A DNA stretch of 64,000 nucleotides from Desulfocicer vacuolatum DSM 3385. Lineage in GTDB: Bacteria; Desulfobacterota; Desulfobacteria; Desulfobacterales; Desulfobacteraceae. This document shows, piece by piece, positions 1-64,000 of this stretch. Position numbers and translations under genes: made by a program. The notes beneath the pieces are model-generated. The model saw nothing but the letters and a program-made list of their open reading frames with translations. It was not told the DNA's origin and did not search any database. Within the stretch, counting starts at the first letter, position 1, and each line of letters begins with the position of its first letter. The DNA lies in NCBI RefSeq assembly GCF_900176365.1, contig NZ_FWXY01000016.1, positions 62,001-126,000 of the forward strand. The letters are read 5' to 3'.

Positions 1-1205
1 CCAGACAGATTGCCGCAGCAGACACAGACACAAAAAACAAGGTGCTTGACCTCATTGGAAAAAAGCTGATCCAACAAGCCCGGGATATTTTTAAAGAAAA
101 TGCCCGGGATCTCACGGCTGCAAAGGAAAAGGGGCTCTCCCCTGCCATGCTGGATCGATTGAAAATCACAGACCAGACCATTGACCAGATGGTTCAAGGG
201 TTAAAAGAGGTGGCACAACTCACCGATCCTGTGGGGGCCATCACCCGGAACTGGACCCGTCCCAACGGTCTTAAGGTATCCAAAATGCGGATTCCCCTGG
301 GTGTCATTGCCATGATTTACGAATCCCGTCCCAATGTCACCGTTGATGCCGCAGCCTTGTGCCTCAAGGCAGGCAACGCCACTATCTTACGGGGGGGGTC
401 CGAGGCATTTCACTCCAATAAAATTCTGGCTGACATCATCCAGGCGGCCCTTTTTGAATCCGGCCTTACCAGAGAAATCGTCCAGGTATTACCGGTTACT
501 GACAGGGAAGCGGTGACCCATCTTTTAAAACAGGAAGCATACATTGACGTGGTGATTCCCCGGGGGGGAGAAACCTTGATCCGATATGTGGTAAACCACG
601 CCACCATGCCGGTGCTTAAGCACTACAAGGGCGTTTGCCACGTGTATGTGGATGAGACCTTTGACATGGACAAGGCCCTTGAGATCTGCTTTAATTCAAA
701 AGTCCACCGCCCCGGGGTGTGCAATGCCCTGGAAACCCTTTTGGTCCATGAAAAAGCTGCCCCTGATTTCTTACCGGCCATGCTGGAAAAATACCATGAC
801 GCCGGGGTTGAAATCAGGGGATGCGAACAGACCTGCAAACTCTTTTCCCAGGCTTTGCCTGCTGAGGAAACCGACTGGGATGCTGAATATCTGGATCTTA
901 CTCTAAGTGTCAAAGTGGTGCCTGACATGACAGCAGCCATGGATCACATTGCAGCCCATGGATCAAATCACACAGATGTCATTGTCACCACCCATGACAA
1001 CCGCGCCAAAGAGTTCATCCGCCGGGTGGATTCCTCCATGGTGGGGGTCAATGCATCCACCCGGTTCAACGATGGGGGCCAACTGGGCCTGGGGGCTGAA
1101 ATCGGTATTTCCACTTCAAAACTCCACGCCTTTGGTCCCATGGGGCTGGAAGAGCTCACGGCCACTAAATTTGTGGTCATGGGTCAAGGACACACCAGAC
1201 AATAG
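1..1205 (+). CDS. proA: Gamma-glutamyl phosphate reductase, 5' end cut by window edge
   Basis: This enzyme reduces gamma-glutamyl phosphate to glutamate semialdehyde with NADPH, the second step of proline synthesis in the cytoplasm. The frame is open from base 3, and the residues before the GTG at 42 (ending ADTDTKNKV) match the family's N-terminal helix, so GTG 42 is not the start and roughly 15-20 residues lie outside the window. Visible landmarks are the segment [18 protein letters not shown], the nucleotide-binding stretch around [11 protein letters not shown], and the catalytic-cysteine segment [13 protein letters not shown]. The C-terminal [20 protein letters not shown] is typical of ProA. 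nadD follows after 9 bases, so co-transcription is likely. The identification is secure. Confidence 0.97.
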
Positions 1206-1214
1206 AAGGTATTT

Positions 1215-1865
1215 ATGAAAGAGGGCTTATTCGGGGGCACATTCAATCCCCTTCACAATGGCCACATAAAGGTGATCACCCACGTAAAGAAAGCCTTTGC
1301 CATTGACCGGATTCATCTGATCCCCTCTGCCGTCCCCCCCCATAAGCCCATTGAAAACCTGGCACCGGCCCGGGATCGCCTTGAAATGATACAAAAAACC
1401 GTGGCATCCATCCCCGGGCTTTGCGCCTCGGATCTGGAGATCAGACGCACCGGCCCCTCCTTTACCATTGACACCGTCACTCAATTTATCAATACAACGG
1501 ATCATGACACAGATCCTTATTTCATCCTGGGTACCGATGCATTCTTTGATATGGATACCTGGAAACAAACCTGTGAGATATTTGAAAAAACAAATATCAT
1601 TATCATGACCCGGGCAGGAGAAAGGCGAAAACTCAGGGATATTGCTGATTTTCTGGCATCCCAGGTGCCCTGTAACTATGACTTTGACAGGGCCTCCATG
1701 ACCTTTTCCCATCCTGAATTAAAAGCGGTGCACCTGTGCAACCCCCCGGAAATTCAAATCTCCTCCACAGCCATTCGACACCGTGTAAAAAACAATCAAT
1801 CCATTGATTCCCTGGTTCCTGAACCGGTGGAAAATATCATTATAAAAAAAGGACTCTATTTATGA
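1215..1865 (+). CDS. nadD: Nicotinate-nucleotide adenylyltransferase
   Basis: NadD transfers AMP from ATP to nicotinate mononucleotide to give deamido-NAD, a cytoplasmic step of NAD synthesis. The 216-residue product has the nucleotidyltransferase signature GGTFNPLHNGH at residues 7-17 and the C-terminal ISSTAIR motif near residue 187, both diagnostic of the family, and the length is normal. The ATG at 1215 follows a modest AAGG ribosome-binding site. The stop overlaps the start of rsfS by 4 bases, so the two are translationally coupled. The proA-nadD-rsfS order is a common bacterial arrangement. Confidence 0.96.
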   Translation: MKEGLFGGTFNPLHNGHIKVITHVKKAFAIDRIHLIPSAVPPHKPIENLAPARDRLEMIQKTVASIPGLCASDLEIRRTGPSFTIDTVTQFINTTDHDTDPYFILGTDAFFDMDTWKQTCEIFEKTNIIIMTRAGERRKLRDIADFLASQVPCNYDFDRASMTFSHPELKAVHLCNPPEIQISSTAIRHRVKNNQSIDSLVPEPVENIIIKKGLYL

Positions 1866-2236
1866 TTCAAGACCCCAATGCCGCCGGAAATCCGGAGCAA
1901 TTTCTTGCCGCTGCATTTCAAAGAAAGCCTGAAAAAGTTGTGGCCCTTGACGTTCGGGGCTTGACCGCCTATGCCGATACCATTATTATCATCACTGCCA
2001 CCTCGGCCCGGCAGGTCACAGCCATTGCCGAACATATCTACATTGAGATGAAAAAACAAAAAATCATGCCCCTGGGAACCGAAGGTATCAAGGAAGGCAC
2101 CTGGGCACTGCTTGATTTTTCCGATGTACTGATCCATGTCTTTGATCGAGAATCCAATGCATTCTACGATCTTGAAGGACTTTGGGCCGACGCCCCCAGG
2201 CTTGACATCTCATCCTTTGAAAGCCTTGACATCTGA
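1862..2236 (+). CDS. rsfS: Ribosome silencing factor RsfS/Iojap
   Basis: RsfS binds ribosomal protein L14 on the large subunit and blocks subunit joining, which slows translation under nutrient limitation (family knowledge). The 124-residue product shows the conserved core DVRGLTAYADTIIIITATS, then a helix with RQVTAIAEHI, then GTWALLDFSDVLIHVF, the standard order. It starts inside the nadD stop region with an ATGA overlap. It ends 138 bases before gpmI; that gap contains no clear terminator, so gpmI may be part of the same transcript. Confidence 0.95.
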   Translation: MIQDPNAAGNPEQFLAAAFQRKPEKVVALDVRGLTAYADTIIIITATSARQVTAIAEHIYIEMKKQKIMPLGTEGIKEGTWALLDFSDVLIHVFDRESNAFYDLEGLWADAPRLDISSFESLDI

Positions 2237-2374
2237 TTCAGACCACGTACATATTCCACCGGTACCCCAGCTTCACTTGGTTTGACCGGTGCACATAACA
2301 TTTTTATGCAATAAAATGAAGCATGCCCATTTTTAAATGGATAGACGCGATCACAAAAAAGGAATAGAGCTCCA

Positions 2375-3925
2375 ATGGAAATAAAAAAAAATGTGGATGC
2401 ATTAATCATTCTGGATGGATGGGGGGCATGGCCCGGCAACGAAGCAAACGCCGTTGCCCTGGCTGACATGCCATTTCTCAAAGAACTGGAAACCCGATAT
2501 CCCACAACCCGCCTTGCCTGCTCCGGAGATGCCGTGGGGCTGCCCCATGGGGTCATGGGAAACTCAGAGGTGGGCCACATGAACATTGGCGCCGGCAGAA
2601 AAGTGTTTCAGGACCTTGTGCGCATCAACCGTGCCATGACAGATAACACCTTTTTTTCCAACCATGGCCTTTCCACGGCAATGGAAACAGCAAAAAAACG
2701 GGGAAAAACCGTTCATTTAATGGGGTTACTTTCCGACGGAGGGGTTCACAGCCATATCAATCATCTCTTTGCCCTCACTGACATGGCCCGGCAAAAAGGG
2801 GTACAGAATCTTGCCGTCCATGCCATACTTGACGGCAGGGACACCCCTCCAAAAAGCGGCATCACCTATGTAAAACAACTCAATGCCCACCTTGCCCAAA
2901 CAGGGCTGGGGCACATTGCCTCCCTTTGCGGTCGATTCTATGCCATGGATCGGGATACCCGCTGGGAACGCGTGGAAAAGGCGTACAAACTTTACACAAA
3001 CGCAGAAGGAGAAAATTTTGAAGATCCGGTGGCGGCCATGGAAGCTTCCTACAACGGGGAGTACACCGATGAATTTGTCCGACCCGTTCATATCATCCCC
3101 CCGGGCAGGGATGCCTCCCAAAGCATCATCCGGGACGGTGACAGCCTTATCTTTTTCAATTTCAGGGCCGACCGGGCCCGGGAGATCACCCGGGCACTCA
3201 CTGAGCCGGATTTCACACAATTTCCCCGGGAAATTTTTCCCGCCATTGATCCTTTTATCTGCATGACCCAATACGATGAACACTTTTCACTGGAGACTGC
3301 ATTTGGCCCCCAGCATCTGGATCACATTCTGGGGGAAGAGGTCAGTCGCCACGGATTAAAGCAACTCCGCATTGCCGAAACGGAAAAATACGCCCATGTG
3401 ACCTATTTTTTCAATGGAGGGGATGAAACCGTTTTCCCCGGTGAAGAAAGAATCCTGGTCCCCTCCCCCCGGGAGGTGGAAACCTATGATGAAAAACCGG
3501 AAATGAGCGCCCGGGCCGTGGCCCGGAAAGCCTGTGAAAAAATTAAATCCGGCAATATTCAGTTCATGGTATTAAATTTTGCCAACATGGACATGGTGGG
3601 ACACACCGGTATTTTGCCCGCCGCCGTAAAAGCCTGCGAAACCGTTGATACATGTGTAAAAAAAGTGGTGCAGGAAATTTGGAACTCCGGAGGAACCGCC
3701 ATGGTCACCGCAGACCATGGCAATGCAGAGCAGATGTTAAATGTTGATGGATCTCCCCATACGGCACACACCCTGAACCCTGTGAAATTCATCCTGGCAG
3801 GAAAAAAATTTCAAAACGTAAAATTACAAGAGGGTATCCTCGGCGACATTGCCCCCACGGCCTTGAAAGTTATGGACCTGCCCATCCCCAAAGAGATGAC
3901 CGGCACCCCTCTGTTTTCAGAATAA
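2375..3925 (+). CDS. gpmI: 2,3-bisphosphoglycerate-independent phosphoglycerate mutase
   Basis: This is the cofactor-independent mutase that interconverts 3- and 2-phosphoglycerate in glycolysis and gluconeogenesis using two metal ions. The 516-residue length is typical. The N-terminal metal site LIILDGWG (residues 10-17) and the phosphorylated serine in GNSEVGH (Ser64) are present, as are RFYAMDRD and, near the C-terminus, TADHGNAEQM plus the HTAHTLNPVKF histidines that complete the alkaline-phosphatase-like metal sites. An AAGGAA ribosome-binding site lies about 10 bases before the ATG. A fragment of repeat family A starts directly behind the stop codon. Confidence 0.97.
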   Translation: MEIKKNVDALIILDGWGAWPGNEANAVALADMPFLKELETRYPTTRLACSGDAVGLPHGVMGNSEVGHMNIGAGRKVFQDLVRINRAMTDNTFFSNHGLSTAMETAKKRGKTVHLMGLLSDGGVHSHINHLFALTDMARQKGVQNLAVHAILDGRDTPPKSGITYVKQLNAHLAQTGLGHIASLCGRFYAMDRDTRWERVEKAYKLYTNAEGENFEDPVAAMEASYNGEYTDEFVRPVHIIPPGRDASQSIIRDGDSLIFFNFRADRAREITRALTEPDFTQFPREIFPAIDPFICMTQYDEHFSLETAFGPQHLDHILGEEVSRHGLKQLRIAETEKYAHVTYFFNGGDETVFPGEERILVPSPREVETYDEKPEMSARAVARKACEKIKSGNIQFMVLNFANMDMVGHTGILPAAVKACETVDTCVKKVVQEIWNSGGTAMVTADHGNAEQMLNVDGSPHTAHTLNPVKFILAGKKFQNVKLQEGILGDIAPTALKVMDLPIPKEMTGTPLFSE

Positions 3926-3952
3926 CCCCCACGGGCGGACCGTATTTCGATC
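3926..3952 (-). repeat. Fragment of dispersed repeat family A
   Basis: Directly after the gpmI stop is a short remnant of family A in reverse orientation: the CCACGGGCGG block followed by ACCGTATTTCGATC. The rest of the unit is missing. It matches the CCGCCCGTGG end of complete copies elsewhere in the window. Confidence 0.7.
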
Positions 3953-3991
3953 TTTGTCCATCAATAGCCTTAGATAAAAGGAGCAACCACC

Positions 3992-4519
3992 ATGGAAGAT
4001 ATCCTTATTGATTATGTCACTGGAAAGCCCGTTCCCAATGTGGGCCCTGAAGGAAGCCGTCAGCTGTTTGAGAAGATTCTGGTGGAAACCAAGGGCTTTT
4101 CCAAAAAAGAAATTCGGGTGGATGAACCCATCACCGTGATGTTTCAAAACCAGACCTATGAGTCCACCCTGGACCTGGTGGTGTTTTGTGATGAGCGTCC
4201 CTTCATGGCTGTAAGATGCATTGCAGGCTCCCTGGGGTCCTATGAAAGGGAAATCCTTGCAGGGGCACGATTGATTTATGATCATCAAATTCCCTTTTCT
4301 GTTGCCACCAACGGCAAGGACGCCCTGGTGCGAAACGTGATCACAGGAAAACCGCACGGAGAAGGCATGGACACGGTTCCCACCCGGGAATGGGCCAAAG
4401 AACAGATAAAGGAAATGAAAAAAATCCCTTTTCCAGAAGGTAAAAAAGAACGGGAAATGATTCTTTTCCGGTCCTATAATATGGAAAAATATGAAAACGA
4501 ATGTGATGGACTGACGTAA
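3992..4519 (+). CDS. HsdR N-terminal-like (type I restriction R-subunit N domain) protein
   Basis: This 175-residue protein resembles the small stand-alone proteins built only from the N-terminal nuclease-like domain of type I restriction R subunits (HSDR_N family). Visible elements are GSRQLFEKILVE, the DEPITV strand, a TLDLVVFCDERPFMAVRC segment that could carry the D/E-x-K-like nuclease core in degenerate form, and a YDHQIPFSVATNGKDA segment. No modification, specificity or helicase gene is nearby, so there is no sign of a working restriction system. The ATG at 3992 has an AAAGGAG site at good spacing. The role is unknown. Confidence 0.7.
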   Translation: MEDILIDYVTGKPVPNVGPEGSRQLFEKILVETKGFSKKEIRVDEPITVMFQNQTYESTLDLVVFCDERPFMAVRCIAGSLGSYEREILAGARLIYDHQIPFSVATNGKDALVRNVITGKPHGEGMDTVPTREWAKEQIKEMKKIPFPEGKKEREMILFRSYNMEKYENECDGLT

Positions 4520-4571
4520 ATATTTGGTAGCCTGTCTTGAATAACCCACATACCCCATGGGAAATGGACTT

Positions 4572-4830
4572 TTATATGAAATACTCCGCCAATCAGGGAC
4601 GTATTTCAAACTTTGTTATGGGCAGAGCGAGATCAGAACAAGGTCTGCCCGTGGCAGTTTATATGAAATACTCCGCAAACCCGGGGAATATTTCTGCCTT
4701 TGTTGTGGGCGGAACCGAATCAGAATACGGTCCGCCCGTGGCGGTTATATGAAATACGCCGCAAAACAAGGGCGTATTTCAAGTTTTTTGTGGGTAGAAC
4801 CGGGGCAAAATGAGGTCTGCCCGTGGAAGC
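4572..4830 (+). repeat. Three tandem copies of repeat family A
   Basis: Three ~88-bp units lie head to tail, each beginning TTATATGAAATACTCCGC and ending near GCCCGTGGCRGTT. Each unit can fold into two hairpins: a GAAATAC/GTATTTC stem, and a GGGCRGA/TCYGCCC stem. Copy 1 is the A subtype (GGGCAGA), copy 2 the G subtype (GGGCGGA), and copy 3 is A-like but eroded. The open frames across this block are repeat translations and not genes. Confidence 0.9.
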
Positions 4831-4853
4831 AAACATTGCTTCTCCTACTTAAT

Positions 4854-5531
4854 CTACGCCTTGGGAACTTCTTTGCCGCAATGTTTACAAATACTTGCGC
4901 GATTTTTAATAATCTCGGCGCAAAAGGGGCATTCCCTTGTGTAATGACGCTTATGAATGGACTTGACAGCATCAGCCACTGCTTTTTGAAGTAACGGTGA
5001 TGGAAACTTATGGTTGGTCATGTGCTCGATGGCATCAGTATCTGCCAGCTCGCCCACCATTTCAGCAGCTTTGAGCCTTACCCTGGCCGGTTTCATGGGG
5101 TCCAGGAGAATTTTTAAAATTTCATCCCACTCCTTTGCAACATAAAAATCCGTAAGCATGGAAAATCCCACCTTCAGGGCTTCCTTGCGGGCCTCCCTGG
5201 CCACCATTTCCTCGTCATCCAGTTTCTGCCCCATCCCGCCGATGGGGCTGAAAACGGGCATATAATCAAAATGGTCATTTCCCGGCTGGTTGATACAGCG
5301 ATAGGAAGCGCTGAATTCCATGGTTTCCTTTAAATCATCCCACCCTTTTTTATAACTGGGGCATTCATCATTAAAACAGACAAATAAATAGGGGGTTCCC
5401 CAGCCCAGTCCATCACTGAAATTAATTTCCGGAACTTCCCAGATGCTCATTTCAAGATTGCAGTGGGGGCAATGGGGTTTATCCATATCCAGTATTTTCT
5501 GGAACACTTCCTCTTTGGTTTCAAAAGCCAT
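4854..5531 (-). CDS. Two-zinc-ribbon protein of unknown function
   Basis: The 225-residue product has an N-terminal CPHC zinc-ribbon knuckle (paired with a later cysteine in NDECPSY), a central region whose helical character near RVRLKAAEMVGELADTDAIEHM resembles HEAT-type repeats, and a C-terminal second zinc ribbon with CPFC and CKHC. It looks like a small protein- or nucleic-acid-binding adaptor; no catalytic motif is visible. The start is taken at 5531 because AAGGAG precedes it by 6-7 bases; an upstream in-frame ATG would add 11 unsupported residues. The gene is monocistronic and convergent with the repeat block. I do not recognise a function. Confidence 0.75.
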   Translation of the reverse strand: MAFETKEEVFQKILDMDKPHCPHCNLEMSIWEVPEINFSDGLGWGTPYLFVCFNDECPSYKKGWDDLKETMEFSASYRCINQPGNDHFDYMPVFSPIGGMGQKLDDEEMVAREARKEALKVGFSMLTDFYVAKEWDEILKILLDPMKPARVRLKAAEMVGELADTDAIEHMTNHKFPSPLLQKAVADAVKSIHKRHYTRECPFCAEIIKNRASICKHCGKEVPKA

Positions 5532-6105
5532 ATTAAATCTCCTTAGTTGTAACTCCAGAGTCACGGGGGCGCTTGGATGATTGAATACTTACCATCAAAA
5601 AAAGTCAAGCCATTGGCAAATATCGGCACAAACCGGTCAAATACACCATGACCGACAAAATTATCATTACTCTTCTCAGCCGCCGGGCGGCATAATACCG
5701 TTTTCAATATGAATCCGGTATTTCAGATTCAATTGGGAAGGTAAGACCCTGGGACGGTATTGTCAACGGGGCAACCGTTTGGCATGCCCCTCCAGCGGTG
5801 GGTACGGCATTGCCATAAAACCGGTGTGTATTAATAATACCTTGGCCAATTTTATGTTGGCTGGAATTTTAAGATATATATTGTAATTCACAATGGGCCC
5901 ATCAATACAATAAATGGGGTTGATCATAAGCTGGGTCACCATACGTGAAATAAAATTTTATTGACTTCAAAGTGCTGTAATTACAACTACTAATTCCCAC
6001 CTCTAAAATTTTATTACAAAATGGCCCATGTTATGAGCAAGCCCCAATAAATGGTATTATTGTTGCCGAATTTTAAATCGGTTCTGAGTTTGGCGAAGGT
6101 ATTGG
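5532..6105. other. Intergenic region with a deleted family B repeat
   Basis: No convincing gene is present in these 574 bases. At about 5679-5712 there is a collapsed copy of repeat family B in which only the outer arms remain (CTCAGCCGCC directly joined to GGGCGGCATAATACC), as if the central palindrome had been deleted. The remainder is AT-rich sequence without recognised structure. Confidence 0.6.
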
Positions 6106-8526
6106 TTAAATATCAGATTTAAAAAGATCCTCCGATTCTGTAAATACCTTGGGACTGGGGGTGACCTTTGTGGGAACCGTGCCTTCCTTAAAACACTCAA
6201 ACAAGGTTTCTGATGAAGCGTCATTGGGCAACAGACCGGTTTTGGCATCAATTTTGGCGAACACCACCCCCTCCGGGGCATTAAAGGTGCGAACAGGTTT
6301 CCCATCCAGGACCCCGGCCATATAGCCCAGCCAGATGGGACTTGCCGTTCGGGAACCGGTTTCTCCCCGGCCCAGTGACGCCTCACTGTCAAACCCCACC
6401 CACACGCCTGTGACATATTCCGGGGTATATCCCAGAAACCAGGCATCATGAAGATTATTGGTGGTCCCGGTCTTTCCGGCGGCCGGTCTCTTCAAAGCCT
6501 TGACCCGCCATCCCGTACCTGAAGTCACGGCACTTTCCAAAATACTGGTCATAATATAGGCGGTGCTCATGTCAATGACTTTTTTCCTTTTAAGCTCTGC
6601 CTGCTCAATGACATTACCGTCCCGGTCCAGAATTTTTGTAATAAAAACGGGCTCAATGCGATACCCCTGGTTGGCAAACACAGTGTAGGCACCCACAATT
6701 TCCAGCAACGAAGCACCGGATGATCCAAGGGATATGGAAAGATCCCTGGCAATGGGAGAGGTGATACCAAGCTTTTTGGCATAATCCAAAACATAATCAA
6801 TGCCGATGTCCTGGAGAATTTTCACGGTGATCACATTGCGGGACTTCACCAGGGCATGGCGAAACAATGTGGGACCATGGAAAGTATCCTTGTAATTATG
6901 GGGTTTCCAGGTAAAATCTTTTTTAGCACCGGTGAATACCACAGGGGAGTCAATAATCACGCTGGCTGCGGTGTACCCCTTGTCCAGGGCAGCCGCGTAA
7001 ATGATGGGTTTAAAACTTGACCCCGGCTGGCGTCGGGACTGAATGGCCCGGTTGAACTGGGAATTTTTGTAATCCCTGCCCCCAATCATGGCCTTCACAA
7101 GTCCGGTGCCGGTCTCTATGCTCAAAAGGGCCGACTGGGCAAGGGGGTCCTGTTCCAGGGAAAACAGCCACTGATCTTTTTTTTCATCAAAGGAGACAGC
7201 CCGGACACGGATCACATCCCCGGGCGAAAACACCTGGGTGGGACGGGTAATTTTTTTCTGTCCAGGAGCCACCTTGATATTGGGTTTTCTTGCCCAGCGG
7301 ATATCTTTAATGGAGATAATACCATTAATATTTCCCACCCGGACACGGGTATTTCTACTTTTCTTTTCAAACCCCACAACCACTCCCTGACAAATTTCAC
7401 CCGATGTTAACTTTTTCATTGTCACATCATTGGCGGCAGCTTGGGAAAATTCCTGGATTTCATCCGGGGAAAGGGTTTTCACAGGCCCCCGGAAGCCCTG
7501 ACGTCTGTCAAGATCCACAACGCCTTTAAGTACTTCTTTGCGGGCGATTTTCTGATACTCAATGTCCACGGCGGTGTGAATCTGAAGGCCCTGCTCGTAA
7601 AGGGCGTTTTCGCCATATTTTTTAACCACATACCGACGAACGTGCTCGGTGTAGCAGGGAACTTTTTCAATGAACCAGTTTTTCCGGGGCTTGATATCCA
7701 AGGCTGTGCTGATGGCTTCTGTGACAGCCAGATTATCAATGTAGCCATCTTCTTTCATGCGATTGAGCACATAAATCTGTCGCTGGCGGGCCCGGTCATA
7801 GTGGCGGAAGGGAGAATATTTGCTGGGAGCCTGGGGAAGTCCGGCCAGCATGGAGCATTCAGCAAGGGAAAGATCCTTTGCATGTTTGCCAAAATAATTT
7901 TCCGCCGCAGCTTCCACCCCATAGGCCCCATGTCCCAGGTATATTTGATTGAGATAAAGAAATAAAATCTCATTTTTGGAAAAACGCCGATCAATGCGAT
8001 GGGCCAGGATAACTTCCTTTATCTTTCGCTCATAGGTTCTTTCCGGAGAAAGAAAAAAAGATTTGGTCACCTGCTGGGTGATGGTGCTGCCCCCCTGTAC
8101 AATGGCACCTGCCCGAATATTTTTTATAAACGCCCTTAATATACCGGCAAAATCGACTCCGGCATGCTCACGAAACCGTGAATCCTCAGCCGCAATAAAG
8201 GCGTTTTTCAAATGATCCGGCATCTGATCAAGGGGGATAACAATACGCCGCTCCCTGAAGAACTCACCGATTTTTCTGCCGTCATCGGAAAAAACAGTGC
8301 TCACCGTGGCAGGGCGATAATCATTTAAACTGTTAATGTGGGGAAGATCTTTACTGATATAAAAATAAAACCCGGTGACACCGGCACCCAGTAATACAAT
8401 GCCGGTGAAGAAAAAAACCACCATCCATTTCAGCAATGTGGCAAAAATACTTGGCCTGCCTTTTTTCACCCGCTGTTTACGGATCTTTGATGTCGACTTG
8501 TTCTGTGTATGTGTGGTAGATGTCAT
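6106..8526 (-). CDS. mrcA: Penicillin-binding protein 1A (bifunctional transglycosylase/transpeptidase)
   Basis: This inner-membrane class A PBP polymerises and cross-links peptidoglycan. After a basic N-terminus comes a membrane anchor (WMVVFFFTGIVLLGAG), then the GT51 glycosyltransferase domain with AAEDSRFREHAGVDF and GGSTITQQVTKSFFL, an OB-like insert, and the transpeptidase with SSFKP (nucleophile serine), SRN and KTGTTNNLHDAWF. The 806-residue form from ATG 8526 has the usual family length. The frame continues upstream to an ATG at 8568 and beyond, but that stretch is low-complexity and basic with no convincing ribosome-binding site, so the exact start is uncertain. It is divergent from hisI. 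Confidence 0.93.
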   Translation of the reverse strand: MTSTTHTQNKSTSKIRKQRVKKGRPSIFATLLKWMVVFFFTGIVLLGAGVTGFYFYISKDLPHINSLNDYRPATVSTVFSDDGRKIGEFFRERRIVIPLDQMPDHLKNAFIAAEDSRFREHAGVDFAGILRAFIKNIRAGAIVQGGSTITQQVTKSFFLSPERTYERKIKEVILAHRIDRRFSKNEILFLYLNQIYLGHGAYGVEAAAENYFGKHAKDLSLAECSMLAGLPQAPSKYSPFRHYDRARQRQIYVLNRMKEDGYIDNLAVTEAISTALDIKPRKNWFIEKVPCYTEHVRRYVVKKYGENALYEQGLQIHTAVDIEYQKIARKEVLKGVVDLDRRQGFRGPVKTLSPDEIQEFSQAAANDVTMKKLTSGEICQGVVVGFEKKSRNTRVRVGNINGIISIKDIRWARKPNIKVAPGQKKITRPTQVFSPGDVIRVRAVSFDEKKDQWLFSLEQDPLAQSALLSIETGTGLVKAMIGGRDYKNSQFNRAIQSRRQPGSSFKPIIYAAALDKGYTAASVIIDSPVVFTGAKKDFTWKPHNYKDTFHGPTLFRHALVKSRNVITVKILQDIGIDYVLDYAKKLGITSPIARDLSISLGSSGASLLEIVGAYTVFANQGYRIEPVFITKILDRDGNVIEQAELKRKKVIDMSTAYIMTSILESAVTSGTGWRVKALKRPAAGKTGTTNNLHDAWFLGYTPEYVTGVWVGFDSEASLGRGETGSRTASPIWLGYMAGVLDGKPVRTFNAPEGVVFAKIDAKTGLLPNDASSETLFECFKEGTVPTKVTPSPKVFTESEDLFKSDI

Positions 8527-8755
8527 GGGAACCTGTTGTTTCAATGTTTTTTCAAAAAGCTTGATCATGGAGTACTTATCAGATAAAAAAGCCCATGGCA
8601 AGCAGGGGCACCTGGCTTTTCTCCGGGGGAACAGGTTCATTCCCCGGTTTTCCAAAGCCCCGGCTCTCCAAGGGTAAAGTTCGAAAATAATTGACATCTT
8701 TGACCTGAATTGTTATAAATAAAGGTTTTATAAATTTAATAAAGGAGACTTCATA

Positions 8756-9133
8756 ATGACAGATCTTGATTTCAAAAAAACCGGCGGGCTCATTCCGGCC
8801 ATTGCCCAGGATTTTGAAACAGGTGATGTGTTGATGCTGGCATATATGAACGAGGCAGCCTGGAAGGAAACCCTTGCTTCGGGAATGGCCACCTATTTCA
8901 GTCGATCACGCCAGTCTCTGTGGAAAAAGGGGGAAACCTCCGGAAACCAGCAGATTGTCAAAGAAATTCGCGTGGACTGTGACAATGATACTGTGCTGCT
9001 CAAGGTGGAGCAGCGTGGCGGCGCCGCATGCCACAAAGGATACCGCAGCTGTTTTTACAAAAAAATCATTGATGAAAACAGCATAGAAATTGTTGAACCC
9101 AAAATATTTGATCCCAAAGAGGTGTATAAATAA
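8756..9133 (+). CDS. hisI: Phosphoribosyl-AMP cyclohydrolase
   Basis: HisI opens the adenine ring of phosphoribosyl-AMP in histidine synthesis. The 125-residue protein is the stand-alone form without a HisE domain. It carries the family signature [18 protein letters not shown], the metal-binding cysteine in VDCDND and the downstream [10 protein letters not shown] pair that together bind zinc. AAAGGAG lies 9 bases before the ATG. Its stop overlaps the hisG start in a TAATG junction, so the pair is translationally coupled. Confidence 0.97.
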
Positions 9134-10008
9134 TGGAAAACATTTTAAAACTGGGCGTTCCCAAGGGAAGCCTCCAGGAAGCCACCGTGGCCCTTTTCCG
9201 TCGCAGTGGCTGGAAAATCAACATCAACGGCAGAAGCTATTTTCCAGACATCAATGACGACGCCATTGAATGCGCCCTGTGCCGCGCCCAGGAGATGTCC
9301 ATCAATGTGGAAAGCGGTGTCATTGATGCCGGTCTCACCGGAAAAGACTGGATTGCCGAACACCAGTCAGATGTCCATGTGGTCTCGGACCTGGTCTATT
9401 CCAAGGTCAGTGCCAGACCTGCCAGATGGGTGGTTGCCGTTGCCGGAGACTCCCCCATGAATTGCCTGGAAGATCTCCGGGGAAAAACCATTTCCACGGA
9501 GCTTGTCCAGTTCACCCGCCGTTTTTTCAAAGAACGCAACATTGATGTCAATGTGAAATTCTCCTGGGGGGCCACCGAGGCAAAAATTGTATCCGGCCTT
9601 GCCGATGCCATTGTGGAGATCACCGAAACCGAAAGCACCATTCGTGCCCACAATCTCAAGGTGATTCACGAAATCATGCAGACCAACACCCAGCTCATTG
9701 CCAATAAAAAGGCGTGGGAGAATCCGGTGAAACGAGAAAAAATTGAGCAAATTGCCCTGCTTCTCCAGAGCGCTCTTGTGGCCGACAAACTGGTGGGCCT
9801 GAAGATGAATGTGCCTGAAAGCAAAATGGAAAAGGTGGTTGCCCTGCTGCCCAGCCTCAACGGTCCCACAGTGGCATCCATTTACCAGTCCGACTGGTTC
9901 TCCGTTGAAAGCATTGTGGATGCCGGTGTCACCCGGGACCTCATTCCCGAACTGATCCGGGAGGGGGCCGAAGGCATCATTGAATATCCCCTGAACAAGG
10001 TGTTGTAA
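9133..10008 (+). CDS. hisG: ATP phosphoribosyltransferase, long form
   Basis: HisG joins ATP and PRPP in the committed step of histidine synthesis. At 291 residues it is the long, self-sufficient form with a C-terminal ACT-like regulatory domain (from about residue 215) that senses histidine, so no HisZ partner is needed. The N-terminal catalytic domain shows LGVPKGSLQEAT, DAGLTGKDW and the PRPP-site region ADAIVEITETESTIRAHNL. It is coupled to hisI by a one-base overlap and followed after three bases by an aminotransferase gene. Confidence 0.97.
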   Translation: MENILKLGVPKGSLQEATVALFRRSGWKININGRSYFPDINDDAIECALCRAQEMSINVESGVIDAGLTGKDWIAEHQSDVHVVSDLVYSKVSARPARWVVAVAGDSPMNCLEDLRGKTISTELVQFTRRFFKERNIDVNVKFSWGATEAKIVSGLADAIVEITETESTIRAHNLKVIHEIMQTNTQLIANKKAWENPVKREKIEQIALLLQSALVADKLVGLKMNVPESKMEKVVALLPSLNGPTVASIYQSDWFSVESIVDAGVTRDLIPELIREGAEGIIEYPLNKVL

Positions 10009-10011
10009 ACT

Positions 10012-11184
10012 ATGAAACCCATAAAGGCTGCCGGGCGAACCCGGAAAATAACCCCGTTCATTGTCATGGAAATTCTTGAAAAAATTCATGAAATGGAATC
10101 CAGGGGAATTGATGTGATACACATGGAAGTGGGAGAACCTGACTGCAACATTCCCCAATGTGTGCAGACAGCCACAGCCCAGGGATTTTCCTGCAATGAA
10201 ACCGGTTACACCCACAGCCTGGGGGACATCCGGTTACGCCGGGCCATTGGCGAACATTACCGGGAACAATACGGTGTCACCGTGGACCCTGGAAGAATCA
10301 TTATATCGTCGGGCACATCCCCTGCCATGCTCATGCTTTTCACCGCCATGCTGGACCCCGGGGATGAGGTGATCATTTCCGATCCCCACTACGCCTGTTA
10401 CCCCAATTTCATCCGATTTGCCCAGGGGGTGCCGGTGAATGTACCGGTGTTTGAAGCAGAAGGGTTTCAATACACCCCCGAGGCCATTGAACAAAAAATC
10501 ACCGACAAAACCCGGGCCATCCTCATCAACTCCCCGTCCAACCCCACAGGCCAGGTTATCAGCCTTGAACGCATGAAGGAGATCCATGAGCTGGCAGACT
10601 CCCGGGACATCTGTATTATCTCCGATGAGATCTATCACGGACTGGTGTACGAGGGGGGTGAACATTCCATTCTGGAGGTCACGGATGATGCCTTTGTATT
10701 CAATGGTTTTTCCAAAAAATATGCCATGACCGGACTTCGATTGGGGTACCTCATTGCACCGGACCATTTCATCCGACCGTTGCAGGTGCTCCAGCAGAAT
10801 TTCTTCATCTCAGCCAATTCACTGATGCAGATCGCCGGCACAGCCGCATTAAAGGATGCCCACCAGGAAACCCAGGCCATGAAAACAGCCTATGATGAAC
10901 GCCGCAAATATATGATCCGGCGCATCAAAGCCATGGGACTTGGCATATCTGTGGAGCCCACCGGCGCTTTTTATGTGTTTGCCAATGCAAAGCACATCTC
11001 CATGGACTCCTATGCCCTGGCCTTTGACATCCTTGACAAGGCCCATGTGGGGGTAACCCCGGGCATTGACTTTGGGGCCAATGGCGAAGGATATCTTCGT
11101 TTTTCCTATGCCAACTCCATGGAAAACCTTAAAATCGGACTGGATCGCCTGGAGGCCTATTTCAGGAACCGCCATGATCATTAA
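10012..11184 (+). CDS. PLP-dependent class I/II aminotransferase
   Basis: The 390-residue product is a fold-type I aminotransferase. The PLP lysine is Lys235 in GFSKKYAMTGLR, with Asn177 in SPSNPTG and Asp205 in SDEIYHG as the other PLP contacts. It sits three bases behind hisG, so co-transcription is expected. The sequence resembles the aspartate/alanine-type aminotransferases common in Desulfobacterota rather than histidinol-phosphate aminotransferase, so a role in histidine synthesis should not be assumed from position. Its 3' end overlaps the start of engB by 11 bases. Confidence 0.9.
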   Translation: MKPIKAAGRTRKITPFIVMEILEKIHEMESRGIDVIHMEVGEPDCNIPQCVQTATAQGFSCNETGYTHSLGDIRLRRAIGEHYREQYGVTVDPGRIIISSGTSPAMLMLFTAMLDPGDEVIISDPHYACYPNFIRFAQGVPVNVPVFEAEGFQYTPEAIEQKITDKTRAILINSPSNPTGQVISLERMKEIHELADSRDICIISDEIYHGLVYEGGEHSILEVTDDAFVFNGFSKKYAMTGLRLGYLIAPDHFIRPLQVLQQNFFISANSLMQIAGTAALKDAHQETQAMKTAYDERRKYMIRRIKAMGLGISVEPTGAFYVFANAKHISMDSYALAFDILDKAHVGVTPGIDFGANGEGYLRFSYANSMENLKIGLDRLEAYFRNRHDH

Positions 11185-11782
11185 ACAGGCTGAATTTATA
11201 AAAAGCGCCACCAAACCGGCCCAGTTCACCGATCCTGTTTTTCCGGAAATCGCCTTTGCCGGAAGATCCAACGTGGGTAAATCCTCTTTGATCAACACCC
11301 TGGTCAATCGGAAGAATCTGGTGAAAACCAGCTCCAAGCCCGGATGTACACAATTGATCAATTTTTTCACCATCAATGATGAAATTTCCTTTGTGGATCT
11401 ACCCGGGTATGGGTATGCCAAGGTGTCAAAAACCATTCGGACACAATGGGCCCCCATGGTGGATCGCTACCTCTCTGTTCGAAAAAACCTCATGGGAGTC
11501 ATTCTGCTCATTGATATCCGAAGGGATCCCGGAAAAGAAGAGTTTGAACTTATGGACTGGTTTGCCAAACGTCGCATTCCTTTTTTAACGGTGCTGACCA
11601 AGGCAGATAAACTGTCCCGGACAAAACAGCAAAAACGGCTGGCAATCCTGACAAAAACGTTGGAGCGACGGAAAGAGGATTTGATCCTCTTTTCATCCAA
11701 AACCCGCCAAGGCAGGGAGATGGTTCTGGGCGAAATAGCAGCCCTTTTACCATCCCATGCACCTGGGGATATGCCCTCCTGA
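11174..11782 (+). CDS. engB: Ribosome biogenesis GTPase EngB/YsxC
   Basis: This essential small GTPase helps assemble the 50S ribosomal subunit. All GTPase motifs are present: GRSNVGKSS (G1), DLPGYGYAKV (G3), LTKADK (G4) and FSSKTRQG (G5). I take the start at ATG 11174 (MIIKQAEF), which gives 202 residues, the usual length; a longer frame opens 36 codons upstream but that sequence is simply the other frame of the aminotransferase gene. The start overlaps the preceding gene by 11 bases, suggesting coupling, and era follows after 15 bases. Confidence 0.95.
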   Translation: MIIKQAEFIKSATKPAQFTDPVFPEIAFAGRSNVGKSSLINTLVNRKNLVKTSSKPGCTQLINFFTINDEISFVDLPGYGYAKVSKTIRTQWAPMVDRYLSVRKNLMGVILLIDIRRDPGKEEFELMDWFAKRRIPFLTVLTKADKLSRTKQQKRLAILTKTLERRKEDLILFSSKTRQGREMVLGEIAALLPSHAPGDMPS

Positions 11783-11797
11783 CACAAGGAAACACAA

Positions 11798-12694
11798 ATG
11801 GAAACAACTGAAAACAGCGATTTCACATCGGGCTTTATTGCCATCATCGGCGCACCCAATGCCGGGAAATCCACCCTTCTCAACCGGATTATCGGACAAA
11901 AGATATCCATCACCTCCAAAAAACCCCAGACCACCCGGGACAGAATTCTTGGGGTGGTGGAACGCCCGCTGTCCCAGCTGGTTTTCATTGACACCCCGGG
12001 AATACATAAAGCCGACTCTCTGCTGAATCGTAAAATTGTGGACCAGGCCCTTTCCGCAGTTCAGGATGTGGATGCCATACTGCTTCTGGTGGATGTCACC
12101 TCCGGCAAAAAAGATGCCCAAGCCATCATCATGGAACAACTGGCCAAAACTGGTAAACCGGTTCTTCTGGCCCTGAATAAAATTGATCGGGTTGAAAAAA
12201 ACAGGGTCCTGCCCCTCATTGAAACATATTCAGCCCTGATGGATTTCAAGTCCATTGTTCCCATCTCTGCCAAAAACGGCACCCACACAGATACCTTGCT
12301 CGATGAAATCCAGGGATACCTCCCCCGGGGCCCCAGACTCTTCCCCGAAGATACCTTGACCGACGTATCGGAAAAATTCATCGCAGCTGAGATGATCCGG
12401 GAAAAGGTATTTCGCCTCACTGGAATGGAAATCCCATATTCCATCGCAGTTTCAGTGGATTCATTTAAGGTGGAAAAACGATTGATCGAAATCCATGCCA
12501 GTATCCATGTGGATCGAAACTCCCAAAAGGGTATCATCATTGGCAAAGGGGGAAGCATGCTCAAAAAAATCGGCACCCAGGCCCGGAAAGACATTGAGAG
12601 AATGACCGGCTTAAAAGTGTTGCTCAAACTTTTTGTCAAAGTAAACAAAAACTGGAGCCAGAATGAAAAGGCCATGAAAGAATTTGGTTATTAA
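11798..12694 (+). CDS. era: GTPase Era
   Basis: Era binds the 3' end of 16S rRNA and the 30S subunit during ribosome maturation. The N-terminal GTPase domain has GAPNAGKST, the T-loop TTRDRILGV, FIDTPGIH and ALNKIDR. The C-terminal KH RNA-binding domain shows IIIGKGGSMLKKIGTQARK. The 298-residue length is normal. Placement beside engB makes this a small GTPase/ribosome-assembly cluster. The HNH gene follows 54 bases later on the same strand. Confidence 0.97.
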   Translation: METTENSDFTSGFIAIIGAPNAGKSTLLNRIIGQKISITSKKPQTTRDRILGVVERPLSQLVFIDTPGIHKADSLLNRKIVDQALSAVQDVDAILLLVDVTSGKKDAQAIIMEQLAKTGKPVLLALNKIDRVEKNRVLPLIETYSALMDFKSIVPISAKNGTHTDTLLDEIQGYLPRGPRLFPEDTLTDVSEKFIAAEMIREKVFRLTGMEIPYSIAVSVDSFKVEKRLIEIHASIHVDRNSQKGIIIGKGGSMLKKIGTQARKDIERMTGLKVLLKLFVKVNKNWSQNEKAMKEFGY

Positions 12695-12748
12695 GCTGTA
12701 ATTCTTTTTAAAGGCCATGCATTCAAGAGTCTGTTTAAAACAAAAAGG

Positions 12749-13057
12749 ATGAGCATGGAATACTATTTTTCCCAGGATGACGCCCTTTTAAAAAAAGAGA
12801 AAAAAAAAGCAAGGGAGTTGCGAAACAGCCAGTGGTGGAAGCGAAAGCGATCCCAGGGTATCTGTTACTACTGCCGTGGATCCTTCCCCCCCAAAACCCT
12901 GACCATGGACCACATCGTACCCATGGCCCGGGGAGGAAAATCTGTTAAAAACAATGTCGTACCATGCTGCAAGGAGTGTAATTCCAAAAAGAAACAGCTT
13001 TTACCCCTGGAGTGGACGGCCTACATGGAAACATTATCCGCCTCCCCCCGGGAGTAA
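12749..13057 (+). CDS. Small HNH endonuclease-type protein
   Basis: The 102-residue product carries a complete HNH fold: a CYYC knuckle, the catalytic DHIVPMARGGKS segment, the central asparagines in NNVVPCC and a CKECN knuckle that completes the zinc site. The N-terminus is very basic. Free-standing HNH proteins of this size often sit in housekeeping regions of Desulfobacterota; the substrate is unknown. ATG 12755, 7 bases behind AAGGATG, is as plausible as ATG 12749. A strong terminator follows. Confidence 0.85.
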   Translation: MSMEYYFSQDDALLKKEKKKARELRNSQWWKRKRSQGICYYCRGSFPPKTLTMDHIVPMARGGKSVKNNVVPCCKECNSKKKQLLPLEWTAYMETLSASPRE

Positions 13058-13091
13058 ATCATACCACCAGACAGCTTCGGTCAGAAAACCC

Positions 13092-13131
13092 AAAAAAAGG
13101 TGCCCCATTTTCATGGAAAGGCACCTTTTTT
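13092..13131 (+). terminator. Rho-independent terminator after the HNH gene
   Basis: An A-tract leads into GGTGCC, then a 15-base loop, then GGCACC and a run of six T. The A/T flanks extend the stem, so it could work in both directions and close the aminotransferase-engB-era-HNH transcript. Confidence 0.85.
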
Positions 13132-13147
13132 ATACATTCTTGTTTTT

Positions 13148-13411
13148 TTATATGAAATACTCCGCAAATCTGTGGAAAATTTCTATCTTTGTTGTGGGCG
13201 GAGCGGGATCAAAATACAGTCCGCCCGTGGCGGTTATATGAAACACTCCGCCAATCAGAGGCGTATTTCAAGTTTTGTTGTGGGCTGACCGAGGTCAAAA
13301 TAAGGTCTGCCCATGGCAGTTAAAAAGTGGGTGCTGGGTACTGAATATTAGGTTCTGGGTGCTCACAGCAACTACTTTTTCATTATACGGTCCGCCCGCG
13401 GCAGTTTATAT
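13148..13411 (+). repeat. Family A repeat pair plus a 3' fragment
   Basis: A complete G-subtype copy (13148-13235) is followed head to tail by an A-subtype copy (to 13322). After a 60-base spacer containing GGGTGCTGGGTACTG-type simple repeats, a lone hairpin-2 end (13384-13411) follows. The first copy is nearly identical to the one at 41803. Confidence 0.9.
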
Positions 13412-13418
13412 TAAAAAT

Positions 13419-14429
13419 TTATTTTTTTCGATTGCACAGGCGATGAACTGTCTGGGCATGCCATTCTCCACGACCGGAAAAGGTGGGCTGATTAATACTC
13501 ACCAGGTATGTTGCCACCTGATCAAAGGTGGCCCCTTTCTCGCGCATGGTTTCAATGATTTTCATCACCTCCTCCCGGGGCAGAACACCCTCCAGCGAAG
13601 CGGAGCTTCCCTTGGAATCAGCGACTTTCACCTTGCCCTGGCCCCCTTTGGCTTTATCTGCCCGGGAGCGTTTAATCACCTTTACTTCTTTTTTTTCAGT
13701 GGATCTGGAAATACGTTTTTTCCCCGGAGCACTGGAAGGCTCAACTTTTTTATGGGAGGTTTTGACAGGTGATTCTTTTTTCTCCCGGGAAGGAACAGCG
13801 TTTCCAGATGAAAACAAATCACCGTCAAACCGGCCGGGCTGGTCGGTCACCGAAGCGCCGCTGGCATATGACAGAGGATCCACCATTCGTCCCTGGCGGT
13901 GGGTGCTTTCCTGAAAATTGTGGTGCACCATGGGATTTGGATCTTCCATCCCGTCCTTAGCGTGGAAATCTCCATCCATCACATCCGGGGCCACGTCCTG
14001 TTCCGGCATCATATCATCTTCTGGAGCTGGATACCCTTCCATTAATTCTCCAGGTTGGGCATTCATTTGAAGATGCGCCACAATCTCTTCCAGGGCATCA
14101 GCTTTTCTCTCTTCAATGAGAACGCGTCGTTGCTCTATATCCACAAGCCGTTCCTGATTTTTCAAAAACCCGTCCAGAACATCCAGGGCCCTTTCCAGAA
14201 ACTCATCGTACCCGGCAGACATTTCAATGTCCTGTGCCGGATATTTTGCAGGGGAATTACTTCTGGTGACACGCTTTACATTCCCCCCCCGAACATTTTG
14301 ATATCCACCAGATGAATAATTGGGGTTCTGATTATAATGGGGATTGGAATTATTATCAAAACCCCTTCGGGTTTTGGGTGTCCGCTTATCTTTCTGTCCT
14401 CCCCTGAGGCTCTGAAGAAAGTCGTTCAT
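13419..14429 (-). CDS. Hypothetical low-complexity protein with C-terminal recombinase-like HTH segment
   Basis: The 336-residue protein begins with a Gly/Asn/Arg/Tyr-rich disordered segment, then a helical stretch (residues ~65-115, FLERALDVLDGFLKNQ to ALEEIVAHL) that could be a coiled coil, an acidic linker, a long Lys/Arg/Ser-rich linker, and a C-terminal ~55 residues (GATFDQVATYLVS...GRGEWHAQTVHRLC) that resemble the helix-turn-helix 'recombinase' segment of serine recombinases. No catalytic domain is present. AAGGAG lies 10 bases before the ATG. It looks like a nucleoid- or DNA-associated protein, but that is inference; function unknown. Confidence 0.7.
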   Translation of the reverse strand: MNDFLQSLRGGQKDKRTPKTRRGFDNNSNPHYNQNPNYSSGGYQNVRGGNVKRVTRSNSPAKYPAQDIEMSAGYDEFLERALDVLDGFLKNQERLVDIEQRRVLIEERKADALEEIVAHLQMNAQPGELMEGYPAPEDDMMPEQDVAPDVMDGDFHAKDGMEDPNPMVHHNFQESTHRQGRMVDPLSYASGASVTDQPGRFDGDLFSSGNAVPSREKKESPVKTSHKKVEPSSAPGKKRISRSTEKKEVKVIKRSRADKAKGGQGKVKVADSKGSSASLEGVLPREEVMKIIETMREKGATFDQVATYLVSINQPTFSGRGEWHAQTVHRLCNRKK

Positions 14430-14831
14430 ATGAAAACTCTCCTTACGTCTTTTTGTACACGCGGCAATACGCCGTTTTTTTATGTTAATTTAAATATCTA
14501 AGATTTACAGGATTTTTATCTATGGGAAACAAAGCAACAAACTTTACAAAAAAATATACTCAACAAACTCAAATCTATCTTTATCTATAATTTAAACAAT
14601 TCTGTCAAGATTTTTTATCCCATCATAACATTTCCAGACCGGGCTCAATTTTTTCAGGAAAGCAGATATTGGTCATCACCGACACCCATGCATTCTGGAT
14701 CTTTTTCTGCCAATGCACAAGACAGAAGGGCCATTCCCGAAAGTGGCAAATGATGCTGCCATGGAACCGTTGTCCATTAAAATCAAGCCGTCAAAAAACC
14801 ACACATGGAACGCATTCAAAACACCTGTCCA
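14430..14831. other. Intergenic region, AT-rich, with a possible gene remnant
   Basis: The first ~200 bases are AT-rich and should contain the promoter for the minus-strand gene at 14429. The minus strand of about 14635-14790 has a frame rich in Trp/Cys/Phe (FREWPFCLVHWQKK and onward) that ends in a proper stop but opens straight after a stop codon with no good start, so it may be a decayed gene downstream of dusB. I see nothing firm. Confidence 0.4.
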
Positions 14832-15809
14832 TCACCGGGTCCTCGAACAAAGTTCCTGTTCATAGGTATCAATAATTTCCAAAGCCTCACGACGGGAACC
14901 AATCCCGGTGATTGCTCTCCTGAAACGGCTGCATCCTTCCCAGCCTTTCACAAACCAAACCAGTCGACTTCGCATCATCCTGCAGGCAGGGACTTCGCCA
15001 AAACCATCCACACAGACATCCACCAAGTTACGCATGAGATTAAATTGTTGCTCCTTGGTGGGGCACATCATCTCTTTCCCATCAAGAAGGGCATCAATCT
15101 GACTGAATATGTATGGATTTCCCATGGCGGCTCGCCCCACCATAACAGCATCACACCCGGTCTTTTCCATCATGCGAACACCGTCATGGGCCGTGAGAAT
15201 ATCTCCATTACCAATCACAGGAATGGTGAGGTGTTGTTTTAAAAGACGAATCAGATCCCAGTCTGCGCACCCACGAAATCCCTGGACAGCCGTCCTGGGA
15301 TGCAGTGTAACAGCGTCCACACCGCAGTCCTGGGCCATGGATGCAATATCAATGGCCTGCTGCCCGGAAGCATCCCAACCGGAACGAATTTTTATGGTCA
15401 GTGGAATAGTAAGCACTTTTCGCACGGCTTGCAAGATATGGCGGGCATTTTCCCAATCTTTCATCAATGCCACCCCTGCGCCGGTTTTCACAACTTTGCG
15501 AACACTGCATCCAAAATTGATATCAATGATATCCACATCCCCCCTGTGGGAAATCTTTTCAGCGGCATGGGCCATGGCATGGGCCTCTGCGCCAAAAATC
15601 TGAACAGAAAGGGGGCGTTCATCCCGGGAAGATCGAAGAAGTGTTTCAGTCTTGGCAGAATTATACAAAAGCCCCTTGGCACTGACCATTTCTGAGCAGA
15701 CCAGTGAAACCCCGCACTCTTTTACAATACGACGAAAGGGAAGATGGGTTACTCCGGCCAGAGGGGCAAGAATGGTGTGGCCTTCCAGGGGCAGGGAACC
15801 TATTTTCAT
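14832..15809 (-). CDS. dusB: tRNA-dihydrouridine synthase, DusB type
   Basis: This FMN enzyme reduces uridine to dihydrouridine in the D-loop of tRNAs. The TIM-barrel start LAPLAGVTHLPFRRI, the active-site cysteine in INFGCSVRKVVKTGAG, the SVQIFG strand, the TLHPRTAVQGFRG segment and the phosphate-binding GNGDI and VMVGRAAMGNP are all present. The residue after the active cysteine is Ser where Pro is usual (GCP), a mild deviation. The 325-residue length is normal. The ribosome-binding site is weak (GGAAAT). A family A pair lies just upstream. Confidence 0.93.
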   Translation of the reverse strand: MKIGSLPLEGHTILAPLAGVTHLPFRRIVKECGVSLVCSEMVSAKGLLYNSAKTETLLRSSRDERPLSVQIFGAEAHAMAHAAEKISHRGDVDIIDINFGCSVRKVVKTGAGVALMKDWENARHILQAVRKVLTIPLTIKIRSGWDASGQQAIDIASMAQDCGVDAVTLHPRTAVQGFRGCADWDLIRLLKQHLTIPVIGNGDILTAHDGVRMMEKTGCDAVMVGRAAMGNPYIFSQIDALLDGKEMMCPTKEQQFNLMRNLVDVCVDGFGEVPACRMMRSRLVWFVKGWEGCSRFRRAITGIGSRREALEIIDTYEQELCSRTR

Positions 15810-15835
15810 AACAAAATTTCCATATCAAAAACAAT

Positions 15836-16012
15836 TTATATGAAATACCCCGCAAACCCGGGGAATATTTCTACCTTTGTTGTGGGCGGAACGAGGTCAG
15901 AATACGGTCCGCCCGTGGCGGTTTATATGAAATACTCCGCAAACCTGTGGAGCTTTTCTATCTTTGTTGTGGGCAGAACCGGATCAGAATAAGGACTGCC
16001 CGTGGCAGTTAT
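15836..16012 (+). repeat. Family A repeat pair
   Basis: A G-subtype copy is followed by an A-subtype copy head to tail, in the gap upstream of dusB and downstream of the 16.0-kb hypothetical gene. Both hairpins are intact in each copy. Confidence 0.9.
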
Positions 16013-16025
16013 TCAAAAACCGGTC

Positions 16026-16397
16026 CTATTTCTTTAACCGCCGATGCCGGGTAAAAGAAATGACTTCTCCCCCGGGGGGCGTGGTATTATTTTCCGTCTC
16101 TTGCTGTTTTTCTGATTCCCCCGGGGGTTCATCCTCTTCCCAGTCCCGTTCATCCGGGGGACACACCACTTTTTCCATGCGAACAGACTTACCTCCCATA
16201 TAAAAAGGATCACCATTAATGTAATCTGCTTTTAAAATCCAGCTCACCGATTGCAAAGGCACCTGGAGCATCAGTATTTTAATGATAAACCAGTCTTTTT
16301 TCACATCGGGCCTTATTTCTTCTATGCGGGCAAAGGATGTGGGTTCATCTTCAACATATATTAATACAACATCATTTTCCATTGGCATTGGGACCAT
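16026..16397 (-). CDS. Conserved hypothetical protein, 123 residues
   Basis: The protein has a compact N-terminal part (ENDVVLIYVEDEPTSFARIEEI, then DWFIIKILMLQVPLQSVSWILKADYING) predicted as beta-rich, followed by an acidic, Pro/Glu-rich tail ending in basic residues. No signal peptide or known motif is seen. Three closely spaced ATGs (16397, 16388, 16382) are possible starts; AGGA sits about 9 bases before the second. It is flanked on both sides by family A repeats. I do not recognise a function. Confidence 0.6.
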   Translation of the reverse strand: MVPMPMENDVVLIYVEDEPTSFARIEEIRPDVKKDWFIIKILMLQVPLQSVSWILKADYINGDPFYMGGKSVRMEKVVCPPDERDWEEDEPPGESEKQQETENNTTPPGGEVISFTRHRRLKK

Positions 16398-16414
16398 TCC
16401 TGATTCTTAATTTC

Positions 16415-16490
16415 TATAACTGCCACGGGCAGCCCGTATTCTGACCTCGGCCTGCCCACAACAACGCTTGAAATACGATCATGATCAAGC
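16415..16490 (-). repeat. Family A repeat, partial, reverse orientation
   Basis: An A-subtype copy reading ATAACTGCCACGGGCAG on the plus strand. Hairpin 2 is intact; hairpin 1 is cut after GAAATACGATCAT. Confidence 0.8.
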
Positions 16491-16578
16491 AAGGGTAAAT
16501 GCGTAAAATAACATATTCATTCTGAAAAATAAATCTCAAACCCAAATATAAAATTTGAATTGTGGCACGACATGGTGG

Positions 16579-16666
16579 TATAACTGCCACAGATAGACCT
16601 TAGTTTAATGCGGTTTTACCCACAACTAAAGATGAAAAATCTCCACAGATTTGTGGAGCATATAAG
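16579..16666 (-). repeat. Family A repeat, eroded, reverse orientation
   Basis: A diverged copy recognisable by TAACTGCCAC, ACCCACAAC and CTCCACAGATTTGTGGAG in the expected order and spacing. Its outer end (CATATAA) forms the insertion site of the MITE at 16671. Confidence 0.65.
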
Positions 16667-16670
16667 ATAA

Positions 16671-16855
16671 CTCAACTTTCGGTGTTCGCATTTCGTGTTG
16701 GGGTCAGGCTTTCGTTATTGACATTATCGAGGCTTTTTTCGTTGGCAAAGGCCTTGGTCGATAACATCAATAACAAAAGCCTGACCCCGTCGGCACACTG
16801 ACCCCCATCGGTACATTTAAAAATGCCGGCTTTGAAATGAAGCCCGAAAGTTGAG
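16671..16855 (+). mobile_element. MITE-like element, copy 1
   Basis: This 185-bp non-coding element has terminal inverted repeats CTCAACTTTCGG.../...CCGAAAGTTGAG and a nested internal inverted repeat that begins GGGGTCAGGCTTTCGTTATT and ends in the mirrored AATAACAAAAGCCTGACCCC. It is flanked by the 8-bp direct repeat TAAGATAA (16663-16670 and 16856-16863), the mark of transposition. No transposase is encoded. Copies 2 and 3 are at 58340 and 62064. The GGGGTCAGGCTTT hairpins resemble those mobilised by Y1/REP-associated transposases. Confidence 0.85.
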
Positions 16856-16931
16856 TAAGATAAAAAGCGGTTGAATTCATACGAACCTGCCCGTTGGCAG
16901 ATTTTTTACACCATGATGAAAAAGGAATGCC

Positions 16932-18632
16932 ATGGCCCAGCCATTATCCTATACACTGACATTGAAAAAGACTAAAGCCGCCGCCGGTTATTTCCAGGCT
17001 GTACCGGAAAATTTTTCCCACCTGGATGAGATGCTGGCTGCTCTGCAACACGCCCCCATGGACAGTTTTCTCCACAAATGTGCTTTGGACCTTGTGGCCG
17101 AACTCGCCCCGGAAACCCTTGACAATCATATCCTTCAAGCAACAAAAAATAATAATTTTATTTTATTGAGCCTGATCTGCGAGCATCTTCTTCTCTCCCG
17201 GGGCAGAGGAAAAATCAGAGATTATTTTTCTGATCAAGAAGTAAAGGAACTTAGCACCCATTCCCCACTGATTCATCTCAGATCTGTTCTTGAACCCAAT
17301 AGACGACTGCACACCCAGTGGATTCGACTGTTCCGGGAAAATATCATGGAGCATGCCGACCTTCCCTCCCTTGGGGCATCAGGGCTGCCCCCCATCTGTT
17401 CTGGAGAGTGTCGCCCCATTGTTTCCACTGGGCTGGAAATAAAAAAAATTCACAAAAATCATCTTTATTCCAAGAATGATACCCCGCGATTCAGTGCTGA
17501 AAAAACCACGGAAACAGCTTTGGAGAGGCTGGCATCTGCCGGTGTTTTCCTGGAACAGGAAATGCGCCATCAATCAAGCTTAAGTCCCATTGCCCTGCTT
17601 AGAAAATGGCGTTTCAAGACCAGCATAGAAAATAAACGCCACTCTTTTTACCTGGGCGGAACCCAGACCAGTTACGGCAAAGGCCTGACCCTGGAAGATG
17701 CCAGGGCATCTCTTTCCATGGAGATTGTGGAACGATGCGCCTCCTTTGCTTCTGTATCAAATATGCAAGTACTGGGAACCCGAAAACAATATCCCTTGAT
17801 CCAGGGCCCCTGGTCTACCCTCATTAAACAAGGTAAAAAAGCCATTAATCCCCAGGAAATTACCCAGGAAATTACCTACCGGGATGAACCCCTCCACTGG
17901 ATAGAAGGGGAGCAGCCCGGCATCCCGGGTCCCCAAAAAATATGGCTGCCGGTGCAGGCCCTGTTTCTTTTCCTGAACCTTGATGAAATCGATCTATTCT
18001 CAGGACTTGGCTCCACGGGACTTGCCTCGGGCAATACCCTTGCCCAGGCAAAGGTTTCAGCACTTCTTGAGGTGGTGGAAAGGCACCAGGAGGGCACTGT
18101 ACCCTTTGACCCTGCCAGTTGTTTTCGCTTGGTGGCCCGGGAGGAACGTCTGGCAGCTCTTCTGGATTCCCAAAAAAACCTTGGCATTGATGTGTTGTTC
18201 CAGGATATCACCCCCCCCTCGGGGATCCCCTGCTGTAAATGTTTTGTCAAGGATGTGAACGGCGTCATCCACAAGGGCACCGCAGCCCATCTCAATGCCC
18301 GCAAAGCCATTGTATCCGCCTTGACAGAGACCCCCTACCCTTTCCCCCAGGGTCCGCCGTCACTGCCCTTTAATGAAAATTTCACCCTTGTGGGATATGA
18401 AAACCTTCCTGATTTTACCACCGGCAGCCCGAAATCTGACCTTAACTTGCTGGAAAATCTACTCATTTCCCAGAACAAAACCCCTGTTTATGTTGAGCTT
18501 ACCCGGAAAGACATGAAGATACCGGTGGTCCGGGCCATTGTGCCCGGCATGGAAATCATGGGAGATTTTGATCAATTTTCCCGGGTTCATCCAGACCTTT
18601 TCCATAATTATCTTGTCCGGGAAAACCAATAA
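16932..18632 (+). CDS. YcaO-domain protein with long N-terminal extension
   Basis: YcaO enzymes use ATP to activate backbone amides, in azoline and thioamide formation or in modification of translation factors. The C-terminal ~350 residues show the YcaO ATP-site pattern: YGKGLTLEDARASLSMEIVERC, then STGLASGNTLAQAKVSALLE with VVERHQ, and VYVELTRKDMKIPVVRAIVPG near the end. The first ~200 residues are helical with no recognised domain. No precursor peptide, dehydrogenase or TfuA-like partner is nearby, so the substrate cannot be read from context. A MITE and two A repeats sit directly upstream; no clear ribosome-binding site beyond AAAGGA 8 bases before the ATG. Confidence 0.85.
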   Translation: MAQPLSYTLTLKKTKAAAGYFQAVPENFSHLDEMLAALQHAPMDSFLHKCALDLVAELAPETLDNHILQATKNNNFILLSLICEHLLLSRGRGKIRDYFSDQEVKELSTHSPLIHLRSVLEPNRRLHTQWIRLFRENIMEHADLPSLGASGLPPICSGECRPIVSTGLEIKKIHKNHLYSKNDTPRFSAEKTTETALERLASAGVFLEQEMRHQSSLSPIALLRKWRFKTSIENKRHSFYLGGTQTSYGKGLTLEDARASLSMEIVERCASFASVSNMQVLGTRKQYPLIQGPWSTLIKQGKKAINPQEITQEITYRDEPLHWIEGEQPGIPGPQKIWLPVQALFLFLNLDEIDLFSGLGSTGLASGNTLAQAKVSALLEVVERHQEGTVPFDPASCFRLVAREERLAALLDSQKNLGIDVLFQDITPPSGIPCCKCFVKDVNGVIHKGTAAHLNARKAIVSALTETPYPFPQGPPSLPFNENFTLVGYENLPDFTTGSPKSDLNLLENLLISQNKTPVYVELTRKDMKIPVVRAIVPGMEIMGDFDQFSRVHPDLFHNYLVRENQ

Positions 18633-18952
18633 AACCGCTTTCCAAGGGGAATATACCGGAGTGTGTCAAAATAACATTTTGGTATATTCCTTTACCCATC
18701 AATTATAAATTCTCCAATATTAAAAATGCGATCATGCCCTGTTGTAAGCATTGGGATTGGCAATGTAATTGCCCCCCAAAAAGCCATGGAAAATGAGAGA
18801 TTCAGCCCCATGAGTTCTCTAAAAAAAACAACAAAACATTTGAGAATTGGATTGTTTTTCCTTGACCCAACCGTACCTCATGGCAATATCAATACAAATT
18901 ACAGTATCTTAAATAAGATTCCATACAATTCTCCTAAATCATTAAAATTTTA

Positions 18953-19015
18953 TTGACAAGGTCGTTTCAAGCGGTTAAAGTAAAATCCATTAATTAAGAT
19001 TGAGCGCTCGTTCAG
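18953..19015 (+). promoter_or_regulatory. Promoter with TGAnCGnnCGnTCA operator
   Basis: TTGACA at 18953 is followed after 17 bases by TAAAGT, then by the imperfect palindrome TGAGCGCTCGTTCA (19001-19014), 48 bases from the -35 start. The same order and the same 48-base distance occur upstream of the acyl-CoA ligase at 32347. The half-sites TGAnCG/CGnTCA look like a TetR-family operator placed just past the transcription start, suggesting repression. Confidence 0.65.
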
Positions 19016-19089
19016 CGATTGATCGAAATTTATCCATCTGCATTTATTTAAATGTTTTCCCCAAATGGATATTTTTACTTTTTATAAAA

Positions 19090-19168
19090 ATTTTCGATAA
19101 ATCGGGAAATTTTTTCTGCTTTGTTGTGGGCAAAACAAAATCAGAACAAGGTCTGCCCGTGGCAGTCA
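19090..19168 (+). repeat. Family A repeat, eroded 5' half
   Basis: An A-subtype copy whose first hairpin is degraded (TCGATAAATCGGGAAATTTT) but whose TTGTTGTGGGC and TCTGCCCGTGGCAG parts are intact. It lies in the presumed leader of the downstream gene. Confidence 0.75.
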
Positions 19169-19555
19169 GCCAAAATACTCAAGTAACAAATTTAATATAT
19201 TATTTACATCCGTTGTAACCACAGTCATTGTTATTTAAGAAATTCCATCAAATTATTTACATAAAATTTCGTTTAACGCATATTTAGACTATAATATTAA
19301 GTTCAGTCTGTGAATAAAATCGTTTTTGATGTTTGCACCCCAAAAAAGGAACTTTTGTTTCTATTTTGTACATACATAATAATGTTTTCATTTTCTGACA
19401 CGTTTTTTTAAAAAATGCGTAAATCATTTTCAATGGCATATGACGGATGCCCAAAAATGTAATTTTAGTTTGTTGTTTTCGTCGATGAAAGGGAGCACTT
19501 CACAGGTTGGGGAAAAGTGAAGGCTCAGATTAACATTCAACGGAGGAAGAAAAGT

Positions 19556-20875
19556 ATGGCAGAAGCAGGTGTTGTTCAACCCGGTAGTTCAATCAAGGCA
19601 GAAGAAAAAAAAGCGGCGGCCCCGGGGGAATTGACGGCCCGATGGGGACAGCCCTTGACCGGAATTATTTCGCTGATCTGTTTTACCCTGATTGCTTGGG
19701 GATTATGGTATCTTTTAAGTGACCCCAGAGGAATTGTTAAGGCATTTCCCTATCCCTTTGTCATGTACCTGGCCATGATGATTTTGGTGGGACTTTATCA
19801 ACATATGTTTCTGGGAGACTGGCCCTTTGCCAAGTTACCCCAACCGGCCCGGGGAATTGTGGAGACCATTGTTAATCTGGGCCTGGTGTGGTTTGTCATC
19901 CACATTGTCTTTTATAAAATTTTAGGTTTAGGTTTTAATTTTTTAAGCCAGGACAACTTAGAAGCACTTGCCGCCGCAGGCCAGGCAGGCAAATTAGACT
20001 TGGCCACCATGCAGGCGAAACATTTTGCAGAAAGTGCTGTGGTCTGTTTTGTACTCATCGGTTTTTACAGCTATCCCTTTGTCACCATCTTATTTGGCAA
20101 GTGGCCGGTACAACCAAGTGATCTTTCCCAGCCCCAGGCAGGGCTTCTGGAAATCACCTGGTGCTCATTCTGGACCCTGATTTTCTACACCACACTTATC
20201 GTACCCTTCTGGGGACTGGTATATGGCAAGGCCCTGGGTGCATCCTTTGGTCTGAACACTCCCTGGTGGGGCGGCATTGCCAATTTTAATCATCTTCACT
20301 GGGTATTTGGCTGGTGGGAATGGATGATCGTTATTCTTTTCATGACCCCCAATGTATGGCGCATGAAACCCTGGAGCCTCATTGCCCTTCCCCAACCATG
20401 GAAAGGCCTTATTTCATTCATTATCAATGTAGTTGCAGCTTATATCATTGCTCTGATCTGCGTTGCCATTGCTCCTTTGTGGCTGCCCCATGATGTTATC
20501 CACCACCTGCAGGAAGCCAAACCTGAAAATGCAGAACTTTTGCGATTCTTATGGTATCACGCCGCAGAAATCGCAGGATTCACCCTTATTCCCTTTCTTA
20601 TCTGGCACCACTATTTTGACGATATGGTTCCCATGGCCGACAAGGACTCCTGGGGTGCCTTTGGTTTCAGGACCGTGGGTGTTCTCATTCTTTGTGCCAT
20701 TAACTACGTGGTATTCTACTATGTTGGCTGGGGAGACTGGGGTCTTGGTAATCCGCACTGGGATCATAAATTCACCCATGGAGAATCCCTGGTATGGAAT
20801 TTCTGGTGGATTATTCCACTGTTGTGGAATGAATGGTTCTTTCACAAATGGCCCTTTTATGTCCATGAGCATTGA
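19556..20875 (+). CDS. Polytopic membrane protein with repeated W-P-(n)-QP-x-G motifs, unknown function
   Basis: The 439-residue protein has roughly ten hydrophobic membrane spans and no signal peptide. Three similar modules recur: GDWPFAKLPQPARGIVETI, then GKWPVQPSDLSQPQAGLLEI, then MKPWSLIALPQPWKGLISF, each followed by a span, which points to internal duplication. It is rich in Trp and His (HHYFDD, WNEWFFHKWPF), including near the membrane ends. ATG 19556 is chosen because GGAGG lies 9 bases before it; a GTG 13 codons upstream has no such site. The upstream operator is shared with an acyl-CoA ligase, and another acyl-CoA ligase follows, so a link to fatty-acid uptake or metabolism is inferred. 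I do not recognise the family. Confidence 0.8.
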   Translation: MAEAGVVQPGSSIKAEEKKAAAPGELTARWGQPLTGIISLICFTLIAWGLWYLLSDPRGIVKAFPYPFVMYLAMMILVGLYQHMFLGDWPFAKLPQPARGIVETIVNLGLVWFVIHIVFYKILGLGFNFLSQDNLEALAAAGQAGKLDLATMQAKHFAESAVVCFVLIGFYSYPFVTILFGKWPVQPSDLSQPQAGLLEITWCSFWTLIFYTTLIVPFWGLVYGKALGASFGLNTPWWGGIANFNHLHWVFGWWEWMIVILFMTPNVWRMKPWSLIALPQPWKGLISFIINVVAAYIIALICVAIAPLWLPHDVIHHLQEAKPENAELLRFLWYHAAEIAGFTLIPFLIWHHYFDDMVPMADKDSWGAFGFRTVGVLILCAINYVVFYYVGWGDWGLGNPHWDHKFTHGESLVWNFWWIIPLLWNEWFFHKWPFYVHEH

Positions 20876-20908
20876 TACCATAACAATTTAACCAGCAGAT
20901 GACTCACG

Positions 20909-20938
20909 CCGCCGGTTGGAATTATTCCCAGCCGGCGG
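20909..20938 (+). terminator. Strong hairpin after membrane protein gene
   Basis: CCGCCGGTTGG pairs with CCAGCCGGCGG (one G-T pair) around an 8-base loop. It is followed by TTCCTTCC rather than a full T-run, so it may act as a terminator or as an mRNA-protecting hairpin. Confidence 0.6.
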
Positions 20939-21114
20939 TTCCTTCCCCCTGAAAAAATTCGTCTTATTTCTGATATTCTCATATTATCACAAAAATTCAG
21001 CTTACAGTTTGTGGAAATGATTCCCTGAAAACGGGCCCATTGCCCCAATAATGTAAAGCTGACAAATGAAGGGTACTTTAGTTCACATTTTCTCCCGATA
21101 AAGGAAACACACAT

Positions 21115-22725
21115 ATGTCCAATAACAGTGCCTATTTTGATATCCTGACACCGGTCCATTTCATCAGCCGAGCCGCAGCCGTATATGATGATAAAATTGC
21201 GGTGATCTATGAAGACAAGGAATATTCATACACAGAATTTTACCAACGGGTAAATCGCCTGGCAAGTGCCCTGAAAAAAATAGGCGTGGGCAAGGGAGAT
21301 AAAGTTGCCTTTATCTGCCCCAACACGCCCCCCATGCTGGAAGCCCATTTTGCGGTCCCCATGATCGGCGCTGTTCTTGTGAGTATAAACATACGCCTTT
21401 CCCCGGGTGAATTGACCTATATTATTGATCATTCCGATGCCAAAGCTCTTTTTGCAGACAATGAATTTTCCAAAAGTATCTCTTCCATGATGGAGGAGAT
21501 GCCAAAACTCAAAGCGTGCGTTAACATATGCGATATCAGTGATGATCGCCCCCTTAACGGCGTGGAATACGAAGAGTTTCTGGCCACAGGTTCCCCAGAC
21601 CCCATGGTTCCCGACATTGACGATGAATACCAGGTCATCAGCATGAACTACACCTCCGGCACCACCGGACGGCCCAAGGGAGTCATGTATCATCACCGTG
21701 GCGCTTACATGAATGCCCTGGGTGAACAGCTGGAATTCGGTGTCAACAGCCATTCCACCTATTTATGGACCCTTCCCATGTTCCATTGCAACGGCTGGTG
21801 TTTTACCTGGGGTATCACGGCCATGGGCGGCACCAACCTCTGTCTTAGAAAAGTGGTCCCCGAAGAGATCTATCGCCTGATTGATGTTAAAAAGGTCACC
21901 CATCTTTGCGCAGCCCCCACCATTCTCATTGGCATGTCCACCTATGCCACCCAGCAAAATATCACCCTGGACCACCGCCTGGAAATAATGACAGCAGGTG
22001 CCCCCCCGGCCCCCACAGTGATCCAGAACATGGAAAACATTGGTGCCAATATCACCCAGACCTATGGCTTAACCGAGGTGTTCGGCCCCCACAGCGTCTG
22101 CCAGTGGCAATCCAAGTGGGATAATCTGCCCCTGGAAGAAAGGGCAAAACTCAAGGCCCGCCAAGGGGTTCCATATATTGTGGCCATGTACATGGATGTT
22201 GTAAATCCCGAAACCATGGAACCGGTTCCCAAGGATGGAAAGACCATTGGTGAAATTGTCATGCGGGGGAACAATGTCATGCTCGGTTATTACAAAGATC
22301 CCGAAGCCACTGAAGAAGCGTTCAAGGGGGGGTGGTTCCACAGTGGTGATCTTGCCGTAATGCACCCCAACAACTATGCACAGATCATGGATCGCAAAAA
22401 AGATATCATCATCAGTGGCGGGGAAAATATTTCCACTGTGGAAGTGGAAAATGTCCTGTACCAGCATCCTGAAATCATGGAGGTGGCAGTGGTGCCCATC
22501 CCGGATGAAAAGTGGGGTGAAGTTCCCAAGGCCTTTGTGGTTCCCATGCCGGGGACCAATCCCACAGCCGAAGATATCATTGCCTTTTGCAAAGACAACA
22601 TCGCCCGGTTTAAGGCTCCCAAGGCCATAGAGTTTGGGGAATTGCCCAAAACTGCCACCGGTAAAATTCAGAAATTTAAACTCCGGGACAGAGAGTGGAA
22701 AGGTCGCTCACGCATGGTCAACTAA
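21115..22725 (+). CDS. AMP-forming acyl-CoA synthetase (medium/long chain type)
   Basis: The enzyme activates carboxylic acids to acyl-CoA through an acyl-adenylate. The P-loop YTSGTTGRPKGVMYHHRG, the A5 motif TQTYGLTEV-like segment (ITQTYGLTEVFGPH), the A7/A8 hinge SGDLAVMHPNNYAQIMDRKK with ISGGENISTVEVE, and the catalytic lysine in KTATGKIQKFKLR are all present; 536 residues is normal. The sequence is closest in style to the FadD/medium-chain ligases common in Desulfobacterota. The gene has a weak upstream site (AAAGGAAAC). It is convergent with the AAA-Lon gene, only 33 bases apart, with no terminator between them. Confidence 0.92.
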   Translation: MSNNSAYFDILTPVHFISRAAAVYDDKIAVIYEDKEYSYTEFYQRVNRLASALKKIGVGKGDKVAFICPNTPPMLEAHFAVPMIGAVLVSINIRLSPGELTYIIDHSDAKALFADNEFSKSISSMMEEMPKLKACVNICDISDDRPLNGVEYEEFLATGSPDPMVPDIDDEYQVISMNYTSGTTGRPKGVMYHHRGAYMNALGEQLEFGVNSHSTYLWTLPMFHCNGWCFTWGITAMGGTNLCLRKVVPEEIYRLIDVKKVTHLCAAPTILIGMSTYATQQNITLDHRLEIMTAGAPPAPTVIQNMENIGANITQTYGLTEVFGPHSVCQWQSKWDNLPLEERAKLKARQGVPYIVAMYMDVVNPETMEPVPKDGKTIGEIVMRGNNVMLGYYKDPEATEEAFKGGWFHSGDLAVMHPNNYAQIMDRKKDIIISGGENISTVEVENVLYQHPEIMEVAVVPIPDEKWGEVPKAFVVPMPGTNPTAEDIIAFCKDNIARFKAPKAIEFGELPKTATGKIQKFKLRDREWKGRSRMVN

Positions 22726-22758
22726 CTTTATGTCTCATCACTGTCGCCCCCGGAACAA

Positions 22759-25700
22759 TCAGGGGGTGGCAGTTTCCTTATAAATTTCAAAAATTCGCTC
22801 ATGGGCCAGATAGCGGTCCCGCTCCTTATCCAGAAGATATCGCTTAATGGCATCAAGTCGACTTAAAATTTCTGCCTCCAGTATCTGTTGAAGTTCTTGC
22901 TTCACCTGGACAATCTCTTGTTTCAATTTTTTATGATTTCGTTTCACCCCATGGTAGGCCTGGGATTTGATGCGAATGCGCATTTCCACCAATTTATTGC
23001 GTTTTTCATCGTGTTCCCCGCCAAGGGATGCCACTTCAGGAATGAGATCTGCAAAATGGGTCACAGCAATGATATCTTTTCCTGCGGCCCAGTATCCCAT
23101 TAAAAACTCCGGTTCCAGATCCTTGTAATTCTGCAGGGGCATGTACATGCGCCGCAAATGAAGCAGCACTTTTTCCGTTTTTTTACGATGCCCGCCAATG
23201 ATCACCGATCCCCCCACCTCAGCCTTTCTAACCCCCTTGGTCCAGGGGGCTCCGGTGATGCCAAAATCGTTGCACAGCGGAATTCTCAACAACGCCGACA
23301 GGGTGTTTAAGGCCAGGGCATATCCCGCCGACGGCCCCCCCACATTGTAAGAGGCAGACAACAGCTGATGGTGAATGGCATACCGTTTTAAAAAATCTTC
23401 AAAAAGGCCGGCAATGTTAATGTCCCCGGAAAGCTCCTGGAGATAATTTTTCACCATGGTCAAGGCCTCCCTTGCCGACTGCCGGGTCATCTGCACGGCC
23501 AGATCCATCTGGGCCGCACTGTCCGCCGGAGAGGACACGGCCCCTGTAACCAGAATATGTTCCTGTTTTAAACGGCTGGTGAGACTGGTTGCGATGGGAA
23601 GCAAAATCCCCGTCATTTCATTGGCCCCCACCCCGATGATAAAGCCCACCTGGGCTTCCTGACTCAACTCTGCCTCCAGAAATTCATTGAGCTGCACATG
23701 TCCTTTACGCACAGGACTTTTGGAAATTTCCTTACGGGCGGACTCCAGATGGGTCTGGCCAATGGGGTACTCTTTTTCATTGTTGATGCGCTTTGCCAAT
23801 TTAAGAATGGTGGCATAGCGGCGGACAAAATGAATGGGGTCTCCCTGGATTTCCGCCTTGAGCAAAGGAGGGGCATTCATGGCATCCAGAATTCCCATGA
23901 GGGTTTTAAAATTAAATTTAATGAAATTGATCTTATCTGTTTCCGAAGAATCCTTAAGCTCTCTGAGGTTAAGAAGGACTTTATACTCCGTGGAACAAAG
24001 GGCAATGGCCTTTTCCGTAAAAGCTGAGAAATCAGCAGGACTGTTGCAGATCCCCTGGGCCGTTTCAATGATCCGCTCCACGGAGATCTGACGTCCATGG
24101 GCAATGGCGGCAAATTGTTTTTTGATGATATCGGCAATGTCCTTTTGACGCAGATGTCCGGAGACCTCAAGAACCTTAAGCCGTTTGGAGCGGATAAGGG
24201 CCGGGTCCAGAATATCCAGACGGTTGGTGGTGAGAACGGTGAACACCTTGTTCAATGGAATTTCACCATCAATGATGTTTAAAAATTTATTGGTCACCGC
24301 ATCGGAGGGAGCGCCCCCTGACGGGCTTCTCCGGGGTGCCAGGGAATCGCCTTCATCAAAAAACACCACAGCCGGCGCAATCATCTTGGCAATGTCATAC
24401 ACCCGGTCCAGGTTCGCCACCACCCCATGGATGGGATTGGTGGGATCCTGGAGGGCTGCAGGGCTTGTGGCAATGTCATGAACATGGTCACTTTCACTCA
24501 GCCAGGTGCGCACCAGAAAAGTTTTACCGCTCCCCGGGGGCCCTGTAAGCACCACGCCTTTGTCTTCACTCACTCCATAGGTGAAACAATTGTTGGCCAT
24601 CTCGCTGAATTTATCTTTGATATTGCCCACATATTCCTCCCAGGGGGCATTGCGATCCATGCGATCCACCACTTTTTTATACAATTCCCCGTACACATTC
24701 CGGGCCACCAGTTGAAAGGCATTGCGCACCAGAAAAGGATCTTCCAGCATGTCCGGTTCAAAACGCTCTTTCATGTCTATCACCGACTCCACCAGTTTTC
24801 GAACATAGGCAGGGGTTACCTTGAGACTGCGCTCCCGGAAAACACCATAAATTTTTTCCACTGTGAGATTCAGGGGGCTGTGGTCTCCGTCATCTTCCAT
24901 GGTAAGATTATGCCGTCTCAGCTCCAGCAGCACAATCTGCTTTAAATTTAAAGGGTTCATCCAGTATTCAGACACATCAATGATCCGACCCTTTTCCACA
25001 AAACGCCGATAAATGGACGGATCAAACCGATGGGCCTGGTCTGTGGTGGCCACAATAAAACAGTCCCGGGTGCCGTTCATGATCTCATCAAGTACAATAT
25101 TGGCGGTGTCAATGAGGGAACGCTGCTGACCCGAAGCCCCCATCTCCCTGCTCTCAGCCTTGCCAAAGGCGCTGTGGGCCTCTTCCACATGGCGAATGGC
25201 CGTGACCCGGGGATGTCCCATGGCCTTTCGAAAAAGATTGCCCGGTTCCCCGGCATAGGCGGTCTGATAATCATTGGGGGTGATGGTGGCGTAATCCACC
25301 ACAATTCCCCGCTCTTCAAATTGGGTAAGGTTCTCCAGAATTCTTTTTTTAAACATGCGGTTCACCAGGGGAATTCTGGAAAGCCGTCGGTAAAATCGCC
25401 GGACCCGTCCCATGGCAAGTGCCATGGCAAATTCGGGGTCCACATCTTCCAAATTGGTAAAAAGTCCTTCTTTGGCCAGGATTTCATCCCGTTTCACCCG
25501 CCAGTCAATGGTGGGAATCACCTCATCTTTAAAAATAACCTCATCAATACCCTCCTGAACAGTGGCGGTTTTACCACTGCCGCTGGCACCTTCCACCAAC
25601 AGCAAGGGAGCCTTGGGAACGTCCTGCCCGGTGAGATATTCCTTTCGAATGTGGGCCCGGTATATTTTTTCAATGATCTCTTCCACCTCCACCGGCACAT

Positions 25701-26079
25701 GGATATCGGTGAGATGGCTGTCAAGGATGGCCAGCAAATATTGACGTTCCGCCGAACTTAACTCTTTTTCAATGATTTTATTCCACGATTTTCCCGGATG
25801 GGTTTCGCCGGAATACCTGAAACGTTTTTTCCAGTCAGTGAGGATATCAGGATCATTTAACACATGCATACGCCTGTTTTTCCGCCGTAAAAAAAACAAC
25901 CGGAAAAAAGCCGCCTTTATCCATTTAAATATCCGGGAACCGGGCTGATATTGATTCAACCGAGCCCTCATAAAGGCCCGGGTTTCATGGGACCAGGAAT
26001 CCACCAGACGATCAATGCGTTCTATTTGTGTTTCAGGGAGACGAATGTGGGTTTTCTCTTTGGTCAGCCGTCTTGGCAT
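22759..26079 (-). CDS. Double AAA+ / Lon-like protease fusion
   Basis: The 1106-residue protein starts with ~150 residues containing an aromatic/basic patch (residues 51-69, possible membrane contact). AAA+ module 1 has Walker A GASGSGKT (164-171) but a degenerate Walker B. AAA+ module 2 has Walker A GPPGSGKT (513-520), Walker B VVFFDEGD (571-578) and sensor TTNR (617-620). A Lon-like protease domain follows with the nucleophile Ser917 in GGPSAGYALALN and a candidate catalytic Lys967 in GGHRKK, the spacing of archaeal-type LonB (GGVTPK) rather than LonA. A C-terminal coiled coil follows. It lacks the LonA substrate domain. The SPFH gene lies 149 bases upstream on the same strand, suggesting a membrane protease complex comparable to FtsH with HflK/HflC. 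Substrates are unknown. Confidence 0.85.
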   Translation of the reverse strand: MPRRLTKEKTHIRLPETQIERIDRLVDSWSHETRAFMRARLNQYQPGSRIFKWIKAAFFRLFFLRRKNRRMHVLNDPDILTDWKKRFRYSGETHPGKSWNKIIEKELSSAERQYLLAILDSHLTDIHVPVEVEEIIEKIYRAHIRKEYLTGQDVPKAPLLLVEGASGSGKTATVQEGIDEVIFKDEVIPTIDWRVKRDEILAKEGLFTNLEDVDPEFAMALAMGRVRRFYRRLSRIPLVNRMFKKRILENLTQFEERGIVVDYATITPNDYQTAYAGEPGNLFRKAMGHPRVTAIRHVEEAHSAFGKAESREMGASGQQRSLIDTANIVLDEIMNGTRDCFIVATTDQAHRFDPSIYRRFVEKGRIIDVSEYWMNPLNLKQIVLLELRRHNLTMEDDGDHSPLNLTVEKIYGVFRERSLKVTPAYVRKLVESVIDMKERFEPDMLEDPFLVRNAFQLVARNVYGELYKKVVDRMDRNAPWEEYVGNIKDKFSEMANNCFTYGVSEDKGVVLTGPPGSGKTFLVRTWLSESDHVHDIATSPAALQDPTNPIHGVVANLDRVYDIAKMIAPAVVFFDEGDSLAPRRSPSGGAPSDAVTNKFLNIIDGEIPLNKVFTVLTTNRLDILDPALIRSKRLKVLEVSGHLRQKDIADIIKKQFAAIAHGRQISVERIIETAQGICNSPADFSAFTEKAIALCSTEYKVLLNLRELKDSSETDKINFIKFNFKTLMGILDAMNAPPLLKAEIQGDPIHFVRRYATILKLAKRINNEKEYPIGQTHLESARKEISKSPVRKGHVQLNEFLEAELSQEAQVGFIIGVGANEMTGILLPIATSLTSRLKQEHILVTGAVSSPADSAAQMDLAVQMTRQSAREALTMVKNYLQELSGDINIAGLFEDFLKRYAIHHQLLSASYNVGGPSAGYALALNTLSALLRIPLCNDFGITGAPWTKGVRKAEVGGSVIIGGHRKKTEKVLLHLRRMYMPLQNYKDLEPEFLMGYWAAGKDIIAVTHFADLIPEVASLGGEHDEKRNKLVEMRIRIKSQAYHGVKRNHKKLKQEIVQVKQELQQILEAEILSRLDAIKRYLLDKERDRYLAHERIFEIYKETATP

Positions 26080-26227
26080 GGAATACCTCCGGAAAGTATT
26101 GTGGGTGTCATACCCGACACGTGCATCCCCTATTGAAGCAAATACAATCTGAATCCGTGATTACAACATGCAGGTAACAGTTACCCAAACAATAAAATAC
26201 CATGGGTGAAATCCTTTGTTGGAATGC

Positions 26228-27187
26228 TTATTTATCCAACACCTTGTTTTCTTGTTTCACCGGGGTGCATTTCACGGGATCAGGTGGAAGGGTCAGGGCT
26301 GGAACTATCCCGCTGTCATGCATCACAAAGGTTTTTTGTCCGGTCTGGTTGGCATAGGCCGTGGCCCATTTCTGCTGGGTTAAAAACTGCAAAAGATCCG
26401 TACTGATCCCCTGTTCTTCTCCCCCCAAAGCATCCTGGAGAGAGCTGATACTGTCAAGATAGGCCTTATACAGTTTACGAATGCGGTCAGCCTCCTGATC
26501 TGCGGCATAATTGGCGGCCTCGGCAATGAGCTCCCTTCGTTTTTTCTCCTCTGTGGCCTCCACCAACTTATCGCCGAATCGGGTTTCCCGGAGCACAAAA
26601 CTGACCACCTCCATACCGTATTTTTCTTCCAGGGTGGGACCGTTTTCATTAATGGGTCGGGATTTTAATGCATTAAAAATTTTTTCCTTAATCTGTTCCC
26701 GGTCACTGATGAGGCTGTCCACCTTCTGGGCCTGGAGAATATCCTTGACAATACCGTCAAAATCGCCCTGGAGCAGATCCCGGGGAAAAAGATTTTCTAT
26801 GGCCCACACCTTGAGATTGTTAATGCGGTAGGTGAGCACCGCCGAGGTCCACAAGGCAACATTTTCTTTGGAAATAATGCGCATGGGTTCCATGGTGTTA
26901 CCAAGATAAAGGCTCTGGTTCATCAGGGGCACATCCTGCTCTATGCGCGTAAAAAAAGGAAGCCTGGCGTGCCATCCCACCTTGGTCACAGCCTTTCTTG
27001 TGCCGTTGAGCTGCTCTATGACCATGGCATAGTTGAGTTTCACCTTGTAAATCACCCGGGTGGAATAAATGATGGCCACAAGGCTGTAAAGGGTGGCAAA
27101 AACAAATAAAAAAAACATGAGCCTGCGAAGAAAAATTCCCACCCGTGCCCGCTGGAGAAAAATGGGTACTGCCTTTTCATCCGTCAT
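26228..27187 (-). CDS. Membrane-anchored SPFH/Band 7 protein (HflC/prohibitin-like)
   Basis: The 319-residue protein has one N-terminal membrane span (LMFFLFVFATLYSLVAIIYS, residues ~22-41), an SPFH domain with the typical GWHARLPFFTRIEQDVPLMN and VALWTSAVLTYRINN segments, and a long helical/coiled-coil stretch (KLVEATEEKKRRELIAEAAN). This is the topology of HflC and prohibitins, which form large rings around membrane proteases. The start is 27187, preceded by AAGGAG; the 20 residues further upstream come from a family A repeat. It is encoded directly upstream of the double-AAA+ Lon-like protease, which makes it the likely membrane scaffold of that protease. Confidence 0.88.
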   Translation of the reverse strand: MTDEKAVPIFLQRARVGIFLRRLMFFLFVFATLYSLVAIIYSTRVIYKVKLNYAMVIEQLNGTRKAVTKVGWHARLPFFTRIEQDVPLMNQSLYLGNTMEPMRIISKENVALWTSAVLTYRINNLKVWAIENLFPRDLLQGDFDGIVKDILQAQKVDSLISDREQIKEKIFNALKSRPINENGPTLEEKYGMEVVSFVLRETRFGDKLVEATEEKKRRELIAEAANYAADQEADRIRKLYKAYLDSISSLQDALGGEEQGISTDLLQFLTQQKWATAYANQTGQKTFVMHDSGIVPALTLPPDPVKCTPVKQENKVLDK

Positions 27188-27208
27188 GCTAACTCCTTTT
27201 AAGTTTTT

Positions 27209-27300
27209 TTTATATGAAATACTCCGCAAACCAAGGGTGTATTTCAAGCTTTGTTGTGGGCAGGCCCAGGCCAGAATAAGGTCTGCCCGCGGCAGTTATA
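27209..27300 (+). repeat. Family A repeat, single copy
   Basis: A complete A-subtype unit that begins immediately upstream of the SPFH gene's ribosome-binding site. Its ATATGAAATAC end supplies a false upstream start on the opposite strand reading. Confidence 0.88.
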
Positions 27301-27315
27301 TCCGCAATTTTTAAC

Positions 27316-27377
27316 GCCCGAAAGGGCAACCGAATCTGCAATTTAATTTGCAAGCCCCTGAATTTTTAGTTCAGGGG
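27316..27377. other. Two small perfect hairpins between SPFH and dus genes
   Basis: GCCCGAAAGGGC is a 4-bp stem with a GAAA tetraloop. At 27355-27377 CCCCTGAA pairs perfectly with TTCAGGGG around TTTTTAG. Neither has a clean T-run, so their role (processing, termination of dus transcription, or none) is open. The rest of the 27301-27524 gap shows nothing. Confidence 0.5.
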
Positions 27378-27524
27378 ATATTGACTATATTTCTACTGTG
27401 GGCAAATGGGGAGACTGACAACTAAAACTTCAGATGTGTCTACAGGTTATCATATATCCTGGACGAATTTTACATTATTAGTGAAGAAAGCATAACCCAA
27501 ACTGCAAAAAGGGTCAATTTTTTT

Positions 27525-28499
27525 TTAACAAGAGCCATGGCTGCAGGGGCAATATTGGGGAGACGATGCAAAGTAAGCATCTGCCGCCTGCTTGTATGCC
27601 TCTCTGTCCCGGGCCTTTAACAATTTTTTTAAAGGCTTTCTGCTGTTTTTAAAGGAAGGACCGATATAAGCCCAGAACCCCTTCATGCGGCCTGTGACAT
27701 GCACAGGACCAAAAAATTTTTCCGAATAGGTGTAAAACAGCTCATCATGGAAGGCTTTGATGATCTCAAGCTCCCGGGAATGATCCCAGGAAAGGCCTTT
27801 AATTCTGGCGGGCAGAAACGGATCCGCCAATATTCCCCTGCCTATCATGAATTTACCAATTTTGGGAAATCGGGCCTGGATGGTTTTAAATTTTTCCAAA
27901 GAGGTGATATCTCCATTGTACACCAGGCAGTGATCGGTGTGTCGGCTCACCCGTTCAAAGGCGTCAACATCAGCCTCACCCTCGTACATCTGCACGCCGG
28001 TTCTGGGATGAACAATGATCTCTTCCAGGGGATATTTTTCAAACACCGGCAAGAGCTTAAAAATTTCGTCCTTATCCTTTCTGCCCAGTCTCACCTTTAC
28101 GGATAACCTGCACACCCCGCTGGCAAACACCTCCTCCAAAAGTGTCTCCACCATATCCGGCCAGGGCAATATGCCTGATCCGCGTCTTTTCTTGGCTATC
28201 TTGGAATGGGGGCACCCCATGTTCCAGTTCATGGTGTCGTATCCGTATTGACTGAGGTGCTGTGCCATGAAGATAAAATCCCCCCCCACATTGCCAAGAA
28301 TCTGGGGAACCACGGGAAGGTTGGGGTTGTTTTCGGGCAAAAGATCTTTGATGCGGGCGGGCTTAAGGCGCTGCTCCCCCATGGTGGAAACAAAGGGTGC
28401 CAGGGCCTCATCCACCCCTGAAAAATGGTTGGTATAAATTTCTCTGAAAACTGCATCTGTATAGCCCTGTAACGGCGCCAATATCAATTTTACGTCCAT
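27525..28499 (-). CDS. tRNA-dihydrouridine synthase family protein (second paralog)
   Basis: This is a second FMN-dependent tRNA dihydrouridine synthase. LAPLQGYTDAVFREIY, the active-site cysteine in WNMGCPHSKIAKKRRG, VKVRLGRKD, IVHPRTGVQMYEG, YNGDI and FMIGRGILADP mark it; the style is DusC-like. The protein is 324 residues from ATG 28499; upstream residues in the open frame are translated family A repeat. It ends in an unusual cysteine-rich tail (YCPCSHGSC) of unknown meaning. Unlike the dusB at 14.8 kb it keeps the canonical GCP motif. Confidence 0.9.
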   Translation of the reverse strand: MDVKLILAPLQGYTDAVFREIYTNHFSGVDEALAPFVSTMGEQRLKPARIKDLLPENNPNLPVVPQILGNVGGDFIFMAQHLSQYGYDTMNWNMGCPHSKIAKKRRGSGILPWPDMVETLLEEVFASGVCRLSVKVRLGRKDKDEIFKLLPVFEKYPLEEIIVHPRTGVQMYEGEADVDAFERVSRHTDHCLVYNGDITSLEKFKTIQARFPKIGKFMIGRGILADPFLPARIKGLSWDHSRELEIIKAFHDELFYTYSEKFFGPVHVTGRMKGFWAYIGPSFKNSRKPLKKLLKARDREAYKQAADAYFASSPQYCPCSHGSC

Positions 28500-28506
28500 A
28501 TTTTTC

Positions 28507-28694
28507 CTTATAACCGCCACGGACGGACCGTATTCTGATCCCGTTCCGCCCACAACAAAACTTGAAATACATCCCCGGTTTGCGGAGTATTTCATATAAA
28601 ACTGCCATGGGCAAACCTTATTTTGATCCGGCTCTGCCCACAATGAAAGATGAAACCCTAATTATTACAACTCTTTGGATGGAGTCTCATATAA
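28507..28694 (-). repeat. Family A repeat pair, reverse orientation
   Basis: A G-subtype copy (28507-28599) adjoins an A-subtype copy with a variant first hairpin (CCTAATTATTACAACTCTTT) also found at 34220-34250. The pair is directly upstream of the dus gene and feeds it a false N-terminal extension. Confidence 0.88.
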
Positions 28695-28905
28695 ATCCAG
28701 ACACAACAGGACATTTTTCATCAAAAATTTAATTTATTTTTCAGCCCCTGTGCCTGGGATCAAGTTAACATTATCGTATTGATGTTTTTTATCCCAGCCC
28801 TGCCGATAATACAAGTCCGGGACCATGGAAGGCAATATTTTCGTTCCATTTTTTTGCAGTAATCAGTTTTTTTCACAGGCAATCCGGGGTGACAATTAAA
28901 AACAC

Positions 28906-28941
28906 TTGACAATTGGATCTAAAAATAGAATATATATTCTA
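28906..28941 (+). promoter_or_regulatory. Promoter with overlapping 16-bp palindrome before tetR
   Basis: TTGACA at 28906 is followed by an AT-rich -10 region lying inside the perfect palindrome TAGAATATATATTCTA (28926-28941). A palindrome overlapping the -10 of a tetR gene is the usual layout of autoregulation, so I infer that the TetR protein encoded at 28970 binds here. Confidence 0.65.
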
Positions 28942-28969
28942 ACATTGAAATACTAATGGAGAATATATA

Positions 28970-29602
28970 ATGGATATTTCAAGAAAAGAACGAGATGATT
29001 TAAGACGACAACGGGAAATCATGGAAGCGGCCCTTTCCATATTTGCAGCCCAGGGATTTCATGGCACCACCATGGCCCAGATCAGTGAAGTTGCCCAATA
29101 CCCCCTTGGAACCATATATAAATATTTCTCCAGCAAGAAACAGATTTACCATGATCTTGTCATGGAGCGGGTCCACCAGTTAGGGGATATTCTCTATGAA
29201 ATCAGCATTCAACCAGACCTTTCCCCCACGGAAAAATTAAAACAATTTTTATTTGCCAAATCAAAATTTTACCGCACAAACAGTGAATTTATTCGTATTT
29301 ATATATCCGAGCGCAGCACCATTGATTCGGTACTCCTGCCCAAACTGAATCAAAAGGTAAACCGCATGAATGATAAAATGGTATCCCTGTTTCAAAAAAC
29401 CTTTGAACAAGGCCGGGACAATGAATTTAAATCCTATCCCCCCCGGGAAATGGCCCTTTTGTTTACGGACATTGCCCATTCCGTGTCTTGGTCCTCCCTG
29501 TTTGAAGAACAAGATGACAAAATCCATCACAAACGACTTGAATTGATTTTCAATATATTTTTAAACGGCGTTGCCAAAAATCAAACTTCACAGGAGAATT
29601 AA
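28970..29602 (+). CDS. TetR-family transcriptional regulator
   Basis: The 210-residue protein has the TetR N-terminal helix-turn-helix (residues ~15-60: EAALSIFAAQGFHGTTMAQI, then PLGTIYKYFSSKKQIYHDLV) and an all-helical ligand domain. A GGAGA site precedes the ATG. The acyl-CoA dehydrogenase gene starts two bases after the stop, so the regulator and the enzyme form an operon, most likely controlled through the palindrome at 28926. A long-chain or medium-chain acyl-CoA is the probable effector by analogy with other TetR regulators of beta-oxidation; this is inference. Confidence 0.93.
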   Translation: MDISRKERDDLRRQREIMEAALSIFAAQGFHGTTMAQISEVAQYPLGTIYKYFSSKKQIYHDLVMERVHQLGDILYEISIQPDLSPTEKLKQFLFAKSKFYRTNSEFIRIYISERSTIDSVLLPKLNQKVNRMNDKMVSLFQKTFEQGRDNEFKSYPPREMALLFTDIAHSVSWSSLFEEQDDKIHHKRLELIFNIFLNGVAKNQTSQEN

Positions 29603-29604
29603 CC

Positions 29605-31416
29605 ATGGCACAACACATTGCTGACAGACGGGACCAGGACTTTGTACTTCATGAGATGCTCAATCTTGCAGATCTTTCAAAACATGAACGGTTTGAAGAT
29701 TTCAACAAAAAAACCATTGACATGGTCATCACCGAAGCCCGGAATCTGGCCATTAAGGAAATTCTCCCCACCCAGGCAGAGGGAGATGAAGTCGGTTGTA
29801 TTCTCAAAGATGGTCAGGTTCATGTGCCCGAAGGCTTTCATAAACCCTACCGCCTTTTTTGTGAGGGGGAGTGGGTGGCCATGTGTGATGACCCGGAATA
29901 TGGAGGGCAGGGCATGCCCAAAGCCCTTGCCATGGCAGCAGGGGAAATGTTCACCGGTGCCAATTGTTCTTTTATGATGTACCCGGGACTGACCCATGGA
30001 GCCGGTAAGCTTGTGGAAGAGTTTGGCACCGATGCCCAGAAAAAAACCTACCTTGCCAACCTTTACACAGGCAAATGGGGGGGGACCATGTGCCTCACCG
30101 AACCTGAAGCCGGTTCCGATGTGGGGGCCTTGAGCACCACCGCTGTCAGAAATGATGACGGTACCTTCTCCATCACCGGAAATAAAATATTTATCTCCGG
30201 TGGCGATCAAGATTTAACGGAAAACATCGTTCATCCGGTATTGGCCCGCATTGAAGGTGCCCCGGCCGGCACCAAGGGGATTTCCCTTTTTCTGGTTCCC
30301 AAATACAAAATAAATGAAGACGGCACCCCCGGGGAACCCAACAATGTGGAGTGCACCGGCATTGAAAAGAAAATGGGCATCCACGGCAACACCACGGCAT
30401 CACTGTCCTTTGGTGCTAAAGGGACCTGTATTGGGGAGCTTCTGGGGGAAGAAAACAAAGGCATGAAAGCCATGTTTGTCATGATGAATGAGGCCCGGCT
30501 GGGCACCGGCATGCAGGGATTCGGCTTTGCCACGGCATCTTACATAAATGCCGTAAATTATGCAAAAGAACGGGTCCAGGGAACAGATCTTTTAAAAATG
30601 TTTGATAAAAATCCCCAATCCGTGTCCATTATCAAGCATCCTGATGTGAGAAGGCAGCTCATCTCCATGAAGGCCTATGTGGAAGGCATGCGCACCCTGC
30701 TTTATTACACCGGCCTTTTATTTGACAAGGTGAACCTGGCTGAAGATGAAAAGGAAAAAGCCCGTTACAAAGGGCTTATTGAACTTTTGACCCCCATCTT
30801 AAAAGCCTATTGCACGGACCGATCCTTTGAAGTGTGCGCCCAGGGTATCCAGGTATATGGCGGATATGGATATATCCGGGAATATCCCCAGGAACAACTG
30901 CTCCGGGATTGCAAAATCACCAGCATCTATGAAGGGACCAACGGCATCCAGGCCATGGATCTTCTGGGCAGAAAACTTGGCATGAACAAAGGCAAACCGT
31001 TTATGGATCTTCTGGGTGAAATGAATAAAACCATGGCAGCGGCAAAGGAAATCGAAACCCTTGTGCCCATGGCGGAAAAATTTGAAACCGCTGTGAACCG
31101 TCTGGGCGAAGTGGCCATGCACATGGGGATGACCGCCATGTCAGAACAGGTGCTCAATGCCTTTGCTGCGGCCCACCCCTTCCTGGATGTCACCGGTGAT
31201 GTGGTCATGGCATGGTTTCATCTCTGGCGGGCCGTGGTGGCTGCCCCGAAAATTGAAAAAGCCAAGAAAAAAGATGTGGCCTATTACCAGGGTCAGGTGT
31301 CCACTGCCGATTATTTCATCACCTGCCAGCTTCCCACCACTTTGGGTAAAATGAATGGACTGACCACCAATTATACACCGGTCATGGAAATGCCCGAGGC
31401 GGCTTTCATCGGATAA
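29605..31416 (+). CDS. Acyl-CoA dehydrogenase, 600-residue type
   Basis: This flavoenzyme performs the alpha,beta-dehydrogenation of acyl-CoA in beta-oxidation. The 603-residue length with an N-terminal extra helix (ADRRDQDFVLHEML) and a C-terminal extension (from ~residue 470) is the enlarged subfamily (Acyl-CoA_dh_C type). The FAD/substrate motifs CLTEPEAGSDVGAL, GNKIFISGG, and the ARLGTGMQGFGFA and YGGYGYIREYPQEQLLRD segments are intact; the catalytic glutamate lies in SIYEGTNGIQAMDL. It is co-transcribed with tetR upstream. A close paralog is at 47166. Electrons would go to ETF. Confidence 0.94.
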   Translation: MAQHIADRRDQDFVLHEMLNLADLSKHERFEDFNKKTIDMVITEARNLAIKEILPTQAEGDEVGCILKDGQVHVPEGFHKPYRLFCEGEWVAMCDDPEYGGQGMPKALAMAAGEMFTGANCSFMMYPGLTHGAGKLVEEFGTDAQKKTYLANLYTGKWGGTMCLTEPEAGSDVGALSTTAVRNDDGTFSITGNKIFISGGDQDLTENIVHPVLARIEGAPAGTKGISLFLVPKYKINEDGTPGEPNNVECTGIEKKMGIHGNTTASLSFGAKGTCIGELLGEENKGMKAMFVMMNEARLGTGMQGFGFATASYINAVNYAKERVQGTDLLKMFDKNPQSVSIIKHPDVRRQLISMKAYVEGMRTLLYYTGLLFDKVNLAEDEKEKARYKGLIELLTPILKAYCTDRSFEVCAQGIQVYGGYGYIREYPQEQLLRDCKITSIYEGTNGIQAMDLLGRKLGMNKGKPFMDLLGEMNKTMAAAKEIETLVPMAEKFETAVNRLGEVAMHMGMTAMSEQVLNAFAAAHPFLDVTGDVVMAWFHLWRAVVAAPKIEKAKKKDVAYYQGQVSTADYFITCQLPTTLGKMNGLTTNYTPVMEMPEAAFIG

Positions 31417-31427
31417 ATTTCATTTTT

Positions 31428-31605
31428 TTTATATGAAATACTCCGCAAACCGGGGGCGTATTTCAAGTTGTGTTGTGGGCAGAACCGCATCAGAATAAGG
31501 TCTGCCCGTGGCAGTTATATGAAATACTCCGTAAATAAGAGGCGTACTTCATGCTTTGTTGCGGGCAGATCCGGATCAGAATAAGGTCCGCCCGTGGCGG
31601 TTATA
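31428..31605 (+). repeat. Family A repeat pair
   Basis: Two head-to-tail copies follow the acyl-CoA dehydrogenase stop by 11 bases. The first is pure A subtype; the second is mixed, with an A-type first arm (GGGCAGA) and G-type second and third arms (TCCGCCC, GTGGCGG). Confidence 0.9.
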
Positions 31606-31610
31606 GAAAA

Positions 31611-31708
31611 TGGCATTATGCCGCCCCCCGAGGGCAATGGGCCCGGCCGGAACTGTGGACAGCTCAATTGGCCGATTCCTATTACCCCCCGGGGGGCTCT
31701 GCTGAGGG
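31611..31708 (+). repeat. Family B palindromic repeat
   Basis: The unit runs from GGCATTATGCCGCC to GGCTCTGCTGAGG with the core GGAACTGTGGACAGCTCAAT. Its outer arms CCCCCCGAGGGCAAT and ATTACCCCCCGGGGGG still pair, with changes relative to other copies. It is joined directly to the A pair on its left. Confidence 0.85.
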
Positions 31709-31737
31709 GAATTGAAGTTCCCCTTTTCATATCAAAC

Positions 31738-31787
31738 GGCTCCGGCTGGACCGTATTTTGATTTCGATCCGCCCGGGACGGTTATTT
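31738..31787. repeat. Rearranged family A fragment
   Basis: GGACCGTATTTTGAT (reverse-type) is followed by GATCCGCCCGGGACGGTTAT (forward-type), which looks like a recombined remnant of two A copies. Confidence 0.5.
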
Positions 31788-31911
31788 CAGGTTAATAAAA
31801 AGAACCGAAACAAGTCATATAAACCCACTCTGCGTATTAAAATCCCCCCCTTTTTCACCGCCTTTTTTGAATTTCATTCATTTAATAAATAGTGCAACCT
31901 AAAAAAAGTCT

Positions 31912-31974
31912 TTGACAAAATAAAGAAGATTCATTTATACATCTTAATTATAAATAGACTGAGCGCTCGTTAGG
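31912..31974 (+). promoter_or_regulatory. Promoter with TGAGCGCTCGTT operator before acyl-CoA ligase
   Basis: TTGACA at 31912 is followed after 18 bases by TATACA, and TGAGCGCTCGTTAGG starts at 31960, exactly 48 bases from the -35 start. This repeats the arrangement at 18953-19015. The right half-site (CGTTAG) is less perfect here. A TetR-family repressor encoded elsewhere is the likely binder. The leader to the gene at 32347 would be about 380 nt. Confidence 0.68.
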
Positions 31975-32346
31975 AAAATCAAAAAGCTTGATTTCAATTA
32001 ATCTTTTATTCTTTTCTTAACAAAAACTCATTCCTAAATTCCTGAATCTGGAATCTAAAAAGAAGTAAAAAACAGGTGGCGGTCATCCCCGTTGTCTGAC
32101 CCAAACAAGGGACTCAGAACATATTAATTTACCATTTATAGCGTCTGGAAAGTAATTATTTAAAAATATCAGCTTAATTAGACGGTGGATTAAAATCTGC
32201 TGGCTCCCTGATTGATGATATATTTTTTGTGTTGGCATATAACATCAGTTTCCCAAAAGTTATCATCAATTAATAAATCATAATCACACAGGCAATATTC
32301 ATTTTAACGACATCCCGTCGAAACCGGTATCCCAAGGAGAGAACCT

Positions 32347-34113
32347 ATGGCCATGGAAAATCTGTACAAAGAAGTCATGGAAATTAACATGATGGAAGAC
32401 AACGACAATAAAGAAGCTGCTGCCAAGGCATTCTTTGAGAAATTGAACTTCATGGAACTTCCTGAATACTTCAACTGGGCTGAAGAAATTTTTGAAGGCC
32501 TCCATGTCAAGGAGCGTGGCGATCACACAGCTTTGGTGTGGACGGATATCGCAACCAAGGAAGAAGCCTCTTTTACTTATTCCCAATTTGCTGCCAGGGG
32601 TAATCAATGTCTCAATGCCCTTCGCGGTGCAGGAATTGAAAAAGGGGACAATATGTACATGATGAACCCCATTGTTCCTGAAACCTGGTTTTCCCACTAT
32701 GCCTGTGTCAAGGGCGGGCTTGTCAATGTTCCCACGGCCACCAGCATGACCATGCGTGAGCTGCAATTTCGTTTTGAAGCCTATGCACCGGATTGCATCG
32801 TATGTGCTGAAGAATTCACAGAGCTCATGGATGAAGCCCTGAAAGAGACCGGCACCGCTCCTAAAATCAAAATCGTACTGGGTGCCAAAGAGGGATGGGT
32901 CAGCTATACTGAACTTGAAAAACAGGCAGAAACCGCAGAAGCGGCCAAAACAAAATCAGACGATGTCATTTTCTGCTTTTTCACCTCCGGCACCACCGGG
33001 CTGCCCAAACGTGTGGGACACACTGCAGGATCATATCCCATAGGCCATCTGTCCACCTCGGTTCTCACCGGCATCCAACCCACGGATATTCACCACAACT
33101 TAAGTGCCCCGGGCTGGGCCAAATGGGCCTGGAGCAGCTTTTTTGGCCCCTTGAATGTGGGTGCCACCGTTGCAGGGTTTAACTTCACAGTTCTTGACGG
33201 CAAACAATATCTTGAGGCCATTGAAAAACATAAAGTTTCTATCTTTTGTGCGCCCCCCACTGCCTGGAGAATGTTCATCAACATGGACATGTCCAAATAT
33301 GATCTATCTTCCCTGCGTCAGTCCATTGGTGCAGGAGAACCCCTGAACCCGGAGGTTATCACCCAGTGGAAAGAAGCCACAGGCACTGAAATCCGTGATT
33401 TTTACGGCCAGACTGAATCCACAGCCATGATCGGTAATCCCCCGTGGATGAAAGGCAAAATGAAATCCGGTTCCTTTGGATATCCCTCATTCATGTACGA
33501 TGTGGCCCTGGTTGACGATGAAGGAAAAGAGATCACTGTACCGGATGAGCCCGGTCACATTGTGGTAAAGCTTGACAAATGGCGGGCCATCGGCCTTTTC
33601 ACCGAATACATCGGCAGCCCGGAAAAAATGGCATCGGTTTTTGTGGACAACTATTATTACACCGGCGACCGGGCATCCATTGATACCGACGGATACTGGT
33701 GGTTTGTGGGCCGGGCCGACGATGTGATCAAATCCTCTGATTTCCGTGTGGGTCCCTTTGAGGTGGAAAGCGCCCTTGTGGAGCATCCCTCTGTGGGTGA
33801 AGCTGCGGTCATCGGATCCCCTGATCCCAAACGCCATCAGCTGGTCAAGGCCTATGTAATTCTCAATGCAGGATTTGAACCCTCAAGGGAGCTTGCCCTG
33901 GAAATTTTCCAGCACACCATCAACATCCTTGCCAAATTCAAAATTCCAAGAATCATTGAATTTGTTACAGAGGTTCCCAAAACCATCAGTGGTAAAATCA
34001 GACGTATTGAGCTGCGGGAAAATGAAGTTGCCCGTAAAGAAAAGGGCGAAGGTCCTGCCAGCGAAGAATATTTCTACTGGGACTTTCCGGAACTGAGTTC
34101 CAAAAAGAAATAA
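32347..34113 (+). CDS. AMP-forming acyl-CoA synthetase, ACSM-like
   Basis: A 588-residue adenylate-forming ligase. The P-loop is FFTSGTTGLPKRVGHTAG, the A5 region FYGQTESTAMIGN, the hinge YYYTGDRASIDTDGYWWFVG with GRADDVIKSSDFRVGPFEVE, and the catalytic lysine is in KTISGKIRRIELR. The missing first Tyr of YTSGTTG (here FTSGTTG) and the PPWMKGKMKSGSFG segment are typical of medium-chain ACSM-type ligases. AAGGAGAG lies 6-7 bases before the ATG. It has its own promoter/operator (31912-31974) and a terminator after it, so it is monocistronic. Confidence 0.92.
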   Translation: MAMENLYKEVMEINMMEDNDNKEAAAKAFFEKLNFMELPEYFNWAEEIFEGLHVKERGDHTALVWTDIATKEEASFTYSQFAARGNQCLNALRGAGIEKGDNMYMMNPIVPETWFSHYACVKGGLVNVPTATSMTMRELQFRFEAYAPDCIVCAEEFTELMDEALKETGTAPKIKIVLGAKEGWVSYTELEKQAETAEAAKTKSDDVIFCFFTSGTTGLPKRVGHTAGSYPIGHLSTSVLTGIQPTDIHHNLSAPGWAKWAWSSFFGPLNVGATVAGFNFTVLDGKQYLEAIEKHKVSIFCAPPTAWRMFINMDMSKYDLSSLRQSIGAGEPLNPEVITQWKEATGTEIRDFYGQTESTAMIGNPPWMKGKMKSGSFGYPSFMYDVALVDDEGKEITVPDEPGHIVVKLDKWRAIGLFTEYIGSPEKMASVFVDNYYYTGDRASIDTDGYWWFVGRADDVIKSSDFRVGPFEVESALVEHPSVGEAAVIGSPDPKRHQLVKAYVILNAGFEPSRELALEIFQHTINILAKFKIPRIIEFVTEVPKTISGKIRRIELRENEVARKEKGEGPASEEYFYWDFPELSSKKK

Positions 34114-34124
34114 GTCTATCTCCA

Positions 34125-34155
34125 TATCATACCCCTGGAATCAAGGGGTGTGATA
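34125..34155 (+). terminator. Terminator after acyl-CoA ligase
   Basis: TATCATACCCCT pairs with AGGGGTGTGATA across a 7-base loop, followed by CCTTTTAAAAA. It lies 11 bases after the stop codon. Confidence 0.75.
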
Positions 34156-34167
34156 CCTTTTAAAAAT

Positions 34168-34312
34168 CGTTACGGGCGGACCCATATCAACATACGGTCC
34201 GCCCGTGGCGGTTATATAAAACTCCAGCCAAAGATCTGTAATAATTAGAGTTTAAATTTTATTGCGGCAAGTCAACCCCCAATATGATCTGCCCATGGCA
34301 GTTATATGAAAC
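34168..34312 (+). repeat. Family A repeat pair (first copy lacks hairpin 1)
   Basis: A 5'-truncated G-subtype copy ends in GTGGCGGTTATATAAAACTCC and is followed by a diverged copy with the variant first hairpin also seen at 28650 and a TCTGCCCATGGCAG end. The block separates two convergent genes. Confidence 0.82.
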
Positions 34313-34333
34313 GGCACACATTAAAAACCGGAC

Positions 34334-36205
34334 TCAAAACTCAGGTTCAGGATCAAAGGGCATTTCGATTTCCACTTCACTGCCGCCACTGCGTGCCATT
34401 TTTGCGTGGGGATAGCGCTTCTGGAACACACGGATCATTTTCCTGTTTTCCGCAAGCACTGTGGCTGTAAATCGTTTGTATTGATTTTCCTTGGCAATGT
34501 TTTCCAGAAGATCCAGAAGATGGGAACCAATGCCCATGCTGTGTATCTCTTCCTTTACCACAAATGCAACTTCTGCGGTTTCCCTGTCAATTTCAGCATA
34601 GGAACCAATGGCGACGATCTGTTTTCGTTTACCCAGTTGACGAAATCCAATGATGGACATATTCCTGCGATAATCCACACTGGCCCACTGGCCCTGGAGC
34701 ATTTTTCTGGAAAAAACTTTTCTTTTGTGAAAAAAACGATAATAAATGGTGTTTTCCTGGAGGGAATAGAAAAAATGCCGGGATTCAAACTCATCCGACG
34801 GCAACAACGGCCTGAAACTGATGCTTTTCCCCATGGGCAGGGACATGGTGGAGTGGTAATTATCGAGAAAAAGCAGGTCCTGGCTGGTGGGGGGCAGTTG
34901 ATCCGGAAAGATATAACGCCGCTTTTTTGCCTCTTCAATGAGCTGATTGCGAAATCTTGGATGGGCCACCTGGGCAAGTTCGATAACACGTTGATAAATG
35001 CTTTTACGCCGTAATTCTGCAATGCCGTATTCAGTGATCACAATGTCAATATCCCCCCGGGTGGTGGCCACACCGGCCCCTTCACTGAGGTGGGGAACAA
35101 TGCGGGACACTTTTCCATTCTGGGCCGTGGAGGGAATGACAATGATGGAAAAGCCCCCTTTACTCAACGCGCTTCCCCGGATAAAATCCACCTGATCGCC
35201 AATACCGCTGTAAAAAAGATAGTCCTTTGAATCGGTGCAGATCTGACCGGTGAGGTCCAGTTCCAGGGCTGAACTGATGGAAATAAAATTATCATTTTTC
35301 GCAATCACATTGGGATCGTTAACAAATTCCGATGATCTGAAATAAAACATGGGATTGTCATTGACATAATCATAAAGCTCCCTTGACCCCATGCACAATG
35401 ACGCCACGGCCCGGCCGGGAAGATAAGATTTATTGCGATTATTAATTACCTTTTTTTTGAAAAGCGGCAACAACCCGTCGGTGATCACCTGGGTGTGAAG
35501 TCCCAGATCCTTTTTGTCGTCCAGGTAGGAGACCACGGCATTGGGTAAATGCCCGAACCCCACCTGGATGGTGGCACCGTCATCCACCATCTGATTAATA
35601 TAGTGGCCAATGCGTTCTGCCACATAATTATTTTTTTCCCGATGCTGCATTTCCACCACAGATTCTTCATGGAGCACCAGAAAGTCAATCTCATCCACAT
35701 GGACAAGGCTGTCCCCCCAGGTTCTTGGCATCTCAGGGTTTATCTGGGCAATCACCGTCATGGCACTTTGCATACCTGCAAGTGTGATATCAACGGATAT
35801 GCCAAGACTGCAGAATCCAAAACGATCCGGGGGACTCACCTGGATGAGGGCCACATCCAGACCGATTTCCTGGGAATAAAAAATCTGGGGAATCTGGGAA
35901 AGATAGACAGGTATATAATCAATTTTTCCCTCAAAGGCGGCCTGCCGCATGGAAACACTGATAAAAAAAAGCTTGAGACTGAAACGATTCAAAAAATTGG
36001 GATCTTCCACATATCTGGCAAGTGTGGAGGAGAGCATCTGATATATAATTATATCCTGTATGTGCGGGTCATCCACCATGGCTTTGATAAGTTGCTGGGG
36101 CTCTCCACAGCCCGTACCCACAAAAACCCTGCTTCCATTTTTAATTTTCTGAACAGCCTCTTCCGGTGTAAATATTTTTTCTGGACAGTATTTTGTCACA
36201 TCCAT
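34334..36205 (-). CDS. Acetyl-CoA hydrolase/CoA-transferase fused to a GNAT acetyltransferase domain
   Basis: Residues ~10-430 form a Cat1/4-hydroxybutyrate-type CoA-transferase: the N-terminal part (GSRVFVGTGCGEPQQL) and the C-terminal part with GFGHLPNAVV and ISSALELDLTGQICTDS, where the glutamate is expected to form the glutamyl-CoA intermediate. Residues ~465-610 are a GNAT domain with AFVVKEEIHSMGIGSHLLDLL, the acetyl-CoA-binding loop. A CoA-transferase joined to an acetyltransferase suggests acyl-CoA recycling coupled to protein acylation, but no substrate is shown. The gene stands alone on the minus strand, downstream of a COG2509-type flavoprotein gene. Confidence 0.88.
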   Translation of the reverse strand: MDVTKYCPEKIFTPEEAVQKIKNGSRVFVGTGCGEPQQLIKAMVDDPHIQDIIIYQMLSSTLARYVEDPNFLNRFSLKLFFISVSMRQAAFEGKIDYIPVYLSQIPQIFYSQEIGLDVALIQVSPPDRFGFCSLGISVDITLAGMQSAMTVIAQINPEMPRTWGDSLVHVDEIDFLVLHEESVVEMQHREKNNYVAERIGHYINQMVDDGATIQVGFGHLPNAVVSYLDDKKDLGLHTQVITDGLLPLFKKKVINNRNKSYLPGRAVASLCMGSRELYDYVNDNPMFYFRSSEFVNDPNVIAKNDNFISISSALELDLTGQICTDSKDYLFYSGIGDQVDFIRGSALSKGGFSIIVIPSTAQNGKVSRIVPHLSEGAGVATTRGDIDIVITEYGIAELRRKSIYQRVIELAQVAHPRFRNQLIEEAKKRRYIFPDQLPPTSQDLLFLDNYHSTMSLPMGKSISFRPLLPSDEFESRHFFYSLQENTIYYRFFHKRKVFSRKMLQGQWASVDYRRNMSIIGFRQLGKRKQIVAIGSYAEIDRETAEVAFVVKEEIHSMGIGSHLLDLLENIAKENQYKRFTATVLAENRKMIRVFQKRYPHAKMARSGGSEVEIEMPFDPEPEF

Positions 36206-36343
36206 ATTCTTTTCCCGGGCCTCTTCTTTGGTCCAATTAAGGCCAGTTTTCTTACATGATTTAAAAGAACATCCCCAAAATAAGGGGAAGCTAAGATTTC
36301 ATTTATCAACCTGCTCCAAGGATATTATGGGACCCTTTCAGGG

Positions 36344-37735
36344 TCAAGCAGAACCTTGGATTATTTTTTTGGCAGGAATAAGGCCTGTGGCCGCAGCAGA
36401 GACAATGTTACCGGCCACACCGGGACCGTCTCCTGCCACATAAATCCCCTTTACAGGGGTTTCCAGGTGGGCATCTGTTTTCATTTGGGTGGCAAAAAAT
36501 TTAATTTCCGGCGCATAGAGCAGGGTCTCGTCATTGGAAACCCCCGGCACCACCAGATTCAAAGTTTCAAGCCCTTCAATGAGATTGGATAAAATGCGCT
36601 CGGGAAGGGCCATGGCAATGTCTCCACACACCACGTTGGTCATGGTGGGTTCAAGATATCCTTTTTTTATACGGTTCCAGGTGGAACGCCGCCCCCTTTT
36701 AAGATCCCCGAAACGCTGGAGAATGGGTTTGCCTCCGCCGATAATGCTTGCCAGGCGTCCAATGGATTCTCCATAGGCCTGATTATCGGTCACAGGCTCG
36801 GTGAGTACCACCTTGGAAAGAAAGGCAAAATTGGTGTTGCTGGACTTTTTATTGGTGTAGGCATGGCCGTTGACACACACAAAATCCTTGTAATTTTCCA
36901 GGGAAATAAATCCCCCCTGGTTGGTACAAAAGGTCCTTGTCTGATCATCATAGGTGGTGGTCTGTACAAAAAAAGTGGGGTCATAGATAATATTGCAAAG
37001 ATCATCCATGATATCGTTGTGAACCTCCACCCGGACCCCCACTTCAATGCCCCGCTGGGAAAGGGGGATACCGTGTTTCTGGGCCAGATTTCCCACCCAG
37101 TTGGCTCCTATACGGCCAGGTGCCAGGATCACATTGTCAGTGAGGTATTCACCCTTGTCCGTGATCACCCGGTTCACCCGCCCGTTTTCAACCCCCACAT
37201 CCATGACCTCCTCCGAGGTGTGTATGGTCAGGCCCCTGTTTTGAATATAGTCTGCCATCCGGGCAATATATTCAGGTAAATTATTACTTCCCAGGTGTTT
37301 TTGTTTAATGAGCAGCAAATCAATCCCAAAACGCTTGGCATCCTTTCGAATCTCCCGGGCCTGCTCCAGATTGGTGGGGTACACCGGACCATCCATGCCA
37401 AAACGGGTAAAGATAACTTCGGTTTCATCAATGAGTTCCTGGGCCGCCCCCCGGGACAGAAACTGGGTGAGATCTGTTTTACCAAGGCGGGGAATAAAGT
37501 TCAGCTTTCCATCGGAGTACAGCCCTGCCCCCCCCACCCCGGACAAGATATTGCAAGGACTGCACTGGACACACTTCTGGGTGGTGTGATTGGGGCACTT
37601 CCGGGCCAGGGGCGCTTTTCCCTTTTCAATCATCAACACCTTGAGATTGGCATGCTCCATGAGATAATATGCTGAAAACAAGCCTGCCGGACCGCCGCCC
37701 ACAATAATAACGTCATATTTCATTTTAAATTCCAT
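36344..37735 (-). CDS. FAD-dependent oxidoreductase, COG2509 type
   Basis: The 463-residue flavoprotein opens with the dinucleotide-binding motif DVIIVGGGPAGLFSAYYL, followed by a cysteine cluster (CPNHTTQKCVQCSPC) that could bind an Fe-S cluster, and the family-typical GVGGAGLYSDGKLN. The C-terminal GIYVAGDGPGVAGNIVSAAA closes the FAD site. This is the uncharacterised FAD-dependent dehydrogenase family (COG2509). The start may be 37735 or the ATG four codons in. A short GACCCT/AGGGTC hairpin overlaps its 3' end, then the CoA-transferase gene follows 138 bases on, so a shared transcript is possible. Confidence 0.85.
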   Translation of the reverse strand: MEFKMKYDVIIVGGGPAGLFSAYYLMEHANLKVLMIEKGKAPLARKCPNHTTQKCVQCSPCNILSGVGGAGLYSDGKLNFIPRLGKTDLTQFLSRGAAQELIDETEVIFTRFGMDGPVYPTNLEQAREIRKDAKRFGIDLLLIKQKHLGSNNLPEYIARMADYIQNRGLTIHTSEEVMDVGVENGRVNRVITDKGEYLTDNVILAPGRIGANWVGNLAQKHGIPLSQRGIEVGVRVEVHNDIMDDLCNIIYDPTFFVQTTTYDDQTRTFCTNQGGFISLENYKDFVCVNGHAYTNKKSSNTNFAFLSKVVLTEPVTDNQAYGESIGRLASIIGGGKPILQRFGDLKRGRRSTWNRIKKGYLEPTMTNVVCGDIAMALPERILSNLIEGLETLNLVVPGVSNDETLLYAPEIKFFATQMKTDAHLETPVKGIYVAGDGPGVAGNIVSAAATGLIPAKKIIQGSA

Positions 37736-37926
37736 GGCTTAATTGTAGCACTCATATTGGAAGCCGGGAGGGTAGGATATCCACCGCCCATAAATGCGCG
37801 ATACCCACAAAAACCACTACTTTGATTTTAGCTTGCCAAGACCCGAGCCCATTACGAGCTTTTTTAAAAAGCAAACCTTTCATTTATACACCTATCACAT
37901 ACAATGTCAAATAAATTCAAAAAAAT

Positions 37927-37959
37927 AACGGCCATGCCAAAAGCATGACCGTTGTTTTT
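37927..37959 (-). terminator. Terminator after the DASS transporter gene
   Basis: AACGGCCATGC and GCATGACCGTT pair around CAAAA with T-runs on both strands (A-tract on the left, TTTTTT on the right). It lies 18-50 bases behind the transporter stop and would also stop rightward transcription. Confidence 0.9.
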
Positions 37960-37976
37960 TTACAAAATCATCTGGA

Positions 37977-39449
37977 TCAATGGGTGAGAACAGGCATACC
38001 CATGAGGGGCCAGATAACGGCCACGGCAATCCCCACAATGAGCATAAGGATAACACTGGCCGGGATACCGTATTTAAAAAACTCACCGGTGGTGAATTGT
38101 TTGGAATCATAGGCAATGGCATTGGGAGCCGCCCCCACCAGAAGCAAAAAGGGCATACCGGCTGTGACAAGGGAAGCAAACACAATCACCTCGGGGGAAA
38201 CCCCGAGATAAGGCGCAATGACAAGGGCCACGGGCAGTGATATGGCAATGGCTGCAACATTCATGATAAAATTGGTCATCATCATGACAAAAAAGGCAAT
38301 ACTCATGACAAACACAAACCAATGGGAATTTTGAAACATGGTGAGCCAGTTAATGGCCAGCCATTCCGCCGCACCGGTCTCCCAGAGACAAAAACCGATA
38401 CTCATGGCACCGCCGAACAAAAGAATAATGTTCCAGGGAATGGATTCAAGATCTTTAAGATCAAGAATACCCAGAACAAAAAACAAAATGGTTGAAATCA
38501 GAATAATGGCTGTCTTATCCACTGGTTTTAGCATGGGAATAAAAGAGCGAAGGGACATGACGGCAATGCAGGAAAAAATAATAACAGCCGCCAAAATTTC
38601 ATTTTTCGTTAAAGATCCCATTTCTGAATTGAGGCGTACGGCTTTTTCTCTAAGCCCGGGAATGCTTTTCTTTTCCGGTTTAAAAAAGATCATGAAAAAC
38701 CCCCAAAGGATAAACACCATGACCCAGCCGATGGGAAACATATAATAACTAAGATCAAAAAAGGAAATTTCCGTTCCCACGATATCTTTATAAAACCCCA
38801 GAGCAACAGCCCCCCGGGCCGCCCCCAAAAGGGTGACAATGGAGCCTGCTCCTGCCACATAGGCCATGCCGATGAAGAGCCCTTTACCAAATTTTGTGGG
38901 GGTATCATCATCTGCATACATATGGTAAATGGTGAGAAGCAAAGGATACATGGTGGCGGCCACGGCGGTGTGGGCCATTATGTGGGTCAGGGCTGCGGTG
39001 ACCACAAAGCAGCCCAGGTAAATCATGGAGGTTCTTTCCCCCACAATGGACAGCATTTTATAGGCCAGACGTTTTGTCAAACCCGTCTTTGTAAACACCA
39101 TGCCAATAACAAGGGATGCAAAGATAAAAAGCACCGACGGGTCCATGAAATCCTTGAACGCCTTACTTGCAGGACGCACCATGAAAAGGACCTGTAAAAC
39201 CCCGATGGTGAGGCTTGTAACCCCAATGGGAACCACTTCAAACACCCACCAGATGCCTGCCAGAAGAAAAACCGCAAGGGCCCCTTTGGCCTGGGGACTG
39301 AGCAGAAAATGTTTACCTGTGGGGTCCACGGCATCGGGCCATGCCGGACTGAAATTCACACCAAAAAAGAGAACCAGCCCCAGTATCAGAAAGAACCACC
39401 GCTTCCAGTCTATGGTTGAGTCATTTTGGACCAAGGTTTCTGTTGTCAT
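37977..39449 (-). CDS. DASS/SLC13-family anion symporter
   Basis: This inner-membrane protein (490 residues, ~12 spans) belongs to the divalent-anion:sodium symporters that carry dicarboxylates or sulfate. The two conserved 'SNT' substrate/sodium motifs are altered: IMAHTAVAATMYPLL in the first half and FIMNVAAIAISLPV in the second, so the ion or substrate preference may differ from characterised members. ATG 39449 is chosen over a GTG at 39458 because GGTGA sits just before it. It lies 5 bases after a receiver gene that is itself preceded by a kinase-like/receiver fusion, forming a signalling-transport operon. Confidence 0.88.
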   Translation of the reverse strand: MTTETLVQNDSTIDWKRWFFLILGLVLFFGVNFSPAWPDAVDPTGKHFLLSPQAKGALAVFLLAGIWWVFEVVPIGVTSLTIGVLQVLFMVRPASKAFKDFMDPSVLFIFASLVIGMVFTKTGLTKRLAYKMLSIVGERTSMIYLGCFVVTAALTHIMAHTAVAATMYPLLLTIYHMYADDDTPTKFGKGLFIGMAYVAGAGSIVTLLGAARGAVALGFYKDIVGTEISFFDLSYYMFPIGWVMVFILWGFFMIFFKPEKKSIPGLREKAVRLNSEMGSLTKNEILAAVIIFSCIAVMSLRSFIPMLKPVDKTAIILISTILFFVLGILDLKDLESIPWNIILLFGGAMSIGFCLWETGAAEWLAINWLTMFQNSHWFVFVMSIAFFVMMMTNFIMNVAAIAISLPVALVIAPYLGVSPEVIVFASLVTAGMPFLLLVGAAPNAIAYDSKQFTTGEFFKYGIPASVILMLIVGIAVAVIWPLMGMPVLTH

Positions 39450-39454
39450 AATCT

Positions 39455-39883
39455 TCACCAGCCCCGCTGTTTAATAATATTTTCAATTTCTGCCTTTCGA
39501 ATTCGATCCTCATGCCTCATTTTAATACCGTGGGCCTCTCTTATTTTTTCTTCCAGCACATCGGTGTCCGCCGGCTTCAAAAGAAAATCAAAAGCACCCA
39601 GTTTCATTCCCTTGATGGCATTATCCACCGTTGCCTGACCAGTGAGCATAATCACCTCGGTGAGGGGAAGGCATTTTCTGATTTTTTCCAGTATTTCAAG
39701 ACCGTCAATCTCCGGCATTTGAACATCCAGTACCACCACATCAAAATCGATCTCTTCAACTATTTCCAAAGCAGCCTTCCCGGAAAACACCGGTGTCACA
39801 GAGAATTCTCTGAGCTCCAGCCGCTGGGCCAGGGTTTGGGCGAAATCAACCTCATCATCCACAATCAACACTTTAATTTTCAT
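39455..39883 (-). CDS. Single-domain response regulator
   Basis: The 142-residue protein is a CheY-like receiver: acidic pair DD at 9-10, phospho-acceptor Asp53 in VVLDVQMPEIDG, Thr in MLTGQ and the conserved lysine in LLKPAD. A short helical tail follows with no output domain. ATG 39883 is preceded by GGAG at 6 bases; the longer frame is not supported. It lies between the cytidylate-kinase-like receiver fusion (140 bases upstream) and the transporter (5 bases downstream), so it probably acts by protein interaction, perhaps on the transporter. Confidence 0.9.
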   Translation of the reverse strand: MKIKVLIVDDEVDFAQTLAQRLELREFSVTPVFSGKAALEIVEEIDFDVVVLDVQMPEIDGLEILEKIRKCLPLTEVIMLTGQATVDNAIKGMKLGAFDFLLKPADTDVLEEKIREAHGIKMRHEDRIRKAEIENIIKQRGW

Positions 39884-40023
39884 TTTCTTCTCCATTGGAT
39901 TTATGACACCCTTTATTGACCGGCTTGCACTTGCCGGGATGAGAACCCCATTTTCAGGCACCCATCCCCAAGGCTGTAACACAATTTCAAGGCATATAAA
40001 GGATATCAAATTTATGGTTATTA

Positions 40024-41277
40024 CTATTTACTGCTTTTATTTTCACCGGCATCACCACCGGACAATTCCTTATTGCGATTTATCTTTTCGTAGGCTTTTT
40101 TCATGGTCTCTGCCAAAAGATCAATGTCTGCGGGTTTCTGGAGATAGGCAAAGGCACCAAGCTCCATGCAGGTCTCTTTATCCTTTTCCGTGCCATGGCC
40201 GGTGAGAATAATCACCTCAATCTCGGGCTTGGTTTTTTTAATCTCCCGAAGCACCTGGAATCCGTCAATTCCGGGCATCTTAAGATCAAGAACCATCACT
40301 TCGGCACCATCGCGATTAACGGTTTCCAGGGCATCTTCGCCGCTGTACACCACATTGCTGTTGATCTGACGAATCTGGAGCCGCTGGGAAAGGGTCTGTA
40401 CAAACTCTTTTTCATCGTCCACCAGCAATACATGGAGCGGGGTCTCAAACTCAAAACTATAGGTGCTGTCTGACTTATAATAATTTTTACCGATCTTTGT
40501 CTCCACGGATGTGACCCCATCCACTTTTTTGGCAAGATCGGTGATTTTCTGTTTAAATTTAGAAAGCAAAAGTACATTTTTATCTATGGTTACAACAATC
40601 TCACCGTTATTGGCATACACTTTGAGTCCACCACCGGTGGTGGACAGAGCCACCTCCACCTGGGCTGCCAGGACAAAATCCCGGGCCTCTTTTTTCACAA
40701 ATTCTTCGGACATGGATGCAAGGGTGGCATGGTGCTCAGAAATCAAGGCAACTGTGTCAGACACGGAAAGTTTATCCGAAGGGGCAACGATGTCATACAA
40801 GGAGTCATCCCAGGCTTTTTTACCGGTGAGTCCGTTGACCCATAGGATGGCCTGCTTATCCGCCAGGTTAACGGCCTGGGTTATCTCTTTTTCAGATTTG
40901 CCCGAAAGGGAGGTACCGTTCAGTATGCGGGTCTCTTTATCTGTCACGACAAGCACCCGGAGTACGTGGGTGGCCCATCGGGGGATGAGATGTCCCAAAA
41001 TGCCGTGAAAAATAACATCGCCCTGTAAAACATGCTCGGCCATGGTTTTTTTCAACCCTGCAATGATTTTTTCTTTTTCATGGGTAAAATCATTAAAGGG
41101 AATCTGCTTGGAATCCAAAACCTTTTGAATATTGTCCAGACTGACACCCTGGTTCAAGGCCGTCTCTTCCATGATTTTTTCATCTGTGAGCACCTTGTAT
41201 CCCAGTGCGGATGAAAGTTCTATAACAGTCTGATCTGAGTGGGTAAACAATGCTCCGGTTATTGAGATAACAGCCAT
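40024..41277 (-). CDS. Cytidylate-kinase-like / BON-like / receiver fusion
   Basis: The 417-residue protein has three parts. Residues 1-190 resemble the cytidylate kinase-like family (ISITGALFTHSDQTVIELSS), but the P-loop lacks the GxGKS/T signature, so nucleotide transfer is doubtful. Residues ~200-265 look like a BON-type fold (VYANNGEIVVTIDKNV...VTSVETKIG). Residues ~281-400 are a receiver with Asp331 in VLDLKMPGIDG, Thr359 and Lys381. GGAGG lies 7 bases before ATG 41277. The gene heads the small operon with a receiver and the DASS transporter. The N-terminal part may have become a sensor or binding module. Confidence 0.85.
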   Translation of the reverse strand: MAVISITGALFTHSDQTVIELSSALGYKVLTDEKIMEETALNQGVSLDNIQKVLDSKQIPFNDFTHEKEKIIAGLKKTMAEHVLQGDVIFHGILGHLIPRWATHVLRVLVVTDKETRILNGTSLSGKSEKEITQAVNLADKQAILWVNGLTGKKAWDDSLYDIVAPSDKLSVSDTVALISEHHATLASMSEEFVKKEARDFVLAAQVEVALSTTGGGLKVYANNGEIVVTIDKNVLLLSKFKQKITDLAKKVDGVTSVETKIGKNYYKSDSTYSFEFETPLHVLLVDDEKEFVQTLSQRLQIRQINSNVVYSGEDALETVNRDGAEVMVLDLKMPGIDGFQVLREIKKTKPEIEVIILTGHGTEKDKETCMELGAFAYLQKPADIDLLAETMKKAYEKINRNKELSGGDAGENKSSK

Positions 41278-41802
41278 GATATCCTCCTTATTATTTTCCA
41301 TTAAAAACATTTTTTATCATTCAGCGGCAATGTGGCCCGGTTACCCGGCGCCGGGTTGGAACAGATAAAGTCTTATTTTTTATCATGGCACTGCAAGGTG
41401 GCATGGGCCATATCTGTTCTCAACATTTTAATCTATATTTGTTTTCTTACTTATATTCTTAGCAAGACCCATGCCAAAATTATTATTCCAATAAAATCAA
41501 ATATTTAAAAAAACAAACACAATCACACAAGAACGCAATGAAACATTATAAAACACAACGAAGTTTTGCAATCAAGTCATTTTGAAACAAAATAAAACAT
41601 AGTCGTTATGGCAGCCCTCATATTGCCCAAAAAGTAGCGTACACTTTTTTGAAAGCAAAATTACCCGGAAAAATGCAAAACAGAAATGAATCATGTCGTC
41701 ATTGGAACGAAAATTTTTATGGAATGAATTTGGGCAGGAAAGGTTTGTTATGGGGGCCGGATTCAAAAAGAATTCAGCCCATTTGCGGGGAATATATTTT
41801 TT
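41278..41802. other. Upstream region of the kinase-like/receiver operon
   Basis: AT-rich sequence without genes. It contains the perfect 14-bp palindrome ACCCGGCGCCGGGT at 41343-41356, about 70 bases upstream of the start codon at 41277, a candidate operator or hairpin. No recognised sigma-factor signature was found. Confidence 0.5.
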
Positions 41803-41981
41803 TTATATGAAATACTCCGCAAATCTGTGGAAAATTTCTATCTTTGTTGTGGGCGGAGCGGGATCAAAATACGGTCCGCCCGTGGCGGTTATATGAAATA
41901 CTCCGTGAATAAGAGGTATATTTCAAGCTTTGTTGTGGGCTGACCGAGGTCAGAAGAAGGTCTGCCCATGGCAGTTTATAA
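41803..41981 (+). repeat. Family A repeat pair
   Basis: A G-subtype copy (almost the same as the copy at 13148) is followed by an A-subtype copy whose first arm reads GGGCTGA, again as in the 13234 copy. The pair seems to have been duplicated as a unit. Confidence 0.9.
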
Positions 41982-42100
41982 GAAAGTAATTTTAAATATC
42001 ATAATTTCAGACACATACAGAACGGTAGAACCATTCGGATATTTTTATAATAGACTTTCATTATTTGTTGTGATGCAGCGCATCATGACCGTTATATACA

Positions 42101-42191
42101 ATGCAGCCTCCAAGGCAACCCCAGCAGAGCCCCCCCCCGGCGGGCAATAGGAACCGGACAATTGAGCTGTCTACAGTTCCGGTCCGGGCCC
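42101..42191 (-). repeat. Family B palindromic repeat, reverse, truncated
   Basis: The copy runs ATGCAGCCTCCAAGGCAAC, AGCAGAGC, a C-run, GGGCAATAGGAACCGGACAA, then the core to GGTCCGGGCCCG, and stops two bases before the stop codon of the adjoining kinase-like gene. One outer arm is therefore missing. Confidence 0.85.
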
Positions 42192-42192
42192 G

Positions 42193-42852
42193 TTACGAAT
42201 CCATAAACAATGTCACCCCGGTGTCATTGGCTTTGGGACGTACCTGGATGGCCCGTGCGGCTTCCAGCAGAACCTCCCAAGCTTTTTCCCGGCAAATGAT
42301 CCGGGACAGATCATCGGGAACGGGTTGATCTGGATGGGTTGCACACAATGTCACAGCTGACAACGTTGCCGAGCCTTCAAGGCTCAGGGTAATGAGAGAA
42401 CGGGCCGGAAGTGCCGAAAAAAGAGATTCCAGAGCATAGTAGATGCAAAGCTGAAACTGAACTGCGTCGGTTTCCATATACAAAGGCGTCTCTTTCTCTT
42501 CCAGGGCCAGATCCACGCCGGTATTGGCTGCCAGACGTCGACTCAATGCAAGCAGATTGTTCACTAACACCTGCACATCCACTTTGCACCGGACATGATC
42601 CGTGGAGTGGGCAAATCCATTTAAGCACGAAACCAGATCCACCCCCCGTGCCACTTGTTTTTTTATGGTGGAAAGGGGCATCCCCAGGCGCTGCTCCAGA
42701 ACCTCAGCATCTTCCATGGGGGTAAAGGCCAGTACATCTTCCATGAGCCCGGCACTCTCTTTTATGATGGCCAGAACATTTTGAAACTCATGGGTGGCAG
42801 AAGCTGTCAACTTGCCCAACAGCCGGGCTTTTAAAAAATCTTGTTCATTCAT
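42193..42852 (-). CDS. Degenerate histidine-kinase-like (DHp) protein
   Basis: The 219-residue protein has an H-box-like segment (LTASATHEFQNVLAIIKES) similar to HisKA dimerisation helices, but the following ATPase-like part lacks a recognisable N box (CIYYALESLF) and G boxes. It may serve as a phosphotransfer or dimerisation partner rather than a kinase. Its start overlaps the receiver gene by 4 bases, so it belongs to the sensor kinase-receiver operon. Its last codon abuts a family B repeat, so the original C-terminus may have been altered. Confidence 0.7.
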   Translation of the reverse strand: MNEQDFLKARLLGKLTASATHEFQNVLAIIKESAGLMEDVLAFTPMEDAEVLEQRLGMPLSTIKKQVARGVDLVSCLNGFAHSTDHVRCKVDVQVLVNNLLALSRRLAANTGVDLALEEKETPLYMETDAVQFQLCIYYALESLFSALPARSLITLSLEGSATLSAVTLCATHPDQPVPDDLSRIICREKAWEVLLEAARAIQVRPKANDTGVTLFMDS

Positions 42853-43238
42853 TTTTCGTTTCCATCCGATGCATCCACTGCGCTGAGAATTTTAAGGGTC
42901 AAATCCTTGATATCAAGGGGTTTCATAAGATAATCAAAGGCTCCCAGGCGCATGCCTTCCATGCCCTCCTTGGTGGAGCCGTGGCCTGTGAGCAGTACCA
43001 CCGGCAGATCCGGTGTCTGGGATTTAATGCGACGCAGGGTGTCAAGCCCGTTCATGCCGGGCATCATCAAATCCAGCACTGCAATGTCAAAGGACTCACC
43101 GTTCATAAGGTTTAACCCGTCTTCACCGGATACAGCGGTTTTGGTGTCATACCCCCTTAGCTCCAGACGTTCTGCCAGAGTGTTGGCAAACTCTTCTTCA
43201 TCATCAATCAACAATACTCTAATGCGCTTCTTGTTCAT
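42849..43238 (-). CDS. Single-domain response regulator
   Basis: A 129-residue CheY-like receiver with DDEEEF, the phospho-acceptor aspartate in IAVLDLMMPGMNG, LLTGHGS and the lysine in YLMKPLD. GGAGG precedes ATG 43238 by 6 bases; that site lies inside the sensor kinase gene, which overlaps by 20 bases. It is related in sequence to the receivers at 39455 and 40024, so the three probably share partners. Confidence 0.92.
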   Translation of the reverse strand: MNKKRIRVLLIDDEEEFANTLAERLELRGYDTKTAVSGEDGLNLMNGESFDIAVLDLMMPGMNGLDTLRRIKSQTPDLPVVLLTGHGSTKEGMEGMRLGAFDYLMKPLDIKDLTLKILSAVDASDGNEK

Positions 43239-44961
43239 GCTCATCCTCCGGTGAATGTTCCGGGGTTTTAGGAAGGGTAATGACAAAATCACTGCCCTGT
43301 CCCACTTTACTGGAAACACTTATGGTGCCCCCCAGTTTATCAATAATACCATAGGAAATGGAAAGACCAAGCCCGGTACCCTTTTCCTTTTTGGTGGAAA
43401 AAAACGGATCAAAAATATGTTGAATAATATCTTCAGGAATACCGCTTCCATCATCACTCACCGTTATTCTCACGCCGCTTACCCTGAAATTTTCCGTTCT
43501 AATACGAATCACCCCGCCATCTTCCACAGCAGCAAAGGCATTGGTCAAAAGATTGAGCAACACCTGTTGAATCTGGCCCTTGTCCGAGTTAATGGTGTTG
43601 AGCTCCTCAAACAGTTTCAAACGGACATCTATTTTTCGATACAGGGCTTCGCGTTCCAGAAACCCCAGAACCTCCTTGACAACGATGTTGGTTTCCATGG
43701 GCTCAATCTTGAGATCTATGCGCTTGGCAAATCCCAGAAGTCTGTGGGTGATGGTGCGACACCGGTCAACGGATTGAAGAACAGATGCAATCAAAAGCCG
43801 AAATTTTGCCTGGTTCTTGAAAGCCTCGGAGTAATCAAGAAGATCATTGATCAACCCTGCTTTTTCATTGATGATGGCCAGGGGATTATTAATTTCGTGG
43901 GCCACTCCGGCGGCCAGGCGGCCAATGGATGACAGCTTCTGGCTGTGCTGGAGTTCATCCATCACCTTTTCCCGTTTTTCATCGGACTCCCTTAACCGTT
44001 TCACCAGGCTGTTGGTGATCTGAATAATGGTTAAAAGAATCAAGGTAAATCCAATGGCAAACACCACAAACAATTCTGTTTTAAGGGCATACCACGATTG
44101 AAGCACCACGGAGCGGGGCTTGACCAGCACCAGCGTATAATTTGCCACACGAAATCCTGCACTGGCAATGAGGACATTCTGACCATCCGGGTCTTTGGTT
44201 TCAACAATATGGGAATCAAACCGATTGGCAGGGATTTCAAAGGGACATTTTTCCAAGGTGTTTCCATACAATTTTGAGTTGGTCTGGAACACGTTCTGAT
44301 TATCCACCAGAAAAGCATCACTTTTGGATTCAAGCCCCATGCTGTGGATGAGATTGTCAAATTGATCTGTGTCTATGGTGGCCCTTAATATCCATGTCTG
44401 ACCGTCATCGGTGAGGTGTTGTACCGCCACCACAATGTGGGGAAATTTTCGATGCCCCAGAAACACATTACTGATATATTTTCCTTTGATCAGGGTTTCC
44501 TGAAAGGAGATCTGCTCAGCATAATTTTTGCCTAACAATGGGTACGGGCCGGCATAACTTTCCAGAATTCCGTCGGAACCGATGAGCCCCAGATCCACAA
44601 ATCCACCAAATTCATTTTTCAAAAAAGATAAAATACGCTTGATATTATGGGCATCCTTGAGTTCCTCATAGGTGTAGGCCGTGGCAATGAAACGCACCGT
44701 GGAAAGCCGGGCCTCCAGCAGAAGTTCAAAGGAGTGTTTTGTCTTATTGGCCATGGTGATGATGGGGCTGACAAGTTCTGCTCTCAGATGGCTGCGATAC
44801 TGAAAATGATTAACAATGATCATCATCGCCAATGGAAGGGTTGTCAGAACCATCATGGTGGTGATAATGATTCTACGAAGTACAATGTAATACTCCGGCG
44901 CCCCCTTTTTGGAGTTGTAAATACGGTCCAGAAAAACACCTATTCTACATTTTTTAAACAT
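43219..44961 (-). CDS. Membrane sensor histidine kinase with extracytoplasmic Cache-type sensor
   Basis: About 580 residues: a first span (IIITTMMVLTTLPLAMMIIV), a ~250-residue periplasmic double-Cache-like sensor (GYAGPYPLLGKNYAEQ-like region and DDGQTWILRATIDTDQFDN), a second span (LFVVFAIGFTLILLTIIQI), then HisKA with LAAGVAHEINNPLAI and HATPase with QQVLLNLLTNAFAAV, DDGSGIP and GTGLGLSISYGI. It should sense a small extracellular solute and phosphorylate the receiver encoded right behind it. Its start overlaps the NifX-like gene by 8 bases. A dicarboxylate-type ligand would fit the DASS transporter nearby; this is inference. Confidence 0.93.
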   Translation of the reverse strand: MFKKCRIGVFLDRIYNSKKGAPEYYIVLRRIIITTMMVLTTLPLAMMIIVNHFQYRSHLRAELVSPIITMANKTKHSFELLLEARLSTVRFIATAYTYEELKDAHNIKRILSFLKNEFGGFVDLGLIGSDGILESYAGPYPLLGKNYAEQISFQETLIKGKYISNVFLGHRKFPHIVVAVQHLTDDGQTWILRATIDTDQFDNLIHSMGLESKSDAFLVDNQNVFQTNSKLYGNTLEKCPFEIPANRFDSHIVETKDPDGQNVLIASAGFRVANYTLVLVKPRSVVLQSWYALKTELFVVFAIGFTLILLTIIQITNSLVKRLRESDEKREKVMDELQHSQKLSSIGRLAAGVAHEINNPLAIINEKAGLINDLLDYSEAFKNQAKFRLLIASVLQSVDRCRTITHRLLGFAKRIDLKIEPMETNIVVKEVLGFLEREALYRKIDVRLKLFEELNTINSDKGQIQQVLLNLLTNAFAAVEDGGVIRIRTENFRVSGVRITVSDDGSGIPEDIIQHIFDPFFSTKKEKGTGLGLSISYGIIDKLGGTISVSSKVGQGSDFVITLPKTPEHSPEDEHEQEAH

Positions 44962-45316
44962 ATTCCCCCTCAACCATCCGAGTATAAAGAATGTCGCCAG
45001 ACGTCAATCTGTTTCCAAGAAACCCGTCAAAGGCGTCCTGCCAGGTGGCAATGACCGTATCAAAAACGGTGACCTGTTTCCAGCGAAGAAATTGATAAAA
45101 CTCATCTTCAATGGCACCGCAAATCACCACCTGGATATTTTCCGTTAAAATAAGATGACATAATTTTTCTGCGGAGGCCCTGGGAAGCACGATGGTTCGC
45201 TCTTCTTCAATTTCGTTGTTTTTTGAGGAAACAATAATAACAAGAACCTCTGTGGCAAGATCAAACCGCGGGGCCACATCGTCACCGGAAATGGGAATGA
45301 GGATTTTTTTAATCAT
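44954..45316 (-). CDS. NifX/NifB-type dinitrogenase cofactor-binding domain protein
   Basis: The 120-residue protein begins KKILIPISGDDVAPRFDLAT, the N-terminal pattern of the Fe-Mo cofactor-binding family (PF02579), where HFG is usual and RFD stands here, followed by the alpha/beta core with NIQVVICGAIEDE. No nif gene is present in the window, and members of this family also occur as orphan proteins in anaerobes. It is translated first in the sensor kinase operon (8-base overlap), so it may modulate the kinase. Cluster binding is unproven. Confidence 0.75.
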   Translation of the reverse strand: MIKKILIPISGDDVAPRFDLATEVLVIIVSSKNNEIEEERTIVLPRASAEKLCHLILTENIQVVICGAIEDEFYQFLRWKQVTVFDTVIATWQDAFDGFLGNRLTSGDILYTRMVEGEYV

Positions 45317-45408
45317 GGCAGTTGCCCTTAGCTTTTAAATTGAGCAAGTATATCGTTGGTGTGAAAACATGTCAAATAGTTTCACCATGTCTCATCCCCG
45401 AAAACAGC

Positions 45409-46818
45409 CTATTGTATTTCATATTGTTTCATTTTCCGCCACAGGGTACTTCTTCCCCAGCCCAGAAGATCGGCAGCCACCTGTTTACGGCCCTTGGCCC
45501 GGACCATGGCATCCAGGATCATCTCCCTTTCTGCATTGGCCCACGTTCTCCCGGGGTTGCCCGCGGCCCCTCCCCCGGTGGGAGGTAAAGAGGGGGGGGG
45601 CGGGTCTCCATGGCCCTGCAGGACGATGCTGGGCGGCTCATCAAAGAGATAGGCCGGAAGATGCTCCGGTTCAATGGGTTTTTCTCCTGCCATGTTAACG
45701 GCATATTCCACAATATTGCGAAGTTCCCGGATATTTCCGGCATAGGCATATCCGCCCAATATGGCCAGGGCTTCAGAAGTAAAACGGTTGTTTTTTTTAT
45801 TGAGTTTTATGGAAAACAGGTTGACAAAATGGTCCAGCAACAGCCGGACATCGCCCTCCCTTTCCCGCAGGGGGGGCAGATGTATGCGGGCCACGTTGAG
45901 CCGGAAAAAAAGATCCTGGCGAAACCGCTTCTCTGTGACCATGGTTTCAAGATCCCGGTGGGTGGCGGCAATCATCCTGACATCGGCATTAAACCCTTTG
46001 GTGCTGCCCAGGGGATAAATCACTTTGTCATCCAGAAAGGTCAAAAGCTTCACCTGTAAAGGAATGGGCAGATCTCCAATCTCCGTTAAAAAAATGGTGC
46101 CGTTGTGGGCCAGCTGGAACCGCCCGGGCTTATTTTCCACGGCACCGGTGAAGGCCCCCTTGAGATGTCCGAAAATTTCAGATTCCAACAAGGTTTCAGG
46201 CAGGGCACCGCAATTGATCTTAATAAAAGGTCCTGCGGCCCGGGTGGATGTCTGGTGGATGGCTTCGGCCACCAGGTCTTTACCGGTGCCGGTCTCCCCG
46301 GTGATGAGAATGGAGGTGTCACTCTGGGCAAGAATGGGAACGGTCTGGAAAATTCTTTCCATCTGGGGACTTCTTCCCACTATGTCAGAAAAACTGTAGG
46401 CCTTATTTCTTTTCACCACATCTTCTTTTATGGCACGAATATTTTCTATGGTTTCAATGTAGCCTGTGGAATGGCCGGATTCATCCAACAGTGGGGCAAG
46501 GGAGATGCGCACAGGAAGGCGCCGACGATCCCGGCTGATGATATCACTTTCAACGCAGGAAGAGGATTTGCCATGGGTGGTCAATAATCCGGGACAGCCG
46601 TTGCCGCACTCCCGGCTTCGGACAATATGGCAACAGGGGATCCCCCGGGCATCGGAAGCAGAATAGCCGGTGAGGGCCTCAAACACATGGTTAACAAAAA
46701 CAATTCTAAAATTAAGATCCAGGATGACAATGCCCAGGGGTAGATCATCCAGGAACGCACAAAAATCCAGGGAATGGTTCATCAATCCCTGGATTCTGGG
46801 GGGGGAAACTCTGTCCAT
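45409..46818 (-). CDS. PAS-containing sigma54-dependent transcriptional activator, altered Walker B
   Basis: The 469-residue protein has a PAS domain (residues ~18-125) with a cysteine set (PCCHIVRSRECGNGC) often seen in redox or metal-sensing PAS domains, an AAA+ sigma54-interaction domain with Walker A GETGTGKD (174-181) and GAFTGA (221-226), and a C-terminal Fis-type HTH (KQVAADLLGWGRSTLWRKMK). The Walker B segment reads TIFLTEIGDL: Thr245 stands where an Asp that binds Mg-ATP is normal. This may weaken ATP hydrolysis. It is 92 bases upstream of the NifX-like gene on the same strand. No sigma54 promoter was found in that gap. Confidence 0.9.
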   Translation of the reverse strand: MDRVSPPRIQGLMNHSLDFCAFLDDLPLGIVILDLNFRIVFVNHVFEALTGYSASDARGIPCCHIVRSRECGNGCPGLLTTHGKSSSCVESDIISRDRRRLPVRISLAPLLDESGHSTGYIETIENIRAIKEDVVKRNKAYSFSDIVGRSPQMERIFQTVPILAQSDTSILITGETGTGKDLVAEAIHQTSTRAAGPFIKINCGALPETLLESEIFGHLKGAFTGAVENKPGRFQLAHNGTIFLTEIGDLPIPLQVKLLTFLDDKVIYPLGSTKGFNADVRMIAATHRDLETMVTEKRFRQDLFFRLNVARIHLPPLREREGDVRLLLDHFVNLFSIKLNKKNNRFTSEALAILGGYAYAGNIRELRNIVEYAVNMAGEKPIEPEHLPAYLFDEPPSIVLQGHGDPPPPSLPPTGGGAAGNPGRTWANAEREMILDAMVRAKGRKQVAADLLGWGRSTLWRKMKQYEIQ

Positions 46819-47165
46819 GGGCGGTTTTATCCTTTTTTTGATGTTAACTCGTCAGTCATAAGTTTTCCAATTTGACACCACTAATGTGTTTTTTTGAAGT
46901 TGAGCATATTCCATGTGGTATGAGAAATGAGAACTTCGGACTCATGAGATGTTAAGGAATGAGCACGAAATTAAATTAATCACACCATCTGTCCCCATGG
47001 GAGGGGTCAGGTGGTGTGATCAATATAAAAAAAAAGGAAACCTAATACAAGCCTTAATGACATTTCCCTTGACATGCCACGCCAAGGTAAGTAAATATTA
47101 TTTACCCAACCAATTCATAGAAACGGCCCCAGGGGCACACATGGAACCATTCGGGAGGAATACGC
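46819..47165. promoter_or_regulatory. Divergent control region with ATCACACCA inverted repeat
   Basis: Between the sigma54 activator (minus) and the acyl-CoA dehydrogenase (plus), ATCACACCA (46979-46987) is repeated inverted as TGGTGTGAT (47012-47020), 24 bases apart. TTGACA occurs at 46872. The inverted repeat could be a regulator site or a hairpin in the leader. GGAGG lies before the ATG at 47166. Confidence 0.5.
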
Positions 47166-49004
47166 ATGGCAGAAGTAATTTCAGACAGAAGGGACATTGA
47201 TTTTGTTCTTTACGAACAGCTGGACACCCAGAGCATCCTTGACTCTGGAGCCTTTGATGACGTGAATAAAAAAATGGCGGATATGGTCATAAAAGAAGCC
47301 AGAAACCTTGCCGTCAAAGAAATACTGCCCACCTACACCCTTGGCGACAAAGAAGGGGTGGTTTTTGACAGGGGCGAAGTTCGTGTACCGGAGTGTTTCC
47401 GCCCGGTGCACAAACTTCTGGTGGAAGGTGAATGGGGCGCCCTCACCGAAGCCCCTGAATTCGGGGGACAGGGGCTTCCCCACATTGTGGCCCAGGCAGC
47501 CCTGGAGTATATGATAGGGGCCAATTACACGTTCATGACCTATGCCATTTTGGGACATGGAGCCGGAAAAATGGTGGACATTTTCGGCACACCGGAACAA
47601 AAACAGCTTTTCTTAAAAAAAATGTATACCTGTGAGTGGGGTTCCACAATGTTGCTCACCGAACCCCAGGCAGGATCGGACCTGGGAGCCTTGACCACAT
47701 CGGCAGTGAAAAACGATGACAGAACTTACAGTATCACCGGCGGTAAAATTTTTATCACCAACGGCCAGCAGGATCTCACGGAGAATATTATCCACCCGGT
47801 GCTGGCCAGGATAGAAGGTGCTCCAGAGGGCACCAAGGGCATATCAATTTTTCTGGTTCCTAAAATATGGGTGAACCCGGACGGCACCCTGGGGGAAGAC
47901 AACGATGTGGTGTGCACCGGCGTTGAAGACAAAATGGGTATCCACGGCAGCCCCACATGCAGTCTCTCCCTGGGCAGCAAGGGAAAATGCCGGGGATGGC
48001 TATTAGGAGAAGAAAACCAGGGCATGGCCATCATGTTTCACATGATGAATGACGTACGTCTGGAGGTGGGAACCCAGGCATTTACCCATGCATCCTGCGC
48101 CTATCTCCATGCCCTGGACTATGCCACAGGCCGTCTCCAGGGACGGGCACTGGAAGACAGCGCAAAACCCGGTGCCCCCCAGGTGCCCATTATCCAACAC
48201 CCGGATGTGCGACGCATGCTTTTAAAAATGAAGGCCTATGTGGAAGGAATGAGAAGCCTTACCCTCTTTACAGCCTTTTGTTTTGACAAAAAAAGCTGCG
48301 CAGCCACTCCGGAAGAACGGGAGCAGTATGGCGGACTCATCGAGATATTAACCCCTGTGGTCAAGGCATACTGTAGTGAAAAAGGTTTTGATGTGTGCGT
48401 TGACGGTATGCAGATATTTGGTGGATACGGCTACACCAAAGAGTATCCCATGGAACAGCTGACAAGGGATTGTAAAATATGCTCCATTTACGAGGGCGCA
48501 AACGGCATCCAGGCCATGGACTTCCTGGGGAGAAAAATCGCCATGAACAAAGGCGCTTATCTTGATTCTCTGATGGGGGAAATGAAAAAAACCATAGCCC
48601 GGGCAAGAACCCATGAACTCTTAGGGGATATGGCTGATCAACTGGAAGCTGCCGCAGATAAATTTCATAAAACCGCCATGGACATCGCCGGCAGCATTCA
48701 ATCACCGGCCTTTAAATCCGCCTTTGCCGTGGCACACCCCTTAATGGATGCTGCAGGTGACGTGATAATGGCCTGGATGCTTCTGTGGCGGGCCACAGCA
48801 GCCCTGCCTGCACTGGAAAAACGCCTCAAGGGAAAATCCATGGATGAGGTGGTGGCCCGGGACAAAACCGCAGCCTTCTACCATGGAAAGCTCATGGCAG
48901 CCCGATTTTTCATGGAGACCCTGCTACCTGTGACCCTGGGAAAACTGGATGCCTTGTGTACAGACAACAACCCGGCCGTTACCATCCAGGAAAATGCCTT
49001 TTAA
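47166..49004 (+). CDS. Acyl-CoA dehydrogenase, 600-residue type (paralog)
   Basis: A 612-residue paralog of the enzyme at 29605 with the same architecture and C-terminal extension. LLTEPQAGSDLGAL, GGKIFITNGQQDLTENI, YGGYGYTKEYPMEQLTRD and the catalytic glutamate in SIYEGANGIQAMDF are present. Insertions such as the ALEDSAKPGAPQVPIIQH segment distinguish it. Together with the thiolase and acyl-CoA ligase that follow it suggests a degradation set for a fatty or dicarboxylic acid, though enoyl-CoA hydratase and 3-hydroxyacyl-CoA dehydrogenase are not in the window. Confidence 0.94.
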   Translation: MAEVISDRRDIDFVLYEQLDTQSILDSGAFDDVNKKMADMVIKEARNLAVKEILPTYTLGDKEGVVFDRGEVRVPECFRPVHKLLVEGEWGALTEAPEFGGQGLPHIVAQAALEYMIGANYTFMTYAILGHGAGKMVDIFGTPEQKQLFLKKMYTCEWGSTMLLTEPQAGSDLGALTTSAVKNDDRTYSITGGKIFITNGQQDLTENIIHPVLARIEGAPEGTKGISIFLVPKIWVNPDGTLGEDNDVVCTGVEDKMGIHGSPTCSLSLGSKGKCRGWLLGEENQGMAIMFHMMNDVRLEVGTQAFTHASCAYLHALDYATGRLQGRALEDSAKPGAPQVPIIQHPDVRRMLLKMKAYVEGMRSLTLFTAFCFDKKSCAATPEEREQYGGLIEILTPVVKAYCSEKGFDVCVDGMQIFGGYGYTKEYPMEQLTRDCKICSIYEGANGIQAMDFLGRKIAMNKGAYLDSLMGEMKKTIARARTHELLGDMADQLEAAADKFHKTAMDIAGSIQSPAFKSAFAVAHPLMDAAGDVIMAWMLLWRATAALPALEKRLKGKSMDEVVARDKTAAFYHGKLMAARFFMETLLPVTLGKLDALCTDNNPAVTIQENAF

Positions 49005-49191
49005 ACAATAAAGAGACACATACTTAGGGAGTCAGCAGTTTTTAATTTACCGTTTATCTAATATTCCACTTATGAATTATGCTTGTCTGAGTTTTGTAAA
49101 TGGTAAATCAATAAAATATGACTCCCTTAAACGATGAAAGATCGTGATCATACCAGATCTGAAATTCATACAGATACAAGGAGAATAGAAA

Positions 49192-50442
49192 ATGAAAGAT
49201 GTTGTAATCGTTTCAGCCTGTAGAACCGCCATCGGCGCTTTTGGCGGCACCCTGAAAAATCTCAGCGGTGCCCACCTGGCCGCCGTCACCATGAAGGAAG
49301 CCATTAAAAGAGCCAACATTGATCCGGCCGTCATTGACGATGTCCGTTACGGATGCTGTATTGAATCTTCAGAAACCCTGAACACCACCCGGGTGGCAGC
49401 CCTTTTGGCAGGTATTCCAGACACCGTCACCGCTGTTACAGTGAACCGGGTGTGCATTTCCGGCATGGAGGCAGCCATTTCCGGCATGGCCATGATCCAG
49501 GCAGGCATGGCAGATGTCATCCTGGCCGGCGGCACCGAACATATGTCCAGTGTGCCCTATTCCGTACCGGCGGCCCGGTGGGGCTGCAGGCTCCAGGACC
49601 AGACATTTGTGGATAACATGATCCATGCCCTGCACTGCGGTTCCCACATCATTCCCCACCCCGAAGATGGGCCGGTGGATGAAACAAAAGCGCCGTTGAG
49701 CATGTTTGTGGGCAAACCCTACATCATGGGCCACACCACGGAATTCATTGCCCAGCACCTTGGCATCACAAGACAAGAGATGGATGAAGTGGCCTTAAGA
49801 AGCCACAATGCCGCTGAAAAAGCCACCCTTGAGGGTCGGTTCAAAGAGGAAATCGTACCCGTGGAAGTGCCCCAAAAACGAAAAGATCCCCTGATATTTG
49901 ACCGGGATGAACATTTCCGGCCCGGCATGACCATGGAAAAACTGGCAGCCCTGCCCCCGGCCTTTGTTCCCAAAATCGGTAAGGTCACCGCAGGCAATTC
50001 CAGCGGCATCAATGACGGTGCCACCGGCATGATCATCATGTCCGCAGACAAAGCAAAGGAACTGGGACTCACTCCCCTGGCCCGCATAAAAGCTGTGGGA
50101 AGGGGGGCCTGTCATCCTTCTGTCATGGGACTCTCACCGGTACCGGCCGTTAAGAATCTTTTAAAAAACAGCGGACTTGCCCTTGATGATTTTGAACTTC
50201 TGGAGGTGAATGAAGCCTTTGCCGGTCAATATCTTGGATGTGAAAAAGAACTGGGGCTCAACCGGGAAATCACCAACATCAACGGCTCAGGCATTGGCCT
50301 TGGCCATCCTGTGGGTTCCACCGGGGCCCGTATCATGACCACATTGATTTACGGCATGAAACACCGGAAAAAATCCCTGGGTCTTGCCACCCTGTGCGGC
50401 GGCGGCGGCGTTTCCATGGCGTGTGCCATTGAAATGCTGTAA
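49192..50442 (+). CDS. Acetyl-CoA acetyltransferase / 3-ketoacyl-CoA thiolase
   Basis: Thiolases cleave 3-ketoacyl-CoA with CoA or condense two acetyl-CoA. The three catalytic signatures are present: Cys88 in NRVCISGMEA, GLGHPVGSTGARIM with the active histidine, and CGGGGVSMA with the second cysteine. The 416-residue length is slightly longer than the ~390 average, mainly from the segment PEDGPVDETKAPLSMFVGKP. AAGGAG precedes the ATG. It lies 187 bases after the acyl-CoA dehydrogenase on the same strand. Which direction it works in cannot be decided from sequence. Confidence 0.94.
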   Translation: MKDVVIVSACRTAIGAFGGTLKNLSGAHLAAVTMKEAIKRANIDPAVIDDVRYGCCIESSETLNTTRVAALLAGIPDTVTAVTVNRVCISGMEAAISGMAMIQAGMADVILAGGTEHMSSVPYSVPAARWGCRLQDQTFVDNMIHALHCGSHIIPHPEDGPVDETKAPLSMFVGKPYIMGHTTEFIAQHLGITRQEMDEVALRSHNAAEKATLEGRFKEEIVPVEVPQKRKDPLIFDRDEHFRPGMTMEKLAALPPAFVPKIGKVTAGNSSGINDGATGMIIMSADKAKELGLTPLARIKAVGRGACHPSVMGLSPVPAVKNLLKNSGLALDDFELLEVNEAFAGQYLGCEKELGLNREITNINGSGIGLGHPVGSTGARIMTTLIYGMKHRKKSLGLATLCGGGGVSMACAIEML

Positions 50443-50500
50443 ATAACCGCCACGGGCGAACCGTATTCTGATCCGGTTCTGCCCACAAAAAAATACGGAA
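50443..50500 (-). repeat. Family A repeat, partial, reverse
   Basis: The copy starts in the base after the thiolase stop (ATAACCGCCACGGGCGAACC) and is of mixed subtype; it is cut inside hairpin 1. Confidence 0.85.
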
Positions 50501-50619
50501 GAGTGTTCGATTTATCTACTTTTTCTTACAAAAGCGTATATGTCCAGGCAGGCATCCATAAAACACCCCGGTGTCTGCCTGGATTCAATGAGGCAGTAAA
50601 AAAAGGAGGCATCAATACC

Positions 50620-52269
50620 ATGGCAGGTACAACATCACCCCTTTCACAAGCAGAAAAAGAGAAATACAACCTCATCAACAAAGAAAACATTGAGTTCATC
50701 ATGGAGCGCAATAACCGCACCAACAGATGGGTCATTGCCGACATGCTCAGAAGAACCGCCTATCATTTTCCAGATAAACCGGCCCTGGTGTTTGATCAGA
50801 TCACCCGCACCTACAAAGAACTGGAAAAAGAGTGCAACCAGGTGGCCAATGCCCTTGCTGACCTGGGGGTCAAAAAATATGACAGAGTGGCTATTCTGGC
50901 CCACAACACCCACCACCATGTATTGACCTGGATGGGCAGTGCCAAAATCGGTGCCATATACCTTGCTGTGAATTACCTGTTAAAGGGAGATGACATTGCC
51001 TACTGCATAAATCATTCAGAAAGCAAGGTATTTATTGTGGAAGACAGTTTATACCCCCAGATCAAGGATGTGCTGGATCAAATGCCGTCGGTGAAAACCC
51101 TGATCTGGTCCAACCAGGGGGCAGGAGAAGACGCTCCCACAGATAAATTTATCAATTTTGATGACTGGTTTGCCCCCTACCCTGATACGGAACCGGATGT
51201 AATTTTGCGCATTGAAGATCCCGCACAAATGACCTACACCAGCGGCACGGAATCCCTTCCCAAGGGGGTCATCATCAGCAACCAGGCGCTTATTGCCGAA
51301 TACATGGGTGCCATCATAGACGGCAGATATGAAAGCTGTGATGTCAATATCAACGCCCTTCCCATTTACCATTGTGCCCAGCGGGACGTGTTCATGAATC
51401 CCATTTTCTGGGTGGGGGGTACCAATATCTTCATGGGTCCGGACATTGGCATGATTTTAAAAAACATTGCCAAATATAAAGCCACCATGTTCTTTGCCCC
51501 GCCCACGGTGTGGATCGGTATGCTGCGTCACCCTGATTTTGACAAATATGATCTGTCAAGCATGGTAAAATGTTACTATGGGGCCTCCATCATGCCCCGG
51601 GAGATATTAAGAGAGCTCCTTGAAAAATTCCCCAAAGCCGGAATTTACAATTATTACGGCCAGACAGAACTTGCCCCCTACCACACCATTCTCAAAGCCG
51701 AAGACGCCCTGGAAAAAATCGGTTCAGCCGGCATGGGGGGACTGCACATGGAATCGAAAATTGAAGACAATGACGGTGACGAAATTGTGGATATCAATGT
51801 ACCCGGCGAAATCTGTGGCCGGGGTCCCCATGTCATGACCATGTATTTTAAGGAAGCAGACAAAACAGAGGCAGCCATGGAAGGTGGGTGGTTCCACTCC
51901 GGCGACCTGGGTGTGCTGGACGAAGATCGGTATATCACCGTGGTGGATCGTAAAAAGGACATGATCAAAACCGGTGGAGAAAACGTTGCCTCCCGGGAGG
52001 TGGAGGAGGCTGTGTATCTGCATCCGGATGTGGAAGAGGTGGCGGCCCTTGGCGTATATCATCCCAAATGGGTGGAAGCCGTGGTGGTGGTGGTAAAACT
52101 GCGTGCAGGCAAAACAACCACCCAGGATGAAATAATGGACCATTGCAAGGCCCATTTGTCTTCATTTAAAATTCCCAAACAGATCATTTTTGTGGATGAA
52201 CTGCCCAAGACCCCCACAGGCAAAATCTTAAAACGGGACATGCGGGAATCCTACAAAGATATTTTTTAA
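50620..52269 (+). CDS. AMP-dependent acyl-CoA synthetase with altered P-loop
   Basis: The 549-residue ligase has the hinge SGDLGVLDEDRYITVVDRKK, GGENVASREVEE and the catalytic lysine in KTPTGKILKRDMR, and an A5 motif YNYYGQTELAP. Its P-loop reads TYTSGTESLPKGVIISN where TSGTTGxPKG is normal, so the fourth and fifth residues are Glu-Ser. ATG 50620 has GGAGG at about 10 bases; the 39 residues upstream in the open frame are derived from repeat sequence. It is 178 bases downstream of the thiolase. Its stop codon is the first base triplet of a family A repeat. Confidence 0.9.
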   Translation: MAGTTSPLSQAEKEKYNLINKENIEFIMERNNRTNRWVIADMLRRTAYHFPDKPALVFDQITRTYKELEKECNQVANALADLGVKKYDRVAILAHNTHHHVLTWMGSAKIGAIYLAVNYLLKGDDIAYCINHSESKVFIVEDSLYPQIKDVLDQMPSVKTLIWSNQGAGEDAPTDKFINFDDWFAPYPDTEPDVILRIEDPAQMTYTSGTESLPKGVIISNQALIAEYMGAIIDGRYESCDVNINALPIYHCAQRDVFMNPIFWVGGTNIFMGPDIGMILKNIAKYKATMFFAPPTVWIGMLRHPDFDKYDLSSMVKCYYGASIMPREILRELLEKFPKAGIYNYYGQTELAPYHTILKAEDALEKIGSAGMGGLHMESKIEDNDGDEIVDINVPGEICGRGPHVMTMYFKEADKTEAAMEGGWFHSGDLGVLDEDRYITVVDRKKDMIKTGGENVASREVEEAVYLHPDVEEVAALGVYHPKWVEAVVVVVKLRAGKTTTQDEIMDHCKAHLSSFKIPKQIIFVDELPKTPTGKILKRDMRESYKDIF

Positions 52270-52358
52270 CCGCCACGGGCAGACCACCATATTCTGATCC
52301 GGCTCTGCCCACAACAAAGTTTGGAGACCGGTGGTTCACAGGAGTTTTTCATATAAAA
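52267..52358 (-). repeat. Family A repeat, reverse, overlapping a stop codon
   Basis: TAACCGCCACGGGCAGACC begins with the TAA stop of the acyl-CoA ligase. The first two arms are A subtype and the third is G subtype. The far end is diverged. Confidence 0.8.
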
Positions 52359-52502
52359 GGGCATCTCCTGTCGGACACAACAAATATAGGGTCGTAGACG
52401 CGGAGCCAAATGGTATTATACCGCCGCCCCCCCGACGGCCCGGAACTGTAGACAGCTCAATTGTCCGGTTCCCATTGCCCGTCGGGGGACGGCTCTGCCG
52501 GG
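52359..52502 (+). repeat. Linker C plus family B palindromic repeat
   Basis: The A copy on the left is joined through a linker (GGGCATCTCCTGTCGGACAC and on) to a B unit at 52410-52502 with core GGAACTGTAGACAGCTCAAT. One arm (CCGACGGCCC) has lost the GGGCAATG part seen in other copies. Confidence 0.82.
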
Positions 52503-52552
52503 GTTTCCCGGAAATTTTATTTTCTGATAAAAAAAATCCACACATCAATCCG

Positions 52553-52583
52553 TTCTAAAAAATACCGGGGCCCCCTGCCCCCG
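52553..52583 (-). terminator. Terminator directly behind the phosphatidyltransferase stop
   Basis: On the minus strand ACGGGG and CCCCGGT flank a G-rich loop and are followed by ATTTTTTAG. The hairpin starts right at the TAA stop. Confidence 0.65.
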
Positions 52584-53864
52584 TTATTTCACCCATTTTC
52601 TACCCACAATCATATAAATAATAACAGAACTCAAAATCAAATACCCAAACATGGGTGCATTTTTTGTCTTAAAAATAAAAGCCAGGGAAATAATGATGGA
52701 GGAACATATGGTGAAAAACAGAGGTTTGGGAATCTGCTTGAGGATCACCCGTCCAAAATGGGCAAAACGAATATGACTCACCATTAAGCCCATGGAAAAG
52801 CCGGTGAGACCCCACAATACCACCGGAGGAGCAATGAGAGATGCCCCCAGAACAATCAAGGCCCCTGCCGGGCTTGGAAGCCCGTTGAATATACCTTCAG
52901 GCAAGTCGGTGCGTTTTTTATCCCGGGCAACAAACCGATAAAGACGAAAGGCCACCCCAACAATAAAAAGAGCTCCCACCACCCATGCCAGAGATCCCTC
53001 TTTTTGAACAATCACATAGGCAGGGGCCAGTCCAAAGCTGACAAAATCGGCAATATCATCCAGGTAAGGACCATATTTTGTCCCCCCATGCTTTAAGGCC
53101 ATGCGTCCATCAAACAAGTCAAACAACTGCCCGGCAATGATAATGCAGATGGCCCAGGCAAAATGATGATTATGGGTTAAAACAAGGCTTGCCACTCCAC
53201 AACAGAAATTAAGGGAGGACAGGATATCCGCATAGAGACGATTGGGGATAAACTTAAACACCACCGATGCCGCAGAAAGAATGATGCACGCCATGAGCAC
53301 GCCGTCCCCAATATTAATAATATGGGGATTTTTATCCATCAATGCACATAAAATAACAAGGCCAAAACAGATGATGGCTTTTATTTTACCAAAATTGTTG
53401 GCAGCCACAGAAACGTTAAGCCATGATAAAATCCGTCTGGCAAAAAATTGACCCAACAATTCAATGACCACAAGTATCCACACCAGTTTAACGGAAATAA
53501 TCCCCCCATAGGCAAACCCCATCAAGGGTGGCAGATAGGTCAACTTGTCACACATGGGATCCAGCCACTCCCCCCAATGGGAGCCCAGATTGCATCCCCT
53601 TGCCACCACACCGTCTGCACCATCCAGGATGGCGGCAAAGGTAAATATAAATATGGCAATGGACTGATGGGAGGAAAAAAAGTACAGGGAAAATCCAAAA
53701 ATCGCCATGGCGGTGCGCCAATAACAAATGGCGTTGGGGTGCAGCAACCATTGATGGGACATAATATAGTCACGCATATATTGTTTTTTCACAGCCTGGG
53801 AAAACCATGCAAAAAAAGCAATTCCCACAGCAGCAGACACAAGAATAACTAAGAATCTTTCCAT
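52584..53864 (-). CDS. Tandem CDP-alcohol phosphatidyltransferase (PgsA-like plus PssA-like halves)
   Basis: The 426-residue integral membrane protein contains two full CDP-alcohol phosphotransferase domains. Domain 1 (residues ~35-170) has the complete DxxDGxxAR(x8)GxxxDxxxD motif, D81 to D106, and the GKIK element of PgsA-type enzymes. Domain 2 (~205-400) starts with a PssA-like PNRLYADILSSLNF, has D249, D252, D269 and D273 of the motif, SFGLAPA, and FNGLPSPAGA typical of phosphatidylserine synthases; the motif arginine is replaced by Leu257. The second site may be altered or inactive. The two-in-one arrangement would place two phospholipid head-group steps in one protein, or form an internal heterodimer. 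Confidence 0.85.
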   Translation of the reverse strand: MERFLVILVSAAVGIAFFAWFSQAVKKQYMRDYIMSHQWLLHPNAICYWRTAMAIFGFSLYFFSSHQSIAIFIFTFAAILDGADGVVARGCNLGSHWGEWLDPMCDKLTYLPPLMGFAYGGIISVKLVWILVVIELLGQFFARRILSWLNVSVAANNFGKIKAIICFGLVILCALMDKNPHIINIGDGVLMACIILSAASVVFKFIPNRLYADILSSLNFCCGVASLVLTHNHHFAWAICIIIAGQLFDLFDGRMALKHGGTKYGPYLDDIADFVSFGLAPAYVIVQKEGSLAWVVGALFIVGVAFRLYRFVARDKKRTDLPEGIFNGLPSPAGALIVLGASLIAPPVVLWGLTGFSMGLMVSHIRFAHFGRVILKQIPKPLFFTICSSIIISLAFIFKTKNAPMFGYLILSSVIIYMIVGRKWVK

Positions 53865-53919
53865 TTTATTGTCTCAATCCAGTTTGTTTTTTTATAACCC
53901 ACATGGCTGTAATCTTCAG

Positions 53920-54062
53920 CCACAACGAATATAGAAAATGGTATTATGCCGCCGCGCCCCCGATGGGCAATGGGCCCGGACCGGAACTGTAGACAGCTCA
54001 ATTGTCCGGTTCCTATTGCCCATCGGGGCGCGGCTCTGCTGAGGGTAGTTGAACACTATCTT
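53920..54062 (+). repeat. Family B palindromic repeat with linker
   Basis: The most regular B copy: CGCGCCCCCGATGGGCAAT pairs with ATTGCCCATCGGGGCGCG around the GGAACTGTAGACAGCTCAAT core, and the outer GCCGCC/GGCTCTGC ends follow. It ends in CTTTTCATATAAA, the border of the next A copy. Confidence 0.9.
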
Positions 54063-54065
54063 TTC

Positions 54066-54160
54066 ATATAAACCGCCACGGACGAACCGTATTCTGATCC
54101 GGTCCTGCCCACAACAAAGCTTGAAATACGCCTCTGATTTGAGGGGTATTTCATGTAAAA
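54066..54160 (-). repeat. Family A repeat, reverse
   Basis: A full unit of mixed subtype (GGACGAACC on the plus strand; GTCCTGCCCACAAC) with hairpin 1 intact (GAAATACGCCTC / GAGGGGTATTTC). Confidence 0.88.
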
Positions 54161-54376
54161 AACTGCCACTACTTATCATTTTGAACCTGAATAGTCCACA
54201 CATCCTGCATTTCTAATTTCCAATATCTGGACAAAGACAGGGAAAATAACACTTAGACCCCTTTCTTTCCGGCAAACTTGTATTTCCTCTGCGTCAATGT
54301 TAAGTTTTAAAAGCATTATCCCATTACTTGCAAGATTCTTACACACCATCAAAATCATGGCACAAAAGGAGGGAAA

Positions 54377-56986
54377 ATGTTGATCAAAAATCTATTCAGA
54401 TACTGGACCTATCAATTATTTTCTCCTGAAACGGTTTTAAAAGAAAAATATGATGCCTTTAAAAGCCTGCTGGCCCATGATAAAGCTGCCCATGAACATC
54501 TGGCAGCCCTGGAAGAGCTTTATTATCATGACAAACGACATGATTTCCAGGCCGTTATAAAGGTCTATGAACAATTTTCCCGGGCTGTGTCAGGCATGGT
54601 TCAATCCCTTTTTACCATGTGCCCTTCGGGCAGCAGGGAACTTGGTGCCTATTTTAAAAAATTTGACTTTTATATACGGTTCATGTTGGCGCCACCGGCG
54701 GTTGATTGTTCCCCTCCGTTCACCATCCCATTTAACCGGGCCGCCTCCTTTGATGAAGCCACTGTGGGTAAAAAAACTTTTAATCTTTCATGCCTGGCAG
54801 CGGAACTTCACCTGCCCACCCCCAATGGATTTGTGGTCACCACCCACGCCTTTCATTATTTTATGGCCTGCAACCATTTGGAAAAACCCATTAATGAAAA
54901 ACTGGCGGCCCTGGATATCAATGATGCCCAAAGTCTGGAACGTACTGCCGCAGACATTAAAGCCCTTATTTTAAATGCACACCTGCCCTGTGAAATCAGC
55001 ACGGCCATGAACACTGCCGTGGAAGAACTACAAAAACAGCTCCCAACAGATATCTGTATGGCCCTTCGAAGCAGTGCGGTAAAAGAAGACGGTCAAGCCT
55101 CCTTTGCCGGTCAGTACCTCACTCTTTTAAATGTCAATGCCATGGATATCCAGGAATCCTATAAAAAAATCATTGCCGGCAAATACGCTTCCCAGGCACT
55201 TTTTTACAGAATCAACCATGGCATACTGGACAGTGAAACCCCCATGGCAGTGCTGATACTTGAAATGAAGGATGCCGTGGCCTCGGGTGTGATGTACACC
55301 CGGGATATTGCAGACTTAACCCTGGATCATATGGTGATCCATTCGGTGTGGGGACAGGGGGAGCTCCTTGTGAACGGAAAAATATCTCCAGATATTATTC
55401 GCATATCACGAAAGAATCCCAATTCCCCTTTTCATACCTTTTGCCAAGAAAAGCAAAATCAAATGGGCCTGGTGCCCAATACCCGGCACAACACCGGGTA
55501 CGGAACCTGCACCATAAAAATACCTCCACATAAAAAAAACTTGCTTTCCCTTGAAGAGCCTGACATCCTCACCCTTGCCCGGTGGGGAATATCCCTTGAA
55601 AAACATTTCAATCATCCCCAGGACATAGAGTGGTGCAAGGATATCTCAGGTGTCCTGTTTATCCTCCAGTCCAGGCCACTTCATGTGAACAAAAAGATAA
55701 AGGACAACACCCGCAAAGAGCAAAAAACATCCCTTCCCCATCCCAAAAAATCTTACACAATCCTGTGCTCTGGAGGGCAACGAGTGTGTTCCGGCATTGC
55801 CTCGGGGGTTGTTTACAAACTTGATGAGAAAGACGCCCGGCTGGAAAAAATGCCCTGGGGATCTGTGTTAGTGGTTCGACACGCATCCCCCCGACTGGTC
55901 ACAGCCATTGATAAAATGGCTGCTGTGATCATGGCCTCCGGCAGCAGTGCCAGCCATTTTTCATCCATTGCCCGGGAATTTGGGGTACCGGCCATGGTTA
56001 ATGTCCGCCACGGTTTTGACAAGCTTATCCATGGGCATGGGGTTACTGTGGATGCAGACACCGGTATGGTGTATGACGGCATATTACCGTCACTCCCCTT
56101 CAAATCTTCCCAAAGCCGTTCTGGAAACGGCATCGCCTTTAAAAACAGTTCATTCATGCTCAAACTAAGATATGTAATGGATTTTGCAGCAAAATTAAAA
56201 CTCATTGACCCGGGATCTCCCCATTTCACCCCGGGGGGATGTCGATCCCTGCATGATATTGTCCGCTTTGCCCATGAAACTGCGGTGAAAGAGATGTTTT
56301 TCTCCGGCAGTAGAAAAGGCCGCCCCACCCGGGGGGCCAAAAAACTGATCTGGTCCATCCCCATGCTTTTTTATCTTATGGATGTGGGAAACGCCTTTAA
56401 GACCGAGGTAATGGACAGGGCCACCCTCACCCCGGATGACATTGAAAGTCTTCCCATGAAATGGATTTTAAAGGGACTTTTAACCCCCGGCATTCACTGG
56501 TCTGAAGCCACCCATTTTGATTGGGAAACCCATGATAAAATTGTGATGTCAGGGGGAATTATTCCGGCGGATTCCCCCCGGTTTGGCAGTTATGCCGTGG
56601 TCTCAAAGGAGTATGTGAATATCAACTTTCGGTTTGGCTATCATTTTGTTATCCTGGATACCATCTGCACCACCCGGGCCGGGGACAATTATATTCTCTT
56701 CAGGTTTTCCGGAGGGGGAGGAGAGCCCAAGGGGCGACAACTTCGGGCCGCTTTTATTGAAGGTATTCTAACCCGATTGGGGTTTGAAGTTACGGTTCAA
56801 TCCGACCTGGTGGATGGCGAATTTAAACATGGCACCTTGTCAGAAATGAAAACCATCCTTGAAATCATTGGAAAACTTCTGGGGGCAAGTAAACTCATGG
56901 ATATGTATATTAAAAAAGAACAGGATATGGATTTTCTCATTGATGGGTTCATGGCAGGACGATATGATTTCAGACAGGTGCAATAA
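54377..56986 (+). CDS. PEP synthase/PPDK-like protein without PEP-binding barrel
   Basis: The 869-residue protein has a helical N-terminal ~115 residues, a pyruvate phosphate dikinase/PEP synthase ATP-grasp domain (~116-435; ALRSSAVKEDGQASFAGQY, DIEWCKD, LFILQSRPL), and a swivelling phosphohistidine domain with His527 in SSASHFSSIAREFGVPAMV. The usual TSH before the histidine is ASH here. Instead of the C-terminal PEP/pyruvate TIM barrel there is a ~300-residue domain I do not recognise, including FRFSGGGGEPKGRQLRAAF. This swap resembles rifampicin phosphotransferase logic: ATP is used to phosphorylate an unknown substrate via a histidine. AAGGAGG gives the start. Confidence 0.85.
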   Translation: MLIKNLFRYWTYQLFSPETVLKEKYDAFKSLLAHDKAAHEHLAALEELYYHDKRHDFQAVIKVYEQFSRAVSGMVQSLFTMCPSGSRELGAYFKKFDFYIRFMLAPPAVDCSPPFTIPFNRAASFDEATVGKKTFNLSCLAAELHLPTPNGFVVTTHAFHYFMACNHLEKPINEKLAALDINDAQSLERTAADIKALILNAHLPCEISTAMNTAVEELQKQLPTDICMALRSSAVKEDGQASFAGQYLTLLNVNAMDIQESYKKIIAGKYASQALFYRINHGILDSETPMAVLILEMKDAVASGVMYTRDIADLTLDHMVIHSVWGQGELLVNGKISPDIIRISRKNPNSPFHTFCQEKQNQMGLVPNTRHNTGYGTCTIKIPPHKKNLLSLEEPDILTLARWGISLEKHFNHPQDIEWCKDISGVLFILQSRPLHVNKKIKDNTRKEQKTSLPHPKKSYTILCSGGQRVCSGIASGVVYKLDEKDARLEKMPWGSVLVVRHASPRLVTAIDKMAAVIMASGSSASHFSSIAREFGVPAMVNVRHGFDKLIHGHGVTVDADTGMVYDGILPSLPFKSSQSRSGNGIAFKNSSFMLKLRYVMDFAAKLKLIDPGSPHFTPGGCRSLHDIVRFAHETAVKEMFFSGSRKGRPTRGAKKLIWSIPMLFYLMDVGNAFKTEVMDRATLTPDDIESLPMKWILKGLLTPGIHWSEATHFDWETHDKIVMSGGIIPADSPRFGSYAVVSKEYVNINFRFGYHFVILDTICTTRAGDNYILFRFSGGGGEPKGRQLRAAFIEGILTRLGFEVTVQSDLVDGEFKHGTLSEMKTILEIIGKLLGASKLMDMYIKKEQDMDFLIDGFMAGRYDFRQVQ

Positions 56987-57072
56987 GCCCAACGGGCAAA
57001 GCCAATTCTGATCTGGATCTGCCCACAACAAAGCTTACATATATCCCTGATTTGCGGAGTGTTTCATATAAA
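56985..57072 (-). repeat. Family A repeat, reverse, eroded hairpin 2
   Basis: Begins at the stop codon of the PEP-synthase-like gene and reads AGCCCAACGGGCAAAGCC; the terminal CTGCCAC part is lost. GATTTGCGGAGTGTTTCATA marks the far end. Confidence 0.78.
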
Positions 57073-57240
57073 CGGACATCTCCTCACGAACACAACAAAT
57101 ATTGGAAATGGTACTATGCCGCCGCCCCCCGATGGGCAATGGGCCCGGACCGGAACTGTAGACAGCTCAATTGTCCGGTTCCTATTGCCCATCGGGGGGC
57201 GGCTCTGCTGAGGTTGCCTTGGAGGCTGCCTTTTCATATA
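57073..57240 (+). repeat. Linker C plus family B palindromic repeat
   Basis: The linker GGACATCTCCTCACGAACAC joins the A copy to a B unit whose arms CGCCCCCCGATGGGCAAT and ATTGCCCATCGGGGGGCG pair fully. Its tail GTTGCCTTGGAGGCTGCC is shared with the reverse copy at 42101, and it ends TTTTCATATAA. Confidence 0.9.
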
Positions 57241-57268
57241 AAACAAAGCCCCCAAGGAAGGCCATTGA

Positions 57269-58267
57269 ATGTCACAATATCAATTAACATGGATCACAGA
57301 CAGTCTTGCCGTGGGATATGCCCCCACCTCCTATGCCGAACTGGATGACATTAAAGCCCAAAAAATCAATGCCATTGTAAATCTTTGCGCAGAATTCAGT
57401 GATCTCCATGAAATTGAAGAGGCTGCTGGATTTGAAGTCTATTACCTCCCCATATGGGATGAAGATATCCCAGAAATGAAAGATATGGAAAAGGCCCTGG
57501 CCTGGCTGGATGAAGCCATCTATCTGGAAAAAAAAGTATTGGTGCACTGCCGCCATGGCATCGGCCGCACCGGAACATTTATCACCTCTTATATGATCCG
57601 CAGGGGGCTTGGCCTTAAGGCTGCAAAAAAAAAATTAAAAAGCTCCCGGGCCAATCCATCCAACTATTGCCAATGGAAAATGTTACGCCAATATGGAAAA
57701 AAATCCGGCACCTTGAAAATCAGAGAGGCGTCTTTGGAAATGAAAAAACGGGTGGATTTAAGCCGTTTTTTTGCAGATTACGAGGATTTGCTTAAAGAAA
57801 TGACAGGAAAAGTGAAAGCGCAAAACAGAGAATATGAAACCAATCAATCCTCCTGCGGTGAAAGCGTAGATAGCTGCTGCCGAAAATTTTTTGAAATTTC
57901 TTTCATGGAAGCGGTTTACCTCTATTCCACAACAAATCGGATTTTTACCTCGACACAGCGGGAAAGCTTAATACAAAGAGCAGTGACCGCATCAAAAGAA
58001 AAGGATCGTTTATGTCCGTTGAACAATGGCAACGGGTGTGAAATTTACGATATAAGACCGGCAAGATGTCAATTTTATGAAATGGGTGTGCCAGCACTTC
58101 ATGATAAAATTAATGGAATGCTGACGGAGCTTTCCCGCACACTGTTCCTGGCGTTGTCAGGGCAATTTATGCCCCCAAAAGACGTTACCTTTTCTGTGGC
58201 CGAAACAATTTCCGGCAAATTTGTTCAAAAATATTTCCACATCATGATGGAAAACGGTAACATATAA
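57269..58267 (+). CDS. Dual-specificity phosphatase fused to YkgJ-type cysteine cluster domain
   Basis: Residues ~5-150 form a dual-specificity/protein-tyrosine phosphatase with the P-loop HCRHGIGRTGT (Cys94, Arg100) and a candidate general acid in the PIWDEDIPEM loop. Residues ~190-275 carry cysteines 196, 203, 204, 249, 257 and 267 in the pattern of the YkgJ zinc/iron-chelating family (DSCC, CPL, CEIYDIRPARC). The substrate could be a phosphoprotein, a phosphoinositide-like compound or a phospholipid phosphate; the nearby phosphatidyltransferase gene makes the last worth a look. There is no clear ribosome-binding site beyond AAGGAAGG about 9 bases upstream. Confidence 0.85.
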   Translation: MSQYQLTWITDSLAVGYAPTSYAELDDIKAQKINAIVNLCAEFSDLHEIEEAAGFEVYYLPIWDEDIPEMKDMEKALAWLDEAIYLEKKVLVHCRHGIGRTGTFITSYMIRRGLGLKAAKKKLKSSRANPSNYCQWKMLRQYGKKSGTLKIREASLEMKKRVDLSRFFADYEDLLKEMTGKVKAQNREYETNQSSCGESVDSCCRKFFEISFMEAVYLYSTTNRIFTSTQRESLIQRAVTASKEKDRLCPLNNGNGCEIYDIRPARCQFYEMGVPALHDKINGMLTELSRTLFLALSGQFMPPKDVTFSVAETISGKFVQKYFHIMMENGNI

Positions 58268-58339
58268 AACTACACATCTTTCCCGGAATCACAAAGCCAA
58301 TCCACCCTTATTCCCATAAAATCAATGAGAATTTATTTA

Positions 58340-58520
58340 CTCAACTTTCGGTGTTCGCATTTGGTGGTGGGGTCATGGTGGTGGGGTCAGGCTTTCGTTA
58401 TTGACATTATCGAGGCTTTTTTTGTTGGCAAAGGCCTTGGTCGATAACATCAATAACAAAAGCCTGACCCCATCGGTACATTTAAAAATGCCGGCTTTAA
58501 AATGAAGCCCGAAAGTTGAG
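58340..58520 (+). mobile_element. MITE-like element, copy 2
   Basis: The 181-bp copy has the same inverted ends as copy 1, with a small internal deletion before CATCGGTACATTT and a duplicated GGTGGTGGGGTCA. It is flanked by TTATTTA (58333-58339 and 58521-58527). The right-hand duplicate contains the stop codon of the PEP-CTERM gene, so the insertion sits exactly at the end of that gene. Confidence 0.85.
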
Positions 58521-59174
58521 TTATTTATTCAATATCTTCTTTCGTGAAACCCCGGCAACGCCCAATAAACCGATGCCAAGTAAAACCATGGATGCCGGTT
58601 CCGGAACGGGGTTGGTGGGGGTGTTTACAAAACCTTCACTCCCACCCGAGGCAAACCCCTGTACATGAATGCCCACACTCATGGAGCCATCATTCAAGGC
58701 GGCAATGATCTGATCTAAACCGTACCCGTCGGTGTAATCAAAAACAATCCCCAGCACTTCTCCGGGATTTATACCATTGGGTTGGACGGGACTATCGGAA
58801 TCATAGCTGTAATCCGATGAAAAGCTAAAAGCTTTTCCCCCGGGAAGATTGCCCGGCTTGGCACCTTCGCTGAAAGAGACACCGTCTCCCATCAAAGAAA
58901 ATGAACTCCAAGTCATCAAAGGAACATCATCATCAAAATAGATATCTGCAATACTGGAATCTTCCGGCCCTATATTCTGAAATAAAAATTGAACCTGTGT
59001 ATCTGAATATTTCGTTACTGAAAAAGACAGCTGGGCTTCACCAATGGCCGCATCCCCGGCATTATTATTTGTGATATTCTCAAACCCATAATTATATGCA
59101 AATACGCTGGATGAAAAAAAGAAAACCAAAAACAACATTGATACCATTAAATGGACGACAAAATGTTTTTTCAT
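58521..59174 (-). CDS. Secreted PEP-CTERM anchor-domain protein
   Basis: The 217-residue protein has a signal peptide (KKHFVVHLMVSMLFLVFFFSS to VFA) and the C-terminal sorting tag VPEPASMVLLGIGLLGVAG followed by RKK, the exosortase signal. The middle is Ser/Asp/Gly-rich and beta-structured, without known motif. It should be exported and processed by an exosortase, which is not in this window. ATG 59174 is used: GGGGGG lies at good spacing, while an ATG two codons upstream is too close to it. The stop codon lies inside the target duplication of a MITE. Confidence 0.9.
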   Translation of the reverse strand: MKKHFVVHLMVSMLFLVFFFSSSVFAYNYGFENITNNNAGDAAIGEAQLSFSVTKYSDTQVQFLFQNIGPEDSSIADIYFDDDVPLMTWSSFSLMGDGVSFSEGAKPGNLPGGKAFSFSSDYSYDSDSPVQPNGINPGEVLGIVFDYTDGYGLDQIIAALNDGSMSVGIHVQGFASGGSEGFVNTPTNPVPEPASMVLLGIGLLGVAGVSRKKILNK

Positions 59175-59327
59175 GGTCATACCCCCCTTGATAATTATTA
59201 CGGCTCAAATATTTCAACCATATTCAGAAAATCAAATTTTATTCGATCCACCTTAGTAAACTAAATTATTCTATTCTGTGGGTGAAACATCGAAGAAACG
59301 GTAAATTAATAACGACTGATTCTAATA

Positions 59328-59478
59328 TAACGAACATGTCCTGCCGAACACAACGAATATTGAAAATGGTATTATGCCGCCCCTCCGAGGGGCAATGGGC
59401 CCGGCCCGAAACTGTAGACCGGTTCCTATTGCCCTTCGGGGAGGCGCAGCCTTAGGTAAATTTTGAGGCTGCATTGAA
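59328..59478 (+). repeat. Linker C plus family B palindromic repeat
   Basis: Linker CATGTCCTGCCGAACACAAC leads into a B unit (59366-59478). The core has lost about 13 bases (ACTGTAGACCGGTTCC), and the arms CCCCTCCGAGGGGCAAT / ATTGCCCTTCGGGGAGG carry matched changes relative to other copies. Confidence 0.85.
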
Positions 59479-59567
59479 TATAACTGCCTGCCACGTACAG
59501 GCCGATCCCGTTCTGCCCACAACAAAACTTGAAATACACCCCCGGTTTGCGGAGTATTTCTTATAAA
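59479..59567 (-). repeat. Family A repeat, reverse
   Basis: ATAACTGCCTGCCACGTACA is a locally rearranged hairpin-2 end; the CTGCCCACAACAAAACTTG and hairpin 1 parts are intact. Confidence 0.85.
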
Positions 59568-59658
59568 AAAGACTGGATCAAAATGGGAATCATCCAATGC
59601 TAATTATGTATATAATATGATTCTTAAACAGAAATGTCCATACATCAAAAGAACTATT

Positions 59659-60024
59659 TTAAACATTTTCCCCCAGAACCGCATTCACTTTTTCTTCCAG
59701 CTCGTCCTTATCAATGGGTTTCACACAATACTCTACAGCCCCAAGACTTAAACATTCCCGGGCCGTTTCCATGGTGGGATACCCTGTGAGCATGATCACC
59801 CCCAGGGCCGGAGATCTTTTTTTCAACTCTTCCAGCACTTCAACCCCACTCATCTTTTTCAATTTGATATCCAGAATGGCCAGATCAACGTCATTGGATT
59901 CCACATATAGAACCGCCTCTTCTTCCTCTGTAAACGGAACCACTGTGTGTCCCTTTCGTTCAAGAATTCTCTTTATCAACTGAACCGCATCTGAAACATC
60001 ATCCAGTGCAAGAATGATTGCCAT
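59659..60024 (-). CDS. Single-domain response regulator
   Basis: The 121-residue receiver has DD at 8-9, the phospho-acceptor aspartate in LAILDIKLKKMSG, MLTGYPT and the lysine in YCVKPID. AAAGGAG precedes the ATG by 9 bases. It starts 18 bases after the two-CW kinase, its evident partner. There is no output domain. Confidence 0.93.
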   Translation of the reverse strand: MAIILALDDVSDAVQLIKRILERKGHTVVPFTEEEEAVLYVESNDVDLAILDIKLKKMSGVEVLEELKKRSPALGVIMLTGYPTMETARECLSLGAVEYCVKPIDKDELEEKVNAVLGENV

Positions 60025-60042
60025 ATATCACGTCTCCTTTAT

Positions 60043-62046
60043 TCAATCCAACCCCGTGGGTAAAGTGACCACAAATTGTGTGCCCTGCCCATGGGTGCCT
60101 GTTTCCAGAAATGAGAGCGGGGGAGAGAACACATCAATACTCCCATTGTGCTCCTTTATAATGCCAAAGGTCACGGATAACCCCAGCCCGGTCCCCTTAT
60201 CCGGCCCTTTTGTGGTATAAAAAGGTTCAAATATTTTTACAATATTTTCCCTGCTAATGCCATGGCCTGTGTCAGATATGGAAATGGTTATCTCCCGGGC
60301 AGTTGCTTCCAGATCCGTATGGATGGAGATAACACCGTCTTGTTCAATGGCATCAAAAGCATTGTTCAAAAGATTTATACACACCTGCTTTAATTTCTCC
60401 TTATCCCCTCTTATTTTCAAGGGTCCGGGGTAATAGGAGCGATGTATATCCACATGGTGCAACCCAAACGTATGCACCACCACATCCAAAACTTCATCAA
60501 TGGCCCCGTTCATATCAAACTCACTGATGATATTTTCCCTGGACCGGGAAAAACTTAACAAATCCGCCACAATCCTGGAACAGATCCGGGTCTGCTTGAC
60601 AATGGTGGCCACATCGTCATGGATCTGCCCCTCTTGTTCCACATCTTCCAGAAGAATCTGGGCATACCCGAGAATAATTCCCAAAGGGGTATTAATTTCA
60701 TGGGCAACCCCGGCGGCCAGCCGACCCACAGATTCCATCTTCTGGGCATGGGTCAGTTGCTCCTGCACCGCCTTGAGCTGGGTAATATCCCTGCCGCTGC
60801 ACACAAGCCCCGCCACCTTGTCACTGCCATCCATAACGGCAATTTTAACAACATGCAGCCATGAAATTCCCTTTTCGTCCATAATTTTATTTTCTTTGAT
60901 CAAGGGTAATCCAGATGTAAATAACTGTCTATCCTCTTTATTATATTGCCGGGTAAGCCCCGGAGGAAAGAGATCATCATTGAATTTTCCCACAATGTCT
61001 TCTTTTTCCTTATTTAACATGTCACAAAAAGCTTTGTTCACCGAAATATATCGCCCTTTGTCATCCTGGAGGGAGATAAAATCAGGAATGGCATCCAATA
61101 TGGTCTGGAGGCGTGCTTTTTGTTCATTTAAAACAGCTTCGGCATCCTTAAGACTGGACAAATTTCCCTTTAGGGAAAGGGTCATGGCATCAAAACTTTC
61201 CGCCAGGCTCTGGATTTCATCCCCGGAGCATTTTCGATAGACCTGACACTGGCGACAGGAATCTATTTTTTTGGCATACTCACCCTCAACGCAGGTGGGG
61301 CAAAGGGTACCGGCCATGTACCAGCATCGATGATGATAATTTTTATATGCCGGACACTGGTTTTTATGGCAATTCATAATATCCCAGCAATTCTTTCCCA
61401 GCATGGGAGCCGTTTTTACATCAAGATTCCCCCTTAATGCCTGTTCTGAAGATTCATGCAGTTTTTTAATACTTTTTGTGATGGGATTTAAAAGTATGGT
61501 CCCCACAATTCCGGCAATAAATATGGTAAAAACAATGGAAACCACTGCAGACACCATGATCTTGGCCACAGCCTTTTCAGCCCGGGTTCTTAAAAGCCCC
61601 AGTCTCAAAGTACCCAGGCGATGGGTATCTATCGCAACGGGCAGGGCATAATCATAGAACAATTTATCTCCGGTATCCAATAACTTCATGGAACCATTGT
61701 GGTCATCTGAAACACTGTTCAGATGCTTTAATGCGGTGGGAAACCCTCGGTCAAATGTATGAATCAGGGGGCGCCCCTCCTTATCCAGAACAAAGGTATA
61801 AAAAATATCCTGCTCCAGCTGCACAGTTTCATCCAGCAGGACTCGCATTCTCAAAAAATCCATGGCCAGCATGGGCTCCACCATGCGGGCCGACAAGATA
61901 GTTCCAATGGAAATACCCCGATTTTTTATTTCCTGTAGTAAAGAGCTTTTCATGACATGGCTCACCCAGAAAAAAAGGACCAGTCCCTGTATTAAAAGCA
62001 AAGAAAAAAAACCTGCATATATTTTTTTTCTGAATCCCGGTTTCAT
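60043..62046 (-). CDS. Sensor histidine kinase with two-CW cysteine domain and PAS
   Basis: The 667-residue kinase has an N-terminal span, a periplasmic sensor of ~130 residues, a second span (VSAVVSIVFTIFIAGIVGTI), then a HAMP region into which a cysteine-rich two-CW domain is inserted (CWDIMNCHKNQCPAYKNYHH, then CWYMAGTLC, then SCRQCQVYRKCSG), a PAS domain (DAIPDFISLQDDKGRYISVN), HisKA (LAAGVAHEINTPLGI) and HATPase (GTGLGLSVTFGI). The cysteines may bind an Fe-S cluster or metal and sense redox. A PhnD-like lipoprotein gene lies upstream and a receiver downstream. AAAGGAAAT gives the start; a MITE begins 17 bases upstream of the ATG. Confidence 0.93.
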   Translation of the reverse strand: MKPGFRKKIYAGFFSLLLIQGLVLFFWVSHVMKSSLLQEIKNRGISIGTILSARMVEPMLAMDFLRMRVLLDETVQLEQDIFYTFVLDKEGRPLIHTFDRGFPTALKHLNSVSDDHNGSMKLLDTGDKLFYDYALPVAIDTHRLGTLRLGLLRTRAEKAVAKIMVSAVVSIVFTIFIAGIVGTILLNPITKSIKKLHESSEQALRGNLDVKTAPMLGKNCWDIMNCHKNQCPAYKNYHHRCWYMAGTLCPTCVEGEYAKKIDSCRQCQVYRKCSGDEIQSLAESFDAMTLSLKGNLSSLKDAEAVLNEQKARLQTILDAIPDFISLQDDKGRYISVNKAFCDMLNKEKEDIVGKFNDDLFPPGLTRQYNKEDRQLFTSGLPLIKENKIMDEKGISWLHVVKIAVMDGSDKVAGLVCSGRDITQLKAVQEQLTHAQKMESVGRLAAGVAHEINTPLGIILGYAQILLEDVEQEGQIHDDVATIVKQTRICSRIVADLLSFSRSRENIISEFDMNGAIDEVLDVVVHTFGLHHVDIHRSYYPGPLKIRGDKEKLKQVCINLLNNAFDAIEQDGVISIHTDLEATAREITISISDTGHGISRENIVKIFEPFYTTKGPDKGTGLGLSVTFGIIKEHNGSIDVFSPPLSFLETGTHGQGTQFVVTLPTGLD

Positions 62047-62063
62047 TTATTTCCTTTTATTTA

Positions 62064-62247
62064 CTCAACTTTCGGGCTTCATTTCAAAGCCGGTATTTTT
62101 AAATGTACCGATGGGGTCAGTGTGCCGACGGGGTCAGGCTTTTGTTATTGATGTTATCGACCAAGGCCTTTGCCAACGAAAAAAGCCTCGATAATGTCAA
62201 TAACGAAAGCCTGACCCCACCACGAAATGCGAACACCGAACGTTGAG
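62064..62247 (-). mobile_element. MITE-like element, copy 3 (reverse)
   Basis: A 184-bp copy in opposite orientation, flanked by TTATTTA (62057-62063 and 62248-62254). It separates the PhnD-like gene from the kinase gene, so it lies inside what looks like one operon. Relative to copy 1 it keeps CGACGGGGTCAGGC and the full second hairpin arm. Confidence 0.85.
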
Positions 62248-62278
62248 TTATTTATTAAACGCGCCCACAACCATACGG

Positions 62279-63199
62279 CTACTGGGTAAGATTTATATCA
62301 GTTTTAGTGACAAGTTCCCTCACTGAATCAAAATTCGAGTCTGTGGAGGAAATTACAGCGGCAAAATGAGCTGCTTTCAAAATTCTTTCATGGGTGGCAT
62401 TTTTCATGTCAAGTGCCTTAAAAGCCTGTTGTATTTTTTCCACAACCGATGTGTCCAAATCTTTGCGGGCAGCATACACCCAGCCGGGATAGGGAGCTGT
62501 CATGGCCAGAATTCGTATCTGTTGCAAGTCAATTTTACCCACCACCACATCCAAGGCACCTTCACGAATGGTACCGATATCATATTTACCTGCATAAACG
62601 GCAAGGATCACCTTTTCCTGTTTTCCTCCGGGCCCCGGGGCAAAGGCAATTTCTTTAAAATCGGATTTTTCAATGCCATGATCCAGAAAAAAACCCAAAG
62701 GGTAAAGAAATCCCGCTGCCGAAGTTGAATCAACGGCAATCCATCGCTTTTGAACACAATGGGACAAATTTTTAATGGCAACATTGTCTTTTCTACAGAT
62801 AATCTGTCCCCGAAAATTTTCCCGTCCACTGGCTTCAATACTTCTGGCAAAGGCCTTTGCACCGTATTTCCGGGCCATCTTGACATAAACAAAGGGGTTG
62901 GAAAATGAAATATCAATTTTATTTTCACCCACCATGCACATATGATGATCAAAGGTGTCAGGAAATATCTGCTTGATATTTAAACCTGTTTTTTTTCGAA
63001 GATATGAAACAAGAAGATGGTGTCGGGTGTAAGACACTGTATGGGAATACTGGGGAAGATAAGCATAGGTGATCACATCGGGCTCATGGGGCCGGATCAC
63101 CTGCTCTTTGATTTTAAGATCCACCTTTATTGCGGGCTCGTCATCTCCACATCCAGGACAAATTAACAGAGAAAACAGAAACAGGCAGATAATTTTCAT
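62279..63199 (-). CDS. PhnD-like periplasmic substrate-binding lipoprotein
   Basis: The 306-residue protein has a signal sequence with a lipobox-like end (LLICPGC), then the phosphate/phosphite/phosphonate-binding fold of PhnD: TYAYLPQYSHTVSYTRHHLL, ISFSNPFVYVKMARKYG, IICRKDNVAIKNLSHC, AVDSTSAAGFLYPLGFFL and a C-terminal dimer-like helix. No ABC transporter permease or ATPase follows; instead a two-CW kinase and receiver do, so this binding protein probably works as the ligand sensor of that kinase. GGGAGA precedes the ATG. Confidence 0.88.
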   Translation of the reverse strand: MKIICLFLFSLLICPGCGDDEPAIKVDLKIKEQVIRPHEPDVITYAYLPQYSHTVSYTRHHLLVSYLRKKTGLNIKQIFPDTFDHHMCMVGENKIDISFSNPFVYVKMARKYGAKAFARSIEASGRENFRGQIICRKDNVAIKNLSHCVQKRWIAVDSTSAAGFLYPLGFFLDHGIEKSDFKEIAFAPGPGGKQEKVILAVYAGKYDIGTIREGALDVVVGKIDLQQIRILAMTAPYPGWVYAARKDLDTSVVEKIQQAFKALDMKNATHERILKAAHFAAVISSTDSNFDSVRELVTKTDINLTQ

Positions 63200-63258
63200 T
63201 TTGTGTCTCCCTGGTGAATGGTGTGATTCCTAATTTTAAACATTTCTCAAAAAAACAA

Positions 63259-63320
63259 TATAACTGCCACGGGCAGGCCGTATTTTGATCCGGTTACGCC
63301 CACAACAAAGGTAGAAATAC
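63259..63320 (-). repeat. Family A repeat, partial, reverse
   Basis: ATAACTGCCACGGGCAGGCC through CACAACAAAGGTAGAAATACC; hairpin 1 is cut in the middle. Confidence 0.82.
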
Positions 63321-63507
63321 CATAGCATCTAACATAAAAAAAAACAAAGTGCCGGAATCAATGAAAACCGCTGTTGCCACGGCGAATCTTATAAAAAACA
63401 AATTGACACCCAAAATCAAAAAGAATAGGGTCATCCAGAATTTTGATACTCTTCTTTTAAGAGCCTGTTAAAAAAATTATTTTCAAGGGATGAGTTTAAC
63501 CGATCTG

Positions 63508-63590
63508 GGCAGAGCTATAGAGATGTCTGTCCCATGGCCAGATCACCCCCTTATGAAATATTCCCCAAGCACAATGTGTATATTTATTAA
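63508..63590 (+). repeat. Family A repeat, heavily eroded
   Basis: GGGCAGAGC, then TCTGTCCCATGGCCAG and the border TTATGAAATATTCCCC in the right order and spacing indicate an old copy. Confidence 0.45.
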
Positions 63591-63612
63591 ACCGGCGCTA
63601 AGGAAACAAGAA

Positions 63613-64000
63613 TTGGAAAACAGTAAATTGAAACCAAACCAAACCCACACAGAAAAATCCCCATGGCAAAATCAGGTTGGACAAGCCATTACCTCACCGG
63701 CACAACTTCCCAAGGGGTTTAATGTGGATATCAAAGCCCTCACAAAAGTAACCCGGCAATATCCCATGCTGATATCTCCCTATTATCTGTCTTTGATTGA
63801 AAATGAACAAGATCCCTTGTGGAAACAGGCCGTTCCCGATGTGAGGGAGCTTGAAGATGAACAAAATATGGAAGATCCTCTGGCGGAAGAGCCCCAGTCC
63901 CCTGTACCGGCGGTTATTCATCGCTATCCGGGACGGGTTATTTTTCTGGTATCCAATCGCTGTGCCATGTACTGCCGTCATTGCATGCGAAAACGAAAAG
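63613..64000 (+). CDS. Lysine 2,3-aminomutase family radical SAM protein, cut by window edge
   Basis: The reading frame is open to the end of the window and continues beyond it. The first ~110 residues show the KamA N-terminal pattern: PWQNQVGQAITSPAQLPKGF, QYPMLISPYYLSLIENEQDP, VPDVRELEDEQNMEDPLAEE and AVIHRYPGRVIFLVSNRC. The radical SAM cluster motif CAMYCRHC is intact just before the edge. KamA-type enzymes move an amino group from C2 to C3 using SAM and PLP; some members act on glutamate or modify EF-P. The TTG at 63613, 8 bases after AAGGA, is the best start; ATG 63555 lies in an eroded repeat. The specific substrate cannot be judged from this fragment. Confidence 0.85.
   Translation, partial: MENSKLKPNQTHTEKSPWQNQVGQAITSPAQLPKGFNVDIKALTKVTRQYPMLISPYYLSLIENEQDPLWKQAVPDVRELEDEQNMEDPLAEEPQSPVPAVIHRYPGRVIFLVSNRCAMYCRHCMRKRK

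Follow-up and report, generated by a model that had tools for sequence, protein, structure and literature searches.

A conserved gene pair encoding a double-AAA Lon-like protein and a one-span SPFH protein in Desulfobacterota

The reason why AAA proteases are found together with SPFH cages has been investigated chiefly in FtsH-HflKC and in related systems of mitochondria. Among serine proteases, operons of NfeD1b (with a ClpP domain) and SPFH1b, and SPFH5 operons, are described in the available parts of the sources, for example PH1510-PH1511 (PMC2636767, PMC13086221), where the ClpP-like NfeD protein PH1510 cuts the stomatin PH1511 (PMC13086221). As for Lon, the available part of PMC9569914 gives 42 residues between the catalytic Ser and the Lys for both LonA and LonB, and for LonB an Asp before the Ser and a membrane-anchoring insert in the AAA module.

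The window analysed here is a stretch of 64,000 nucleotides from Desulfocicer vacuolatum DSM 3385 (contig NZ_FWXY01000016.1, positions 62,001 to 126,000), in which the open reading frames place an SPFH gene directly upstream of a protease gene on the same strand (Table 1). The SPFH reading frame stays open to a TTG at 27247; ribosome-like sites were seen at the start ATG of the SPFH gene at 27187 (AAAGGAG) and at that of the protease gene at 26079 (CGGAGG). An earlier note had described a 1106-residue protein in which two AAA modules are joined to a Lon-type protease domain, and a one-span SPFH protein encoded upstream; both descriptions were confirmed by the reading frames, Pfam and the single hydrophobic span. 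Its placing of the two Walker A motifs, Ser917 and Lys967 was also correct, the key residues being invariant among the 97 relatives.

Table 1. Features of the SPFH-protease gene pair (positions in the window)
Feature	Position	Strand	Basis
Double-AAA Lon-like protease, 1106 aa	22759..26079	-	ORF, Pfam, alignment of 97 non-redundant sequences including the window's
SPFH (Band_7) protein, 319 aa, first gene of the pair	26228..27187	-	ORF; PF01145, E 2.2e-16
Intergenic gap, 148 bases, ribosome-like site ahead of protease gene	26080..26227	-	sequence
SPFH domain, residues 48-233	26489..27046	-	Pfam; fold matches stomatin, HflK/C, prohibitin
Single hydrophobic span of SPFH protein, residues 23-41	27065..27121	-	hydropathy, model, alignment
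Conserved C-terminal segment of SPFH protein, residues 268-301	26285..26386	-	alignment of 105
AAA module 1, about residues 125-440	24760..25707	-	model, structure matches, alignment
Walker A of module 1, residues 164-171	25567..25590	-	K170 97/97
Walker B of module 1, residues 295-300, Glu-Glu replacing Asp-Glu	25180..25197	-	alignment
AAA module 2, about residues 480-735, Cdc48/Rpt-like	23875..24642	-	Pfam, profile models, PDB sequence and structure matches
Walker A of module 2, residues 513-520	24520..24543	-	K519 97/97
Walker B of module 2, residues 571-576	24352..24369	-	D575, E576 97/97
Putative arginine-finger pair of module 2, R630 and R633	24181..24192	-	97/97
Lon S16 protease domain, about residues 798-1015	23035..23688	-	Pfam, phmmer, hhalign
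Predicted catalytic Ser917 in GGPSAG	23329..23331	-	97/97
Candidate catalytic Lys967	23179..23181	-	97/97
Hydrophobic/amphipathic segment then basic residues, protease residues 46-66, candidate peripheral membrane contact	25882..25944	-	stretch score

The distribution of the pair was followed with whole-genome searches centred inside the phylum Desulfobacterota, in which the best few first-look candidates of each genome were scored (2 for the protease and up to 5 for SPFH). Among 389 genomes of the class, 103 had a protease match, 96 had a match to the SPFH subfamily, and 95 had both; the two genes were adjacent on the same strand in 94 of these 95, and lay on two contigs in the remaining one. 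In a phylum sample of 395 genomes, the identical 12 genomes matched the protease and the SPFH subfamily. An SPFH homologue was directly upstream of the protease in each of the 66 loci extending as far as the start of the protease, and the pairing was present in 68 of 68 loci of a second set (some genomes are common to both sets). The gap between the genes ranged from -29 to +148 across the 66 loci, the window's being the largest, and the genes overlapped in 23 of them. The earlier note had staked its pairing on adjacency in related genomes, and such adjacency was found; the gene pairing is real and is kept in sulfate-reducing bacteria and their relatives. Note that, as for the 8 protease genomes with no SPFH match in the class search, the protease hit started at the contig start in three (G005, G010 and G849) and was a 198-residue remnant in G727; the others were G835, G927, G929 and G1023. 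A genome-contig scan with short exact peptide patterns gave 72 loci, whose titles named Desulfobacterota groups, Deltaproteobacteria or generic sources ('Proteobacteria bacterium', 'bacterium'); one of them (L091) was set aside, as no frame in it scored more than 200 bits for the protease. In the plasmid search with the protease query, 316 records matched and none covered 80% of the query; among viral contigs, one protease relative was identified by the test, covering residues 506-640 only.

The SPFH protein matched Band_7 with the SPFH fold, which places it in the SPFH superfamily. A profile of its subfamily gave 554 bits for the protein itself and no more than 8.2 bits for any other SPFH protein of the same genome and, judged by such profile scores, the subfamily is private to the SPFH-protease unit. 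The same genome carries a tandem SPFH pair (C63) that resembles HflK/HflC and is probably HflK/C from its tandem order and lengths; this pair scored 7.8-8.2 bits on the private profile. By these scores and the separate tandem pair, the paired SPFH protein was not found to be an HflK/HflC (SPFH3) orthologue. The genome also encodes three LonA-like proteins and one LonB-like protein, and in it a frame of 675 residues, a length usual for FtsH, matched AAA. No third gene was widely shared beside the pair, the commonest neighbour family occurring in 14 of the 66 loci, many of which have short flanks. Operon-like spacing is by itself no proof of contact, and the two proteins might share regulation and a pathway (e.g., envelope stress) without touching each other; we consider this rather improbable, since it is opposed by the near-exclusive co-occurrence in the class and the phylum sample, the private SPFH subfamily and the lack of a widely shared third gene. 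Seven PADLOC families matched, among them IetA (the best, at E 4.5e-11), TRIP13 and mad8; a defence system was considered and rejected, as the matches lay over the AAA regions or were weak.

In the protease, Pfam found AAA (PF00004) in two stretches (E 8.8e-23). The Walker B motif of module 1 retains the catalytic-type Glu (E299 and E300, each 97/97), and the pore-loop-like G277 (97/97) and R358 (96/97) are likewise conserved in the 97 non-redundant sequences; by p97 numbering, module 1 presumably has no second Arg finger. With phmmer, module 1 alone had no match in the PDB at E 0.01. Module 1 had been read as a degenerate docking or recognition unit; since its motifs are kept apart from the Glu-Glu, that reading is unsupported. 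As for module 2, models of Cdc48, the proteasome-activating nucleotidase and FtsH cover it, the PDB sequence matches agree, and a pore-loop-like G552 is present in 96 of 97 sequences; R630 and R633 are presumed arginine fingers from the same p97 numbering. A Lon-type AAA module was not recognized by the full-length Lon model TIGR00763, whose best stretch was 766-988 only. The Cdc48-family model TIGR01243 gave 80.3 bits (cut-off, 802.65). The top Foldseek matches of the protease model (pLDDT 69.5, pTM 0.53) were Cdc48/p97, with query TM-scores of 0.18-0.27 among the 50 matches listed, and the best VIA-align match was a proteasome ATPase (rmsd 3.4 over 255 residues, Z 21.3); by structure matches, the modelled fold resembles Cdc48/NVL. 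From these comparisons, module 2 resembles the motors of Cdc48 and Rpt rather than that of Lon.

The VIA-align rows fell mostly within residues 168-793 and thus say little about the Lon domain. Lon_C (PF05362) was found at 798-972 (E 4.5e-6, 26.8 bits; cut-off, 21.1), and hhalign aligned the domain with a profile built from three LonA sequences (197 columns, E 1.5e-9, probability 96%); with these and Ser917 in 97/97, the protein has an S16 peptidase domain with the catalytic Ser of Lon. Nothing was obtained by hhalign against the LonB-like, RadA-like and ComM-like proteins of the same genome, taken singly (E 0.6-0.8). Lon_C occupies the C-terminal place where FtsH has its M41 zinc domain; TIGR01241 matched only the AAA part (505-710; profile 195-398 of 598), and M41 was not found. 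The lysine was aligned differently by the two methods: phmmer places K967 opposite the lysine of VTQK in archaeal LonB (1z0b), and hhalign places residue 965 opposite the lysine of GGLK in LonA. Residue 965 is variable (58 R, 30 K, 4 H and 2 Q among the 97, besides other residues); K970 is present in 95 of 97. We prefer K967 because it never varies. Taking Lys967 as the base, 49 residues separate it from Ser917 in 97/97, 7 more than the 42 of LonA and LonB, and the statement that the Lys spacing equals that of archaeal LonB was therefore wrong. P916 (97/97) gives an A-type motif instead of the Asp before the Ser of LonB, and the GGxxxK register is the only LonB-like feature of the active site. 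The weak Lon_C score, the 49-residue spacing and the extra residues ahead of the Lys helix would suit an inactive protease domain that has a structural role in an unfoldase or disaggregase resembling Cdc48, but we judge this quite improbable, as without catalysis the invariance of Ser917 in GGPSAG and of Lys967 has no easy explanation. Confidence in the modelled active site is low (pLDDT below 50 at 788-864, 901-914, 940-959 and 962-989; AlphaFold).

The N-terminal 124 residues of the protease were compared with Pfam in 6 members and matched nothing at E 10, a level at which a diverged LON domain could escape. Their outline of strand-helix-helix might, quite speculatively, be likened to that of ribbon-helix-helix proteins. 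For segment 46-66, 4.0% of control stretches reach the mean score of the 97 sequences. By hydropathy alone, some 19-residue stretch exceeds 1.6 in 28 of 61 protease members, and the 8 highest stretches lie at 818-821 or 928, within the protease domain.

The SPFH protein model had pLDDT 71.0 and pTM 0.51. Past residue 60, no 19-residue stretch exceeded 1.17 in any of 66 members. The flank N-terminal to the span is the more positive in 96 of 105 sequences, equal in 7 and less so in 2; these charges suggest that the SPFH domain is on the periplasmic side, in which case a cytosolic protease could reach no more than a tail some 20 residues long. Q271, W274, Y278 and T286 of the C-terminal segment are each present in 105/105. 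This strong conservation, with the cutting of PH1511 by PH1510 as a precedent (PMC13086221, in the part available), would also fit an SPFH protein that is the substrate or an inhibitor, the protease cleaving its C-terminus or turning it over. We regard this as unlikely, though less so than the alternatives above; closure of a cage likewise predicts a conserved C-terminus, and a periplasmic SPFH domain would put that C-terminus beyond the protease. Note that the alternatives are not all mutually exclusive, nor do all of them exclude the reading that we prefer.

The gene pair, its domain order, its invariant residues and its co-inheritance are observed, and we think that the two genes probably form a system in which the SPFH protein brings its partner, a cytosolic unfoldase-protease, to the membrane. 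The protease would be a hexamer in which two tiers of AAA unfoldase are fused to a Ser-Lys peptidase chamber of Lon type, and the one-span SPFH subunits would assemble into a ring or cage, a dedicated partner that recruits the protease to the inner membrane. The protease may dock from the cytosol via the conserved N-terminal tail of SPFH and its own segment 46-66; membrane or membrane-near substrates would then be drawn through rings 1 and 2 into the Lon chamber and cleaved there. ATPase and protease activity, the hexamer, physical binding, topology and substrates are all predictions of this scheme, which would make the system an analogue of FtsH-HflK/C with motor, active site and membrane anchoring assembled differently. 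Counting against it are the approximately 20-residue SPFH tail left by the flank charges, the 8 protease genomes with no SPFH match, the 49-residue spacing and the low-confidence models. Of the earlier proposal of an independent AAA+ protease-SPFH pairing, the separateness from FtsH-HflKC and the conserved adjacency stand, while the docking-unit and LonB-spacing arguments are unsupported.

Since the conserved unit joins SPFH to a Cdc48-like motor and a Lon domain, it may be a second, independent coupling of scaffold and protease at membranes. A broader claim is a serious possibility, although we lean slightly against it: a further class of SPFH-coupled protease in Desulfobacterota, in which a Cdc48-type double-ring unfoldase, a Lon-type protease with a new active-site geometry and a private SPFH scaffold form a machine for membrane protein extraction and degradation independent of FtsH-HflKC. 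A second pair, differing in motor and active site and having a soluble protease, would allow the contribution of SPFH to be told apart from that of FtsH, and a natural Cdc48-like motor-protease fusion, if true, would mean that a classical AAA motor can drive a Lon chamber.

Compared with known systems, the protease has two classical AAA modules in tandem in common with Cdc48/p97 and NVL/Rix7, which are not known to carry a fused protease, and it differs from them in the Glu-Glu Walker B of module 1. With LonA it shares the S16 domain and the Pro before the catalytic Ser (A-type motif), whereas it has two modules, of which module 2 is Cdc48/Rpt-like, no LON N-domain that we found, 49 residues between Ser and Lys and the Lys register GGxxxK. 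This register of the candidate Lys is common to archaeal LonB, and an A-type Ser motif in an unusual background is common to firmicute LonBA. The NfeD1b-SPFH1b and SPFH5 operons, as far as described in the available parts of PMC2636767 and PMC13086221, likewise join an SPFH gene and a serine protease in a two-gene unit, but their proteases are of the ClpP class and the present one is an AAA-Lon fusion. FtsH-HflK/HflC and the m-AAA-prohibitins likewise combine an AAA-type protease, with a motor of the classical AAA clade, and one-span SPFH proteins. In contrast to FtsH-HflK/HflC, the present system has two AAA modules, a Ser-Lys Lon domain instead of the zinc domain, a protease with no evident transmembrane helix (FtsH spans the membrane), and one SPFH gene that directly adjoins the protease gene.

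The gene of the SPFH protein (a one-span Band_7 protein) stood ahead of the gene of the double-AAA Lon-like protease on the same strand in all 66 loci that reached the protease start (63 genome_contigs loci, L013, L018, and the window; 8 more genome_contigs loci start within the protease gene, at the contig edge). The same order was found in 12/12 and 68/68 best-scoring loci of the whole-genome searches, where the 68 loci contain the 12 and have genomes in common with the 66. In the class-wide search of 389 genomes, for which the loci were not chosen beforehand (thresholds: protease, E 1e-100; SPFH subfamily private to the pair, E 1e-8), the protease was found in 103, the SPFH subfamily in 96, and both in 95 versus 25 expected (hypergeometric value, 6e-80, which ignores relatedness). 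The two genes were adjacent in 94 of these 95 genomes, with the matched ends -10 to +225 bases apart; in the remaining one (G867) they lay on separate contigs. The protease occurred without an SPFH match in 8 genomes: in three (G005, G010, and G849) the protease match begins at a contig edge, and the others are G727, G835, G927, G929, and G1023. The only SPFH match without the protease was a 66-residue fragment (G1016), and G807 had two protease copies, each with an SPFH gene. In the phylum sample, both genes occurred in the same 12 of 395 genomes (40 genomes matched in the protease search; 28 were set aside as AAA-only). For the class that includes G262, whole or fragmentary protease matches were found in 46 of 277 genomes, with SPFH checked there via the 68 loci only. 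Since a 198-residue remnant was the sole protease match in G727 and the SPFH gene was absent too, the data suggest that the pair was lost together in this genome.

Coordinates of the gene pair and of other features noted (window positions unless a genome and contig are given)
Feature	Position	Strand	Description
SPFH gene	26228-27187	(-)	319 aa; ATG start with ribosome-like site
Protease gene	22759-26079	(-)	1106 aa; ATG start with ribosome-like site
Protease residues 1-45	25945-26079	(-)	conserved strand-helix-helix outline, beginning near R-L-P-E
YcaO-type kinase domain protein	16932-18632	(+)	566 aa; TIGR00702 75.7 bits (cut-off 75.65); TIGR03266 and TIGR03604 under respective cut-offs
Membrane-like protein	19517-20875	(+)	452 aa; Trp/His-rich by eye; no NCBIfam match; Pfam weak only (PsaX, E 0.18)
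Double-AAA frame, window's own genome	G000:C50:13715-14935	(-)	two AAA matches within one 745-residue frame
Protease-region remnant or partial copy, near-complete genome	G727:C1:453330-453923		short
Protease-region remnant or partial copy, near-complete genome	G770:C2:1417938-1418927		short

The window is part of contig 25 of a 5.04-Mb genome, and its closest homologues came from MAGs called Desulfobacterium and Desulfobacula. A Dus-type protein gene lies upstream of the pair and an AMP-binding enzyme gene downstream in convergent orientation. In neighbour clustering (flanks <10 kb in many of the 66 loci; the simple gene caller found the SPFH gene in 60/66 and the protease in 65/66), the one window-gene family besides the pair common to at least 8 loci was of AMP-binding length (8 loci, scattered positions), and the most shared non-pair families reached 14/66 loci each.

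The protease comprised two AAA stretches and Lon_C by Pfam. The nearest models of module 2 were Cdc48, proteasome-activating nucleotidase, and FtsH, and its nearest PDB chains were of p97/Cdc48 type. For the AlphaFold model (mean pLDDT 69.5; 59 rows), the best Foldseek match was Cdc48/p97, with TM-scores low for such a model length; the best VIA-align row was the proteasome ATPase 9e8k_E (Z 21.3, rmsd 3.4, 255 residues), and NVL spanned both modules (Z 19.5) but with an rmsd of 8.4 over 454 residues. Because sequence models, PDB chains, and the structure model thus gave matches of Cdc48/p97, proteasome-ATPase, and NVL type, the motor belongs with the classical AAA tandems and not with the motors of Lon. 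The alignment of 97 protease sequences (lowest identity to the window protease, 47%) had a core of 61 full-length sequences (58 genome_contigs loci, L013, L018, and the window), to which long matches in L093-L104 and L148-L203 were added; shorter fragments and sequences identical across residues 101-280 were excluded. In it, K170, E299, E300, K519, D575, E576, R630, and R633 were each conserved in 97/97 and R358 in 96/97. Pore-loop-like motifs were present in module 1 (L/W/Y/F at 275, A/S at 276, Gly277 in 97/97) and module 2 (hydrophobic at 550, E/H/D at 551, Gly552 in 96/97). By p97 numbering, module 1 presumably keeps the first arginine finger and not the second. The frame on C50 of the window's own genome encodes a Cdc48-like double-AAA protein that lacks the Lon part and may be related to the protease motor. 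Residues 1-45 of the protease recall ribbon-helix-helix domains by eye, and Pfam gave no support for such a domain there.

Ser917 and Lys967 were each invariant (97/97). The Ser917 motif is GGPSAG, in which Pro precedes Ser (an A-type signature), whereas LonB has Asp at this position in the passages covered of PMC9569914. The earlier note had proposed an archaeal LonB-like Ser-Lys spacing; however, 49 residues lie between the two in 97/97, versus exactly 42 in both LonA and LonB (PMC9569914, same passages), and therefore an origin from archaeal LonB cannot be argued from the spacing. When the domain is aligned to LonB and to LonA, the additional residues sit in the stretch preceding GGHRKK, and the LonB-like trait left is the GGxxxK register. 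The data allow both a hybrid site with new spacing and the use of another Lys. A profile of the Lon domain could be aligned to LonA, and not to the LonB-like, RadA-like, or ComM-like sequences of the window's own genome, each taken singly.

No evident transmembrane helix was found in the protease by hydropathy. Values above 1.6 occurred somewhere in 28/61 members, and the 8 highest peaks, those shown, were all inside the protease domain. In the 13 protease sequences inspected, a hydrophobic or amphipathic segment at residues 46-66 precedes basic residues; the best 14-residue stretch has an aromatic residue in 94/97, and 4.0% of control stretches taken from these proteins reached the mean score. 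We regard this region as a candidate peripheral membrane contact, a lead and not proof.

By sequence, the SPFH protein matched stomatin entries only (E 0.005 or weaker, 9 rows), and its model (pLDDT 71.0) matched chains of human stomatin, HflK/C, prohibitin, and QmcA. R13 and K48 were conserved in 105/105 each, and residue 21 was Arg or Lys. The single span is close to the N-terminus. Because its N-flank was more positive than the C-flank in most members (more positive 96, equal 7, less 2, n = 105; with a second flank definition 59, 6, and 1, n = 66), the SPFH domain is probably periplasmic. Four further SPFH matches were present in the window's own genome, including a tandem pair like HflK/C.

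Among the matches listed from open papers (the coverage took in few subscription papers and no bioRxiv preprints), no description of the pair turned up. The sections covered of the 2009 prokaryotic SPFH survey (PMC2636767) give operons that pair SPFH genes with NfeD, including NfeD of ClpP type, and its main text does not use the word Lon; a P. aeruginosa SPFH paper mentions NfeD partners, and Lon as a word is absent (PMC13086221, in part). AAA-AAA-Lon_C was not among the Lon_C architectures in the table rows covered of a 2008 prokaryotic serine protease survey (PMC2605481). In the simplest reading, the protease would be a two-ring unfoldase in the cytosol that carries its own Lon chamber and cooperates at the inner membrane with an SPFH scaffold dedicated to it, as a counterpart of FtsH-HflKC, a complex treated in 2025-2026 work (PMC12048511, PMC13220708, in part). 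With a protease that seems to be soluble and an SPFH domain that probably lies in the periplasm, the two would have to meet through the SPFH N-tail and the protease N-terminal region, which is the weakest step. The orientation predicted for the SPFH protein is like the periplasmic one of HflK/C and unlike that of YbbK/QmcA, as described in parts of PMC2636767 and PMC10434171.
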